From positions 1 through 51,977 of the forward strand of contig NZ_JXBW01000021.1 of the NCBI RefSeq assembly GCF_001447355.1: a stretch of DNA of 51,977 bases, given 5' to 3'. A model generated the notes under the pieces. That model had not been told where the DNA came from. It was given only the letters and a program-made list of their open reading frames with translations, and ran no database searches. The translations under genes and the position numbers were made by a program. Below, one piece after another: positions 1 through 51,977 of this stretch; position 1 is the first letter of the stretch; every line of letters starts with the position of its first letter. This stretch comes from Alicyclobacillus tolerans (GTDB lineage: Bacteria; Bacillota; Bacilli; Alicyclobacillales; Alicyclobacillaceae).

Positions 1-415
1 AGAAATCTGCAAAACGCTCAAGTGTAAAAAGCAAGTTGTAGAAATTGCCGATGAGTCCAGACTGCACACCACTCCCAGGTGCCAGAAGAGTAGCCATTGA
101 GAAGCCAATTTGAATGTCAATCAGTTGACCCGCAATGGAAATTGCCGAGAAAATCCAGGTCGCTAAGAACCCGAGTAGCAGCCCGACAAACGCCTCTAGT
201 ATTCCATCGACAACGAACATCCCAGGATTCTGCATCACATCCGGTACGCTACCCGATACGCTGGGCACGGCCACATACGACAAACTGAATGCCAAAGCAA
301 TTTTTGCCCATGTCGGCCACGCTCGGATAGACGTCAGCGGCGATGCAACAATGAACGCCACAGTGCGCAACGAAATGAGAACGAACAAGTCAAAATGCTG
401 AAGAATTACGCTCAT
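1..415 (-). CDS. fliR: Flagellar export gate protein FliR (N-terminal part)
   Basis: FliR is an integral-membrane subunit of the flagellar type III export gate, working with FliP and FliQ. The visible 138 codons begin MSVILQHFDLFVLISLRTVA and carry several hydrophobic segments typical of the FliR amino end, including a PDVMQNPGMFVVDGI stretch that fits the family. The ATG is 4 bases after the fliQ stop, so translation is probably coupled. The carboxyl half lies beyond the left edge of the window, so this is a truncation by the window and not a broken gene. Position after fliO-fliP-fliQ is the normal order in Bacillota. Confidence 0.88.
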   Translation of the reverse strand, partial: MSVILQHFDLFVLISLRTVAFIVASPLTSIRAWPTWAKIALAFSLSYVAVPSVSGSVPDVMQNPGMFVVDGILEAFVGLLLGFLATWIFSAISIAGQLIDIQIGFSMATLLAPGSGVQSGLIGNFYNLLFTLERFADF

Positions 416-419
416 TTCG

Positions 420-689
420 TCACATCACGTAGCTCATAAGGTTGCCTAAAATGGAGTTCGCAAAATCGAGCAAATTCTGTAGCATCCAAGGGCCAAACAC
501 CAACAGCGCCACGATCACTGCAGCAATCTTGGGCACAAAGGCAAGGGTTTGCTCCTGAATTTGTGTGGTCGCCTGAAATATGCTGACCAAGAGCCCGACA
601 GCGAGGCCTAGCAGCAAAACGGGCGCTGTCAGTTTGACGACCAGCCACATTACCTGCGCACCCAGTCCGATGACATAGGTATCCGTCAC
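420..689 (-). CDS. fliQ: Flagellar export gate protein FliQ
   Basis: FliQ is a small two-helix membrane protein of the flagellar export gate. The product is 89 residues with two long hydrophobic segments (about residues 15-38 and 50-75), the usual size and shape. I chose the GTG at 689 (MTDTYVIGLG...) because an AGGAGGT sequence lies 6 bases upstream. An in-frame ATG two codons earlier touches that ribosome-binding site and is less likely. The gene sits between fliP and fliR with very short gaps. Confidence 0.9.
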   Translation of the reverse strand: MTDTYVIGLGAQVMWLVVKLTAPVLLLGLAVGLLVSIFQATTQIQEQTLAFVPKIAAVIVALLVFGPWMLQNLLDFANSILGNLMSYVM

Positions 690-702
690 CTGCATACCTC
701 CT

Positions 703-1536
703 CTACGTCGCGTATCCGGCCAGCAACGATTTCACAACCAAATACCAGCCATCCACCATCACAAACAACAATATTTTGAACGGCAACGAGATCACGACGG
801 GTGGCAACATCATCATGCCCATCGACATCAGCGTCGTCGCAACAACCAAATCAATGACTAGAAACGGAAGATAAATCATAAAACCAATTTGAAAAGCTGT
901 CTTCAACTCGCTGATCGTGTAAGCTGGCACCAGTGCAGTCAACGGAATCTGCTCTGGGTTTTTTTCCATTGCCAGCGTCAACTTTTCATGACGATAGGAT
1001 AGGAACAGATCCAAATCGGTGGTCCGCGTTTGCTTGGCCATGAACACCTTGAACGGATCCTCTGCTCGCTCGATTGCCACAGTCTGCGAGATCGTTCCCT
1101 TTAGGTACGGCTGCAAAGCCTGCTGATTCGCCTGCTGTAACGTTGGTTGCATCACGAACAACGTAATGAACAACGCAAGACCTACCAACACCTGATTTGG
1201 TGGCGACGTCTGTAAGGACAGTGCATTGCGGATGAACGATAGCACCACGATCACGCGCGTAAAACAAGTCATGAGAATAAGCCCAGCGGGAGCCAAGGTC
1301 AACACCGTCAACAACAAAATGATTTTTACGGTGTTGGCAACTGACGGAGGGCTATTATCCCCTAGGTTTAAGCTGACGCCGGGAATAGGATTGCTTGAAT
1401 TCCCGAATGTTGTCTGTACAGCCGCGTGCACATTGGGAGCAACGATAAACCCTAAACAGACGACAATCAGGACCGCTATCGCGGCAGGTATCACGAAGGA
1501 CGTGGCGAAACGCTTATTCTTCTCTTGAACTCTCAC
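703..1536 (-). CDS. fliP: Flagellar export gate protein FliP
   Basis: FliP forms the core of the type III export channel in the flagellar basal body. The 277-residue product has an amino-terminal hydrophobic signal-like segment ending near VHAA (about residue 38). Four membrane segments follow, with the family motifs SPPNQVL and FQIGFMIYLPFLVIDLVVA, and the carboxyl end is typical. The GTG start overlaps the fliO stop (CCGTGA), with an AAGGA about 10 bases upstream. Length and order match other Bacillota. Confidence 0.95.
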   Translation of the reverse strand: MRVQEKNKRFATSFVIPAAIAVLIVVCLGFIVAPNVHAAVQTTFGNSSNPIPGVSLNLGDNSPPSVANTVKIILLLTVLTLAPAGLILMTCFTRVIVVLSFIRNALSLQTSPPNQVLVGLALFITLFVMQPTLQQANQQALQPYLKGTISQTVAIERAEDPFKVFMAKQTRTTDLDLFLSYRHEKLTLAMEKNPEQIPLTALVPAYTISELKTAFQIGFMIYLPFLVIDLVVATTLMSMGMMMLPPVVISLPFKILLFVMVDGWYLVVKSLLAGYAT

Positions 1537-1985
1537 GGTTCGTCATTCCTTCGCGAATCCCGGCGCAGTTCTGCCAGAACCTCTTGTAGTGTGCCGCCAA
1601 ACGATCCCGGAGCACCAACCTCAGAAGCTGCTGTGTATGAGTCTGTCACGTCCGCAAGCAGTTGAACGTTCTCACCGACGCCAAGCAAATACCGTTTCTG
1701 ACCAATCTCCACCACCTGTACAGACCGATTCGGTGCGAGTTGTCGGGCAGCTAGTACGTCAATGGATCCACGCTGCACAACCCCGACCCGTCGGCCAAGG
1801 AAACGAAACAACAACACGAGCAACAGCAAAACCACGATGAAGGCCACAATCAACTTCACATAAGCGCCAGCTCCAGACGCGGGGACTGCCGAATTGCTCG
1901 CCGCCAAAACCTGCGGTGCGGGCATCGCCCATAACAAGGCCAACAAGCCCGCCCCGCAGATGCCCGTTCTCCGTATCAAACGCAT
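1533..1985 (-). CDS. fliO: Flagellar biosynthesis protein FliO/FliZ
   Basis: FliO assists assembly of FliP in the export gate. The 150-residue product has a signal peptide (hydrophobic run about 10-28, ending VLAAS). One strong transmembrane segment follows (about 42-64), then a small cytoplasmic domain with the FliO pattern VLAARQLAPNRSVQVVEIG followed by RYLLGVGE. The start is 3 bases after the cheY stop without a clear ribosome-binding site, so coupling to cheY is likely. It overlaps fliP by 4 bases. Confidence 0.85.
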   Translation of the reverse strand: MRLIRRTGICGAGLLALLWAMPAPQVLAASNSAVPASGAGAYVKLIVAFIVVLLLLVLLFRFLGRRVGVVQRGSIDVLAARQLAPNRSVQVVEIGQKRYLLGVGENVQLLADVTDSYTAASEVGAPGSFGGTLQEVLAELRRDSRRNDEP

Positions 1986-1988
1986 GCG

Positions 1989-2348
1989 TTATCGCAACGC
2001 CTTCTGTACGGCTTCCACGACGCGATCGGCCTGAAACGGCTTCACAATAAAATCCTTAGCCCCAGCCTGAATAGCGTCGATCACCATGGCCTGTTGTCCC
2101 ATGGCTGAACACACGATCACGCGCGCGTTTGGATCGATGGCCCGGATACGCTTTAAGGCCTCGATGCCGTCGACCTCCGGCATCGTGATATCCATTGTCA
2201 CGAGATCCGGCTTCAACTCCTGATACTTGTCTACGGCCTGCGCCCCGTCGGCCGCCTCACCAACCACTTCAAATCCATTCTTTGTAAGAATATCTTTAAT
2301 CATCATCCGCATAAACGCCGCGTCATCAACAACCAAAATCTTTGCCAT
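1989..2348 (-). CDS. cheY: Chemotaxis response regulator CheY
   Basis: CheY is the single-domain response regulator that, when phosphorylated, binds the flagellar switch (FliM) and is dephosphorylated by FliY in Bacillus-type systems. The 119 residues form one receiver domain. The acidic pair is D8/D9, the phospho-acceptor is D53 in LVTMDITMPE, the switch region is ARVIVCSAM, and the conserved lysine is in FIVKPF. A GGAGGTAAGGGAAG leader precedes the ATG. The gene lies between fliY and fliO, as in the B. subtilis fla/che operon. Confidence 0.95.
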   Translation of the reverse strand: MAKILVVDDAAFMRMMIKDILTKNGFEVVGEAADGAQAVDKYQELKPDLVTMDITMPEVDGIEALKRIRAIDPNARVIVCSAMGQQAMVIDAIQAGAKDFIVKPFQADRVVEAVQKALR

Positions 2349-2380
2349 CTTCCCTTACCTCCGCAATCCAAAATGTAGGG

Positions 2381-3586
2381 TTATGCCTGCGTGATACGTT
2401 GCTCAGCCTGGACGATGTCCGTGACCCGCACACCAAAATTTTCATCGATCACGACAACTTCCCCAATAGCAATCTTTTTATTGTTTACGTAGATATCGAC
2501 CGGCTCACCGGCCAACTTGTCCAATTCAAGAATGGAGCCTGGAGCCAATTCTAAAATCTCGCGTATCATCTTCTTTGCACGCCCCAGCTCCACCGTGACA
2601 TTCAACGGCACGTCGTAGAGAAGCGACAAATTGCGAGGCGATGTGTTACGCTCCTCGGCGACTGCGCCAAAATCCACGAAATGGGGACGACGTACGTCCA
2701 CCTGTGGCAACGGTTCCCGAGCAGCGGCCACTTCTGCCATAGAGGGAGGAGCAAATTCACTCATGCGACTTGCGGTCAATTCCAGACCGCTTTGAGCGGC
2801 CGCCGCTTCCTTTATGCCTTTAACCTCTTCTACAGCCACTGCGGCCGACGTTGAGACTGAGACATCACCAGCCGGCATCGAAGCGCTGGAAGCTGTCTCC
2901 TCGCTACCTAATCCCATCGTACGGACGATCTCGTGCGCAAACTCTATAGGCATGAGCTGCATGATGTGGGAGTCGATTAAATCGTCAACGCGCAACTGAA
3001 ATTCGACGTTAACCAAATCTCCACCTTCGCCAAACGCCTGTTGAGCTTCGCTTGATGTTAAATCGACAACGCGGACAGTGGGCGGAGAAATATTAATGTA
3101 TCGACCGAACATCTGGCTCATCGACGTCGCGGCGCCACCCATCATCTGATTCATGGCTTCGCCCACGGCACTCAGGTGCAACTCATTCAATTCGCCAGAT
3201 GTATTGGTTCCATCCCCACCAAGCATTAAGTCGGCGATTCGTTTCGCATCGTCAATCTCAATAGCAAGGGCGTTCGATCCTCGTAAGCCTTCGGTAAAAT
3301 CTACTTGCACCAGAACATATGGCGTTGGGAAACGCGCTTCGACATCGTCATGGCGGATCAGAGAAACGCGAGGCGTCGTAATATCCACACGATGTTGCAG
3401 CAACGTCGAAAGGGACGTCGCCGCCGACCCAAAGCTTATATTTCCGATTTCCCCCAAGATATCTGCTTCTTCCGAATTGAGCTCAAGGTGGTCACCCTGC
3501 TCCGAACGAGCGGTGTCCGTTGTGACCCGATTCGCATTCAGAAGCGCATCGATCTCGTCCTGTGATAACTTCATCTGATCATTCAC
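2381..3586 (-). CDS. fliY: Flagellar motor switch phosphatase FliY
   Basis: FliY replaces FliN in many Bacillota. It forms part of the C ring and removes phosphate from CheY-P. The 401-residue product has an amino-terminal CheY-binding-like motif (LSQDEIDALLNA), then a CheC-like region. Two related blocks (around residues 39-50 and 135-150, the second GEAMNQMMGGAATSMS) match CheC/FliY phosphatase sites. The carboxyl-terminal FliN/SpoA domain is about residues 320-395 (LYDVPLNVTVELG...). A low-complexity linker separates the two. The GTG start overlaps the fliM stop; an ATG four codons on is an alternative. Confidence 0.93.
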   Translation of the reverse strand: MNDQMKLSQDEIDALLNANRVTTDTARSEQGDHLELNSEEADILGEIGNISFGSAATSLSTLLQHRVDITTPRVSLIRHDDVEARFPTPYVLVQVDFTEGLRGSNALAIEIDDAKRIADLMLGGDGTNTSGELNELHLSAVGEAMNQMMGGAATSMSQMFGRYINISPPTVRVVDLTSSEAQQAFGEGGDLVNVEFQLRVDDLIDSHIMQLMPIEFAHEIVRTMGLGSEETASSASMPAGDVSVSTSAAVAVEEVKGIKEAAAAQSGLELTASRMSEFAPPSMAEVAAAREPLPQVDVRRPHFVDFGAVAEERNTSPRNLSLLYDVPLNVTVELGRAKKMIREILELAPGSILELDKLAGEPVDIYVNNKKIAIGEVVVIDENFGVRVTDIVQAEQRITQA

Positions 3587-4574
3587 GATCGATGTCCGCC
3601 CCCCATTCGCGTACGATTTTCACAGCATACATGCGATTCTTTTTGCCTATACTCGCCCAAAATGCCGGAGTGCCATCGACATAGACAAGAGCCGGATCGC
3701 GGATCGATTGTTGAAGTACAATCGTGTCGCCTACGGCCAGATCGAGAATCTCACTCATCTTTAACGTCGTATCGCCAACTTGGACACGCACGTCGACCGG
3801 AACGCCAAGAACCCGAGCCTCGATACGTTCGTCTGCTCCCCGCAATCCTTGTGCATGCCTGCCCGGATCCATGTAATATCGATTGCTTAGCATGGGAACC
3901 ACCGGTTCGACGGTAGCATGAGGAATGCATAGATTGATGAGACCAGAGGTATCGCCCACGCGCACGCTCATCGTCACCACCAAGACCGTCTCATTCGGTG
4001 TCGTCAACTGCAAAAATTGCGGATTGCTCTCAAACGAAAGAAATGCTGGCTCGAGTGACGCCACGCCGCTCCAAGCCTCAGCCAGAATAGACGACATCGG
4101 TTCGAACAAGCGGCGTAGCAACGTGACCTCTATATCCGTTAGCTCTCGCTCTCGATAAGGCCCTGCGCTGTCGCCACCCATATATTTATCAAGCATGGCA
4201 AAAACAACTTGTGGATTCATCTCCAAGACAATTCTGCCTTCAAGAGGAGACATTTCGAATAACTGCAACACTGTCAGTACCGGGATCGACCGAATAAATT
4301 CTTCATATGGCACTTGGTCGACCGATTCGACTTGAATCTGGGGAACAGACCGCAACTGTCCCGATAGATGTGTGGTCAACAGTCGACAGAAGTGTTCATG
4401 CATTCTTCGAAGCACGCGCAAATGATCTTTAGAGAACCGCATGGCTCGGCGGAAATCGTATGACCGAACGCGTATCGTTTCTTGCTCGTTGCGCATGGCT
4501 GCCGTGTCGATTTCGCCGCTCTTAATGGCGGACAACAGGGCGTCGATCTCGGACTGCGACAAGACCTCCGACAC
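3579..4574 (-). CDS. fliM: Flagellar motor switch protein FliM
   Basis: FliM is the C-ring protein that receives CheY-P and sets rotation direction. The 331-residue product begins MSEVLSQSEIDALLSAIKSG, containing the CheY-P-binding motif LSQSEIDALL. A CheC-like middle domain and a carboxyl SpoA domain follow (about 245-325, VDVRVQVGDTTLKMSEIL). I chose the GTG at 4574 because AAGGGGGTG lies just upstream. An in-frame GTG six codons earlier overlaps the fliL stop and that ribosome-binding site. It overlaps fliY by 8 bases. Confidence 0.94.
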   Translation of the reverse strand: MSEVLSQSEIDALLSAIKSGEIDTAAMRNEQETIRVRSYDFRRAMRFSKDHLRVLRRMHEHFCRLLTTHLSGQLRSVPQIQVESVDQVPYEEFIRSIPVLTVLQLFEMSPLEGRIVLEMNPQVVFAMLDKYMGGDSAGPYRERELTDIEVTLLRRLFEPMSSILAEAWSGVASLEPAFLSFESNPQFLQLTTPNETVLVVTMSVRVGDTSGLINLCIPHATVEPVVPMLSNRYYMDPGRHAQGLRGADERIEARVLGVPVDVRVQVGDTTLKMSEILDLAVGDTIVLQQSIRDPALVYVDGTPAFWASIGKKNRMYAVKIVREWGADIDRE

Positions 4575-4591
4575 GATTACACCCCCTTTCA

Positions 4592-5026
4592 CTATTGAAC
4601 GAGAATTTGTGATAAATAAGCTGCGGTTACCTTGCCAGATGGAAGCAACTTGTTCACGTCGCGAACAATCGTGCTCTTCAACTGATTGAGCCCCGCATCG
4701 CTCCGCAACTCATCGGAACTGAACTGACGCATAATTTCATTTACCTGATCCGAAATTTGCGGTTCCATTAAATTCAATTCCTTAGCGGTAGCCTTGTCGG
4801 CCGCCTGCAACGTCAGGGTAAATTGAATGATTCCGGACGCATCTAAATTGGTTGTCATCTGTGGTAAGGTCACTTGCAGTGCCGCCATCTGTTTGGCAGA
4901 CATACTGACAGGTGTACCGCTCGTATGATGGTGCTTTTTAAGGTAAAGCAACACACCGACGGCAATGCCTGCCAGCACGACAATGCCAATTACAATCCAC
5001 ACCATGGTACGCAGCGCCTGTTTCAT
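4592..5026 (-). CDS. fliL: Flagellar basal body-associated protein FliL
   Basis: FliL is a single-pass membrane protein that surrounds the stator and supports torque. The 144-residue product has one amino-terminal transmembrane helix (about residues 8-30). A charged stretch, KKHHHTSG, comes next, and then the extracytoplasmic FliL domain ending ...YLSQILVQ. AGGAGG stands 7 bases before the ATG, which overlaps the flbD stop by 4 bases (ATGA). This supports coupled translation. Confidence 0.9.
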   Translation of the reverse strand: MKQALRTMVWIVIGIVVLAGIAVGVLLYLKKHHHTSGTPVSMSAKQMAALQVTLPQMTTNLDASGIIQFTLTLQAADKATAKELNLMEPQISDQVNEIMRQFSSDELRSDAGLNQLKSTIVRDVNKLLPSGKVTAAYLSQILVQ

Positions 5027-5238
5027 GGGCGATCCTCCTGCTGCACGACCGCCCGCGTCAGGCCGATTTGTCGGTATATGTCGATTAACTTTGACGTGAT
5101 GACCCCCGGATCCTCCACGACCACGTATTTGTGTCCATTTGCCATCGTGATCACAGTGTCTGGGGTCGCCTCGATGGTCTCAACGAGCAAAGGATTCAAC
5201 CACAATTCAGAGCCCTTGAGACGTGTCACCCTAATCAT
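5023..5238 (-). CDS. flbD: FlbD/SwrD family flagellar protein
   Basis: This small protein (71 residues, starting MIRVTRLKGSELWLNPLLVE) matches the FlbD family. The B. subtilis member (SwrD) is needed for full motor power. The conserved features are the opening I-x-V-T-R-L-x-G, the N-P-L-L-V-E-T-I-E core and the T-V-I-T-M-x-N-G-x-K-Y-V-V segment. I chose the ATG at 5238, which has AAGGAG upstream; an earlier in-frame start has none. It sits between flgE and fliL, its normal place. Confidence 0.88.
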   Translation of the reverse strand: MIRVTRLKGSELWLNPLLVETIEATPDTVITMANGHKYVVVEDPGVITSKLIDIYRQIGLTRAVVQQEDRP

Positions 5239-5304
5239 CGGCCCATTCTCCTTGGCGCGCAGTGTAGCCGCGCGCCATCTCAAAATCGCGGGTCAAGTGC
5301 TACA

Positions 5305-6165
5305 TTACGAATTTTTCATGTTAACCAATGCTTGTAAAATCGCGTTGTCAGTGCCAATCATGTGCGTGTTCGCCACATACGCGTTTTGAGCGACAATCAT
5401 CTCTGCAAACTGTTGTGACAGATCGACATTCGACTGTTCCAACTCACCAGCTGCAAGCGTGCCGTATGACCCTTGGCCAGGCGTCCAATAGGTGGCACTC
5501 CCTGCTGGTGCACTCTGCGCGTCATACAGGTTATCGCCTGTTTTCACCAAACCGGCTGGGTTGGGCACCTGTGCTAAAGCGAGATAACCGAGCGTTTTCG
5601 TCGTGGTATTACCCGAGCTATCGGTTACACTAGCTGTGATGGAGCCGTCGCTGCCAATGGTAACGTTCGAAACTTGGCTTCCGCTTCCAGCTAGTGTAAG
5701 CACGTTCATCTTTGTGGTAGGAGCTGTCGTACTGGACGAACTTGGTGCCGTGGCATATCCTAAGGCGATTGTGCCGTCTGGCAAAACCAAATTTCCTGCA
5801 CTATCGATTGAAAAGTCCCCGGCTCTGGTCAAGTAATCATGGGTCCCATCGGTCACCACGAAAAACCCATTGCCCTGAATCGCCACATTGGTTGCAACGC
5901 CCGTGGTCGAATCCGCGCCTTGCGACATGTCCATCTGTGTCGCGGCAACCTTCACACCCAGGCCCACCTGTTCAGGGTTCACCCCTCCAGCAGTCGTCGA
6001 ACCTGCATTTCCACCAGCCATGGTTTGACTCAACACGTCGCTAAATTCCGCGCTGTTGGACTTATAGCCTACCGTGTCGACGTTGGCGATGTTGTTACCG
6101 ACGACATCCAAATCGGTCTGAAATGCTTGCATACCCGAAATCGCCGAATTCATAGAGCGTAGCAT
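5305..6165 (-). CDS. flgE: Flagellar hook protein FlgE (short Bacillus type)
   Basis: FlgE builds the flagellar hook. The 286-residue product starts MLRSMNSAISGMQAFQTDLD and carries the rod/hook signature NNIANVDTVGYK at about 22-33. FlgE/FlgG-type middle repeats are present (QGNGFFVVTDG...). The carboxyl coiled end is QSNVDLSQQFAEMIVAQNAY. Length is close to the short hook proteins of Bacillus; the family is also annotated FlgG. The ATG at 6165 follows a GAAGGAGGAA ribosome-binding site. The upstream in-frame extension of 35 codons overlaps the neighbouring gene's tail and is rejected. Confidence 0.85.
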   Translation of the reverse strand: MLRSMNSAISGMQAFQTDLDVVGNNIANVDTVGYKSNSAEFSDVLSQTMAGGNAGSTTAGGVNPEQVGLGVKVAATQMDMSQGADSTTGVATNVAIQGNGFFVVTDGTHDYLTRAGDFSIDSAGNLVLPDGTIALGYATAPSSSSTTAPTTKMNVLTLAGSGSQVSNVTIGSDGSITASVTDSSGNTTTKTLGYLALAQVPNPAGLVKTGDNLYDAQSAPAGSATYWTPGQGSYGTLAAGELEQSNVDLSQQFAEMIVAQNAYVANTHMIGTDNAILQALVNMKNS

Positions 6166-6193
6166 GACTATTCCTCCTTCAATTCGCGCCGCC

Positions 6194-6649
6194 TCACCGG
6201 ATCGGTCGTTCACCGGCAAGCAAGTCCCCGCGTTCGCGGTCCAACTTGTCCAAAAATACGACGCTGTCAATCTGTGTAACGATCGGTTGCTCGCGGTGAT
6301 CCAGTGCTGTCACCACGGTTCGCGACGGCAAGTTGACCACAAGCCCGGCGCCCCCAGTGAAAAGGTAGGCGTTTTTTGCACCGCGTGCTTCAGCCTGTTG
6401 GGCCGCTTTCTCCATCAGGGCAAAATCATGTTTCGAAATGGTAATACCGCGCTCGGACAATCGCTGTTGTGCGTGTTGACTCACCTTCCAAGAAGACTCA
6501 GCTGCGGCTTGAAACAACACATCGCGAAACGATGTCGACGAAGCCGTAGATTGTCTGGTATAAGACATCCCTTTGGACGGCGAAGATCCCGTTGCATCGG
6601 TGGAAAGTCTACTATGCCAATCGCCGTTCCAGCCGGAAACAGCCGTCAC
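6194..6649 (-). CDS. Flagellar operon protein, TIGR02530 family
   Basis: This 151-residue cytoplasmic protein belongs to the small family found between flgD and flgE in Bacillota flagellar operons. The recognisable core is SQHAQQRLSERGI (about 57-69), followed by an alpha-beta segment NAYLFTGGAGLVVNLPSRTV and QPIVTQIDSVVFLD. The first 45 residues are serine/threonine rich and probably flexible. The GTG start overlaps the flgD stop by 4 bases. Its ribosome-binding site is weak (AGGTG), so a later start cannot be excluded. Its exact role is not established. Confidence 0.8.
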   Translation of the reverse strand: MTAVSGWNGDWHSRLSTDATGSSPSKGMSYTRQSTASSTSFRDVLFQAAAESSWKVSQHAQQRLSERGITISKHDFALMEKAAQQAEARGAKNAYLFTGGAGLVVNLPSRTVVTALDHREQPIVTQIDSVVFLDKLDRERGDLLAGERPIR

Positions 6650-7107
6650 GACACCTGCACCACCTGCGTGATGGGATAGGAGGTTCCATTGACAACGACC
6701 TGCGGACTTCCTTGAGACAACGAGACCGCCGAAACGGTTCCCTGCACCTTTTGCCCGGAGCTGTCGGTTATCGTCACCTGCGTGCCAAGCAGTTGATGTG
6801 CCAACATCAGATTCGTCTCGCTCGCCAAGGTCTGAATGGCTGACAGCACTTGCGAATCGGTCTGTGCAATGTTCGTCATTTGCTCTAAGGCACTGAACTG
6901 TGCAAGCTGTGCGATCATCTGCGTGTTGTCCTGAGGAGCGAGCGGGTCCTGGTTTTGTAATTGCGTCACCAATAGTTGAAGAAACGAATTCTCATTGAGT
7001 TGACCATCCGGATTGACGGTGTTTGTACTTGTACTGTTGCTACTAGGTGCAGTTGTCGTACCCACCATACTCGTATTGGGCGACGTCGGATTGACGACAG
7101 TGGTCAT
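6646..7107 (-). CDS. flgD: Flagellar hook assembly protein FlgD
   Basis: FlgD caps the growing hook during assembly. The 153-residue product has a serine/threonine/asparagine-rich exported amino end. The conserved FlgD core follows (about 38-75: NSFLQLLVTQLQNQDPLAP, then a QMIAQLAQFSALEQM block). The carboxyl part is short and beta-rich. There is no large Ig-like insert, as is common for Bacillus-type FlgD. The ATG follows GGGGGTGGATCC. It overlaps the TIGR02530 gene and follows fliK closely. Confidence 0.9.
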   Translation of the reverse strand: MTTVVNPTSPNTSMVGTTTAPSSNSTSTNTVNPDGQLNENSFLQLLVTQLQNQDPLAPQDNTQMIAQLAQFSALEQMTNIAQTDSQVLSAIQTLASETNLMLAHQLLGTQVTITDSSGQKVQGTVSAVSLSQGSPQVVVNGTSYPITQVVQVS

Positions 7108-7122
7108 GGATCCACCCCCATG

Positions 7123-8469
7123 TCACGCATATAAATTCAGTAAACGGACATCCAAGTCAGTCGTTGCTGACGAGACCATTTGTTTTCCCGAGATCGCCGG
7201 GACGAGTTGAACACCACCCGATCGCATCCGGGAGTCGCCCCTCGACCGATCATCTCTACCTTGCTGGCCGTCCGAGGCCATGGACAGTGACAGGCTATTT
7301 ACAGCTAGCCCGGCCGCCTGCATGCTCTGTTGCAGACCATTCCATTGACCCTGCAACCAGGCAAATGCAGCCTGTTGCGAAGCTACCACTTGCACGTCCA
7401 TACCGTTTGCCGATTGTGCGACGATAATCTGTAGTTCCCCTAAGCCGTGCGGCTGAACCTGAACGTGCAGCACCGCATTTCCCTGTTCGGCTTGAGATGC
7501 CACCATCGTACCTAGGATTGAAACGGCCTCGGGTGCGCGAGTATCGATGATAGCTCCCGCTCCAGAAGACATCGGCGACTGCGTATCAACGGCTTGATTC
7601 ATGGCGAACGTTGTAGGCAACCCGGCGGACACTTGTCCGATGTTGGACGTCGCTGCGAGCACACCTGTCACACCATGCGTGGAATGCGATTTGTGTGCAC
7701 TTGCTTGAACCATCGGATGGGCGACCAAACTTTGCGCTTTGTCAGGCGAGATTGTCATACCGGCTAGTACATCCCTTGCAACCACAGGCTTTTCTGGAAG
7801 CGACTCGGTGCTCTGTGAAAGTGCACGGGTCAGGCTTGTTGTTACCCCGTCGACAGCACCCGACATCTCTGCCTCAACCTTCGTTCCACGGTTAGACGTT
7901 TGTGCTTCTCTCCCCGATTTCACGTGCGCCTGAGCAGAGACTTGCACCTGCCTTAGGCTATGGCCGTCGCTCGTCGCGGTGATTCCGGTTCTCCAGTCAA
8001 TCGGTTCGCGTTGACTTGTAGCAACGTTGGCAGCAAGAGCTTTCTTGGGTACAGCATTGGCCTCCCTCATCGAAGCATTTGCGGTTCCTGTCTCACTTGC
8101 ATCCGTTGCTTTGTGCCCGGTAGGTAAATTGGTACGTAACGCACTTCCTGCTTTCACCGTGTCTCCTGCGCCCGTAGCGGCCCGTATCACGCCTTCGTGT
8201 ATGGACGAATTGCCTTTTGTGACGCCGGTTTCCTTTTCCATCGCGACAGCCATCGACACGCCGCCTGTTGCTGGCGGAGCTGGCTTTGAAGCAGATACCC
8301 GAGCCACCCCGGAAGGCTGGACGCCAACACCATTGAATTGCCCCTGTAAACTGCCCAACATCGCGGCGAACAGATCGGACTCTTGCTCACTCGCACTCGA
8401 CTTCTTTTCACCGTGTGCAGAATCCATGGATGCGTCGGTTCCCTGGACACTTACCGATCGAATCCCCAT
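7123..8469 (-). CDS. fliK: Flagellar hook-length control protein FliK
   Basis: FliK is secreted and measures hook length, then switches export specificity. The 448-residue product is a low-complexity, alanine/serine/threonine-rich chain for about 320 residues. A compact carboxyl domain follows (about 335-405: VLHVQVQPHGLGELQIIV...), the FliK switch domain. The ATG at 8469 follows AAAGGGGGTGAGAAT. A start 14 codons upstream lacks a site and overlaps motE. Position between motE and flgD is standard. Confidence 0.85.
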   Translation of the reverse strand: MGIRSVSVQGTDASMDSAHGEKKSSASEQESDLFAAMLGSLQGQFNGVGVQPSGVARVSASKPAPPATGGVSMAVAMEKETGVTKGNSSIHEGVIRAATGAGDTVKAGSALRTNLPTGHKATDASETGTANASMREANAVPKKALAANVATSQREPIDWRTGITATSDGHSLRQVQVSAQAHVKSGREAQTSNRGTKVEAEMSGAVDGVTTSLTRALSQSTESLPEKPVVARDVLAGMTISPDKAQSLVAHPMVQASAHKSHSTHGVTGVLAATSNIGQVSAGLPTTFAMNQAVDTQSPMSSGAGAIIDTRAPEAVSILGTMVASQAEQGNAVLHVQVQPHGLGELQIIVAQSANGMDVQVVASQQAAFAWLQGQWNGLQQSMQAAGLAVNSLSLSMASDGQQGRDDRSRGDSRMRSGGVQLVPAISGKQMVSSATTDLDVRLLNLYA

Positions 8470-8507
8470 ATTCTCACCCCCTTTCAACGAAACGTTCAAC
8501 TCCAGAA

Positions 8508-9203
8508 TCACGGCACTGAACTATTGCTATTGGCCCCTCCTAAGCCGTTGATTCCGTTCCCAACAGCGTTCGCACCGGAACTGGATGTCCCTGAGGACGA
8601 TTGCTGGCGCTCGTCGACGGCAGCTTGCTGCAGAATCGAGCTTGCTGTGGCGGTCGGTAGTGCTTGCAAGATAGGCCCCGAGACATCCGGCGTCATCTCA
8701 GCGACAGCCCATGCAGCCTTCGCGATCGGCATTTTCTCAAGCACAAGTGCTGCAGCGGAAGCATCCATCTGCGCTAAGACCTTCGCCTCATCATCGCCCT
8801 GTTGCACGTTAGATACCTGCGTCGCCAGTTGTGCTTTCAAAGATTTCACCTGCGCCGCAAGCGCAGAATTCTGAGACTTCGCCTTTTGCCATTCTTGCGT
8901 TAGTTGTGCCACCTGATTTTGCAAGGACATAATCTGCGCACGCTCAGCGACAATTGTCCGATGCAGTGGCACAGTGGCACTCTCGTTGCCAGCCGCCGAC
9001 GTGGACTGCCCTCCAAACACAGACGACACCTTCTTCCAAACAGGCACACCGAGTACCTGGAGCGCACCGACTAAGACAGCAAGCGCAACAAGCAGAGGAA
9101 TCACAATAACAAGTAGGATCCAGCCAAGTTTATGCCCATTTCTCTCATCCTTCTGCTCCGGGACGCGATCCGCAGTCGAAGCAGTCTTCTGCTTTATTGC
9201 CAT
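8508..9203 (-). CDS. MotE-like (YlxF) flagellar protein with MgtE-N-type domain
   Basis: This 231-residue protein has a cytoplasmic basic amino end and one transmembrane helix (about 27-50). A coiled coil follows (about 80-125, QIMSLQNQVAQLTQEWQKAK). Next comes an MgtE-N-like helical domain (about 128-195: DEAKVLAQMDASAAALVLEK ... ILQALPTATASSILQQ). This architecture matches YlxF/MotE proteins of Bacillota flagellar operons, proposed to act as chaperone or stator-associated factors. The last 30 residues are Ser/Gly/Asn-rich. The ATG overlaps the fliJ stop region. Confidence 0.8.
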   Translation of the reverse strand: MAIKQKTASTADRVPEQKDERNGHKLGWILLVIVIPLLVALAVLVGALQVLGVPVWKKVSSVFGGQSTSAAGNESATVPLHRTIVAERAQIMSLQNQVAQLTQEWQKAKSQNSALAAQVKSLKAQLATQVSNVQQGDDEAKVLAQMDASAAALVLEKMPIAKAAWAVAEMTPDVSGPILQALPTATASSILQQAAVDERQQSSSGTSSSGANAVGNGINGLGGANSNSSVP

Positions 9204-9646
9204 CTATCTTCGACCGCCTTTCGGTAACGTTGCAATGCAAGCTCGTCCATATCTCCCTGCTCCCGCTTTGCGCTCTCGATGCGATACTCCAAATCCGCTG
9301 CGTCGGACAAATGGACCCACGTTTGCGTCGCCATATGGCGGAGGTGGAGGCTTTCGCGGCGCTGATCCAGTTCGTTGGCTGCTTGTCGCCATTCTCGCTC
9401 GACAGCAATAAGTCGCGTCTGTAGCCACCGTCCGTGAGCATCATACAATGCCCACTTCCTACAATCGTCCATCATCGATGCACACTGTTGTCGCCTCACA
9501 TCCTCTATCGACTCCGCAAGCCCATGCCATACATGCTGCGCGCGCGCTTCAACATCCGCGGCTTGCGTATACTCTCGCAGAGCTTCCCGCTCCAGCCCCT
9601 CCATCAACTTTCGATAACGGTGTGCAAATCGGCGAAAGTCGCTCAT
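9194..9646 (-). CDS. fliJ: Flagellar export chaperone/stalk protein FliJ
   Basis: FliJ is the coiled-coil stalk of the flagellar ATPase, linking FliI to the FlhA gate. The product is 150 residues, almost entirely helical and highly charged (MSDFRRFAHRYRKLMEGLER ... LALQRYRKAVEDRWQ), with heptad-like spacing throughout. Sequence conservation is low in this family, so the call rests on size, composition and position directly after fliI. AGGGGGTG stands before the ATG, which overlaps the fliI stop (ATGA). Confidence 0.82.
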   Translation of the reverse strand: MSDFRRFAHRYRKLMEGLEREALREYTQAADVEARAQHVWHGLAESIEDVRRQQCASMMDDCRKWALYDAHGRWLQTRLIAVEREWRQAANELDQRRESLHLRHMATQTWVHLSDAADLEYRIESAKREQGDMDELALQRYRKAVEDRWQ

Positions 9647-10959
9647 GGTGCACCCCCTGTGAGAGCAGCAAGGCGTGTCATCGTTTCGGCAAAGGGGGTG
9701 TGTTCATCCGCTTCTTGTTCGAGCAGTGCCCGAATCGCGGCCATTTTTTCGATCGCGATATCGACCTCAGCGTCTGTTCCGCTACGATAGGCACCAATGC
9801 GAAGCAAGTCCTCGACCTCTTGATACCGACTTAACCAATTGCGAACCCGACGAGCTTGCCGTTGATGATCCGAACTTGCCACGGTCGAAAATAAACGCGA
9901 GATACTGGCCAGAATGTCAATTGCCGGATAGTGACCTGCGTTAGCCAGCCTGCGCGAGAGCACAACATGTCCGTCCAAAATGCCACGGACCGCATCGGCA
10001 ATCGGATCGTTCATATCGTCGCCCTCGACAAGTACCGTATAAAAAGCGGTAATCGCCCCCGTTTCGCCAGGCCCTGTTCGCTCGAGAAGCTGTGGAAGCA
10101 ACGCGAAAACAGAAGGCGTGTATCCGCGCGAGGACGGCGGTTCGCCGGCAGCCAGCCCCACTTCTCGCTGCGCCATGGCAAAGCGCGTGATCGAATCCAT
10201 CATGAACGCTACACGTTTGCCTATGTCGCGAAAATGTTCGGCAATTGCTGTCGCAACAAAAGCCGCCTTCATTCGGATGTACGCCGGTTGATCCGACGTC
10301 GCGACGATGACGACGCTTCGAGCCAAGCCCTCTTCGCCTAAATCCCGCTCAATGAACTCCCGGACTTCCCGCCCGCGTTCACCCACCAACGCGATCACGT
10401 TCACATCCGCTTCGCTTCCGCGCGCAATCATCGACAAAAGCGTGCTCTTGCCGACACCACTGCCGGCAAACACGCCAACGCGTTGTCCTTCGCCAAGTGT
10501 CAGCAGCGCGTCGATGGCTCGAACTCCTGTCGCAAGGACATGCTCAATCCTCCGACGACGAAGTGGGTGCACCGGCCGACCCCAAACCGGACGATAGGTC
10601 ACATGCCCAGCAATGGCACCTTGGCCGTCATCGGGCTCTCCAAGTCCATTCAACACGCGCCCCAGTAGACCTTGTCCGCAAGCGACTGCGAGTTGGCGTT
10701 GCAAATAGGTAACAGACGCCCCGGGAGCGATGCTCGCGATTTCGGATAACGGCACCAAGAGCAATTTATCGTCGCGAAAGCCCGCGACTTCCGCCAGACA
10801 AGGGCGCTCCCCCCCATGCACGATACACAAATCGCCTAGCGATGTCCGTGGTCCCGTGGCCTCAATCGCCATACCGACCAACTTCGTCACGCTGCCCTCC
10901 AACCGCAACAACCGGCGAGCGCTGAGCTGCTCCGTTACGGCCTCAAGCAGAGTCCACAT
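9643..10959 (-). CDS. fliI: Flagellum-specific ATPase FliI
   Basis: FliI is the hexameric ATPase of the flagellar type III export apparatus. The product is about 438 residues with an F1-type fold. The P-loop is GVFAGSGVGKSTLLS, followed by VIALVGERGREVREF. The Walker B region is VAFMMDSITRFAMAQREVGL, then AAGEPPSSRGYTPSVFALLP and TGAITAFYTVLVEGDDMNDP. I chose the ATG at 10959 (MWTLLEAVTEQL), which has AAGGAG 9 bases upstream; an ATG three codons earlier touches that site. It overlaps the fliH end. Confidence 0.96.
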   Translation of the reverse strand: MWTLLEAVTEQLSARRLLRLEGSVTKLVGMAIEATGPRTSLGDLCIVHGGERPCLAEVAGFRDDKLLLVPLSEIASIAPGASVTYLQRQLAVACGQGLLGRVLNGLGEPDDGQGAIAGHVTYRPVWGRPVHPLRRRRIEHVLATGVRAIDALLTLGEGQRVGVFAGSGVGKSTLLSMIARGSEADVNVIALVGERGREVREFIERDLGEEGLARSVVIVATSDQPAYIRMKAAFVATAIAEHFRDIGKRVAFMMDSITRFAMAQREVGLAAGEPPSSRGYTPSVFALLPQLLERTGPGETGAITAFYTVLVEGDDMNDPIADAVRGILDGHVVLSRRLANAGHYPAIDILASISRLFSTVASSDHQRQARRVRNWLSRYQEVEDLLRIGAYRSGTDAEVDIAIEKMAAIRALLEQEADEHTPFAETMTRLAALTGGAP

Positions 10960-11737
10960 CGGCGGCATCTCCTTCCTCCGCCAGTCTCGCGAGCCATTCC
11001 GTCAATTCTTCAAGTCGTACTTGCATTCGCCCGTCGAGGTGCACCGAATCCGCCCAGATATCGCAATCACCCGGATTCATTGACGGATCTGGGATCACCT
11101 GCACAGCCCATCTTCCCATGCCGCGCAGTGACCATTTGGGTTCAGTGTCACAGGCCGCCTGATAATCAACAGGATGCACGCGTACACAGACAGAGGTCGC
11201 TTGAATGACCTGTTGCAACATATCGTCCACGAGTTCGTCGATAGCCGCAGGGGCAAGTAGCAGTTCGCGGCCGAGCAAGGCCTTGACGACCGCAATGGCA
11301 AATTGGCTAAGCGCATGCTTTTGTGTCATCATGCGCCGCTTCCAATCGTCCTGCATGTCTTTCGCCAACGCCTCAAGCTTGTCGTATTCGGCTTGTTTCC
11401 ACGAAGCAAATTCCGACGCCGCAGCCCCAAGGCCTTGCTGCATTCCTTCGTCATACGCCTGTTGCCGGATTTGTTCCGCGCTGGAACACGCCTCTTCGCG
11501 TGCGCGCGCGACTATTTCCTGCGCCTCGACAACCGCTCGTTGCAACATCAGAGCGCGTTCCCGCTCTCCTTGCTCGATCGCGATCTGGCGAAGTCGCTGC
11601 ACTGCTTCCTCCTCCAAGTCGGAGGTTTGCACAGACATCTCGACTTCACCACTCGCCGTACGTCGAACGGGGATTTCAGGAATTTCAATCCGATCGACAT
11701 GTGGAACAATCTGCGCGCGCTTTACGACGTTAGACAA
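10943..11737 (-). CDS. fliH: Flagellar assembly protein FliH
   Basis: FliH is the peripheral stalk-like regulator of FliI. The 264-residue product (MSNVVKRAQIVPHVDRIEIP...) has a long Glu/Arg/Gln-rich coiled coil (about 40-135). A carboxyl FliH domain follows, containing LLAPAAIDELVDDMLQQ and a domain-closing segment near GDCDIWADSVHLDGRMQ. No ATG is available near the family's start. The best start is TTG at 11737 inside the fliG 3' end, with GGGGGGGAC upstream; this start is inferred. It overlaps fliG by 8 bases and fliI by 17. Confidence 0.83.
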   Translation of the reverse strand: MSNVVKRAQIVPHVDRIEIPEIPVRRTASGEVEMSVQTSDLEEEAVQRLRQIAIEQGERERALMLQRAVVEAQEIVARAREEACSSAEQIRQQAYDEGMQQGLGAAASEFASWKQAEYDKLEALAKDMQDDWKRRMMTQKHALSQFAIAVVKALLGRELLLAPAAIDELVDDMLQQVIQATSVCVRVHPVDYQAACDTEPKWSLRGMGRWAVQVIPDPSMNPGDCDIWADSVHLDGRMQVRLEELTEWLARLAEEGDAADVDSA

Positions 11738-12740
11738 TGATATCGTCCCCCCCGCCACGCGAGACGACAATTTCTCCAATATCCTCCAAATGACGAATGA
11801 CACCAACAATGCGTTGCTGAGCATCTTCGACGTCGCGCAGGCGAACAGGTCCCATATACTCCATATCTTCTTGGAACTGCTCCGCCATGCGTTTGGACAT
11901 ATTGTTGAACAGAACGTCTTTGACATCTTCACGGGCAACCCTTAAGGCAAGCTGCAGATCGCGCGCATCGACCTCGCGGATGACTCGTTGAATGGCTTTG
12001 GAATCGAGGAAAATGATATCCTCGAACACAAACATCCGCTTTTTGATCTCGTCGACCAAATCTGGATCGCGCGTCGCGAGCTGTTCAAGAATGCTTTTCT
12101 CCGTACTGCGATCGACGCCGTTCAAAATGTTGACAACAGCCTCAATTCCGCCTGTATGAGAATTGTCCACCGCCGTCATGGTCGAGAGTTTCGATTCAAG
12201 AATTTCTTCCACTTCTGCAATGACATCAGGCGACGTACCTTTCATGGTAGCGATTCGCCTTGCCACGTCCGCTTGTAGCTCCGTCGGCAATTCTGAGATG
12301 ATCATCGCAGCCTGGCTCGGCTCAAGATAAGACAACACCAAAGCTACCGTCTGTGGATGTTCATCCTGTAAGAATCCCAAAACCTGATTTGGATCCGCCT
12401 TGCGGGCAAAGTGAAAAGGACGCACCTGCAGAGCAGATGTCAAACGGGCAAGCACATCCTGCGCCGATTGAGGACCGAGAGCGCGCTCCAAGACCTCCCG
12501 CGCGTAGTCGATACCCCCCGTCTGGATATATTCCTTCGCCATCGCCAGATCCCGGAACTCCTCCAAAATGGATTCCCGTTGTTCCATGCCAACTTTGTTG
12601 ACGTTGGCAATTTCGAACGTCAGCTGCTCAACTTCATCTTGAGATAGGCGTTTAAAAATCTCAGCTGCGACATCTTGGCCTAACGCGATGAGAAGCACAG
12701 CTGCCTTTTGCTTGCCGGACAAAGACGATCGGCGTTGCAT
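11730..12740 (-). CDS. fliG: Flagellar motor switch protein FliG
   Basis: FliG couples the C ring to the stator and sits on the FliF ring. The 336-residue product shows the amino-terminal KAAVLLIALGQDVAAEIFKR block, the middle EHPQTVALVLSYLEPSQAA motif, and the carboxyl torque domain with MFVFEDIIFLDSKAIQRVIR and KDVLFNNMSKRMAEQFQEDM. These are all diagnostic. AAGGAGG precedes the ATG. Thirty-two bases separate it from fliF. Confidence 0.96.
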   Translation of the reverse strand: MQRRSSLSGKQKAAVLLIALGQDVAAEIFKRLSQDEVEQLTFEIANVNKVGMEQRESILEEFRDLAMAKEYIQTGGIDYAREVLERALGPQSAQDVLARLTSALQVRPFHFARKADPNQVLGFLQDEHPQTVALVLSYLEPSQAAMIISELPTELQADVARRIATMKGTSPDVIAEVEEILESKLSTMTAVDNSHTGGIEAVVNILNGVDRSTEKSILEQLATRDPDLVDEIKKRMFVFEDIIFLDSKAIQRVIREVDARDLQLALRVAREDVKDVLFNNMSKRMAEQFQEDMEYMGPVRLRDVEDAQQRIVGVIRHLEDIGEIVVSRGGGDDIIV

Positions 12741-12772
12741 CTCATCGCCTCCTTGCTACCATCACAGTTTGG

Positions 12773-14299
12773 TCACTCCGATAACCAGGAACGCAGTAAA
12801 CTTGTAAAATCGTCCGGCCTTTGCTTTGCAAGGTTCACCAGTTGTGAACGAAGTACTTCTTCTTCCGTCAATGGGAGTTCTTCCAACTCGTGTTCGAACA
12901 CGTCCGATACAACTGTGGGTATCTGCAACTCCTTCGCCTGCATTCGTCGACGACGATACCAGACGATGCCTCCCCCGATAGCAAGTAAGAGCAACACGCC
13001 AAGCGCATAAATGAATCGATGCGAACTCGGTGCTACCATGGTTGTCGGTTGTTGCATCGACGTGAACGGAACAGCAGACACGCTGACCTGGTTTTTCCCT
13101 TGAGTTTGCGTTCCTCCCAGAACTCCCGCGACAAAATTCTTGATCTGAGCCTGCACAGCCGGGGTAATGCTTTTATCGTTGCTGTTCAGCAAGACGCCGA
13201 CCGAGTAGCCTTGAACTTGCATCGGATCGGACGTAGTCTGCTGGTTTTGATAGCTAAATGCGTAATTGGTTGTTGTGTCAGACGACGTCGAATTTGACCC
13301 CCCACTACCTCCGGCTGCATAGGTGGAGTTGAGGTTCGGATTGCTGCCCGCTTGCCCTACAGCACCACCTGTTCCGGTTCCATTGGTGGTCTGCGACTTG
13401 TCAACCTGAGTACTCGTGACAAACCCATTCGTCGAACCGGGAGCATTATACAAGACATGGGAGGTCGTCTCCGTTTGGTTAAACGTGACATTCGCGTGCA
13501 CCACAACGACCGCGTTTTGTGCGCCAACAATCTGTTGGAGACCCGAAATCAGTTTTTGCTGAAGGTCATTTTCGAGTTTTTCCCGCATCGCTAACTCTGA
13601 CGAAGCCGATCCCGTGACCGTCGATCCAGTCGACGGCGTATCACTTGACAGGGTATCGCCGTACTGATCCACCACCGTGACATTGCCAACACTCAACCCT
13701 TGTACAGAGTGCGCCACAAGTTCCTGGATACCAGCAACTTGCGCCGGTGACAATTGCACACCGGTGCCCAGCGTGACAAACACCGATGCTTTCGCATCCG
13801 ACGTGGGCTGCGTCACAAACAACTGCTGTTGAGGCATAACGATATGCACCTGAGCGGATTCCACACCGTTAATACTTGCAATGGTCGCATTCAGACTCTG
13901 TTGCAGAGCATCGAGCACCTGAATATTAAATTGGTCTTGTGTCAGCCCAAACGATGTACTCACGCTTGAGTATCCAACATAACCAGATTGCGGCAACCCA
14001 GCCATTGACAGCTGTATGCGAGCTTCATCCGCCTCACGTGCCGGAACTAAAACCGCAGTACCTTGAATTTGGTTAGGGATTTTCAGTGTATCAAGTTCTT
14101 GCTGCACCTGGCCAAGCGATTTATCATCGAGGCCCTCCATAATGGTCACATAATGTGGACGCGAAGCGACGAAAACGATTGTCGCAAGTGCCGCCAACGC
14201 AGCCACGAAAGCAATAATGGCGTTGCGTCGGGCAAAGGGAGAAAGTCCCGTCCATCTCCCTTTCAAATTCGTCCACATCCCCCGCAGGGTTTCATTCAA
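12773..14299 (-). CDS. fliF: Flagellar MS-ring protein FliF
   Basis: FliF forms the membrane-embedded MS ring. The 508-residue product has an amino-terminal transmembrane helix (about 26-45). The ring-building motifs follow, including EADEARIQLSMAGLPQSG and VLDALQQSLNATIASINGVE. A long Ser/Thr/Asn-rich periplasmic loop (about 300-350) and a second helix (about 428-447) come next. A cytoplasmic tail then binds FliG. The start is a TTG (MNETLRGMWTNLKGRW) with GGGTGAG 5 bases upstream. Confidence 0.94.
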   Translation of the reverse strand: MNETLRGMWTNLKGRWTGLSPFARRNAIIAFVAALAALATIVFVASRPHYVTIMEGLDDKSLGQVQQELDTLKIPNQIQGTAVLVPAREADEARIQLSMAGLPQSGYVGYSSVSTSFGLTQDQFNIQVLDALQQSLNATIASINGVESAQVHIVMPQQQLFVTQPTSDAKASVFVTLGTGVQLSPAQVAGIQELVAHSVQGLSVGNVTVVDQYGDTLSSDTPSTGSTVTGSASSELAMREKLENDLQQKLISGLQQIVGAQNAVVVVHANVTFNQTETTSHVLYNAPGSTNGFVTSTQVDKSQTTNGTGTGGAVGQAGSNPNLNSTYAAGGSGGSNSTSSDTTTNYAFSYQNQQTTSDPMQVQGYSVGVLLNSNDKSITPAVQAQIKNFVAGVLGGTQTQGKNQVSVSAVPFTSMQQPTTMVAPSSHRFIYALGVLLLLAIGGGIVWYRRRRMQAKELQIPTVVSDVFEHELEELPLTEEEVLRSQLVNLAKQRPDDFTSLLRSWLSE

Positions 14300-14337
14300 T
14301 GCATCTCACCCTATTTCAATCATCGCAATCACAACGA

Positions 14338-14652
14338 TTAAATTTGCATGTTCATCATCGTCGAGTACACTTGCTGCACGCGCGTAGCCACCTGCGACAT
14401 CATGTCAACCGCCAACGTTGCTTGCGATTCGGCAATCATCAATTGCGCCGCCGAAACGGGTCCGCCCGCAGCGTAGGACACAGCCATTTGGTCAGCTGAC
14501 TGACTTAACGAGTTCACCTGATCCATTGCATGAGCCAGAAAGGCTCCAAAACTCGTGCCTGAGGTACTCCCTGCCCCGCCAGGCTGGCTTCCACCCAAAG
14601 AGCCAGGCGTAGCCAATGCGCTTGACACATTCGATACACTTGCCGGAATCAT
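14338..14652 (-). CDS. fliE: Flagellar hook-basal body protein FliE
   Basis: FliE is the small adaptor between the MS ring and the rod. The 104-residue product has a Gly/Ser-rich amino part. The conserved carboxyl region is SFGAFLAHAMDQVNSLSQSA, then AAQLMIAESQATLAVDMMSQ and VQQVYSTMMNMQI. I chose the ATG at 14652 (MIPASVSNVS), with GGATGG six bases upstream. A TTG two codons earlier overlaps that site. Confidence 0.9.
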   Translation of the reverse strand: MIPASVSNVSSALATPGSLGGSQPGGAGSTSGTSFGAFLAHAMDQVNSLSQSADQMAVSYAAGGPVSAAQLMIAESQATLAVDMMSQVATRVQQVYSTMMNMQI

Positions 14653-14672
14653 GATCAACCATCCATTCCAAT

Positions 14673-15107
14673 TTATTTACCAATACTCAGTGCGCTTACC
14701 GCCATTTGTTTTGCGGCATCAAATGCCGTCGCGTTGGCCTCATAGGCTCGCGAAGCTTGAACGAGATCGACCATTTGCGTTGCGATATCGACGTTGGGCA
14801 TTTTCACATATCCATTCACAGCATCCGGGCTTGATGGGTCGTAGACCAGTTGAAAGGGACTTGTATCTTGTGTAATAGAGGAGACTTCAACACCGCCACC
14901 TCCATACGTCATGGCTTGCCCGAGCGTGGTTTGAAAGCTCGCCGGCTGTTGTACCGCTTGGAAGTTCACGATTTCCGAGCGATAAGGCCCTCCTTGCGGC
15001 GTGCGCGTCGTATTCGCATTTGCAATATTGTTGGCAATCACGTTCATCCAGAGTTGATTGGCTGCCAGACCGCTGGCACTGATATTCATGCTGGAATTAT
15101 CAAGCAT
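14673..15107 (-). CDS. flgC: Flagellar basal-body rod protein FlgC
   Basis: FlgC is a proximal rod subunit. The 144-residue product shows the rod signature LAANQLWMNVIANNIANANT (about 14-33), a Gly-rich centre (TYGGGGVEVSSI) and the carboxyl element DIATQMVDLVQASRAYEANA. These are typical of FlgC. GGGGAG lies 9 bases before the ATG. The gap to flgB is 5 bases. Confidence 0.94.
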   Translation of the reverse strand: MLDNSSMNISASGLAANQLWMNVIANNIANANTTRTPQGGPYRSEIVNFQAVQQPASFQTTLGQAMTYGGGGVEVSSITQDTSPFQLVYDPSSPDAVNGYVKMPNVDIATQMVDLVQASRAYEANATAFDAAKQMAVSALSIGK

Positions 15108-15112
15108 TCAAC

Positions 15113-15517
15113 TCAACTCCCCGTAATGGCAGTCCGCAAGCGTGTAATGCGATCTGACACATCTTGAACCAACGTGTCGTACCGGACTTGGTTTTCCGCG
15201 AGCAGCGTCATCTCTTGTGTAATATCGACGTTATTGCCATTGTTGTCGACAGTTGTCGAATTGTCAGTATAAACAACCGGAGTAACATTGGGCAACGCGT
15301 TGAGATTTACAGAGTTCTCGTCCGTGCCAACAGGGATGTGATACTGGCCCATCAGAGCCTGTCCGGACCCGCTCAGAGCGTTTTGCAGGTAAGACTCAAA
15401 GGCAACATCTTGACGCTTATAACCCGGCGTTTCAGCGTTTGCGATGTTATTTGCATACACAGATTGGCGCAGTGTAGCGGCATTAATAGAACTTTGCAGA
15501 AGTTGAAAGACGTTCAT
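15113..15517 (-). CDS. flgB: Flagellar basal-body rod protein FlgB
   Basis: FlgB is the first rod subunit and, in Bacillus-type operons, the first gene of fla/che. The 134-residue product starts MNVFQLLQSSINAATLRQSV and has the signature YANNIANAETPGYKRQDVAF. It ends with a carboxyl element around ITQEMTLLAENQVRYDTLVQ. The ATG at 15517 has GGGGCGAG about 6 bases upstream; a start six codons earlier would place that site inside the gene. No clear promoter was recognised in the 130 bases between it and the hslU terminator. Confidence 0.92.
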   Translation of the reverse strand: MNVFQLLQSSINAATLRQSVYANNIANAETPGYKRQDVAFESYLQNALSGSGQALMGQYHIPVGTDENSVNLNALPNVTPVVYTDNSTTVDNNGNNVDITQEMTLLAENQVRYDTLVQDVSDRITRLRTAITGS

Positions 15518-15649
15518 TCGACTCGCCCCATACATATTGTGACTAGATTCGATACGAAACTACAAATTCGGCACACCAAGGTCGAATCCTGCTATGTTGA
15601 TCGGTAAACAAAAAAAGTATTAAATGACGTTCACACTCCATACAAAAAA

Positions 15650-15677
15650 AAGGGCGAAACCGTAATTCGGTTCCACC
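15650..15677 (-). terminator. Rho-independent terminator downstream of hslU
   Basis: On the minus strand an 11-bp stem (GGGTGGAACCG / CGGTTTCGCCC, two G-U pairs) with a 5-base loop is followed by a run of eight T. It lies 36 bases after the hslU stop and ends the hslU transcript before the flagellar operon. Transcription of fla/che therefore probably starts from its own promoter between about 15520 and 15650. Confidence 0.88.
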
Positions 15678-15712
15678 CAAATTCTCGATGTAGCACTGAC
15701 GAGCGCCACAGT

Positions 15713-17104
15713 TTACAAAATAAATTGGCTTAAATCGCGGTTGACAACAATCCCGCCCAGCTTTTCATCGACATACTGCCGTGTAATTTGAATCGACGGA
15801 AGATTGACGTCCGGCGCCTCGAATGAGAGATCCTCAAGAACTTTTTCAACTAACGTGTGCAATCGCCGTGCCCCAATATTTTCGGTTTCCTGATTCACCT
15901 GCTGTGCCATTTCGGCAATTCTTTCAATGGCGTCCTCGGTAAACTCAACCCGAATGCCCTCAGTCTCCAATAAGGCCGTGTATTGCTTGAGCAAAGAATG
16001 TTCGGGTTCTTGCAGAATACGCATAAAGTCTTCCTTTGTCAGCGGCTCCAGTTCTACTCGAATCGGGAAACGACCTTGCAACTCAGGAATCAAATCTGAA
16101 GGCTTAGCGACATGGAAAGCACCCGCGCCTATAAACAACATGTAATCGGTTTTCACCGCACCGTACTTGGTCGAAACGGTGGACCCCTCTACAATCGGGA
16201 GAATATCCCTCTGAACACCTTCGCGCGACACATCAGGGCCGCGCTGTTCTCGCCCTGCAATTTTATCCATTTCATCAATGAAGATAATGCCATGGTTTTC
16301 TGCTCGATAAATCGCCTCCGCCGTCACGGCGTCCATGTCGATGAGCTTTTGAGCTTCCTCCTGCGTGAGCACTTTGCGGGCCTCACGAACGGTCATCTTG
16401 CGCTTGCGCATCGACTTTGGCAAAAGATTTCCCAGCATTTCTTGCAAATTGCCGATGCTCTCAGGACCAACTCCCGGCATAAAGCCTAACGCCGGCGTGG
16501 ATTGTTCTTCCACATCAATTTCGACATACTTATCCTCTAACTCACCAAGAAGCAGTTTATGCTTCGTGCGCCGCCGCTCTTCACGCACGCCATCGGAACT
16601 CGGTTCCGCGGTATGGTTTGCATTCGGTGCGCCTCCAAACAACATCTCAAACGGATTTTTTACTCGCGATCGCGCTCCCGGATCCGGTACAAGCGCCTCG
16701 ACGATGCGATCGTTCGCACGTGCTTCCGCATCGTCCTTTACCTTTTCCGCGTGTTCTGTCTTCACCATACGCACAGCCGTCTCCACTAAATCGCGAACCA
16801 TAGCCTCGACATCGCGGCCTACATAACCAACTTCCGTGAATTTGGTTGCCTCCACCTTAATGAACGGCGCACCCACCAACTTACTTAGACGTCGTGCAAT
16901 TTCGGTTTTGCCTACACCAGTAGGTCCAATCATCAAAATGTTTTTAGGCGTTACTTCAGCTTGCAACTCCGGGCTTAATTTCGCTCGACGTGACCGGTTG
17001 CGAAGAGCAACAGCCACAGCTCGTTTGGCTGCACGTTGGCCGACGATGTATCGGTCAAGATGCTCCACAATCTGGCGTGGCGTCAATTCACGCTCCATCA
17101 CCAT
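15713..17104 (-). CDS. hslU: ATP-dependent protease ATPase subunit HslU (ClpY)
   Basis: HslU unfolds substrates and feeds them to the HslV peptidase. The 463-residue AAA+ protein has the opening [20 protein letters not shown], the Walker A motif [15 protein letters not shown] (about 54-68) and the pore motif GYVGRDVE. An I-domain insertion (about 115-245) follows, then Walker [17 protein letters not shown] and the sensor and carboxyl end [20 protein letters not shown], which docks in HslV. AGGAGGT precedes the ATG. It lies 15 bases after hslV. Confidence 0.97.
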
Positions 17105-17119
17105 TCGAATACCTCCTCG

Positions 17120-17662
17120 TCACTCGACGACTTCCAACACGATGTGATCGTTCGTAAAAACGCAGATTTCAGATGCGATCTCCAAAGATTTGCGGGCAAT
17201 ATCCGCAGGTGGCAAATCGGTATTACGAGCAAGTGCCCGTCCCGCCGAAAGTGCAAATGCTCCACCTGAGCCAATCGCACAAATGCCATCGTCCGGTTGG
17301 ATGACCTCACCTCCACCGGAAACAATCAAGAGATCCGTCCGATTCATCACGATAAGCATCGCCTCAAGCTTTTGCAAAATTTTATCTGAGCGCCATTCCT
17401 TCGCCAATTCAACAGCCGATCGTTGTAGATTTCCTTGAAACTCCTCCAGGCGCTTTTCGAATTTCTCAAACAGAGTAAACGCATCGGCGACCGAACCGGC
17501 GAATCCAGCCACCACCTGGTCCTTGTAAAGGCGTCGCACCTTGCGCGCCCCTTGCTTCATGACCATGCTGTTACCTAATGTCACCTGGCCATCGCCAGCC
17601 ATTGCACCTTTACCATCTTTAAGTATGGCGAAAATGGTCGTCGCATGCATCGACATGTCCAT
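17120..17662 (-). CDS. hslV: ATP-dependent protease peptidase subunit HslV (ClpQ)
   Basis: HslV is the proteasome-like peptidase partner of HslU. The 180-residue product has the HATTIFAI amino end, [38 protein letters not shown] and [15 protein letters not shown] blocks. The start [12 protein letters not shown] leaves the mature end uncertain: classical HslV exposes Thr of the TT pair, whereas B. subtilis ClpQ keeps a short extension and an N-terminal serine. The first ATG has AGGAG 8 bases upstream, so the extension is probably translated. Confidence 0.95.
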
Positions 17663-17681
17663 CCCGTTCGCTCCTATCGTT

Positions 17682-18569
17682 CTATTTTAATTCGGCTCGC
17701 GGATGCGTCTCGAGATACACTTTTGTCAAACGTTCGCGGCTCGTGTGAGTGTAAATCTGTGTGCTAGACAAGCTGGCGTGCCCAAGCAGTTCCTGAACGC
17801 TCCGCAAGTCGGCACCACCATCGAGCAAATGCGTAGCAAATGAGTGACGTAAACCGTGCACATGGATATGTCGCAACCCAGGCACTTCGCGAAGCCTTTG
17901 GTCCAATATACGCCGGACACTGCGATCTGATAGACGCGTACCACGTTGGTTCACAAATAACGCCGAACATGTGGCGATCGCACCTCGCGCATCCAAATAT
18001 CGTTGGAGAGCCGCGATGGCCTTGCTACCTAGCAACACATAGCGTTCCTTTCCACCCTTACCCATGATATACGCATAGCCGTCGCTCAGTGAAAAATCCC
18101 CGATATCAATGCTTACACATTCACTCACGCGAACCCCGGATGCGTAGATACACTCGAGAAGAGCGCGATCGCGCAAGGAAGCGAAATCACATCCGTCAAT
18201 ATGATCAAGAAGTTGTGAAACTTCTTCTTGATATAAGTACTTAGGTACAGGCTTGTCACGCTTGGGCAACGTCAGCAACTGAAGAATATCGCGCTCGATT
18301 GCGCCTTCTCGCTCAAGAAACGCAAAAAAAGAGCGATAGCAGGACAATTGGCGAGAGACGCTTGCCTTCGATTTGCCTCCCGCCAGTTCATCGGCAATGA
18401 ACGTACGAATCTCTCGGGTGGAAAGAACCGCCACGTCCGTTATGCCCCGCCTTGCGAGCCACTCGCCCAATTGCTTGAGGTCGCGCTCGTATGCCTGCAA
18501 GGTGTTCGGGCTCCATCTTGCCCTGGATTCGTCTATAAAACGCACAATCCAGTCTTCCAACGCCATCAT
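17682..18569 (-). CDS. xerC: Tyrosine recombinase XerC (CodV)
   Basis: XerC resolves chromosome dimers at dif together with XerD. The 295-residue protein has an amino-terminal SAM-like core-binding domain (about 5-88). The catalytic domain contains the first Arg in [13 protein letters not shown], the Lys in [12 protein letters not shown], the H-x-x-R box [18 protein letters not shown], the second His in [15 protein letters not shown] and the nucleophile Tyr in that motif. It begins at the trmFO stop, so coupling is likely. This is the codV position of B. subtilis. Confidence 0.93.
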
Positions 18570-19883
18570 TCAACCCACCCGTGTACTTGCAATACACTCG
18601 GACAAATCCGCCAGCGCGCGATGCGCATACGCTTCATTACGTTGCCGTTTATCCTTAATTGGTTCTGATAACGGCGGAAACAGTCCGAACGTGGCATTCA
18701 TAGGTTGGAAGCTGTCTCCGGACGTATGTGTGATGTAGTGAGCGAGACTGCCAATGGACGTTGTATGGGGCATCGTCACAGGCTCCAGATTGGCTGCTAT
18801 ACGCGCCGCATTGATCCCAGCAACCAAACCCGACGCTGCCGATTCGACATAACCCTCGACGCCCGTGATTTGTCCGGCAAACAATAGCTCCTGTCGAGCC
18901 TTCGTTTGATATGTAGGTAGTAACGTCCGCGGACTATTGATGTACGTATTCCTATGCATAACACCATAACGCACGATCTCCGCATTTTCGAGACCCGGAA
19001 TAAGCGCAAACACTCGTTTCTGCTCGCCCCACTTCAAGTGTGTCTGGAACCCGACAATATTAAATAGAGTCGCAGCTCCATTGTCTTGGCGCAATTGGAC
19101 AACGGCGTAAGGTCGTTTTCCTGTTCGCGGATCACGAAGACCAACCGGCTTCATCGGACCAAACAACAGCGTCTGGCGGCCGCGAGCGGCCATCGCCTCA
19201 ATCGGCATGCAGCCCTCAAAGTACTTTTCCTCTTCGAAATCTTTCAATTCAGCGCGTTCCGCATGAATCAACTCTTCGTAAAAGCGATCGAATTGGTCTT
19301 CGTCCATGGGACAATTTAAATAGGCGGCTTCCCCTTTATCATAGCGGGATTGTAGAAATACCTTGTCCATGTCGACAGACTCCTTCGTCACGATGGGGGC
19401 CGCCGCGTCAAAGAAGTAAAGGTAATCGTGACCAATGAACCGCCGAATGCTCTCTGACAATGCGGGTGACGTGAGAGGGCCAGTGGCCACAACGCAGATT
19501 CCCTCCGAAGGAATTTCCAGAACTTCCTCACGACGCACTTCAATGTTTGGATGCCCTTCTACAAGTTCCGTAACGCGTGCGGAAAAACGCTCGCGATCCA
19601 CGGCCAATGCACCGCCTGCCGGAACTTGATGTTCATCGGCAGCCTTCATAATGACCGAATCTAAACGACGCATCTCTTCCTTCAATAAGCCGACAGCGTT
19701 TGTGATGCTAGCCGCACGAAATGAGTTGGTACACACCAACTCTGCAAACTGTTCTGTGTGATGCGCCGGCGTCTGACGCACCGGACGCATTTCGTACAAA
19801 AGGACCTGCACACCGCGTTGCGCAGCCTGCCAGGCAGCTTCAGCTCCAGCCAGACCAGCACCAATCACAGTAACCTTCTTCAT
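18570..19883 (-). CDS. trmFO: Methylenetetrahydrofolate-tRNA-(uracil-5-)-methyltransferase TrmFO
   Basis: TrmFO makes m5U54 in tRNA using methylene-tetrahydrofolate and FAD. The 437-residue product starts [20 protein letters not shown] (FAD-binding GxGxxG). Further family blocks are [33 protein letters not shown] and [20 protein letters not shown]. The length equals the family norm. The ATG at 19883 has AAGGAAG upstream, and a 20-codon upstream extension is not conserved in type. It lies 28 bases after topA. Confidence 0.95.
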
Positions 19884-19911
19884 TGTGAGCACTTCCTTAC
19901 GAACTGAGTCT

Positions 19912-22017
19912 TTAAGAAGATTTCCGCGAACCACTTTCAGCAAAAGCTGGGGCGTGCGGATGCGCTTTTTCGTTACTGCAAACGACCGTGATCTTGCCCT
20001 TAGACTGCCTTTCTACCATCGGATGACCACATGTCGGGCAGGATTGGCCAGTTGGGCGCTGCCACAACACGTAGTCACAATCAGGATATCCACTACATCC
20101 GTAAAATACCTTTCTCGTCTTACCACGTCGTTCGAGTAAGGGCTTCCCGCACTTAGGACAATTGACACCAGCTTCCTTGACAATTGGTTTTGTGTTACGG
20201 CACTCGGGAAAGCCCGGGCAAGCAAGAAACTTGCCATACCGCCCGGTTTTGTATACCATCATCCGCCCGCATTTATCGCAAGGCACATCAGAAACTTCAT
20301 CCTTGATCTCGACGTGTTCGAGCGAGGATTCCGCCTCCTCCAGATTCTTTTGGAAGTCGTGATAAAAGTGATCAATCAACGCAACCCAGTTCGCTTCACC
20401 ATCTTCGACCGCGTCAAGCTCTTGTTCCATGTTGGCTGTAAAATCGACGTCAATTAATTGGTTGAAGTTTTCCTTCAGCAAATTCACGACAATCTCGCCT
20501 AACTCGGTTGGGAGGAAACGTTTTTGCTCCAATACGACGTAACCGCGCTTCAGGATCGTATCAATTGTCGGAGCATATGTGCTCGGTCTACCAATCCCCA
20601 GTTCCTCCATCGCCTTGACAAGGCTTGACTCCGAATACCGCGGCGGTGGCTGGGTGAAATGCTGCTCCGGGCGCACATCCGCGACAGTCAGCACATCACC
20701 TTCCTCGACAGGAGGCAACAGCTTGCCATTTTCATCGCTGTCTGCATCATCATTGCCCTCAATATAGACGGCCATGAAACCAGGGAAGCGGACGACCGAT
20801 CCAGTGGCGCGAAACCACGCACCGTTGATTTCAGAGTCCACGGTTGTCGTATCCAAAATGGCAGACGCCATCTGGCTCGCAATAAAACGTTCCCAAATTA
20901 ACTTATAAAGCCGATACTGGTCTCGCGAAAGGTGATCCTTTAATTTGTCCGGATGGCGATGTACAGACGTCGGACGGATACCCTCGTGTGCATCTTGAGC
21001 ATCTTCATTTTTGGCATATTGGCGCGGTTTATCTGGTACATAATCCACTCCATATTCCGCCTGGATAAACGCTCTCGCCTCTTCTTGTGCGGACGCTGCA
21101 ATACGCGTGGAGTCAGTACGCATATACGTGATAAGACCCACGGTTCCCTCACCGGGGATATCAAGACCCTCGTACAACTGTTGGGCGACCGACATGGTCT
21201 TATACGCTCGAAACCCCAACTTTCGCGCGGCCTCCTGCTGCAAACTGCTCGTGGTAAACGGCGCGGCCGGGTTGCGACGACGTTCGGACTTTTTGACGCG
21301 ACGAACAGTCAATGCCTGATTGTCCATGCGCCGCAACAGTTCTTTTACAGCATCTTCATTGGGTAGGCTCGTCTTTTCTTGATCATAGCCGTAGAACCGC
21401 GAAATCAACTTTTTGGATCCCACATTCGCGATGGCATCAACGGTCCAATATTCCTCCGGCTGAAACTTCCGAATTTCATTTTCACGATCGACAATCAAGC
21501 GCACGGCAACCGACTGTACACGGCCTGCAGACAAACCTTTTTTGACTTTGCGCCACAGTAAAGGACTTAACTGATAACCGACAAGGCGATCCAAGATCCG
21601 TCGCGTCTGCTGGGCGTTTACCAGGTCCATGTTAATTTTGCGAGGATGTTTAAAAGCCTGCTGCACGGCGTCCTTTGTGATTTCATGAAACACGACGCGG
21701 CAGTCTTCGTCAGGATTCAAGTCGAGGATGTGTTGTAGATGCCACGCGATGGCTTCCCCTTCACGGTCAGGGTCGGCCGCGAGAAACACCTTTTTGACCT
21801 TCTTACTCGCGTTGCGGAGTGTTTTGATCACATCACCTTTACCGCGAATTGTAATATATTTGGGTTCAAATCCATGATCCACATCGACGCCCAACTGCGA
21901 CTTAGGCAAATCCCGTACGTGTCCCATGGAGGCTTTAACCGTATACCGACTTCCTAAATATTTACCAATCGTCTTTGCCTTGGCCGGCGACTCGACGATA
22001 ACCAAATAATCCGCCAC
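19912..22017 (-). CDS. topA: DNA topoisomerase I (TopA)
   Basis: This type IA topoisomerase relaxes negative supercoils. The 701-residue protein has a Toprim domain (1-115) with [18 protein letters not shown] and the metal-binding [12 protein letters not shown]. The catalytic Tyr298 is in [12 protein letters not shown]. Family blocks such as [20 protein letters not shown] are present. Three carboxyl zinc ribbons start near residues 579, 620 and 660; the last has three Cys and a His. GTG start with CAGGAGGAT upstream. Confidence 0.97.
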
Positions 22018-22074
22018 AGCATATCCTCCTGTTCGTCGTACGCCTGGGCAGTGCCGTTCCTTAGTTCAACCCAT

Positions 22075-22102
22075 ATTATCACCGGAACAAAAATCTTTGC
22101 AA
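22075..22102 (-). promoter_or_regulatory. Putative sigma-A promoter of topA
   Basis: On the minus strand a TTGCAA -35 and a GATAAT -10 are separated by 16 bases. With a one-step shift the -10 reads TAATAT behind a TG extension. The site lies about 58 bases before the topA start codon. It is called by eye and is not proven. Confidence 0.42.
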
Positions 22103-22305
22103 ACAAGGCCACTTTTATATTGCGCGATTTGCAGTCGGTTTTCCATCGTGAATCGTGTCGAATTTCTTCTATTATTTATAATGCGAGCGGTGAGTCCGGA
22201 ACACACCAGGACAACAGTTGTACAGCCGAGCGATTGATGTTAACGTGAAGTCATATGCGCGGTGTCATCCGTGTTGGATGCATGAGCGAAAGGTGGTCAA
22301 CAGCA

Positions 22306-23220
22306 ATGAAAATTGGCACCCATCACGGGAAATTTCACGCGGACGAAGTGTTCGCCGTCGCAATTCTGCGTCAACTGTATCCGGATGCGGAGGTCGTACG
22401 CTCGCGTTCACCTCAAGCGCTCGCTACCTGTGATATTGTTGTCGACGTAAACGGCTCACCGTATGACCATCACACAGTTGACAAAGTATACCGTGCAAAT
22501 GGTTTACCCTTTGCATCCGCTGGGCTAATTTGGAGGGACTTTGGTGCTGCGTTGATTTCGCACTTCGGTGTCGAAGATGAGGGAAACCGCAACATCGTGC
22601 ACACACATATTGATGAAAAACTTATTCAAGCGATTGACGCCATTGACAACGGCATAGACCTCGACAGAGACACCCGTATTAAGGGCATTTCAGAATTAGT
22701 AGGATCCTTCAACCCGCCATGGAATGCGGCCGATGATGAAAACGAGGCATTCGAACGTGCTGTCCGCTTTGCGACTGTCATTCTCGACAATTACATACGG
22801 CACGAAATTAGCCGGATCGATGCGGTAGAGATTGTCAAAACAGCATTTCAAGCTCGAGCGGAGCCAGCTCTTATGGTCCTTCCGAGGTTCTGCCCATGGA
22901 CAGAGACTTTAATGGAATTGGACACACAGGCAAATGTATTGTACGTTGTGTTTCCAGACAAAACTGGGCAGTATCGCCTACAGGTCGTACCGAAAAGCCC
23001 TCGCAGCTTCGAGGCGAGAAAGCCCCTTCCTGCCTCTTGGGCAGGAAAAGAAGGAGCGGAGCTCGCCGAGGCATGTGGTACCACAGACGCTACGTTTTGT
23101 CATCCAGCACGATTCATCGCAGGTGCCCACAGTTTAGAAGGTATATTACAGATGGCTCGACAAGCAATCGCGTCGCCAAACGACGTCGATCTTTCAAAAG
23201 CAGGTCAAAAACTTCAATAG
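22306..23220 (+). CDS. MYG1 family (UPF0160) DHH-like hydrolase
   Basis: MYG1-family proteins are DHH-like metal-dependent phosphoesterases; the eukaryotic member is a 3'-5' RNA exonuclease. The 304-residue product shows the opening MKIGTHHGKFHADEVFAVAI, the DIVVDVNGSPYDHHTVD block (Asp and His-His, metal ligands), THIDEKLIQAIDAIDNGID and GFVHPGRF-like carboxyl motifs (here FCHPARFIAGAHS). The ATG at 22306 follows GAAAGGTGG; 17 codons upstream are not conserved in type. It is divergent from topA and convergent with sleB. The bacterial role is unknown. Confidence 0.87.
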   Translation: MKIGTHHGKFHADEVFAVAILRQLYPDAEVVRSRSPQALATCDIVVDVNGSPYDHHTVDKVYRANGLPFASAGLIWRDFGAALISHFGVEDEGNRNIVHTHIDEKLIQAIDAIDNGIDLDRDTRIKGISELVGSFNPPWNAADDENEAFERAVRFATVILDNYIRHEISRIDAVEIVKTAFQARAEPALMVLPRFCPWTETLMELDTQANVLYVVFPDKTGQYRLQVVPKSPRSFEARKPLPASWAGKEGAELAEACGTTDATFCHPARFIAGAHSLEGILQMARQAIASPNDVDLSKAGQKLQ

Positions 23221-23245
23221 GGTGGAACATCAGTGTGTTCCACCC
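23220..23245. terminator. Hairpin between convergent genes (MYG1 family and sleB)
   Basis: A perfect 10-bp inverted repeat (GGGTGGAACA / TGTTCCACCC) with a 6-base loop begins at the last base of the MYG1-family stop codon and ends 15 bases before the sleB stop. It is not followed by a strong T run on either strand. It may serve as a shared bidirectional terminator or 3'-end stabiliser. Confidence 0.7.
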
Positions 23246-23260
23246 TAATAAACGTGCGTA

Positions 23261-24082
23261 TCACTTTGCAAAAACCAAATTCCCAATCTGACGAATCACC
23301 GGTTGCTGACGTACCCAACTGCCCGCTGGCGTTTCGGCCGGATTGTAAAAGACCAGCGCACCGGGAACCAGGTCTTGTCCTTTTTGTAGAACGTCCTCTG
23401 CTGCTGTAATGCTGGAGCTGTTTGGTGCTGTGTAAATATATCCGTTTGCAACGCTCGTAAACTGGTAGTGGCCGTTGCTCACTTGGAACACGACCTGCTG
23501 AACCGTGTTCCCGTACCCACCCGCTGCGATACGATGCATAATGACATCGCCTACCGCAATTTGCGCTTGCAGAGATTCCCCGCCTGCTTCAGCGTTAATC
23601 ACGTGTTCAAGCCAATATAAGTTGCTTGTAGTATCGGATGTGGGTGCGGCAACATGGGCATTGACTGCCTGATTTGCTTGTCTGGTGCCATTCGTCGTAG
23701 GAGTAGTTTGAGCGGATGTGATCGGAACGCGGATCGTCGAACCGATTTGCAAATTTTGCGGATTGACTTGTGGATTCGCAGCCAGCATGGCACTAAGAGT
23801 GACTCCATAACGTCGACCAACCGTAAACAAAGTATCCCCTGGCTTGACCACGTACGCTGTGGGGCTCGGAACTTGCACGGTAGCACCCACCTGTAGATTC
23901 ATCGGATCCATACCAGGATTCGCTGCTTCAATACTTTGCACAGAAATACCAGCACGATGAGCAATTGACCACAGCGATTGCCCTGGTGCGACCTTGACGG
24001 TCGCGGCCATCGCGGTCGAAACACCGAATCCACTGGTCAGACACATCGTCGCTGCTGCGAGTAACCAATGTTTTTTACGCAA
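23261..24082 (-). CDS. LysM/SleB-type cell-wall (spore cortex) hydrolase
   Basis: A secreted peptidoglycan hydrolase of the SleB (Hydrolase_2) family; SleB members act on spore cortex at germination and relatives act on vegetative wall. The product (273 residues from the TTG at 24082) has a signal peptide (RKKHWLLAAATMCLTSGFG ... AMAA). Two LysM repeats follow (about 28-73 and 76-120, the second YVVKPGDTLFTVGRRYGV), then a Thr/Asn-rich linker. The catalytic domain contains VINAEAGGESLQAQIAVGDV with the expected Glu. I chose this TTG because GAGAGGA lies 10 bases upstream. Expression is headed by a c-di-AMP riboswitch. Confidence 0.88.
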   Translation of the reverse strand: MRKKHWLLAAATMCLTSGFGVSTAMAATVKVAPGQSLWSIAHRAGISVQSIEAANPGMDPMNLQVGATVQVPSPTAYVVKPGDTLFTVGRRYGVTLSAMLAANPQVNPQNLQIGSTIRVPITSAQTTPTTNGTRQANQAVNAHVAAPTSDTTSNLYWLEHVINAEAGGESLQAQIAVGDVIMHRIAAGGYGNTVQQVVFQVSNGHYQFTSVANGYIYTAPNSSSITAAEDVLQKGQDLVPGALVFYNPAETPAGSWVRQQPVIRQIGNLVFAK

Positions 24083-24102
24083 TCTGCCCAAATCCTCTCG
24101 TT

Positions 24103-24228
24103 CTGCCTCCGGGGTTAGTTGTCGGGTTCGGGTGACGAGACACCCGTCGCAGATGGCGATTCACCCCAAGGTCATACAACCAAGAAGTCCCCCGTACCCC
24201 AGATAATTAATCTGGAGACTCGGCTTAG
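24103..24228 (-). ncRNA. c-di-AMP riboswitch (ydaO-yuaA class) upstream of the SleB-type hydrolase
   Basis: On the minus strand the conserved ydaO motif elements occur in order: GCCGAGTCTCC, GGTACGGGGGA, CTTGGGGTGAATC, a variable hairpin, GGGTGTC...CACCCGAACCCG and ACAACTAACCCCGGAGGC. This class binds cyclic di-AMP and usually switches genes off. Cell-wall hydrolases are common targets. The aptamer ends about 22 bases before the start codon and about 5 bases before the ribosome-binding site. There is no room for an intrinsic terminator, which suggests control at translation. Confidence 0.92.
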
Positions 24229-24243
24229 TATTTGACGACGAAG

Positions 24244-24268
24244 AGTATAACAGCAAGGACATAGCGTA
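24244..24268 (-). promoter_or_regulatory. Putative promoter of the riboswitch-sleB transcript
   Basis: On the minus strand an extended -10 element TGTTATACT (TATACT at 24244-24249) lies about 15 bases before the aptamer. The -35 is weak (TTACAT or similar, near 24268). A predicted start near 24237 would transcribe the complete aptamer. A forespore or mother-cell promoter, expected for a true germination enzyme, was not convincingly seen. Confidence 0.4.
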
Positions 24269-24320
24269 TGTAAGATAAAAAGTATTACATCACATGATAT
24301 ATATGGTGACTTGATGGATA

Positions 24321-25196
24321 TTAGTGTTGTTCTTGCGGATCACCAACCGTTACCAACGTGCCATAATCCGTTAACTCCCATAACCGTTTCGCGTCGTGAA
24401 TGGCCAATTCCACACATCCCGCACTTTGCGGGATACCATAGCGAGATCTGGGAAGACCATGCAGCGCTTCACCCTGGTAAAAAAAGCTTACATACGGTAC
24501 ATGGTCGACATGATACGGTTTCCCGCTTGGTCCAACACCTTTCATGCTTTGCTCCCGATTGCGTAGGTAAATCACATGCGTGCCTACGTGCGTAGGTGCT
24601 GCATCGACGCCGGTACTGCACGGGGCCGCGAAGATCCAGGATCCGTTTTCCCATACGCGAACTGTCTGCGGGATCGACTGCTTGACATATACATACCGAT
24701 ACGGGCGGAACGTGCCGATGACACATGTGGAAGAGAGCGCAATAGCCCGAAACACGGCTGGACCCGCGAATCCATCCGGCCGCAGACCATGGTCTATTTC
24801 AAAAGTCATGACTGCACCTCGGGTCAACTCGTTATAGCGACACGGGTCCCATAACTCCCGTAAGGTATCCGGTACGTTTGCGTACTTCCACGTAAATCCC
24901 CCGATATCTGGCGAGCCCCAGCCTGCACGATACAATCTGTCCGTCGGGACCAAATCATGAAAGGTAAAGGGTAAATACCCTAGTTCGGCCAACCGCTCAT
25001 GTAACCAATACACACGCGGATCAGTGTCGCCAATCGTAAGGACATGTGGAGTGACCGAAACTCGATCTCGGTCGCCGAATTCCGCACCGTATGCGCAATG
25101 CGCAGGTACAATTGCAACGCTCATACAAGTCAGACACACGCTGCACAATCGTATGCTTCTCTGAATCCAAGTACGCGCCGTATCGAGACCGAACAC
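24321..25196 (-). CDS. L,D-transpeptidase (YkuD family) with N-terminal peptidoglycan-binding-like region
   Basis: YkuD-type L,D-transpeptidases cross-link or modify peptidoglycan outside the membrane using a cysteine. The 291-residue product has a hydrophobic export segment (about 15-38). A PG_binding_1-like region follows (RVYWLHERLAELGYLPF ... GAVMTFEIDHGLRPDGFAGP), then the catalytic domain. Its active site is LHGLPRSRYGIPQSAGCVE, with the usual arginine after GC-V replaced by glutamate. I chose GTG at 25196, because GGGGGTGATC precedes it; an ATG five codons earlier has no site. Confidence 0.87.
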   Translation of the reverse strand: MFGLDTARTWIQRSIRLCSVCLTCMSVAIVPAHCAYGAEFGDRDRVSVTPHVLTIGDTDPRVYWLHERLAELGYLPFTFHDLVPTDRLYRAGWGSPDIGGFTWKYANVPDTLRELWDPCRYNELTRGAVMTFEIDHGLRPDGFAGPAVFRAIALSSTCVIGTFRPYRYVYVKQSIPQTVRVWENGSWIFAAPCSTGVDAAPTHVGTHVIYLRNREQSMKGVGPSGKPYHVDHVPYVSFFYQGEALHGLPRSRYGIPQSAGCVELAIHDAKRLWELTDYGTLVTVGDPQEQH

Positions 25197-25284
25197 TGCG
25201 ATCACCCCCATGGAGCTAGGGTGATATGAAAGTCTTCAGCTTAGACAAGGAGTTCTTTTACACAGATACATAATGAATCCCATT

Positions 25285-26370
25285 TTACAATATCACCTGG
25301 TACCGACCATCGGGCAGCTTTTCAACCAGGTGCTCCACCTCAAGTTCCAATAATGTGGCATAGATGTGCCCAGGGGGCATTGACAATAAGAGTGCCAATT
25401 CGCCCGCCCGAAGTGGACCGTCCTCAGCCAGCCTATCGTACACTTGGGCTATATGTTTTGGCACTTGTTTGCGCACGGTTGTCGTAGCGTCTCCAATGCC
25501 AAATTGGTCCTGAAGCAATATTGCCGGATCGACCAGCGGGATGGCTCCGTCGAATAACAATTGGTTCGATCCGCGACTGGCGCGGGAGGTGATGGGCCCC
25601 GGCACGACGTAGACGTCGCGGCCAATATCAAGTGCGACGGCCGCCGTGCCAAGTGCACCGCTACGCTCGCCCGCTTGTACTACGACAGTGCTATTGGATA
25701 TACCCGCAATGATGCGGTTGCGCTCCGGAAAATGGTGCTTACGTACCGAGGAGCCTGGAGCATATTCGCTCAGAAGTAGTCCCCGCTCACCAATCTCGGC
25801 ATAAAGTCTCGCATGAGATGGTGGATAGCACACGTCCACTCCGGAACCGAGAACGGCGACAGTCGCTCCACCTGCCGCAAGGGCTGCTTCATGTCCAATG
25901 GCATCGATCCCCAACGCCATACCGGAAACGACGATGCCTCGGGCTTCCGCCACCGTCGTTGCGATCCACTTGGTGGCGGTCACTCCATAAGCTGTGGCGC
26001 GCCGCGTCCCAACCACAGCGACGGACACAAGAGAACTGAGCAAATCAACATTGCCCCGCGCAAACAACACCTCGGGCGGATCAAACAAAGCTTCAAGATT
26101 TTGTGGATAAATTGGATCACCGCGCACGATACACGAAATGTTCTGTTGACTGAGACGACTCTCCAGCACACTGATGTTGGGGGACGATTCCCGCCATGCT
26201 ACCATGCGGTGCACGGTTTGCGCATGCAACCGTACAGACTCGGTCCAGTCCGATTCATCCGCGTTTGAAAATGATGTAGCCGAGCCAAACACGTGTAGCA
26301 TTCGTCGCCATGTGGCTGGTGCCAATCCTGGGCAAAGCGCCCAGAAGAGTCGCAGTTCCCGTTCCGTCAC
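25285..26370 (-). CDS. dprA: DNA-processing protein DprA/Smf
   Basis: DprA loads RecA on incoming single-stranded DNA during natural transformation. The 361-residue product has an amino-terminal helical domain and the Rossmann-like DprA core with VAVVGTRRATAYG, GMALGIDAIGHEAALAAGG, GSGVDVCYPPSH, HFPERNRIIAGIS and SNQLLFDGAIPL. A carboxyl winged-helix domain follows (about 295-358). The GTG at 26370 has AAGGTG about 10 bases upstream; a GTG four codons earlier lies on that site. It follows sucD, as in B. subtilis, after a terminator. Confidence 0.93.
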   Translation of the reverse strand: MTERELRLFWALCPGLAPATWRRMLHVFGSATSFSNADESDWTESVRLHAQTVHRMVAWRESSPNISVLESRLSQQNISCIVRGDPIYPQNLEALFDPPEVLFARGNVDLLSSLVSVAVVGTRRATAYGVTATKWIATTVAEARGIVVSGMALGIDAIGHEAALAAGGATVAVLGSGVDVCYPPSHARLYAEIGERGLLLSEYAPGSSVRKHHFPERNRIIAGISNSTVVVQAGERSGALGTAAVALDIGRDVYVVPGPITSRASRGSNQLLFDGAIPLVDPAILLQDQFGIGDATTTVRKQVPKHIAQVYDRLAEDGPLRAGELALLLSMPPGHIYATLLELEVEHLVEKLPDGRYQVIL

Positions 26371-26445
26371 AAGTACCCACACCTTCCCGTCATCGACGTA
26401 GCTTTATTGTCGAATTCGACATTGAAAGCGTCGATTGCAGATCGT

Positions 26446-26480
26446 AAAAAAGCCACCCGAGGCATATCGCTCGGATGGCT
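26446..26480. terminator. Bidirectional rho-independent terminator between sucD and dprA
   Basis: A 10-bp stem (26452-26461 with 26470-26479) and an 8-base loop are flanked by six A on the left and five T on the right, so it works on both strands. On the minus strand it ends the sucCD transcript before dprA. Confidence 0.88.
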
Positions 26481-26495
26481 TTTTGTCGCACTTCG

Positions 26496-27398
26496 TTAAT
26501 GGGTTTTGCAGACTTCCAACAACCCGCGTTCCTCTAACAACGTATAGAGTGTGGAGCCCATTTCCGACGGCGTCGGTGCAACGCGAATACCGCACTCTTT
26601 CATTTTCTCGATCTTGGATTCAGCCGTACCCGATCCGCCCGAGACAATGGCACCAGCATGCCCCATGCGCCGGCCAGGAGGCGCCGTCGCACCTGCGATA
26701 AAGCCAACTACGGGCTTTTTCATGTTCTGCCGGATCCATTCCGCCGCCTCTTCTTCTGCTGTTCCACCAATCTCGCCAATCATGATGACCGCTTCAGTGT
26801 TCGGATCATCATTAAACATTTTTAACACGTCGACGAAATTGGTCCCATTCACCGGATCGCCACCGATACCAACAGCAGTAGACTGGCCAATACCGCGAAC
26901 CGTCAATTGGTATACAGCTTCGTAGGTCAAGGTACCAGAACGCGAGACCACGCCAACCTTCCCTGGCGTATGAATGTACCCTGGCATAATACCGATTTTG
27001 CATTCGCCAGGTGTAATCACACCAGGACAGTTTGGCCCGATGAGCCGCGTGTGCTTTCCTTCCATGAACCGCTTGACCTTCACCATATCCAACACAGGGA
27101 TACCTTCGGTGATGCAGATGACGAGGTCAAGTTCAGCGGCGACCGCTTCCATGATTGCATCGGCCGCAAACGCGGGTGGTACATAGATGACGGAGGCGTT
27201 TGCACCAGTTTCACGAACTGCTTCCTCGACTGTATTAAAGACCGGCAGCCCCTCTACCGTGGTACCGCCCTTACCAGGTGTCGTACCGCCGACGACATTC
27301 GTGCCGTAGGCCAAAGCCTGTTGCGTGTGAAACAAGCCTGCCGAGCCGGTAATGCCCTGAGTAATAACACGCGTATCTTTATTTACCAAGATGCTCAT
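26496..27398 (-). CDS. sucD: Succinate-CoA ligase alpha subunit
   Basis: SucD is the CoA-binding, phosphohistidine-carrying subunit of succinyl-CoA synthetase (TCA cycle). The 300-residue product shows the Rossmann CoA-binding start [20 protein letters not shown] and [19 protein letters not shown]. It also has [20 protein letters not shown] and the phosphohistidine loop [27 protein letters not shown] precedes the ATG, 15 bases after sucC. Confidence 0.97.
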
Positions 27399-27413
27399 GA
27401 TGGAATTCCCTCC

Positions 27414-28568
27414 TTACACAAGCGCGACGATCTTCTGCGCCGCATCGGCCAGCGAATCGGCCGCCACGATGGAAAGACCAGATTCGTTGAGAATCGCCTT
27501 GCCCTGTTCAACGTTCGTACCTTCCAATCGCACGACCAACGGTTTGTCCAATCCGACCTGCTTGGCTGCCGCGACCACACCATTCGCAATGACGTCGCAC
27601 TTCATGATGCCACCAAAAATGTTGACGAGAATTCCTTGTACTTTCGGATCGGAAAGGATGATCTTAAATGCTGCCGTCACCTTTTCTTCGCTCGCGCCAC
27701 CACCGACGTCCAGGAAGTTAGCCGGAGCCCCGCCATAGTATTTGATAGTGTCCATCGTCGCCATCGCAAGGCCGGCTCCATTGACCATGCAACCGATATT
27801 TCCATCGAGCGCTATGTAGCTGAGGCCGTACTTGGAAGCTTCAATTTCCTTTGGATCTTCCTCGTCCTCATCGCGCAGAGCCACGATATCAGGATGGCGA
27901 TACAACGCGTTATCATCGAAGTTCAATTTGGCGTCCAGCGCAAGAATGTCACCTTCGCCGGTCAAGACGAGCGGATTGATCTCCGCCACGGAACAATCCT
28001 TGGCAACAAAAGCGTTATAAAGGCCCATCATAAATTGAACCGCCTTGCGGACAGCCGTTGGCGGCAACTCGAGCTTATACGCCAGATTGTTGGCTTGGAA
28101 TGGATTTAATCCCGTCGCCGGATCAATCGTTTCGCGGAAAATCTTCTCAGGGTGCTGTGCTGCCACCTCTTCGATCTCGACCCCGCCTTCTTGGGACGCC
28201 ATCATCACGATCCGCCCTTGCGCGCGATCCAGAACTAGCCCTATGTAGTACTCCTTTCGGATGTCCGTCAGTTGTTCAATTAAAAGGCGCTTGACAACTT
28301 TGCCCTCCGGGCCAGTTTGGTGCGTAACCAAAGTTTTCCCAAGCAACTCCCGTGCGTTGGCCTCAACTTCTTCGAGCGACTTCGATACTTTGACGCCGCC
28401 CGCTTTACCGCGGCCGCCCGCGTGAATCTGGGCCTTTACAACAGCTTTCCCGCCGAGCTCCTTCGCCGCAGCAACCGCTTCCTCAACGGTAAAGGCAACC
28501 TTGCCTTGCGGAACCTTCACGCCAAACTCGGCCAGCACGGCCTTCGCCTGATACTCGTGGATGTTCAC
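27414..28568 (-). CDS. sucC: Succinate-CoA ligase [ADP-forming] beta subunit
   Basis: SucC is the ATP-grasp subunit of succinyl-CoA synthetase. The 384-residue product begins [20 protein letters not shown]. It has the nucleotide-binding [18 protein letters not shown], the metal-binding [20 protein letters not shown] and the domain boundary [18 protein letters not shown], followed by [22 protein letters not shown] start with AAAGGAGG 9 bases upstream. It forms an operon with sucD. Confidence 0.97.
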
Positions 28569-28751
28569 GATGCCAGTCCTCCTTTGTCCACCCGTACCGA
28601 AACGGTACCATAAAAACCGGACGAACGTCGTCTGAGCGTTCGTCTTGTTTTCTCTATCAGAATAGAACTTCTAGGAGCGTTTGACAACGTCTCGTCCGGT
28701 TTAGGTCATGTAAACGCATACAATCGAACCTTGACAAAACGATACTTCATT

Positions 28752-29132
28752 TTATAGCCACGGGTGTAGGAGACAGCATAGATAAGCGAACGCAAATGTT
28801 CCGACGAGTACACCAAGCACTTTCATCGCCGCCCGCTCCTTCAATACATAGAGCGTCAGTCCCAAGGCAAGACCAATCGTATTCGTGAACAGGCTGACGA
28901 CGAGAGCCCCGGCCCTCCATCCGACAGGACACAGTCCCACGATCGCAAAAGCCACAGCCACGACGGCCAACGCGTAACAGGTGTAACGCAAAAGCCACAG
29001 CCCAGTCAGCCCTTCGTATGGTGCACCACGGTGCTTTCTATCTCGGCGACGCTGATAGGCTCGTAAGTCAATCACCTGCCCCCGCTTGCCATGGGAGTTG
29101 GATTTGTCCATTCGTTTTCGTGGGCTTTCCAT
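28752..29132 (-). CDS. Small membrane protein of unknown function
   Basis: I do not recognise this family. The 126-residue product starts MESPRKRMDKSNSHGKRGQV and has a very basic cytoplasmic amino end (RRRDRKHRG). Three hydrophobic segments follow (about 50-68, 75-95 and 102-124), and the tail is short (CCLLHPWL). The ATG at 29132 follows GGAGGGAGCCGAC, a strong ribosome-binding site, while a 41-codon upstream extension has none. It stands alone between sucC and the divergent yifB, with no clue to function. Confidence 0.7.
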   Translation of the reverse strand: MESPRKRMDKSNSHGKRGQVIDLRAYQRRRDRKHRGAPYEGLTGLWLLRYTCYALAVVAVAFAIVGLCPVGWRAGALVVSLFTNTIGLALGLTLYVLKERAAMKVLGVLVGTFAFAYLCCLLHPWL

Positions 29133-29241
29133 GTCGGCTCCCTCCTGAAACTCGTCTCCTGGTGAGACGATGCGAACGAGATTCTTCCCTACATTATGGC
29201 TGACATCACCGCAAATTGCTATATCTAGTCCATACTCAGAC

Positions 29242-29259
29242 TTGCGTGATCGCACGCAA
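29242..29259. repeat. Inverted repeat in the yifB leader
   Basis: A perfect 7-bp inverted repeat (TTGCGTG, spacer ATCG, CACGCAA) lies 19 bases upstream of the yifB start and just before its ribosome-binding site. It could be a protein-binding operator or an RNA hairpin that affects translation. Nothing in the sequence decides between these. Confidence 0.5.
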
Positions 29260-29278
29260 TCATGAAGAGGTGATGGCG

Positions 29279-30751
29279 ATGCTAGGACGTGCCGTCAGCG
29301 CCGTTCACAATGGCATTCAATCTGAACTCGTGCATGTCGAGGCCGATGTTGGCCCGGGGTTTCCTCGCTTCTCCATCGTAGGGCTGCCCGATTCTGCCGT
29401 AAACGAGGCCCGCTTGCGAATTCGCGCGGCCTTTCACAACTGCTCTTTACCATTTCCCAAAAGCCGTATCACGGTGAATTTACAACCAGCCTCGCTCCGC
29501 AAACAGGGCTCGGGGCTCGATCTCGCCATCGCAATCGCCATCCTTCGCGCTGAAGGTATGCTGGTAGAAAGACAACAAGCGGCTTTTCTTGCGGAACTAG
29601 GACTTGATGGCTCGCTCGTCCCGGCCGAGGCGACCGTTGGGCTGGCTTTGCGCCTGGCTGAAGCAGGCATACAAGAGTTATACGTAGCACCAGGCCCACC
29701 CATCCCGGGACCACTTGCCAGTCTCATGAATATCGTAGCCTTCCCTACCCTGACACAAGTTGTCGCTCAGCTTGCAAACCATCGGCCAGCGTGTGCTATA
29801 CCATCAAGAACAATGGACGACAAAACCTCTACACAAGATGCGACACTTCCCCTCGATATGCTCGATTCGCTGCCCAATCGAGCATTTGAAAAACGGCTGC
29901 TTGCCATTAGCGCTGCAGGCAGACATCCACTTTTGTTCATCGGGCCGCCTGGCGTCGGTAAAACGACGCTGAGCCATCGTCTCATCGATCTCTTACCAAA
30001 TCTGTCTGAAGCGGATGCGTTGCGCTCATACGCGTACCATGAGTTGGTGAATCCGAACGCCCAATTCAGTTTGCGACCACCCCTGCGGGAACCACATCAT
30101 ACGCTAACGCCAGCCGGACTGACTGGAAGTGGATCGCCCCCTCGTCCAGGAGAAGTCACACTTGCCGATAACGGCGTTCTCCTCCTTGACGAGTGTTTCG
30201 AATTCTCAAAAGCCACTTTAAATGCTCTTCGTGAACCACTCACGAGTGGGGTGATACATATTTCACGAAACGGACGCACAGCCAGTCTGCCAGCACGCTT
30301 CTTACTTGTCGGAACCGCCAATCCATGTCCCTGTGGATGGCGAGGCTACGGAGAATGTCGATGCCTCGAACATGATGTCCGTCGATATTGGAGTCGCTGC
30401 CCGGGGCCTCTTTTGGACCGCATCGACTTAGTTCACTATATGAACCGTGTTCCAGACGGTACGAATCATCTATTAGGCAGCCGCGATCCTGTAGCATTTG
30501 AATTGCGACAAGCGGTAAGCCAAGCACGCGTGATACTTGAATCTGTCGACGAGTTAGACCCCATAAGGCAATTTCAGACCCGAGCTGTCTCCATGTTGAC
30601 ACACCTGTGCGACAAACTCAGTGCCACAGAGCGCGTTGTCGTACAAACCGCAAAGTTAGCGAGGACCATCGCCGCGCTGGCTCGACGAGATGAGATTCGG
30701 GTGGAAGACGTCGAGGAAGCATTTGCGCTTCGTTCTTCAGCAAGACGTTAG
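29279..30751 (+). CDS. YifB/ComM family AAA+ ATPase (Mg-chelatase-like)
   Basis: ComM is a branch-migration helicase that helps integrate transforming DNA in Gram-negatives; this is its YifB homologue. The 490-residue protein has the Lon-like amino domain (MLGRAVSAVHNGIQSELVHV, PGFPRFSIVGLPDSAVNEAR, GSGLDLAIAIAIL). The AAA+ core has Walker A IGPPGVGKTTLSHRL. Walker B is GVLLLDECFEFSK, with Cys where family members commonly have Leu. GTANPCPCG follows, then a Cys-rich stretch and PGPLLDRIDLVHYM. The ATG at 29279 has AGAGGTG 6 bases upstream. dprA lies 3 kb away. Confidence 0.9.
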   Translation: MLGRAVSAVHNGIQSELVHVEADVGPGFPRFSIVGLPDSAVNEARLRIRAAFHNCSLPFPKSRITVNLQPASLRKQGSGLDLAIAIAILRAEGMLVERQQAAFLAELGLDGSLVPAEATVGLALRLAEAGIQELYVAPGPPIPGPLASLMNIVAFPTLTQVVAQLANHRPACAIPSRTMDDKTSTQDATLPLDMLDSLPNRAFEKRLLAISAAGRHPLLFIGPPGVGKTTLSHRLIDLLPNLSEADALRSYAYHELVNPNAQFSLRPPLREPHHTLTPAGLTGSGSPPRPGEVTLADNGVLLLDECFEFSKATLNALREPLTSGVIHISRNGRTASLPARFLLVGTANPCPCGWRGYGECRCLEHDVRRYWSRCPGPLLDRIDLVHYMNRVPDGTNHLLGSRDPVAFELRQAVSQARVILESVDELDPIRQFQTRAVSMLTHLCDKLSATERVVVQTAKLARTIAALARRDEIRVEDVEEAFALRSSARR

Positions 30752-30826
30752 ATATTGTGGTTTACGGATAGAAGGACTAAGGGTATGGAATATTAAGGTG
30801 AGTGACTTCGCGGGAGGGAGACACGT

Positions 30827-31498
30827 TTGCGGTTTAAACGAAACAAATGGCTTTTGACATGCTTCACGTTGACCTCTATTGGGAGCTGGTTTTGCATCCC
30901 GGCGACAACAGATGCGCAAACGCTACCACCAACAAACGAAAAAGTACTGTATTTGACGTTTGACGATGGCCCAAGCGAGCGGTACACGCCCAAGTTACTT
31001 GATGTCCTTCGCGAATCAAAGACACCGGCTACATTCTTTGTCCTGGGTCACCGGTGTGAACAGTTCCCTGGCATTGTCCGTCGCATGCAACGCGAAGGGC
31101 ATGAATTGGGAAACCACGGTTTTACGCATACAGATCCCGCAAAACAAGCTATTACGACAATGACACGCGATATCGAAATGGCAGACTCGGCCATTATTCG
31201 CGCCTGTGGCAAAAAACCAGTGTATTACAGACCACCTTACGGTTCCATCAAGCCAGATGAAATCGCGTATGTCCACCGCCTTGGCCATCCGATCGCGCTG
31301 TGGACAGTCGATTCGGAAGATTGGAAAGCCGAATCCTCCCGCAGTATCGTCGAACGCGTTGAGCAGGAAGCTCACCCAGGTTCCATCATCTTATTTCACG
31401 ACGGCATCAGCACCAGTCGGTACACGGTGGAAGCTATCCCGACCATTATTAAGGACTATAAAGCGAAAGGGTACATATTCCGCACACTCCCCGTGTAA
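30827..31498 (+). CDS. Polysaccharide deacetylase (NodB homology), secreted
   Basis: A secreted metal-dependent deacetylase acting on peptidoglycan or another N-acetylated polymer. The 223-residue product has a signal peptide (about 1-30). The NodB motifs are LYLTFDDGPSERYTP (catalytic and metal Asp), NHGFTHTDP (His ligands), YRPPYGS, the tryptophan-containing WTVDSEDW and IILFHDG. The start is a TTG with GGGAGGGAG upstream. Size fits spore-former PdaA/PdaB-type proteins, but the substrate cannot be decided. It is convergent with yraN, 6 bases apart. Confidence 0.9.
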   Translation: MRFKRNKWLLTCFTLTSIGSWFCIPATTDAQTLPPTNEKVLYLTFDDGPSERYTPKLLDVLRESKTPATFFVLGHRCEQFPGIVRRMQREGHELGNHGFTHTDPAKQAITTMTRDIEMADSAIIRACGKKPVYYRPPYGSIKPDEIAYVHRLGHPIALWTVDSEDWKAESSRSIVERVEQEAHPGSIILFHDGISTSRYTVEAIPTIIKDYKAKGYIFRTLPV

Positions 31499-31504
31499 AT
31501 CGAC

Positions 31505-31891
31505 TTAATCCGGGTAGATTCGCACATGCTGGATATCGACCACGACGTTCCGATGTATACGGAGACCTACTGCGTCTAGGCAGACATGTTGCGCAATATC
31601 GCGAGAAAGGCGCGCCGCATATCCTTCAGCCTGGTGAACAAGGCGGATCAACTGTGCGTTGCAGAGGGCCTCGAGCGGCGCGCCAAAACTATCTGACCGA
31701 CGCGTCTTGACTTCGACAAACACGAATGTTGTTCCGGTTTTTGCTACAATATCAATTTCGCCATATGGTGAACGGACATTCCGATCTATTACTTCCCAGC
31801 CGAGACAGCGGATCAGATAATTTTCTACAAATTTTTCGCCAAACTTGCCAATGGCGAGCGAGTTACTACTGTTTTTTAGATCGGTAAACAT
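31505..31891 (-). CDS. yraN: YraN family (UPF0102) endonuclease-like protein
   Basis: YraN proteins have a restriction-endonuclease-like fold and are linked by neighbourhood to rnhB; the function is unproven. The 128-residue product shows GKFGEKFVENYLIRCLGWEV, then RSPYGEIDIVAKTGTTFVFV and EVKTRR. The E...D..E-V-K pattern is the PD-(D/E)XK core. The ATG at 31891 (MFTDLKNSSN) has GAGG 9 bases upstream and overlaps the FlhB-like gene by 26 bases. A longer reading frame upstream belongs to that neighbour. Confidence 0.88.
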   Translation of the reverse strand: MFTDLKNSSNSLAIGKFGEKFVENYLIRCLGWEVIDRNVRSPYGEIDIVAKTGTTFVFVEVKTRRSDSFGAPLEALCNAQLIRLVHQAEGYAARLSRDIAQHVCLDAVGLRIHRNVVVDIQHVRIYPD

Positions 31892-32120
31892 ATGCCAGAA
31901 CCTCGGCAACTGCCCGATACAACTCGGGAGGAATAACGTGATCGACCTCAAGGCGGATAAGGGTGTCGACAAGTTCCTCGTTTTCTACAATCGGGACCGT
32001 ATTGGCTGTTGCCGTGTGGATGATGGCCTCAGCCACTTCGCCGGCACCCTTCGCAACCACTCTCGGCGCTCCTTCGCGTTGCCGATCATAACGCAGCGCC
32101 ACGGCACGCTTTTGCACCAC
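31866..32120 (-). CDS. ylqH: FlhB carboxyl-domain-like protein (YlqH type)
   Basis: A stand-alone, 84-residue homologue of the cytoplasmic carboxyl domain of the flagellar export protein FlhB, without its membrane domain or the NPTH autocleavage site. It reads as the segment after the cut: KRAVALRYDRQREGAPRVVA, then a conserved IVENEELVDTLIRLEVDHVI and PPELYRAVAEVLAYVYR. The GTG at 32120 directly follows the FliK-like gene's stop and has AGGAGGT 8 bases upstream. Synteny equals B. subtilis ylqH. Its role outside the flagellum is unknown. Confidence 0.85.
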   Translation of the reverse strand: MVQKRAVALRYDRQREGAPRVVAKGAGEVAEAIIHTATANTVPIVENEELVDTLIRLEVDHVIPPELYRAVAEVLAYVYRSKKQ

Positions 32121-32121
32121 G

Positions 32122-33087
32122 TCAGAAGACCTCCTCATGTGTACTGACAGACCATCCTGCAAGTTCCCATCCATGCTGTGCCAAGGGCTTTTGAAGGGCT
32201 TGGCGCCCATCTGCGAGATATTGATGAATCGAAAGATTATCACTTGTAAAGTGCACAAACATTTGTGGCCGTTGCGCCGTAATAAGACAGGTAACCGGCG
32301 AGCCGTTAACTTCGAGATCAATTTGAATGCGATGAACTAACTTACCTGCATGACCGATTCTCGTGCGCCGTTCAGCCTCCCACTTGACAGCTCGATAGGG
32401 AGGTTGGTCTTGACCGGGCAAAAAAAACAATCCTGCTCCCCGACGTTCATATGCGTTATCCATCACCGCGGCTGTAAGTCTATCCTGCAATGTCCAATGT
32501 TCAATGCAACGACGATCAGCGGCACTATGAGCCTGTGCAAAAACTTCGTTCCCAACAGAAGCGAAAGGCAACAAAGGGGGATCAGTTTGCATTTGCAAGG
32601 AAACCACTTTCGTTGTGGAACTAGACTCAGATGCGTCAGAGAGTATGTCCCATAATGCCTGAACCGCTCGCTCAAAATGATTCACTTGCTCATCTTGCGA
32701 GGCCGTAACTGTCTCACCAGACATGATTGGGCCATCCTTTACCAAGACGTTCTCCTCACCGACAGTTGGTAGCGTCCGTTGCTGTTCGGGATGTGTATGC
32801 GAAACGGCGCTATGGGACGTAAATAATTGCTGCACAAGCAATGTCTTCCACGCCCATTCTGCCTTCAACCATATCGGGTTTTGCAGCAATCGATAAGGAA
32901 TGTGCTGTTCTAGTGAGAACAGTCCCTCGTCAAGTGCAACCAGTGCAGCTTCCGGTAAGGCGCGTGCAGACCCTTCGGTGGTTCTTTGATCTGTACGATC
33001 CAAAGGCAACCTAGGCGCGGGACGGACTTCCTGCGTCGGTGCCGGCGCACGATCCAGCCTTCCCGACGAGATTGGGGGATTATCCAC
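32122..33087 (-). CDS. FliK-like protein (YlqG position)
   Basis: A 321-residue soluble protein. The first 60 residues are Pro/Arg-rich and disordered. The middle is helical with little recognisable sequence. The carboxyl 90 residues (AGKLVHRIQIDLEVNGSPVT ... QRPQMFVHFTSDNLSIHQYL) resemble the switch domain of FliK-like hook-length proteins. It stands between rnhB and the FlhB-like gene, the place of ylqG in B. subtilis, and the stop/start arrangement couples it to the latter. GTG start, AGGAGG 10 bases upstream, overlapping rnhB. Function is unknown; interaction with the FlhB-like protein is inference. Confidence 0.65.
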   Translation of the reverse strand: MDNPPISSGRLDRAPAPTQEVRPAPRLPLDRTDQRTTEGSARALPEAALVALDEGLFSLEQHIPYRLLQNPIWLKAEWAWKTLLVQQLFTSHSAVSHTHPEQQRTLPTVGEENVLVKDGPIMSGETVTASQDEQVNHFERAVQALWDILSDASESSSTTKVVSLQMQTDPPLLPFASVGNEVFAQAHSAADRRCIEHWTLQDRLTAAVMDNAYERRGAGLFFLPGQDQPPYRAVKWEAERRTRIGHAGKLVHRIQIDLEVNGSPVTCLITAQRPQMFVHFTSDNLSIHQYLADGRQALQKPLAQHGWELAGWSVSTHEEVF

Positions 33088-33739
33088 TTTCCGCCATCCT
33101 CCTATCGTCTAGGCAAGCTCGAACGGGTGCAAACGTCAAGCGATGATACGGCGTAATGCCATGTTCACGAAGCGCGTTCAGGTGCAATTTCGTCGCGTAA
33201 CCAACATGGCTGTCAAATCCGTATTGAGGATACTCGCGATGTAAACGCGCCATCCACTCATCGCGATACACTTTTGCCACAATAGAAGCTGCCGCAATAG
33301 ATAGAGAACGCATGTCGCCTCCAATCACGGGTAGACACGCCAGACGTGTAGATGCCGGCACATGGCCGTCAATAAGAGCCAGTTCGACAGGAACATCCAA
33401 TTTTTCGAGGGCTCGTCCCATAGCAAGTTGGGTTGCGCGCAGGATATTGAGTTCATCGATTTCTCGTGAACTGACTTCGCCGATCCCGATTGACACTGCA
33501 CGTTGATGAATGAGTTTCGCCAGCTCCTGTCGCCGTTTTGGCGTGAGCTTCTTGGAATCCGTCACACCCATCAAATCTAAAGACGCAACTTCTTCGAGCG
33601 GAAGAACGACCGCCGCAGCCACGACTGGACCCGCAAGACACCCTCTTCCAACCTCGTCTACGCCGGCGATTGTCAACGAACCGGCCATCGCCGAATCAAA
33701 ACGCGCACGACTGTGCCAACCGTGCCGAGATCTCAGCAT
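33080..33739 (-). CDS. rnhB: Ribonuclease HII
   Basis: RNase HII removes ribonucleotides and RNA-DNA hybrids. The 219-residue protein has the active-site opening IAGVDEVGRGCLAGPVVAAA (Asp, Glu), the second Asp in ALIDGHVPA, the motif SLSIAAASIVAKVYRDEWM (final Asp) and YGFDSHVGYATKLHLNAL. The first 18 residues are an Arg/His/Ser-rich extension. GAGGAGG precedes the ATG. It follows rbgA with a 76-base gap. Confidence 0.95.
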   Translation of the reverse strand: MLRSRHGWHSRARFDSAMAGSLTIAGVDEVGRGCLAGPVVAAAVVLPLEEVASLDLMGVTDSKKLTPKRRQELAKLIHQRAVSIGIGEVSSREIDELNILRATQLAMGRALEKLDVPVELALIDGHVPASTRLACLPVIGGDMRSLSIAAASIVAKVYRDEWMARLHREYPQYGFDSHVGYATKLHLNALREHGITPYHRLTFAPVRACLDDRRMAESG

Positions 33740-33815
33740 GCAACCGCCTCCTCAATACCCAGTCTACGGCCAGTCACATGCAAACGCCAGACAAACTTAG
33801 GAGATGTTATTTTCT

Positions 33816-34721
33816 CTATCGCAATGTGGTTCGATCATCTTCAATTGATTGAGGCCACTCAAATGTCATATGCCCAAGCACACCATCTTGTACTTCCTTG
33901 ATAACCATCTTTGCCACCCGTTCTTCGTCAACGACCCCACCACGGCCCAACATGCCGCGCTTGCGCCCAATCTCCTCTACCACATCTGCAATCTGCGGCC
34001 ACACGGTCGGCAAATCTGTCCACTCGACAACAGGAATATGCGACAAGCCGTATCGCTGTATTAAAAGGTCCGGGTAATGTCGACTCGCGAAGCACAGGAA
34101 GAAAGCAAGACCCTCTTCCATATCGTAGATTTGGTCCTTAACCGCCCCGCTGATCGCCAAACGCAATCCTTGTTCAGGCGTTTCAATTTTCGGCCATAAT
34201 ACACCGGGTGTATCGAGCAACTCAATATCGCCCATCCGAACCCATTGTTCCGTGCGCGTCACGCCAGGCTTATTTCCCGTCTTTGCGACGGAACGCTTGG
34301 CAAATTGATTGATAAACGAAGATTTCCCGACGTTCGGGATCCCAACAACCATAGCACGGACGACGGCGCGTTGCAGACCCTTCTCCATAGCGCGTTGAAT
34401 CTTCGCTGCGGCGAGCTTACGCAAACCGTCACGAACTTGTGAGAAACCGTTACCGTTGGTCGTATTGACGGAAACGGCCAGGATGTCGTCAGATGCGAAC
34501 GCAGCCAGCCAGGCGTGTGTCGCTCGTGGATCAGCCAGATCCTCGCGCGTCATTACCACAAGTCGTGGCTTCTTGGCCGACAGATCTTGCAATACGGGAT
34601 TGCGACTGGAAAGCGGGAGGCGAGCATCCACCAGTTCTATGACAACATCCACCTGGCGAACTCGATCCTCCATGATTCGCCTAGCCTTCGCCATATGACC
34701 GGGGTACCATTGTACAGGCAC
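33816..34721 (-). CDS. rbgA: Ribosome biogenesis GTPase RbgA (YlqF)
   Basis: RbgA is required for late 50S assembly. The 301-residue protein is a circularly permuted GTPase. The G4 element (VVMTREDLADP, about 54-64) comes first, then the P-loop VGIPNVGKSSFINQF (about 125-140) and the G3 element LLDTPGVLWP (about 173-182). A carboxyl RNA-binding region follows. The amino end MPVQWYPGHMAKARRIMEDR is diagnostic. GTG start with GGGGGGAAG upstream. It is separated from rplS by a terminator and so has its own promoter. Confidence 0.95.
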   Translation of the reverse strand: MPVQWYPGHMAKARRIMEDRVRQVDVVIELVDARLPLSSRNPVLQDLSAKKPRLVVMTREDLADPRATHAWLAAFASDDILAVSVNTTNGNGFSQVRDGLRKLAAAKIQRAMEKGLQRAVVRAMVVGIPNVGKSSFINQFAKRSVAKTGNKPGVTRTEQWVRMGDIELLDTPGVLWPKIETPEQGLRLAISGAVKDQIYDMEEGLAFFLCFASRHYPDLLIQRYGLSHIPVVEWTDLPTVWPQIADVVEEIGRKRGMLGRGGVVDEERVAKMVIKEVQDGVLGHMTFEWPQSIEDDRTTLR

Positions 34722-34788
34722 GGATCTTCCCCCCTATATATGTAATATGTTAGGCTTAACCTTTAGCATGTCCAACCCAAACCGATAC

Positions 34789-34820
34789 AAAAAGGGCGCA
34801 GAGGCAAACCCTCCGCGCCC
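34789..34820 (-). terminator. Rho-independent terminator downstream of rplS
   Basis: On the minus strand an 11-bp GC-rich stem (GGGCGCGGAGG / CCTCTGCGCCC, one G-U pair) with a 5-base loop is followed by five T. It begins 6 bases after the rplS stop and isolates rplS from rbgA. Confidence 0.92.
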
Positions 34821-34826
34821 AGTTGC

Positions 34827-35171
34827 TTACCGCCGAACTTCTTTGATGCGCGCCGCCTTCCCGGACAATCCGCGCAAATAATGCAGCTTTGCGCGCCGTA
34901 CTTTGCCTTGGCGAACCACTTCAATCTTCTCGATCTTCGGCGAATGCAATGGGAATGTACGCTCCACGCCAACACCGTACGAAATTTTACGCACAGTATA
35001 CGTGGCGCTGATCCCACTGCCGCGTCGACGAATGACGACGCCTTCGAACACCTGAATGCGTTCACGTTGACCTTCTCGGACCTTCACGTGTACGCGAACA
35101 GTGTCACCAGGGCGAAATTCCGGAATATCAGAGCGAATCTGGTCTTCCACCACTGAACGTAGCAAGTTCAT
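34827..35171 (-). CDS. rplS: 50S ribosomal protein L19
   Basis: L19 lies at the 30S-50S interface. The 114-residue product has the complete family sequence: [56 protein letters not shown] and [24 protein letters not shown] lies 7 bases before the ATG. Unlike B. subtilis, trmD is not upstream. The gene has its own promoter, leader and terminator, so it is a single-gene unit here. Confidence 0.98.
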
Positions 35172-35235
35172 GGCCAGACCTCCTTCCCACAAGTGTTCAT
35201 GTCCACATACTCGACAGAGGACCACCGTAATTACC
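35172..35235 (-). promoter_or_regulatory. rplS leader, possible L19 autoregulatory leader
   Basis: About 64 bases of 5' leader separate the predicted start from rplS. It contains short self-complementary parts (GTCC...GGAC and CAC...GTG) just before the ribosome-binding site. Bacillota rplS genes often carry an L19 leader RNA for feedback control. Whether this one matches was not tested. Confidence 0.4.
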
Positions 35236-35241
35236 CGCGCT

Positions 35242-35271
35242 ATTATACCGTACCATTTGCAATAAAGCCAA
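35242..35271 (-). promoter_or_regulatory. Sigma-A promoter of rplS
   Basis: On the minus strand a perfect TATAAT (35242-35247) lies 18 bases after TTGGCT (35266-35271). The predicted start is near 35235. It lies downstream of the terminator of the small riboswitch transcript. Confidence 0.72.
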
Positions 35272-35377
35272 CCTATCGCCGAAAATTTTTGTGCAAAGTC
35301 TGCATACAAAGAATGATCCGCGTCCAGATATGCCTCCGGCATCGAGAATTCAAACCGTAACAAACCCCCATCACAAC

Positions 35378-35407
35378 AAAAAGCGCTACGGGCCGCCCCG
35401 CAGCGCT
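35378..35407 (-). terminator. Rho-independent terminator after the 44-codon ORF
   Basis: On the minus strand the stem AGCGCTGCGGG / CCCGTAGCGCT (11 bp, one G-U pair) with loop GCGG is followed by TTTTTG. It begins about 17 bases after the stop of the small ORF and ends the riboswitch transcript before the rplS promoter. Confidence 0.9.
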
Positions 35408-35424
35408 ACAGACATCATCCAACA

Positions 35425-35559
35425 TCAACGTAGGCTTTGCTTTTCCGTATCGCCGCTGCGCACGTTATGGACTCTACCCTCCTTGCGCCCCAGATGTTTT
35501 AGCGCAAGTTGAATCTCCATATCGCGGACATACTGCGGCAATTCTGGCTTCACGACCAT
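35425..35559 (-). CDS. Small protein (44 aa) under a c-di-AMP riboswitch
   Basis: A short ORF starts with ATG 9 bases after AAGGAG and encodes MVVKPELPQYVRDMEIQLAL followed by KHLGRKEGRVHNVRSGDTEK and four more residues. It is basic and predicted soluble and helical, with no signal or membrane segment. I do not recognise it. The reading frame is open for seven more codons upstream (VKELVE...), faintly like the start of KhpA, so it could be a remnant. It is the only ORF of useful size between the aptamer and the terminator. A GCTCC at 35607-35611 could pair with GGAGC of its ribosome-binding site. Whether it is translated is inference. Confidence 0.5.
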   Translation of the reverse strand: MVVKPELPQYVRDMEIQLALKHLGRKEGRVHNVRSGDTEKQSLR

Positions 35560-35630
35560 CTCGACCAGCTCCTTGACTGAATTTGATCCTCAGCCAAGTT
35601 CCTTTTGGAGCACGCTTGATCTTCCTACAA

Positions 35631-35742
35631 CGCTTACGGAGTTAGCTGACGGGTTCGGGTGTAGGAAACCCTACGAGATCCAAGAATCTCGATTCACCCC
35701 ACGTACCATGGGTCCTCCGCTTCCCAAAAACGGAACTCAGCG
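35631..35742 (-). ncRNA. c-di-AMP riboswitch (ydaO-yuaA class), second copy
   Basis: On the minus strand all hallmark segments occur: CGCTGAGTTCCG, GGGAAGCGGAGGACCCATGG, GTGGGGTGAATC, a variable hairpin, AGGGTTTCCTACACCCGAAC and CCGTCAGCTAACTCCGTAAGCG. The outer CGCT/AGCG pairing closes the aptamer. It starts 45 bases after the stop of the lipoprotein gene. Downstream are a 44-codon ORF and a terminator, with no transporter or wall hydrolase, so the regulated target is unusual. Confidence 0.93.
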
Positions 35743-35786
35743 ATAGGTCATGCGAGCATTGTACGCCACATCACCGAATTTGGCAA

Positions 35787-36572
35787 CTATTCAACACCAT
35801 GTTCCAATTGACCAACCAGTGATGAAGGTATTTGAACTTGCGCTAATTGCGCATTGTCAATATCCGAAAAAATGGTGGACGTCTGAATCGACAAGGAGCC
35901 AACAGCGTCCACGACGTTGACCGACTGGGTTTGGACCTGCCTGATGTACCCACTCGATTCACCCACATAGAAAATGTACTCAACCGGGCTGCTATGACTA
36001 GCAATGGACGGGATCGAAGTGCCTGCCGTCTGTTGCAGAAACGTTGGTAGACCGGCAACGCCATTAGGCACGATCACGCGGTAGACATCACAATACTCAT
36101 CCACCACGTACGTCCTATCCATTTGCGCCAATTGAAGATGATCTTGCATGGCCTTATCGATAATATCAGCGTATCCCTGATAAGCATCAAGATTTGCAAC
36201 AGGTTCCGTTTTCGACCAAACAGTGCCATCTTGTTGATAGGCGACCTGCCCCTGTTGATACAACCCAATATTAAAGTTGTTTTCATGCACCTGAATATTG
36301 GCCATATTGGGCATTTGAAGAGTTCCGTACTCCGTAAAACTGGTCTTCAAGTTCGCGTTCTGTATCGTAACCGTCGTCAGCAACTTGTACTCTTGCGCTT
36401 GCTCACTCTTGTGCAGCGCCACCACAAGTGGTGCAAAAGAGACGTCAGGTTTCACGATGGTTGTCGCCGTTCCGGAAGCGATGGATGCCTTTTGAACCCC
36501 GGGTGCACAACCGACCAGAAGCGCAGCACAGAAAACAACCGTACCTGTCAGCGTTGCCAACTTGCCTCTCAT
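35787..36572 (-). CDS. Putative lipoprotein of unknown function
   Basis: The 261-residue product begins MRGKLATLTGTVVFCAALLV and has a lipobox LLVGC at about residues 18-22, so it is probably a lipid-anchored extracytoplasmic protein. The rest is soluble, rich in Gln and Val, with beta-type spacing (YKLLTTVTIQNANLKTSFTE, VEYIFYVGESSGYIRQVQTQ). No catalytic motif is seen. AAGGAGGGGGAACGCCG precedes the ATG, which overlaps the stop of the upstream membrane protein by 4 bases (ATGA). It is the last gene of a three-gene operon. Confidence 0.75.
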   Translation of the reverse strand: MRGKLATLTGTVVFCAALLVGCAPGVQKASIASGTATTIVKPDVSFAPLVVALHKSEQAQEYKLLTTVTIQNANLKTSFTEYGTLQMPNMANIQVHENNFNIGLYQQGQVAYQQDGTVWSKTEPVANLDAYQGYADIIDKAMQDHLQLAQMDRTYVVDEYCDVYRVIVPNGVAGLPTFLQQTAGTSIPSIASHSSPVEYIFYVGESSGYIRQVQTQSVNVVDAVGSLSIQTSTIFSDIDNAQLAQVQIPSSLVGQLEHGVE

Positions 36573-38236
36573 CGGCGTTCCCCCTCCTTGCGCCGCGAAG
36601 GTCTGTACAACCATCCGCCTATGAATATGAGTGCCAGCACAACACACGAAAGTGGTAATAGTGGCCAGTTTGTACGCGCAACGACCAAGTAGTCACCCGT
36701 TCCGTAAATATCCAGTGCGAGCACATCGGGAGCTGACGACGACAAACGAAGCGGCGTCACGTTTACAACATTCGTACGGAACACCCGCCAGTCGCGCACA
36801 AGTTGTCCGTGCCCATTCCCATCCGGAACAAAACGATACGCCGAGAAATAACGAATGGGAGAATTCCTTATCATCGATGGATCGTTTGTGACAATCTCCG
36901 GTGCTCCTTTTCCATTTGAAAGCACCGTTTCGAACCGGAACGTCGGGCTCGTCGCGGTATACACGCGTTGCCACTGCCCGTTTGCCCGCACCGTCAAGAT
37001 GTACGCCGGCGAGGCATTCACAAAAATCGCATCCCGACCACCACTCGTGATCGGCCCAATTTTAATGTCGTTTGGCACTGGGCTGTCAATCGTCCCACGA
37101 TACGTCGCGACGACCTTTCCAGTTTGCAAATCGACTATATGCAGTGCATTGTTACCAACAAGCAGCACCTGGTCCGAATGGTTGCTTGTAAAGTGTCCAA
37201 TCCCCACGACACTGCTTGCCTTGACCGGGATCGAAATGGGACGTCCGGCATCCGTGCCTAACAATTGATCATTCTGCACATACACGCCTGTGCGATGCGG
37301 TGTAACACCCAACTGCGCGAGGCAATCATTCCAATTCGCCGTCTCCGCGGCTGCCGCTTGATTTGCGATGGCTTGGAACGACGCTGGATACGCGGCCGGG
37401 TCAAGTGCAGCCTGCACGGCTTCGGAATCCGTTAGATAAGGGGTCAAATATTCATAGATACGACCATGACTCACGTACCAATTGGCCTTTTCGTATGGGA
37501 AAAAGGCCCGAACAAGATCCATTGGATTCACTTCCGCCAATTCAGCAGGCGTCGGATTGACCTTTTGCAGCTTCCCGTTCACGTCCTTAAGCTCAATGAT
37601 TTGGTACTCACCATCCGCCGTCTGCAAAACGTTGAACAACGCATCTGGCGAATCGGTGGCCGCAAGAGCCATCTGTTCCAATTCGGTCGAAGACGGGACA
37701 TAACCGTCGATGGTGATCATTGCGTCACCACCGTTTGTCGGAACGATAGCCATGGGAGCTTCCGGTGAATTTTGAGCCTGCAAATTCACATGCGAATCAT
37801 CAAGCACCCGGAAGTGCGGCAAAAACGCCCAATCGTTGAGCGGCAACACGATTTGCGACAGAACGACCGCGATGCCGCCGAGTAGCGACGCCCACGGACT
37901 TGTCTTGCCGAACCAAACGGCAATGATCCACAAACCGACGATCATAACAACGGTGACTGCGATCAACTTCGCTGTGCCTCCAAACGAAAGCGTCGCAAAC
38001 CCTTGTGCTAGCATCAGAACAAACAGCGTGTATGATACCCACGATCGACGCAGCGACCTGTCGATTGTGGAGAGCCAGACGACACCGATAGCCGCGACCA
38101 AGAGTACACCGTACATCGCAAGGTCATCCACGAGTGGACGCAATACCCATACATAAACGGCATTGACAAACAGTGCCCAAAAGACAAACCAGATCCAACG
38201 AACGATCGTCGCAGGAATCGATTTCGACTTATTCAT
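36569..38236 (-). CDS. Large membrane protein with extracytoplasmic domain, unknown function
   Basis: The 555-residue product has five amino-terminal membrane helices (about 11-135) and a long extracytoplasmic region (about 135-520). A single carboxyl helix (about 525-546) and a basic tail complete it. The extracytoplasmic part has repeated beta motifs like those of propeller (FG-GAP/VCBS-type) proteins, for example GIGHFTSNHSDQVLLVGNNA and GPITSGGRDAIFVNASPAY. This suggests a surface scaffold or sensor. It overlaps the O-antigen-ligase gene by 8 bases and the lipoprotein gene by 4 bases. I do not recognise a named family. Confidence 0.7.
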   Translation of the reverse strand: MNKSKSIPATIVRWIWFVFWALFVNAVYVWVLRPLVDDLAMYGVLLVAAIGVVWLSTIDRSLRRSWVSYTLFVLMLAQGFATLSFGGTAKLIAVTVVMIVGLWIIAVWFGKTSPWASLLGGIAVVLSQIVLPLNDWAFLPHFRVLDDSHVNLQAQNSPEAPMAIVPTNGGDAMITIDGYVPSSTELEQMALAATDSPDALFNVLQTADGEYQIIELKDVNGKLQKVNPTPAELAEVNPMDLVRAFFPYEKANWYVSHGRIYEYLTPYLTDSEAVQAALDPAAYPASFQAIANQAAAAETANWNDCLAQLGVTPHRTGVYVQNDQLLGTDAGRPISIPVKASSVVGIGHFTSNHSDQVLLVGNNALHIVDLQTGKVVATYRGTIDSPVPNDIKIGPITSGGRDAIFVNASPAYILTVRANGQWQRVYTATSPTFRFETVLSNGKGAPEIVTNDPSMIRNSPIRYFSAYRFVPDGNGHGQLVRDWRVFRTNVVNVTPLRLSSSAPDVLALDIYGTGDYLVVARTNWPLLPLSCVVLALIFIGGWLYRPSRRKEGERR

Positions 38237-39494
38237 GCTTCTCCTCCTGTCGTTCTAGGGTACGGCCCCATAAGAGGAGCAAACTCAGCATGAGGAAGTA
38301 ATTCAAGAAGTTCGGCGCATACTCAAACACGTTTTCTACGACATCGTGGACTAACAGCGCCGTTACACCGATCAGTCCGCCAAGCGCGAGATACCGATCC
38401 CGCCCTGTGGCCTTGCGTACTGTCTTGTTGATCACCTCGACGACGATACGGACGTGCATCGCCAAGAACAGCACCAATCCCACGAGCCCCGATTCACCGA
38501 GAATCTTTGCGTAGTAGTTATCCGAGTAGATCGAAAAGCCGTGATCGGAAGCAACTGCACCACCATAGCGGCCGAGACCGACGCCGAACAAAGGATTTCC
38601 TGACATTTGATCAAACGCCGTTTGCCAGCGAATTAAGCGACCGCCCTGTGAAGACTTGATGTAATAGACAGGCGAAAACAAGTCCATGATGCGATGATGA
38701 ATGGGCGGCAAAAAGAAACCAATCACGCCCAGTACGACGATCACGATGAGCAATCGGCGCTCGTAGGCGACGGCCACCAACACCAACGCAATACCAAGTC
38801 CCATCCAAGCGCCACGCGTGTAGGTCAGCAACAATGTGAGCAAGCAGCAGACTCCGCCTATCGCATACACAATGCGCCGTGCCCGACTCCGATCTCCTAG
38901 ACAAAGCCCGAAGATAATGGGTGTCATCATTTCCATGTACGCACCGAGCTCGTTCGGCGATTTGAGAACGGAAAAAACGCGCGTGCGAACATGTTCACCC
39001 ACATCCACCCAGCCGGGAGGAATGGGTGGAGCCAGCACATACTGGACTACGCCATGAAGGCCAATCAATATTGCTACGGTTGCAGCTGCGTATAAATACT
39101 TCTTCGCGTCTTGCGGGTCGATCACAAACGGCATAAGCAAGCCAAACAACATATAGTAGACATCGGCCCGAAAACCATCAAAGGCGACACCAGGACTGCC
39201 AAGCCCCGCAAAAAACAAGGCAACTAAATACAGGATATACCATCCTGCATATTTGGACCAACCGAATGCCGGTGGACGATGCCCACGCAATACACGGTTG
39301 AATGCCACGATAGCGAGTAGCAGAAGTACCACCTTGTCCCAAATTGACCCAATTGGATGAATGAATGAAAGCCGCAACGTGTAATCGACAATTGGAAACG
39401 CAACGAGCAGGTATGTACACCATTTGGCAATGCGTGCACCAAACGGTTGGGAAGACTGACCATCTTCCGCAGCCAGGTAGACCTGGTCTAACAT
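38229..39494 (-). CDS. O-antigen ligase/polymerase family (Wzy_C) membrane protein
   Basis: Proteins of this family join or polymerise surface glycans at the outer face of the membrane. The 421-residue product has about ten hydrophobic segments. A conserved extracytoplasmic region is about 270-330 (SQGGRLIRWQTAFDQMSGNP then LFGVGLGRYG), and LLLTYTRGAWMGLGIALVLV is characteristic. I chose the ATG at 39494, with GGGAG 9 bases upstream; starts up to 17 codons earlier are possible. It is the first gene of the operon with the large membrane protein and the lipoprotein. The glycan is unknown. Confidence 0.82.
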   Translation of the reverse strand: MLDQVYLAAEDGQSSQPFGARIAKWCTYLLVAFPIVDYTLRLSFIHPIGSIWDKVVLLLLAIVAFNRVLRGHRPPAFGWSKYAGWYILYLVALFFAGLGSPGVAFDGFRADVYYMLFGLLMPFVIDPQDAKKYLYAAATVAILIGLHGVVQYVLAPPIPPGWVDVGEHVRTRVFSVLKSPNELGAYMEMMTPIIFGLCLGDRSRARRIVYAIGGVCCLLTLLLTYTRGAWMGLGIALVLVAVAYERRLLIVIVVLGVIGFFLPPIHHRIMDLFSPVYYIKSSQGGRLIRWQTAFDQMSGNPLFGVGLGRYGGAVASDHGFSIYSDNYYAKILGESGLVGLVLFLAMHVRIVVEVINKTVRKATGRDRYLALGGLIGVTALLVHDVVENVFEYAPNFLNYFLMLSLLLLWGRTLERQEEKHE

Positions 39495-39545
39495 GAACTT
39501 CAACTCCCACCTCAACATAGGTTGTCCACTGTCGTCCAGCACCAC

Positions 39546-39881
39546 TGGAACCGGAGCCTACTTCGCCCGTTCGAGCATCGTTTGATACCTGGTCCGCAAG
39601 CGTGGCGAACCTAGGATTCCTGACGAACCCTAACACGATCCTCTTTTTTGCGTCACACAGGCAAATATTTACGTAGCTGCTCCCAAGACACGTTTCAAAA
39701 GACGGCCTGAAAGGCTCATAAGTTCTCTTTCAATGGTGAGGAAAGATACCACGAACCGTTGGGAGGTACGACTTTCGCCGCGGACGCAGGGGGCGAGATC
39801 GGGCCTAACGGTCATCGACAATCGTGCAGTCTTGGGCTCTGTTTTTATCACCCCAAGGTAGGAGCTTATTGACGTAAAGAA
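39546..39881. other. Long intergenic stretch, no convincing gene
   Basis: About 340 bases between the O-antigen-ligase operon and the M23 peptidase gene. An 88-codon minus-strand frame crosses the peptidase terminator and lacks a good ribosome-binding site, so I do not call it. A short hairpin (TCTTTC / GAAAGA) lies near 39727-39749. It probably holds the operon promoter, but no clear -35/-10 pair was recognised. Confidence 0.5.
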
Positions 39882-39931
39882 AACGGGTACAGGGGCGACT
39901 CGATTTGGCGCGAGCTCACGCTGTACCCGTT
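39882..39931 (-). terminator. Terminator-like hairpin downstream of the M23 peptidase
   Basis: A perfect 11-bp inverted repeat (AACGGGTACAG / CTGTACCCGTT) encloses a 28-base loop with a smaller CTCG/CGAG pairing. On the minus strand it is followed by TTTTCTTTACG. It lies 100 bases after the peptidase stop and probably ends that transcript. Confidence 0.65.
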
Positions 39932-40031
39932 CCATTTGTCAAGTCGTGCTCTCCATTCGACTGTCCATCGAATACAATACCACATTCAACGAAAATTCGG
40001 GACTGCTGTCGAACGGAAACGACGCAATGAT

Positions 40032-41060
40032 TCAACTTTTGCGTTCTAAGACCGTTTCGCGCGTCACGTGCTGTTTCTGCCGTTCCCATTGGCTTAAGCA
40101 CCCCGAGGGACTGAAAGCCCACTCGTGCAGACCAGTGTCCTTATAAATACCGAAGTGTAGATGAGGTGGGAATTTTCCTGAAGTCCCAGGCGGTCCATAA
40201 CCACTGCTACCGACATAACCAATCACCTGTCCTGGTCGCACCAGATCGCCTTGATGCAGACCTTTCTGGAAGGAAGATAGATGCGCATAGTAGTAGTACA
40301 TGTTGTTCGCATCGCGAATTCCGATTCGCCACCCCCCGAAGCGATTCCATCCCATCAACTCGACGTAACCATAGCTGCAAGCGAGCACAGGCGTGCCATA
40401 GCTGGCAAAGATATCGACACCCTCGTGAATGCGCCGGCCACCATAGCTACGTCCTGCTCCGAATGTGTGTTTGACGGTGTAATTGTACCGCTTATCTATC
40501 GGAAAGCAGGAACCTGTCGGGCTCAGGCCGAACGTGCGAAAAAGCCGGGCAAAACCATCGATCCGATCCATGGCCACAGGATCCTGAAATAAGTTCCAGA
40601 TCGCAATCTCTTCGTCTTCGCCCGACTCCATATCCAACCAATGGGCTAAAGCTTTAATCCGATCCGCTGGATCGAACGGCAACGCCAGCATGTCGCCATT
40701 CGCATCCTGACCCAAGCCGCCAAACAGTTGGATCTCGGGTGCAAACATATCGTCTGCATTCGGATTGGCAATGCCGGCCCAAGCTGCTGGATAAAATGAA
40801 AAGCCATAGTATGGCGCTTCTTGTTTGGCAGTTTTCGTCTTGGTTAGCTCAGCATACCGATCGATAGCCGCAAGTACGGCCCAATCCACGTCGTACTCGG
40901 CCCCATACAACTTGTACAAAGGATACAACGATGACTGTGGATGGCTGCGCTCAGCCGCCCATGCCGTAGCCGGCCAACAACCACTTGCCAGCACCATGCC
41001 CACCACGAGCGATCGCCATATTCCCGCGCGGGCACGCATGATAGAATGGAGTTGAAGCAA
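40032..41060 (-). CDS. M23-family (LytM-type) peptidase, secreted
   Basis: An extracytoplasmic zinc metallopeptidase-like protein acting on peptidoglycan bridges or spore wall. The 342-residue product has a signal peptide (about 8-34, ending TAWAA), a helical amino domain of about 150 residues and a LytM domain. Its zinc motifs are RRIHEGVDIFASYGTPVLA (HxxxD) and PPHLHFGIY (HxH), with YYYYAHLSSFQKGLHQGD between. The TTG at 41060 has AAGGAG 8 bases upstream; a GTG three codons earlier lies within that site. It is divergent from the thioesterase. Confidence 0.88.
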   Translation of the reverse strand: MLQLHSIMRARAGIWRSLVVGMVLASGCWPATAWAAERSHPQSSLYPLYKLYGAEYDVDWAVLAAIDRYAELTKTKTAKQEAPYYGFSFYPAAWAGIANPNADDMFAPEIQLFGGLGQDANGDMLALPFDPADRIKALAHWLDMESGEDEEIAIWNLFQDPVAMDRIDGFARLFRTFGLSPTGSCFPIDKRYNYTVKHTFGAGRSYGGRRIHEGVDIFASYGTPVLACSYGYVELMGWNRFGGWRIGIRDANNMYYYYAHLSSFQKGLHQGDLVRPGQVIGYVGSSGYGPPGTSGKFPPHLHFGIYKDTGLHEWAFSPSGCLSQWERQKQHVTRETVLERKS

Positions 41061-41147
41061 TCTGACCACTCCTTGTCGGCGTCTGATATGCTTACACTCT
41101 CCCAGCCCGTTACAATGTATGCTGACAATCTGGCTAAATGGGGTTCA

Positions 41148-41549
41148 ATGCAGATGGGAATCACACAAATCACAATCACAGTTCGATGCACCGAGATTGA
41201 CGTGAATGGACATGTCAATAACGCTAAGTATGTGGAGTACTACGAGTGGGGACGAGAAGATTGGTACGAACAGCATCAGTTGCCGTACGAAACGCTCTAC
41301 AACATGGGTTTCATCACTGTGGTAGCGCGAGCCGAGATCGATTATCGACAGCCCGCGCACCAAAATGAGCAACTCCTGGTCACCACTTGGCTAAGCGACG
41401 TTGGACGCACCAGTTTCCGCATGCGACAACGCATCACCGGCGCAAATGGGTATTTGGTCAGTGAAGCGCAATTTGTCATCGTGACCGTCGATCCAACGAC
41501 TCGTCGTCCCGTTCCGGTGCCCGATGCTATCTCCAAACACCGCAGTTAA
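41148..41549 (+). CDS. Acyl-CoA thioesterase, 4HBT hotdog family
   Basis: A YbgC/FadM-type thioesterase that hydrolyses acyl-CoA. The 133-residue product has the active-site signature RCTEIDVNGHVNNAKYVEYY (catalytic Asp, then HVNN) and the beta strands of a hotdog fold. The start at 41148 (MQMGITQITITV) has GGGG four bases upstream; M-G-I two codons later is an alternative. The stop is 9 bases before the convergent RluD-type gene. The substrate is unknown. Confidence 0.85.
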   Translation: MQMGITQITITVRCTEIDVNGHVNNAKYVEYYEWGREDWYEQHQLPYETLYNMGFITVVARAEIDYRQPAHQNEQLLVTTWLSDVGRTSFRMRQRITGANGYLVSEAQFVIVTVDPTTRRPVPVPDAISKHRS

Positions 41550-41557
41550 TCGTAGCC

Positions 41558-42487
41558 TCAACGTGTGTGCAAACGCGTCAGGTCGTAGCCCAAGCTTTCG
41601 AGCTTGCGCTTAAAACGCGGTGGAACGGGGGCAGTCAGGTCGAGTTGGTTGGCCAATCGCAAATGCACGGCGTGCAAAAAGAACGGTTCGCCACGAGTCG
41701 GGCGCGCGCCGTACTTAAGATCGCCAACGAGCGGATGCCCAATGTGCGCCAAGTGCGCCCGAATTTGGTGTGTGCGGCCGGTTTCGAGTCGCACTTGCAG
41801 CCATGACGTGCCTCGGCTGACGCCAAGAGGCTCGTAATGTGTCGCACTGCGTTTTCCGCCGTCGTTCGCGATCCGGGTGACCTGGCCGTCGCGCGTCAAA
41901 GCGGCGTCGACGAATCCTGGTTGGAACACCTCACCTTCCACAAGAGCCCAGTACTCCTTGATGACGTCCCCACTTTGAAATGCCTGCGACCATCGCTTGG
42001 CTGCACGCGAAGTTTTGGCAAACACAATGAGACCACTCGTATTGCGATCGAGCCTATGTACTGGTGCAGGATGAAATGCCTCTCCTGCCCGTACAGGCCT
42101 GTTGGCGTAGACATACGCCTCGACGCGGGCCTGCAAGGTCGAGACGTATTCTCCCTCCGCGGGGTGAACGAGCACGCCCACAGGCTTATTCACCACAAGG
42201 ATGTCGGCATCCTCGTGCACGACTTCGATATCTCGACTCACTCCGGCATACTTGGGCCTCTTCGGTCGAGTTAAGTTCGCAAAGTCATCCTCCGCCATAT
42301 ACAAATGAACGACATCGCCCTCCACAAGGACGGTCTCCTGTTTGGCGCGCTTGCCATTGACCTTAACGCGGCCTGTGCGAATACATTTATATATTCCTGA
42401 AAGCGGCATACCAGGAAGTAACAAACGCAACCATTTATGAACGGGTTTCCCGTCATCCACTGGTCCGATTTGCATTTCGACCACCAT
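41558..42487 (-). CDS. RluD/RluC family RNA pseudouridine synthase
   Basis: The enzyme converts uridine to pseudouridine in rRNA. The 309-residue protein has an S4-like RNA-binding region (about 14-65: GKPVHKWLRLLLPGMPLSGI...). The catalytic domain carries the active-site Asp in PVHRLDRNTSGLIVFAKT, plus LQVRLETGRTHQIRAHLAHI and GHPLVGDLKYG. GGGGGGG lies close before the ATG. Which rRNA site it modifies cannot be told from sequence; RluD (large subunit) is the closest general type. Confidence 0.92.
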   Translation of the reverse strand: MVVEMQIGPVDDGKPVHKWLRLLLPGMPLSGIYKCIRTGRVKVNGKRAKQETVLVEGDVVHLYMAEDDFANLTRPKRPKYAGVSRDIEVVHEDADILVVNKPVGVLVHPAEGEYVSTLQARVEAYVYANRPVRAGEAFHPAPVHRLDRNTSGLIVFAKTSRAAKRWSQAFQSGDVIKEYWALVEGEVFQPGFVDAALTRDGQVTRIANDGGKRSATHYEPLGVSRGTSWLQVRLETGRTHQIRAHLAHIGHPLVGDLKYGARPTRGEPFFLHAVHLRLANQLDLTAPVPPRFKRKLESLGYDLTRLHTR

Positions 42488-42570
42488 TGTCCCCCCCGAC
42501 TATCCAATAAACCAGTATCCTAGCACACGGCGGCTGATTAGGCGAATCCTACTCTGCTGTCATGATTCGC

Positions 42571-43281
42571 TTACCAGACCTCTCCGCGGGCCAGGCGTCG
42601 TGTCGTCTGCCCGTCATGCAATCGATAGTAATAGAGCACGTCTGGCATGTTGTCTACGATCGCGCCACGCGTGACATACCTCGCGATGAAATCAAAATCC
42701 GACGCTGCACCAAGCGCCCTTGTCCACCCTCCGATGGCGTCAAAGGTTGTTCCCCGCAATAGAATCGTTCCATCGCAAACACAGTGCAACCCCCGTGCAT
42801 AGGCGTCGCGAATTTCCTCGCGTCCAAAGCGCAGCCACCCTGAATAGGCTAGCGTTGACGTGGCAAGACTTTCCCCAGCGAATGTCGCATAGTTCGTACC
42901 CACCATATCGACGTCTGGATTTGCTCGCATGTAGGCGACCTGCCGTTCAATTCGGGTGGTAGCTGAAATGTCGTCAGCGGCCTGACATGCGATAAATTCT
43001 CCACGTGCTAAAAATAATCCACACGTTGCACTTCCCGCTTGTTTAACGTTGCGTGGCAACCGTAAATACACAAATGCGTCAGGGGACAAGTGCTGCCGGT
43101 GCATAGCCTTCCACTTTGCCACCCACCTCGGGCAATCGTCTGTCGAGCAATCATCTACCACAATGATTTCGATGTGGCGGTAGGTTTGCCCAAGGATGCT
43201 GTTCAAACTCGCTTCAAGGTAGGGCAAGGCATTATATACAGGAATCACAACGCTGACTAAACCAGGTATTCGCTGATCCAT
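42571..43281 (-). CDS. Glycosyltransferase family 2
   Basis: An inverting GT-A-fold enzyme transferring sugar from a nucleotide sugar. The 236-residue product begins MDQRIPGLVSVVIPVYNALP, then IIVVDDCSTDD (nucleotide-binding) and a metal-binding AADD near residue 110 (IACQAADDISATTRIE). A region near HCVCDGTILLR and a W-T-R-A-L-G element lie in the acceptor half. There is no membrane segment. The ATG at 43281 follows a GGGGGTGG site. It is divergent from the epimerase gene, so probably part of the same surface-glycan locus. Confidence 0.87.
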   Translation of the reverse strand: MDQRIPGLVSVVIPVYNALPYLEASLNSILGQTYRHIEIIVVDDCSTDDCPRWVAKWKAMHRQHLSPDAFVYLRLPRNVKQAGSATCGLFLARGEFIACQAADDISATTRIERQVAYMRANPDVDMVGTNYATFAGESLATSTLAYSGWLRFGREEIRDAYARGLHCVCDGTILLRGTTFDAIGGWTRALGAASDFDFIARYVTRGAIVDNMPDVLYYYRLHDGQTTRRLARGEVW

Positions 43282-43466
43282 AGATCCACCCCCCACTTTT
43301 CATCTTCCAAAGTACGCCAGTCAGTTACGCACCGCAAAGGCGGTTGTCCGCACTGTCCGTAGACGATGAGTCCAACAAATGTTTTACGGTATGGAAAGCC
43401 CTGGCACCCCTAAAAATCCAGCATATCCCTTGTAGAGAATATGTTTCTTTGTGAAGGGGGAAGCCC

Positions 43467-44558
43467 ATGAAAATTCTCACCTTGTGTGGCACAAGACCGG
43501 AAATTATTCGACTCAGCCTGATCATACGGAGGCTTGATGAAACGCTTCACCACCATGTGCTCGTGTATAGCGGGCAAAATCATCACCGGCTACTGTCCGG
43601 CATTTTCTTTGAGCAGCTTGGCCTTCGACGTCCCGACGTCTGGCTCGGTGCTCATACGGGAACGGTCGGCAGTCAGCTGGGACGCATGTTCAGTGCGTTT
43701 GAAGCGGTCCTTCAGACTCATCGACCAGACGCCGTTCTCGTCCTTGGGGATACAAACACCGCATTGTGCGCCATCGTCGCTGAACGTGTTGGCATTCCCG
43801 TTTATCACATGGAAGCCGGAAACCGCTGCTATGACCGAAGCGTTCCGGAGGAAATCAACCGGCGTGCCATCGACGCGGTCGCGTCATTCAACTTGCCTTA
43901 CACAGCTATGAGCCGTGACAACCTGTTGCGCGAAGGTATCGCGCCGCAACGGATTTGGATCTCTGGCAATCCGATTTATGAAGTGCTACAGGCGTATGGC
44001 TCACAGATCGACAAAAGCGACGTCCTGGACCGATATGGGCTACATCCGCGCCGTTATATCGTCGTCACCGTGCACAGGGCGGAGAATGTCGATCGCGTTG
44101 ACCGGTTGCAGGCTATCGTCAATGCGTTACAACGTGTCGCGAAACGTTTCGATCTGCCGCTTGTAATCAGCCTTCACCCTCGTACTCGCGACCGTCTGCA
44201 GCACTTTCACATTCCGCTTGCGGATCCGCGCTTTATCGTGCTCGACCCGCTCGGGCTGTTTGACTTTGTGCAGTTACAAAAACAAGCGTGGTGCGTGATA
44301 ACGGACAGCGGCACGGTCCAAGAAGAATGTTGCATCCTGCACGTACCAGCCGTGACCATTCGCCGCAGTACGGAACGCCCGGAAACTGTCCTTTGCGGCA
44401 GCAACGTCGTCGCCGGCCACGATCCGGAGCACATCGCTAGCTGTGTGGAGCAGATGGCAATTTCGCCCAGAGATTGGGCTTGCCCCGAAGGATATTGCGA
44501 TTCCAGGGTCTCTCGAAAAGTGGTTCAGTGGTTGACTGGAGGACTGAGCGATGTTTGA
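43467..44558 (+). CDS. UDP-N-acetylglucosamine 2-epimerase family (WecB/FnlC/WbvD type)
   Basis: Epimerises C2 of a UDP-N-acetylhexosamine. The 363-residue protein starts MKILTLCGTRPEIIRLSLII. It contains VLVLGDTNTALCAIVAERVG, the HMEAGNR-type motif MEAGNRCYDRSVPEEINRRA and YIVVTVHRAENVDR. ITDSGTVQEECC and TIRRSTERPETV are also present. The MEAGNRC...VPEE form is that of FnlC/CapG/WbvD epimerases acting on 6-deoxy-L-sugars, more than of plain WecB. GTG/ATG choice is clear: GAAGGGGGAAGCCC precedes the ATG. It overlaps the next gene by 8 bases. Confidence 0.9.
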   Translation: MKILTLCGTRPEIIRLSLIIRRLDETLHHHVLVYSGQNHHRLLSGIFFEQLGLRRPDVWLGAHTGTVGSQLGRMFSAFEAVLQTHRPDAVLVLGDTNTALCAIVAERVGIPVYHMEAGNRCYDRSVPEEINRRAIDAVASFNLPYTAMSRDNLLREGIAPQRIWISGNPIYEVLQAYGSQIDKSDVLDRYGLHPRRYIVVTVHRAENVDRVDRLQAIVNALQRVAKRFDLPLVISLHPRTRDRLQHFHIPLADPRFIVLDPLGLFDFVQLQKQAWCVITDSGTVQEECCILHVPAVTIRRSTERPETVLCGSNVVAGHDPEHIASCVEQMAISPRDWACPEGYCDSRVSRKVVQWLTGGLSDV

Positions 44559-45540
44559 AGGACAAACCGTTGTCATCACTGGAGGGACCGGTTCGTGGGG
44601 AAAACAACTGTCCCGTACCCTATTACACTATCGTCCGCAAACAATCCGTATCCTTTCTCGCAACGAGTTTTCGCAAGTGGAGATGGAACGTGCATTTGCA
44701 GACACGGGCCGCCTCCAGTTTTTCATTGGCGATGTTCGCGATCTCGATGCAGTCCGCAAAGTTTGTTCGGGTGCGGATTACGTGTTTCACTTAGCGGCAC
44801 TCAAACACGTCCCTGTCTGCGAACGGCACCCGCGCGAGGCGATGAAGACCAACATTCTCGGCACGCAAAACATCATTCAGGCTAGCATCGAATGCGGCGT
44901 CAAGAAGGTCATTGACGTCTCAACGGACAAAGCTGTCGAGCCTATTAACTTGTATGGCATGACGAAGGCGCTCGGCGAGAAACTGATCCTGCAAGCCAAC
45001 GCGGAAAGCCAACACACGCGGTTTGTCTGCATCCGCGGTGGCAACGTCCTCGGTAGCAACGGTAGCGTGGTGCCACTGTTCATCCGTCAGCTACAAAATG
45101 GCCATCCCATCACCCTAACGTCGCGCGAGATGACTCGTTTCTTTCTCACCATCGAAGACGCCATTGACCTCCTCATCCACGCCGCGACGATGTCGTTGGG
45201 AGGAGAAACATTTGTCATGCGCATGCCATCCTGTCGCATGATCGATCTCGCCAGCGTGATCGCAGACTATTACGGTCAAAACCATCCTGCCATTAAGGAA
45301 ATTGGCATTCGGCCTGGCGAGAAATTGCACGAGGTGCTTGTCTCTCGTCAAGAAGCGCCTCGCACGTACAGATTGGATGATCGCTACTTCGTCGTGCTGC
45401 CGATGGATCCAAATCCCAATCTCGTCGATAGGTATGGCCGCCTCGATCCGCTTGCGCTTGCGAGCTATGAGTCCAATATGCAACTACTACCCCAAAATGA
45501 CATTCGCGCACTTTTACAACGAGGGGGATTCTTAGCATGA
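44551..45540 (+). CDS. UDP-GlcNAc 4,6-dehydratase/epimerase (CapE/FnlA/WbvB type)
   Basis: A short-chain dehydrogenase that converts UDP-GlcNAc to a 4-keto-6-deoxy-L-hexose intermediate. The 329-residue product has ITGGTGSWGKQLSRTLLHYR (GxxGxxG). It has the distinctive VIDVSTDKAVEPINLYGMTK (Thr-Asp-Lys and Tyr-x-x-x-Lys) and HLAALKHVPVCERHP, with a C-RGGNVLGSNGSVVPLF block. These match CapE and not plain GalE or CapD membrane dehydratases. It overlaps the epimerase and the reductase gene, so it is one operon. Confidence 0.9.
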   Translation: MFEGQTVVITGGTGSWGKQLSRTLLHYRPQTIRILSRNEFSQVEMERAFADTGRLQFFIGDVRDLDAVRKVCSGADYVFHLAALKHVPVCERHPREAMKTNILGTQNIIQASIECGVKKVIDVSTDKAVEPINLYGMTKALGEKLILQANAESQHTRFVCIRGGNVLGSNGSVVPLFIRQLQNGHPITLTSREMTRFFLTIEDAIDLLIHAATMSLGGETFVMRMPSCRMIDLASVIADYYGQNHPAIKEIGIRPGEKLHEVLVSRQEAPRTYRLDDRYFVVLPMDPNPNLVDRYGRLDPLALASYESNMQLLPQNDIRALLQRGGFLA

Positions 45541-46373
45541 AGACTCTTGTCTTAGGCGCCGGTGGCATGGCTGGGCATATGATCTATGAATACTTCCAAA
45601 GGCACTCTGTACACGACACCTTTGGAACCGTCTTGCATACCTATCCGCAGTTTGCAAGCCCTGTGACAAACCACATCATGCGCTTGGATGTACGAGATAC
45701 CCTACGCGTACAAACACTCATTGCCGTCATCCGCCCAGATGTTGTCATCAATGCGGTCGGGATACTGCCGGCTGTCGCGAACCGTGAGGTCGCGACAGCC
45801 ATTCGCATCAATGCGCTGTTCCCACACGAACTCGTCGAGATTTGCAACGAATACGATTGTCGGCTCATTCATATCAGTACCGACTGCGTGTTTGACGGCA
45901 CAACGGGCATGTATGAGGAACGCGATTTGCCAAACGCATACACCGTTTACGGACGGACCAAAGCGTTAGGGGAGATTATGGACGGGCCGCACCTTACCAT
46001 CCGTACCTCCATCGTTGGGCCCGAGAAAAAGAACGAGGGAACCGGCTTACTCGCCTGGTTCTTACGACAGCAAGGAACGGTATCTGGCTTTCGCAACGCA
46101 TTGTGGAACGGCGTGACCACACTGCAACTCGCAAAAACCATCAACTGGGCCTTGACACGCCCAATTTCAGGGCTTGTCCATTTGACGGGGCCGCACCCAA
46201 TTTCAAAATATGACTTGTTATGTATGTTTCAGAAGACGTGGTATCAATCCGACCGCGAGATCGTAGCTGTGGAAGAGCCTAGAATCAATCGAACACTACG
46301 AAATACACGCGCTGATTTTCATCCCGATGTGCCTTCATACGCTGAGATGATTGACGATCTCGCTCATTGGTAG
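45537..46373 (+). CDS. RmlD-type NAD(P)-dependent sugar reductase
   Basis: A 278-residue SDR reductase of the dTDP-4-dehydrorhamnose reductase type, starting MKTLVLGAGGMAGHMIYEYF. Key features are RPDVVINAVGILP, the Ser-Thr-Asp of RLIHISTDCVFDGTTG and the Y-G-R-T-K active site in NAYTVYGRTKALGEI, then TIRTSIVGPE. It lacks the carboxyl cupin domain of CapF/FnlB, so it resembles WbvR, which reduces the same 4-keto sugar at C4. It overlaps the dehydratase gene by 4 bases, so it is an operon of three. Confidence 0.86.
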   Translation: MKTLVLGAGGMAGHMIYEYFQRHSVHDTFGTVLHTYPQFASPVTNHIMRLDVRDTLRVQTLIAVIRPDVVINAVGILPAVANREVATAIRINALFPHELVEICNEYDCRLIHISTDCVFDGTTGMYEERDLPNAYTVYGRTKALGEIMDGPHLTIRTSIVGPEKKNEGTGLLAWFLRQQGTVSGFRNALWNGVTTLQLAKTINWALTRPISGLVHLTGPHPISKYDLLCMFQKTWYQSDREIVAVEEPRINRTLRNTRADFHPDVPSYAEMIDDLAHW

Positions 46374-46377
46374 ATGC

Positions 46378-47505
46378 TTAACGGGTGGGTCCTCCTCCCA
46401 CCCGCTCATACAACGCGAGCAGCGGTTCACATACCTTCTCAATGGCAAACCGCTGCGCAACCCATCGTCGGCAAGTATCACCGAGGGCAGGTAAGACTTC
46501 TCGCATCGCAGTCACTTGGCTCATGGTCCGGGTAAGGACGGAGCGTGTAACAGGCAGAACGGCATCGTGATCGCCAAAATACATATGCCAAGCCAGATCA
46601 AACGTCTTCGGCTCGACGAGGCCAACAAAGCCGTGCGATCCCACCGCAACGACCGGCTTACCTGCAGCCATCGCTTCAAGTGCGACGCGACCTGTCCCTA
46701 CCACAGCATTTGCAACATTGTAGACACAATTCATGTTATCCGATCCGCCGAGCACGTGAACCCATGGCATACGTCTCCGACCGTTCCACTTGACCACAAA
46801 GTGCTCTAATTCCGCTCGTCGGGCGCCGTTACCCACGACCAGAGCATGTACGTCCCGATATGCCTTGTGCACCCCTGTAGCGGAAAGGACGAATGTCTTC
46901 GCGATTTTCGCCTTCTCCCAAGCCATGCGCCCTGTATACAACCAGACAAACGCCTCGTTAGAAAGGCCCAGTCTGTTCCGCAGGGAGACGTCGTCAGCGG
47001 GATGAAATTCACTCAGATCCACCCCGTTGGGAATTACCACAGATTTATATCCCCAATTTCGCAGCTGTGTTTCGAGTGGTGGGCTCACCGCGACCACGCC
47101 AGAGGCACCTCGCAGAACAATTTGCAGTTTCTCTGGATCTTCGTAGGTACCGTGCACGGTATACAAAAACGGCACCCCGTGTTCTTGTGCAGCGGCCAAT
47201 GCCACAAGGCCCGTTGGCAGTTGGTGTGCGTGGACGAGATCGATTTGTTGCGTGGTCATCACGTCGCGTAAGATGGCCAATGTCTCTTGCCGATAGCTAT
47301 CCGCTAGTGCAGTCAATGTGGACCATGCAGGCTTGGGTAAACACACGTTCGGGATTTGAAGAGCCCGAACACGCGTCAGCAACGGACCGTCTGCGGCAGC
47401 AACCAAGACATTTACATGTTTGCGCAAAAGCATCTTTGCTATGGATAACACATGTGTTTCCGTACCGCCAAGGTTCCACTCATCCAGAACCATGAGGACG
47501 CGCAT
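46378..47505 (-). CDS. Glycosyltransferase family 4 (GT-B fold)
   Basis: A retaining glycosyltransferase of the GT4 type. The 375-residue product has the amino-terminal Rossmann domain (MRVLMVLDEWNLGGTETHVL, the GG-x-E-x-H-V signature of GT4). A linker region VVIPNGVDLSEFHPADDVSL and WLYTGRMAWEKAKIAKTFV follow. A carboxyl nucleotide-sugar site is GTGRVALEAMAAGKPVVAVG, with the Glu of E-A-M-A-A-G-K-P. There is no membrane segment. GGGAGGGGGC precedes the ATG. It is convergent with the reductase operon, in the glycan cluster. Confidence 0.9.
   Translation of the reverse strand: MRVLMVLDEWNLGGTETHVLSIAKMLLRKHVNVLVAAADGPLLTRVRALQIPNVCLPKPAWSTLTALADSYRQETLAILRDVMTTQQIDLVHAHQLPTGLVALAAAQEHGVPFLYTVHGTYEDPEKLQIVLRGASGVVAVSPPLETQLRNWGYKSVVIPNGVDLSEFHPADDVSLRNRLGLSNEAFVWLYTGRMAWEKAKIAKTFVLSATGVHKAYRDVHALVVGNGARRAELEHFVVKWNGRRRMPWVHVLGGSDNMNCVYNVANAVVGTGRVALEAMAAGKPVVAVGSHGFVGLVEPKTFDLAWHMYFGDHDAVLPVTRSVLTRTMSQVTAMREVLPALGDTCRRWVAQRFAIEKVCEPLLALYERVGGGPTR
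46382..46404 (+). terminator. GC-rich hairpin at the convergent 3' ends (reductase/GT4)
   Basis: A perfect 8-bp inverted repeat (CGGGTGGG / CCCACCCG) with a 7-base loop lies 8 bases after the reductase stop and within the last codons of the opposing glycosyltransferase. There is no T run. It may stop or protect the plus-strand transcript; this is inference. Confidence 0.4.
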
Positions 47506-47684
47506 GCGTAATGCCCCCTCCCTGTGGTTAAAATCGACGTCTGAAAGCCCTTTGTACCATTATTTGTATTATGGATCGTAGATTTTGTTCGAGGCAGACA
47601 TCTGGTTCGAGGAAACACAGGCTTTGAACTTAAACCTGACCATCTGCATTATCCAATTTTTATACAAATAGTTATTTATACGTG

Positions 47685-47712
47685 GAATATGCATGTACAC
47701 ATCCATACAACT
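47685..47712 (+). promoter_or_regulatory. Possible sporulation (sigma-E/K-like) promoter
   Basis: A GAATAT element (47685-47690) lies 13 bases before CATACAACT (47704-47712), close to the mother-cell sigma-E/K type (CATACA-containing -10). It sits about 30 bases before the first LSm-like gene's ATG at 47742. The match is by eye and would fit spore-coat expression. Confidence 0.4.
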
Positions 47713-47741
47713 GGTACAAACCCGCAGAAAGGATGATGGAC

Positions 47742-48143
47742 ATGGCACAACTTCGGGTGCCTGGCCAAACGGCCGCTGACCGCGCGCAGGTTCTGATTCA
47801 GGCGGTCGAGGAAGCGTTGACCAACGTTACACAAACGTTGAATCAAAACGGTTTAACGACTGCTACGTCGACGCTGACCAACACACTCAACAGCATACTG
47901 ACCTCTCTTGAAAATTTGCTTGCCAGCCTGACAAGCTCGTTGTCGAACACCTCGTCGCGACCGACGACCGTAACTGGCGTCTTGCAAAAGCTGCTGGACC
48001 AGCGAGTGACGATCACGACACCATTCGACACATTGACCGGCACACTGTCCTCGCTGCAGTCAAATTATGCCACATTGGTCGAGCCGTCCGGCAGTCTGGT
48101 ACTGATTCCACTCAACCGGATCCAATCGGTACAGCAAGCCTGA
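47742..48143 (+). CDS. LSm-like (DUF2642-type) small protein, probable spore-surface protein
   Basis: A 133-residue protein. The amino half is a Thr/Asn/Leu-rich helical stretch (EEALTNVTQTLNQNGLTTAT ... NSILTSLENLLASLTSSL). The carboxyl 45 residues form an LSm-like beta motif (QRVTITTPFDTLTGTLSSLQ, YATLVEPSGSLVLIPLNRI), as in DUF2642 proteins of spore-formers. The start at 47742 (MAQLRVPGQTAAD) has AAAGG about 9 bases upstream. It has no signal peptide. A coat role is inferred from the cluster and a sporulation-like promoter; the family's function is not established. Confidence 0.7.
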   Translation: MAQLRVPGQTAADRAQVLIQAVEEALTNVTQTLNQNGLTTATSTLTNTLNSILTSLENLLASLTSSLSNTSSRPTTVTGVLQKLLDQRVTITTPFDTLTGTLSSLQSNYATLVEPSGSLVLIPLNRIQSVQQA

Positions 48144-48174
48144 ATGGAGTTTGTTACGTGAGGAGGGGATTTGT

Positions 48175-48393
48175 ATGAATTTGCAACCGACACTGGCAAA
48201 TACACTGAATCAACTGTTCGGGCAAACCATTGAAATTGCCATAGGCAACAACCTGATTGAAGCAGTGGTCAGCTTTGCTGGAAATGAAATTCTCGCTGTG
48301 GTCGAGCTGGGGACTGGTGGATATGGATATGGCACCAACAATCTGACGACCTACGTTGCACTGTCTGCCGTTGACTTCATCCGCATCTTGTAA
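48175..48393 (+). CDS. Small LSm-like protein (72 aa)
   Basis: The 72-residue product starts MNLQPTLANTLNQLFGQTIE and repeats the beta-rich plan of its neighbour (IAIGNNLIEAVVSFAGNEIL ... TTYVALSAVDFIRIL), without the helical half. It carries a Gly/Tyr-rich loop (GTGGYGYGTNN). The ATG at 48175 follows GAGGAGGGGATTTGT, a strong site, 31 bases after the previous stop. The pair is likely one transcript. A weak relation to DUF2642 is judged by eye. Confidence 0.6.
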   Translation: MNLQPTLANTLNQLFGQTIEIAIGNNLIEAVVSFAGNEILAVVELGTGGYGYGTNNLTTYVALSAVDFIRIL

Positions 48394-48401
48394 CAGATAG
48401 C

Positions 48402-48426
48402 CGCCGGGTGGCCACCGCCCCCGGCG
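48402..48426 (+). other. Intergenic hairpin before the last glycosyltransferase
   Basis: A perfect 7-bp GC stem (CGCCGGG / CCCGGCG) with an 11-base loop lies between the small LSm-like gene and the glycosyltransferase. It has no T run. It could partly reduce expression of the distal gene or protect the upstream message. Confidence 0.45.
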
Positions 48427-48449
48427 CTATAGGCAATAGGGGTGAGCTT

Positions 48450-49697
48450 ATGTGGCGAGTCATCATTTTCACGTCCGCATCCTGCCCGGCGTGGCGCTCT
48501 ACGATGCACTCCTTGTTGCGCCATGGTTGGCGGTGCGAAGACATCTCACTCGTGAGGACAGATGAAATGGGAGATGCAGGACCAGCGGCTCAGAGGCTGG
48601 GTATGAGCACCTGGTCACTCGACGATTTGTACAAAGCCATCCACCATGACAACGCCATGTATATGTTCCTATGTGCCGGTGAGCAACTTATAGAAGCGGC
48701 AAACGTGCAAGAGTTTGCGTACAAGCAGTACTCTGTCTTGACGATTGCTAGCGGCCATGGTCTAGATAGACGCGTGCTCGCGATGCGAGGGTGCATCCTT
48801 GCAAACCACTGGAAACGGGCGGCTCACCTGTTACGCGTCGATCCTGTATCCGCGCTTCATGCATGGTCTGAGCTCGCTCCCGAGGAGGAAACGTACACGT
48901 TTGACCGAAACATTGTTCGATCTCCACGTTCCAATCATCTTCTTCAGACATATCGTGCTCAACTGTTAGAGTGTCCACACGAACATGATACAAGCTTTCC
49001 AACTGTCGCGATCGCGCTTGTCAACTACAACATGCACCGACACCTCGCCTTGGGTTTGGCCTCGATCGAGGCGCAAATCGACGACCTACACGAGATTTGG
49101 CTGATTGATGACGGATCAACCGACGGCTCCCAAGATCTCCTGCATGACTTTGCGAAACGCGTACCTAGGGTGTCGCTGGTCACACTGCCGCACAACGTCG
49201 GCAAAGCTCGCGCCGCGAATGTCGCCATGGAACAGATCAAGGCAGACTTTCTTCTCGAAATGGACGCGGACGACTGGCTCGATCCGCACGCCGTGCGAAT
49301 GATTCGCAATCAGCTATTGACGTTGGACGATGACATCAATTTGCTATTCGGAAATATGCGTAATTGGCGAATCGATGCGCGCGGAGGCTATCGGTTGACG
49401 GACGTACAAAAAGGTGAACCCGTACGCACAACGCAACAACTCGCAACGTATCGATTTCCTCTGGGACCGCGGGTGTATCGCACCTCGATATTACAAGTTG
49501 TAGGCGGGTTCCCAATCCTTTCGTTTGCCGACGGACGTCTATATGAAGATGTTGCGCTCATCCGAGAGCTCATGCGAGTCGGGCGGATCGAATATCGAGA
49601 CTTTACCGTGTACAATCGTTTGCTTCATCGCGAAAGCATCACCCATCAGCACGTGAAGCTATGGCCTCTATTTGTGGAATCGTACTTGACCCAATAA
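48450..49697 (+). CDS. Glycosyltransferase family 2 with an extra N-terminal domain
   Basis: The 415-residue protein has a carboxyl GT2 domain (about 180-400): TVAIALVNYNMHRHLALGL, IWLIDDGSTDGSQ, GKARAANVAMEQIKADFLLE and the DxD-type LEMDADDWLDPHAV. The first about 180 residues (MWRVIIFTSASCPAWRSTMH...) are of unknown type, with a FLCAGEQ... stretch that might be a degenerate second GT-A domain. GGGGTGAG lies before the ATG at 48450. The last 59 bases overlap the opposing pabB-pabC gene. Confidence 0.82.
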   Translation: MWRVIIFTSASCPAWRSTMHSLLRHGWRCEDISLVRTDEMGDAGPAAQRLGMSTWSLDDLYKAIHHDNAMYMFLCAGEQLIEAANVQEFAYKQYSVLTIASGHGLDRRVLAMRGCILANHWKRAAHLLRVDPVSALHAWSELAPEEETYTFDRNIVRSPRSNHLLQTYRAQLLECPHEHDTSFPTVAIALVNYNMHRHLALGLASIEAQIDDLHEIWLIDDGSTDGSQDLLHDFAKRVPRVSLVTLPHNVGKARAANVAMEQIKADFLLEMDADDWLDPHAVRMIRNQLLTLDDDINLLFGNMRNWRIDARGGYRLTDVQKGEPVRTTQQLATYRFPLGPRVYRTSILQVVGGFPILSFADGRLYEDVALIRELMRVGRIEYRDFTVYNRLLHRESITHQHVKLWPLFVESYLTQ

Positions 49698-51471
49698 GTT
49701 CGACTGGCACCCATCCCCGTACACTGTTGATCCACCAAAGACGGTCGACCATGGCGATTTCGGAGATATGCAGAACGCGTTCCACAACACGTCCTTGCTG
49801 TAACAAATATGCACGCAAGGTACCTGGCAATAGTCCGCATGAAACTGGGGGCGTATAAAGGCCACCTTGCCACTCGTAGACCAGGTTCGCAAACGTGAAC
49901 TCTGTAACCTCCCCAGCCTCATTGAACATGATGGCGTCGAATCGGTCGCCCAAATGCGCCCGTATGGCGTCATAGCACTCGCGGCGGGTGGTCTTGTGAT
50001 ATAGCCAACATTCGTCTGATGACACGGGCATGTGAGCCAACACGACAGGCTTCACGACGTTGGATAACGCGTCGGCCGGATTCCAGACGCATGGCTCCAA
50101 TGGCTCCCTGCCCATCTCAACCTCTACCTCTCCAGTTCTCTCCAGCCTCATGCGCACTCGCCGTGCCCCTGCCGGGTGTCGCTGCGCGCAATTGGAAAGA
50201 GCCTGCTCTACCTTGGCGCGATCGAACGGGATTTGAAAGTATTCTGCAGACGCGGATAAGCGCTGAAGATGGTACGTGTATAGCGCATATTCTCCGGACT
50301 CAAGGCGCAAGGTTTCAAGTAAAGCGAACTCCTGCTCAGCATCCTTTAACACCTGTGCCTTGGCGTGGAGTTCGTCGTACTCATCCCTTGCTTGCGAATC
50401 CCATGTGATGCCACCCCCTGTCCCGTAGGTGGCTATGCCCCTCGCGCGATCGAGTTCCACAGTCCGAATGGCTACATTGAACACAGCGCGATCTTGTGGC
50501 AGCAATAGGCCAATACTTCCGCAGTACACGCCGCGCGGCTCGGCCTCTAGCTCTGCAATCCGAGACATGGTGCTGATTTTAGGCGCACCTGTGATGGAGC
50601 CACATGGAAACAAAGCCTCAAAGATATCCACGAGATCGACATCATCACGTAACTCGGCGACGACGGTAGAGGTCATTTGTAACACGGATGGATATGTCTC
50701 GACCTCAAAAAGTGCTGGTACACGGACACTACCTGGCAAAGCAATGCGGCCGATGTCATTGCGGAGCAAATCGACGATCATCACATTCTCGGCGCAGTTT
50801 TTTTCCGAGTTGCGCAGCCACTTGGCAAGCTCGGCGTCGTCGTTAAGCGTAAGTCCGCGCTTCATGGTTCCCTTCATGGGCCGCGTTGTAATACGACAGC
50901 CGTCACGAGCAAAAAAGAGTTCCGGTGAGATGGACAAGATGGACCAATCATCACTGCGTAGGTAAGCCGCGTATGGCGCCCGTTGGGCCAATCGCAGCAT
51001 TTCATAGAATGCGAAGTCATCGCCGGAAAACGAAGCCCTGAGGCGAACCGTATAGTTCACCTGGTAGGTATCACCGGCAGCTATGGCCTGGCGGATGCGG
51101 CTCACGGCCTCGCCATATCTCTCGGGCGATGTTTGCAAACTCCACGTTCCGACTTGATAAGCACCTGCCCCCATGTGCTCCGCTAAGGCCGTGGAATCTG
51201 CGGCGCGATCGAAAACAGCGAACCATGCGAGCGGAAGCCCTGACTTCGCAGGGAGGCGGACTCGGTAGGCGGGATCGAACGCTGGAGCTGCCTCGTAAGT
51301 CACAAAACCTGCTGCGTAGTACCCTTCCTTGGCTGCGGCTTCTACTTCGCGCAAAATTCTAGGTACATCTCCCTCGCAGGTCGCCGCATGAATGCTTCTG
51401 GGATTGCTAAATACAAGGCGTCGTGGCGGATTACCGTCGATTGAAAAGTCGAACACCAAAAGTGGATTCAA
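49639..51471 (-). CDS. Aminodeoxychorismate synthase component I / aminodeoxychorismate lyase fusion (PabB-PabC)
   Basis: This fusion makes p-aminobenzoate for folate. Residues about 1-380 are the chorismate-binding PabB part: IRQAIAAGDTYQVNYTVRL, RPMKGTMKRGL, ENVMIVDLLRNDIGR, LFPCGSITGAPKISTM and YGTGGGITWDS. Residues about 385-610 are the PLP lyase PabC part, with WLYHKTTRRECYD (the PLP-binding Lys) and MFNEAGEVTEFTFANLVYEW. A separate glutaminase PabA is not adjacent. The TTG start at 51471 follows AAGGGAGAAG. The 3' end overlaps the neighbouring glycosyltransferase by 59 bases. Confidence 0.93.
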   Translation of the reverse strand: MNPLLVFDFSIDGNPPRRLVFSNPRSIHAATCEGDVPRILREVEAAAKEGYYAAGFVTYEAAPAFDPAYRVRLPAKSGLPLAWFAVFDRAADSTALAEHMGAGAYQVGTWSLQTSPERYGEAVSRIRQAIAAGDTYQVNYTVRLRASFSGDDFAFYEMLRLAQRAPYAAYLRSDDWSILSISPELFFARDGCRITTRPMKGTMKRGLTLNDDAELAKWLRNSEKNCAENVMIVDLLRNDIGRIALPGSVRVPALFEVETYPSVLQMTSTVVAELRDDVDLVDIFEALFPCGSITGAPKISTMSRIAELEAEPRGVYCGSIGLLLPQDRAVFNVAIRTVELDRARGIATYGTGGGITWDSQARDEYDELHAKAQVLKDAEQEFALLETLRLESGEYALYTYHLQRLSASAEYFQIPFDRAKVEQALSNCAQRHPAGARRVRMRLERTGEVEVEMGREPLEPCVWNPADALSNVVKPVVLAHMPVSSDECWLYHKTTRRECYDAIRAHLGDRFDAIMFNEAGEVTEFTFANLVYEWQGGLYTPPVSCGLLPGTLRAYLLQQGRVVERVLHISEIAMVDRLWWINSVRGWVPVELIGSSTIPQIEAIASRADG

Positions 51472-51533
51472 ACTATGGACTTCTCCCTTCGACTTAGGTC
51501 TTCACTCGCCCTGACATCTCGCGCGTAGTCATA

Positions 51534-51549
51534 CCGGCATATGTGCCGG
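51534..51549. repeat. Palindrome upstream of pabB-pabC
   Basis: A 16-base site with perfect arms (CCGGCA, TATG, TGCCGG) lies 63 bases before the pabB-pabC start, between it and the rRNA operon terminator. It may be an operator or a hairpin in the leader. Function is unknown. Confidence 0.45.
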
Positions 51550-51601
51550 ACGAGTGGGTGTTGGCGAAGGATTAACTTGGCCAGGGATTAACTATATAGC
51601 A

Positions 51602-51633
51602 AACAGAGCCAGGCATCTTCGCCTGACTCTGTT
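51602..51633 (-). terminator. Terminator hairpin after 5S rRNA
   Basis: On the minus strand a long stem (AACAGAGTCAGGC / GCCTGGCTCTGTT, one G-U pair) with a 6-base loop lies 7 bases after the 5S 3' end. Only a short T run follows. It is the likely end of the rRNA operon. Confidence 0.78.
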
Positions 51634-51640
51634 CTCTCTT

Positions 51641-51758
51641 GCCTGGCAACGGCCTACCTTCCCAGTCCCTCTCGAGAAAAGTATTCTCGGCGCTGGAGGT
51701 CTTCACGTCCGTGTTCGGGATGGGTACGGGTGTTTCCCCTACGCTATGGTCACCAGAC
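51641..51758 (-). rRNA. rrf: 5S ribosomal RNA
   Basis: The minus-strand sequence reads GTCTGGTGACCATAGCG and continues with the highly conserved ACACCCGTACCCATCCCGAA and CACGGACGTGAAG, ending GTTGCCAGGC. Its first and last seven bases pair (GUCUGGU with GCCAGGC), forming helix I. The length is 118 bases, normal for 5S. It is the last gene of an rRNA operon whose 16S and 23S genes lie beyond the right edge. Confidence 0.95.
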
Positions 51759-51766
51759 TTTCATGC

Positions 51767-51977
51767 TTCGTTTGCTCCTCGCTCACACGGCTTCGGCCTT
51801 CGGCCTGCAGATGTGTTCGCTCGGACCAAACTTCGCTTCAGGTTGTCTTTCGTGCAACCCTTGTGCTGTGTTCGTTTGTCCAGGCGCTCACGTGGCTTTG
51901 GCTTACGCCTGCCGGTGTGATTGCTCGGAACAAAATGCGCTTCAATTGTCTTTCGTGCAACCCTTGTGCTGTGTTCG
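51767..51977. repeat. Imperfect tandem repeat in the 23S-5S spacer
   Basis: Two copies of a unit of about 104 bases follow each other (51767-51870 and 51871-51977). The last 32 bases of each (51843-51874 and 51946-51977) are identical. The rest shows scattered substitutions (GCTCACACGGCTTCGGCC versus GCTCACGTGGCTTTGGCT). The second copy runs to the end of the window, so more copies may follow. The spacer is minus-strand rRNA precursor. Function is unknown. Confidence 0.85.

What the first reader, a model, noticed from the sequence alone, without database searches (positions are those of the whole stretch)
35378..35742. c-di-AMP riboswitch controlling only a 44-codon ORF
A textbook ydaO-class aptamer (35631-35742) is followed by one small ORF with a good ribosome-binding site (35425-35559) and then a strong intrinsic terminator (35378-35407). 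rplS further on has its own TATAAT promoter. The class usually controls potassium transport or wall hydrolases, so a dedicated small basic protein would be an uncommon c-di-AMP output. A GCTCC at 35607-35611 could mask the ribosome-binding site. The alternative is a relic of a larger gene.
Basis: partly seen in the sequence, partly recalled or inferred. Interest (0 to 1): 0.75.

Follow-up and report, generated by a model that had tools for sequence, protein, structure and literature searches.

The report
c-di-AMP switch for a small protein
In Alicyclobacillus and related bacteria, an RNA sensor for the signal molecule c-di-AMP sits in front of a single tiny, undescribed protein of about 44 amino acids, and the arrangement has been kept in most of the family's genomes examined, so it is most likely a real, working regulatory unit rather than a relic.

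Summary
RF00379 matches window 35616-35752(-) at 97.4 bits; the 44-codon ORF, terminator and an upstream promoter-like site are present. The decisive result is comparative. All 15 genus genomes searched carry an ORF homologue directly behind an RF00379 aptamer. In the whole family sample, 34 of 41 genomes have the ORF, and 32 of those 34 have the aptamer upstream. A conserved 20-codon core is under protein-level purifying selection (pN/pS 0.19), so a relic is unlikely. No Pfam or NCBIfam match, and none found in sampled genomes outside the family.

A covarying hairpin (35572-35598) covers half of the Shine-Dalgarno. Its 5' strand overlaps a segment complementary to the aptamer's 5' arm (35721-35742). 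This suggests translation is off when c-di-AMP is bound. Switch direction and protein function are inferred; folding tests of the two states were inconclusive. Two genomes lost the aptamer but kept hairpin and ORF.

The parts
35758..35786 (-). Promoter-like site TTGCCA-17-TACAAT for the unit
   Evidence: 10 of 12 consensus matches (site count there not above shuffles); sites before the aptamer in 31 of 31 leaders at >=8 of 12, 24 of 31 at >=9 versus 7.6% of shuffles
35616..35752 (-). c-di-AMP (ydaO) riboswitch aptamer, RF00379
   Evidence: 97.4 bits, E 1.2e-22, full model 1-134
35721..35742 (-). Aptamer 5' arm: 5' strand of P1 plus first hairpin; proposed alternative partner of the platform
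   Evidence: Duplex with 35592-35610, -21.5 kcal/mol; 500 mononucleotide shuffles of the platform mean -11.9, sd 3.0, best -23.6; pair counts on 24 distinct leaders
35592..35610 (-). Anti-aptamer (antisequestor) segment of the expression platform, core GGAAC at 35598-35602
   Evidence: Core GGRAY pairs with RUUCC in 24 of 24 distinct leaders, but the platform was located by that core motif, so this is partly by construction; one core pair changes G-C to A-U in two leaders
35572..35598 (-). Shine-Dalgarno-sequestering hairpin CUUGGCUGAG / UUCAGUCAAG
   Evidence: -12.6 kcal/mol, z -4.3 against 200 mononucleotide shuffles; equivalent hairpin covers 3-4 of the last 6 SD bases in 21 of 21 isolated versions folded; 5 of 8 pairs change on both sides in 13 leaders outside the genus
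35569..35574 (-). Shine-Dalgarno AAGGAG, 9 bases before the ATG
   Evidence: Sequence read directly
35425..35559 (-). 44-codon ORF, MVVKPELPQYVRDMEIQLALKHLGRKEGRVHNVRSGDTEKQSLR; conserved N-terminal half, variable C-terminal half
   Evidence: Homologues in 34 of 41 family genomes; pN/pS 0.194 over 20 core codons in 15 genus sequences, other frames 0.83 and 2.29; single-sequence AlphaFold2 helix 9-22, mean pLDDT 68.9
35378..35407 (-). Intrinsic terminator closing the unit
   Evidence: 11-bp stem with T tail; terminator-like hairpin after the ORF in 24 of 33 loci by my own scan
34827..35168 (-). rplS (ribosomal protein L19), next gene, outside the unit
   Evidence: PF01245 E 6.2e-52; own promoter-like site 35242-35271

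Best explanation
An independent one-gene operon: promoter, c-di-AMP aptamer, translational expression platform, small ORF, terminator. Shown by sequence: the parts, their conservation, and protein-level selection on the ORF. Inferred: with c-di-AMP bound, the aptamer's P1 (35739-35742 with 35631-35634) holds the 5' arm, so the platform strand pairs with the bases around the Shine-Dalgarno (35572-35598 hairpin) and translation is off. Without c-di-AMP, the nascent platform pairs instead with the aptamer's 5' arm (35721-35742 with 35592-35610), which takes away the strand that masks the Shine-Dalgarno, so the small protein is made. Known c-di-AMP physiology (level falls at low K+ in B. thuringiensis, abstract passage of PMC6488665) would make this a small protein produced when c-di-AMP, and hence K+, is low. 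I infer that its conserved N-terminal motif, ELPxYxRDxEIxxAL with a predicted short helix, binds and modulates a partner in that same response. The partner is unknown.
For: Aptamer 97.4 bits. ORF homologue in 15 of 15 genus genomes, each behind RF00379. In the family, 33 of 41 genomes by profile plus one found by scanning ORFs behind the 62 aptamers of the other 8 genomes make 34 of 41; 32 of the 34 have the aptamer. pN/pS 0.194 in frame against 0.83 and 2.29 in the other frames. SD hairpin: 96.2% of cells paired, 5 of 8 pairs changed on both sides, 0 of 500 shuffles reach the covariation score. Arm:platform helix: 82.6% of cells paired against 54.2% and 51.7% when slid by one base; covariation score 0.264 against shuffled 0.173, sd 0.020, 0 of 500. 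The unit keeps a promoter-like site while the next gene varies: rplS in 20, a HlyD-like gene in 8, unresolved in 5 of 33.
Against: The shuffles do not correct for relatedness; two of its measures were not beyond shuffles (pairs with change on both sides 64 of 500, further pair types 81 of 500), and the platform had been located by its GGAAC-like core, so core pairing is partly by construction. The aptamer arm is itself a UUCC..GGAA hairpin, so many arms pair with many platforms; in a swap test the window's own pair did not beat other species' pairs, and at least one of 500 shuffles beat the window's duplex. Two-state folding gave an ON-minus-OFF median of -2.5 kcal/mol, but the SD was less paired in ON in only 18 of 31 leaders, equal in 3 and more paired in 10; in the window it was equal. 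In G023 and G034 the aptamer is gone while the ORF is kept, and the SD stays paired in their best folds, so the ORF is retained there without c-di-AMP control. Seven of 41 family genomes lack an ORF that I count. No expression, binding or protein data exist here.
Confidence: 0.7

Rival explanations
1. The ORF is translated and riboswitch-controlled, but with another logic: c-di-AMP switches translation on, or acts mainly by transcription termination, and the arm:platform complementarity mostly reflects two similar UUCC..GGAA hairpins.
For: Arm and platform are both hairpin-like, and swap tests are mixed. Constrained folds do not cleanly open the SD. The aptamer-less leaders still pair the SD.
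Against: The platform hairpin ends in the SD, not in a T run, in the leaders read. Loop bases next to the arm:platform core still co-vary (41 of 69 extension pairs in 23 distinct rows, permutation P 0.014, no correction for relatedness).
Confidence: 0.2
2. Relic: the ORF is a degenerating fragment of a larger gene and the aptamer is left over.
For: The C-terminal half varies freely (window versus A. hesperidum: 3.5 nonsynonymous, 2.5 synonymous differences). Small size. No counted ORF in 7 of 41 family genomes.
Against: Conserved start region, pN/pS 0.194, homologues of similar length, 43-54 aa, across the family. Profile hits in 398 class genomes were all small frames within the family, and 398 phylum genomes gave only the window's own (the draws overlap in part).
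Confidence: 0.04
3. The aptamer really serves rplS by read-through and the ORF is a leader peptide.
For: rplS follows in 20 of 33 loci.
Against: A terminator-like site and a separate promoter-like site intervene. In 8 of 33 loci a HlyD-like gene follows instead, and the unit is still kept.
Confidence: 0.04
4. The roughly 375-base terminated transcript is a dual-function or trans-acting small RNA, with the ORF as a side feature.
For: Compact unit with its own promoter-like and terminator-like sites.
Against: Selection in the ORF core is on amino acids, not on its DNA letters: third positions vary most.
Confidence: 0.04

Closest known systems
c-di-AMP (ydaO/yuaA) riboswitch class, RF00379
   Same: Full-length aptamer match, 97.4 bits; 5' leader of a gene with its own promoter-like site.
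   Different: The output is a lone uncharacterised small protein, and the platform masks the SD through a strand that overlaps a segment complementary to the aptamer's 5' arm. The usual outputs (K+ transport, wall hydrolases, osmolyte uptake) are recalled; the window genome's other four aptamers precede frames that I read as an MFS transporter, an ABC ATPase and two wall hydrolases (no family search).
c-di-AMP riboswitch of kdpFABC in Bacillus thuringiensis (PMC6488665; abstract start and passages seen)
   Same: Same aptamer class; there c-di-AMP represses, and low K+ lowers c-di-AMP.
   Different: There the platform is an intrinsic terminator before a K+ pump operon; here it is an SD hairpin before one small ORF.
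Small protein of the E. coli MntR miniregulon (title seen only in a reference list of PMC7266159)
   Same: A small protein as output of a ligand-responsive regulon.
   Different: No sequence relation tested or claimed; analogy of logic only.

Membership tests
RF00379 c-di-AMP riboswitch | Covariance-model score above the curated gathering cut-off | tested here: met
   97.4 bits versus 38, full-length model match
RF00379 c-di-AMP riboswitch | Binds c-di-AMP | not testable with these tools
   Needs in-line probing or ITC
RF00379 c-di-AMP riboswitch | Leader position with promoter upstream and a gene downstream | tested here: met
   Promoter-like site in 31 of 31 leaders at >=8 of 12; ORF behind aptamer in 32 of 41 family genomes
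Translational (SD-masking) riboswitch platform | Conserved helix covering the SD | tested here: met
   3-4 of the last 6 SD bases paired in 21 of 21 isolated versions folded; covariation in 13 leaders
Translational (SD-masking) riboswitch platform | Mutually exclusive alternative helix linked to aptamer folding | tested here: inconclusive
   Complementarity and some covariation present, but swap tests are mixed and two-state folding does not clearly open the SD
Known protein family for the ORF | Match to a Pfam or NCBIfam model | tested here: not met
   0 families for each of three members at E up to 5
Known protein family for the ORF | Relative with a solved structure | tested here: not met
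   Best profile hit 8cws_A at E 0.076, profile positions 15-31 only

The most novel reading that the evidence does not exclude
A family-specific small protein, made only when c-di-AMP is low, is a dedicated protein effector of the second messenger. It would bind through its ELPxYxRDxEIxxAL helix to a K+/osmolyte transporter or a c-di-AMP enzyme, giving c-di-AMP an indirect, small-protein arm, and its translation would be gated by an anti-aptamer strand that competes for the aptamer's 5' arm.
Probability: 0.3. Interest if true: 0.78.

Novelty: new variant of a known kind. Interest (0 to 1): 0.6.

Why it matters
c-di-AMP is essential in many Gram-positive bacteria, and its known riboswitch outputs are mostly transporters and wall enzymes (recalled). 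A small protein whose only visible link is a c-di-AMP riboswitch, kept across most of a family, gives an uncharacterised protein a firm regulatory address and a directly testable role in K+ or osmotic control. It also offers a compact translational ydaO platform with natural sequence variants and two natural losses of the aptamer.

Tried and rejected
GCTCC (35607-35611) as SD mask: rejected, found in 1 of 31 leaders. Relic: rejected. A T-box-like reading of the GGUGGAACCCGCG element in G023/G034 (motif recalled) was dropped: the Rfam scan of L021, L022, L073 and L074 listed no T-box at E up to 1. 'Aptamer loss locks the switch ON' in G023/G034: not supported by folding. First two-state folding run was wrong: for many leaders the P1 constraint picked an AAGCG in the aptamer arm; one search replaces it. 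In one search the platform was picked wrongly for five leaders (L024, L025, L028, L030, L071); one search replaces those. One search anchored only some aptamers by a sequence pattern; one search repeats it from coordinates for all 62. Alignment A4 put the genus out of register with the other genera, so SD-helix counting used 13 sequences from outside the genus, among them the two aptamer-less leaders and L112; L026, L065, L069, L070 (different register) and L028 (weak, different hairpin) were left out and L072 is identical to L023. One search folded 21 typed versions; the slightly different hairpins of L012, L015, L070, L071 and L074 were not in it. The arm:platform count used 24 distinct rows: 23 from the 31 leaders plus L112. 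Shuffle controls of the arm duplex were run for 4 of 31 leaders. Structure search was not run: a 44-aa model with pLDDT 69 would give meaningless matches. Literature: searches listed no paper on this unit; the library lacks most subscription papers, and Nelson 2013 is not held.

Full report
OBSERVATION. Infernal places RF00379 at window 35616-35752 (-) with 97.4 bits, full model length (again in the whole-window scan). The 44-codon ORF is at 35425-35559 (-) with AAGGAG nine bases before its ATG. A terminator-like stem with T tail follows at 35382-35407, and rplS has its own promoter-like site. I add a promoter-like site directly before the aptamer (35758-35786). The number of such consensus sites in the region is not above shuffles (promoter-like 3 against 1.9, terminator-like 3 against 2.1), so conservation is the better evidence: the best site before the aptamer scores 8 or more of 12 in 31 of 31 leaders, 9 or more in 24 of 31, against 7.6% of mononucleotide shuffles at 9 or more.

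SOURCE. Named relatives returned by the same peptide are all Alicyclobacillus: hesperidum, sacchari, fastidiosus, fructus, mali, acidiphilus and suci (7 loci). The window's own genome has five RF00379 matches. By my own reading of their downstream frames (no family search), the other four precede an MFS transporter, a ProV-like ABC ATPase, an NlpC/P60-like hydrolase and a LysM/SleB-like hydrolase. These are the expected kinds of c-di-AMP target (recalled); this unit is the odd one out.

CONSERVATION. The 44-aa protein finds a homologue in 15 of 15 genus genomes at E 3.6e-4 or better, and all 15 loci have RF00379 directly upstream. A profile of 24 members (A1) finds it in 33 of 41 family genomes (I exclude a second weak hit in G008, and G030 at E 0.038, which lies inside a 1182-aa frame) and in 0 of the 18 genomes of the other family of the order. 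In a class-wide draw there were 27 hits in 398 genomes, all in the family; in a phylum-wide draw of 398, partly the same genomes, only the window's own. For the 8 family genomes without an accepted profile hit I scanned the ORFs of 20 aa or more starting within 350 bases behind all 62 of their RF00379 matches. One more clear unit turned up, in G021 (L112, complete platform, HMM E 2e-4 among 229 ORFs), and one doubtful case in G026 (L086, E 3e-4, no such platform). So 34 of 41 family genomes have the ORF, 32 of those 34 with the aptamer directly upstream, and 7 have none that I count.

THE ORF IS CODING. Over a 20-codon core starting at residue 4, pN/pS is 0.194 in 15 genus sequences (other frames 0.83 and 2.29) and 0.347 in all 31 (other frames 0.96 and 1.86); third positions vary most. 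The C-terminal half is poorly constrained: 3.5 nonsynonymous and 2.5 synonymous differences between the window and A. hesperidum. Invariant residues across 24 members are M1, E6, L7, D13, E15, I16 and L20 of the window protein. Single-sequence AlphaFold2 gives one helix, residues 9-22, at low confidence (mean pLDDT 68.9). No Pfam or NCBIfam match at E up to 5 (three members scanned), and no meaningful PDB match (best E 0.076).

THE PLATFORM. Between aptamer and start codon the leaders have a hairpin whose 3' strand runs into the Shine-Dalgarno: CUUGGCUGAG/UUCAGUCAAGgag in the window, CCCGCGAUU/AAUCGAGGGGG in other genera. It is in the predicted fold of 30 of 31 leaders; L028 pairs its SD with other bases. 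In 21 of 21 versions folded in isolation, 3-4 of the last 6 SD bases are paired; z-scores run from -0.8 (L028) to -6.5. On 13 leaders from outside the genus, 96.2% of cells pair, 5 of 8 pairs change on both sides, and no shuffle of 500 reaches the covariation score. The strand that forms this hairpin begins in a segment complementary to the 5' arm of the aptamer (window 35721-35742 with 35592-35610, -21.5 kcal/mol; 500 shuffles mean -11.9, sd 3.0, best -23.6). On 24 distinct leaders the arm:platform helix pairs in 82.6% of cells (54.2% and 51.7% when slid by one base), with a covariation score of 0.264 against 0.173 in shuffles (0 of 500); two other measures were not beyond shuffles (64 and 81 of 500). 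I had located the platform by its GGAAC-like core, so pairing of the core is partly by construction; the loop bases next to it were not selected and still match their own partner more often than permuted ones (41 of 69, P 0.014, no correction for relatedness). The clearest compensations are in genus g12, where GUUCC:GGAAC becomes AUUCC:GGAAU and the adjoining loop bases match their own partner in both species (L066, L067). The swap test was mixed: own pairs ranked first against other species' arms for L009, L010, L017, L024, L066 and L067, not for the window.

MECHANISM. Reading both helices together gives a translational OFF switch: bound aptamer keeps P1, the platform strand masks the SD; free RNA lets the platform strand invade the aptamer arm and the SD is released. 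This step is inferred. Constrained folding makes the two states close in energy (ON minus OFF median -2.5 kcal/mol over 31 leaders) but does not show a clean SD release: less paired in 18, equal in 3, more in 10; equal in the window (replacing the faulty). Two species, G023 and G034, have lost most of the aptamer while keeping a piece of its 5' arm, the platform and the ORF. In their best folds the SD stays paired (in L074 within the SD hairpin, in L073 partly with other bases), so I do not claim a locked-ON state. The other four aptamers in the window's genome show no such contiguous anti-arm segment: their best duplexes, -15.0 to -26.1 kcal/mol, are interrupted, the strongest (L003) by a 25-base gap.

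INDEPENDENCE OF THE UNIT. A terminator-like hairpin follows the ORF in 24 of 33 loci by my scan. The next gene is rplS in 20, a HlyD-like gene in 8 and unresolved in 5 (gene calls by short motif). The unit is thus conserved even where rplS is not next to it.

LITERATURE. Searches listed no work on this unit. PMC6488665 (abstract start and passages) shows the terminator-type ydaO switch before kdpFABC and the fall of c-di-AMP at low K+. PMC7266159 (passages) describes the class. PMC10434157 (one passage) mentions c-di-AMP only in its references. Nelson 2013, the class paper, is not held, so I cannot exclude that such genes are in its tables as unnamed.

VERDICT. A real, conserved, one-gene c-di-AMP regulon member with an undescribed small protein as output. 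The aptamer is an ordinary member of its class; the output and platform are an unusual variant. The protein's function remains open, but it now has a testable setting. On rechecking I lowered confidence in the mechanism slightly (0.72 to 0.70), because the platform had been located by its core motif.

Noticed in passing
window 24090-24235 (-): A second RF00379 c-di-AMP aptamer in the same window (67.6 bits), directly before a LysM/SleB-like cell-wall hydrolase frame, named by my reading.
   Followed up: partly
window 35215-35232 (-): AATTACGGTGGTCCTCTG before rplS looks like a ribosomal protein L19 leader; Rfam RF00556 scored 34.2 (cut-off 36) in L022 but the window copy was not listed at E up to 1.
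   Followed up: partly
L073, L074 (genomes G034, G023): Leaders in which most of the c-di-AMP aptamer is deleted, with a piece of its 5' arm, the platform and the small ORF kept.
   Followed up: yes
L086 (genome G026): A short frame MEVREAVPELNQLLRDAEIQERLRQLL directly behind an aptamer, possibly a diverged member with a different platform.
   Followed up: partly
window 35787-38236 (-): Two overlapping neighbour frames (286 aa lipoprotein-like, 555 aa) upstream have no Pfam match at E up to 0.01; the C-terminal part of the first reads alike in L021/L022 by eye.
   Followed up: no
genomes G001, G036, G021: These family genomes carry 16, 18 and 20 RF00379 matches, many more than the 5 of the window's genome.
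   Followed up: no
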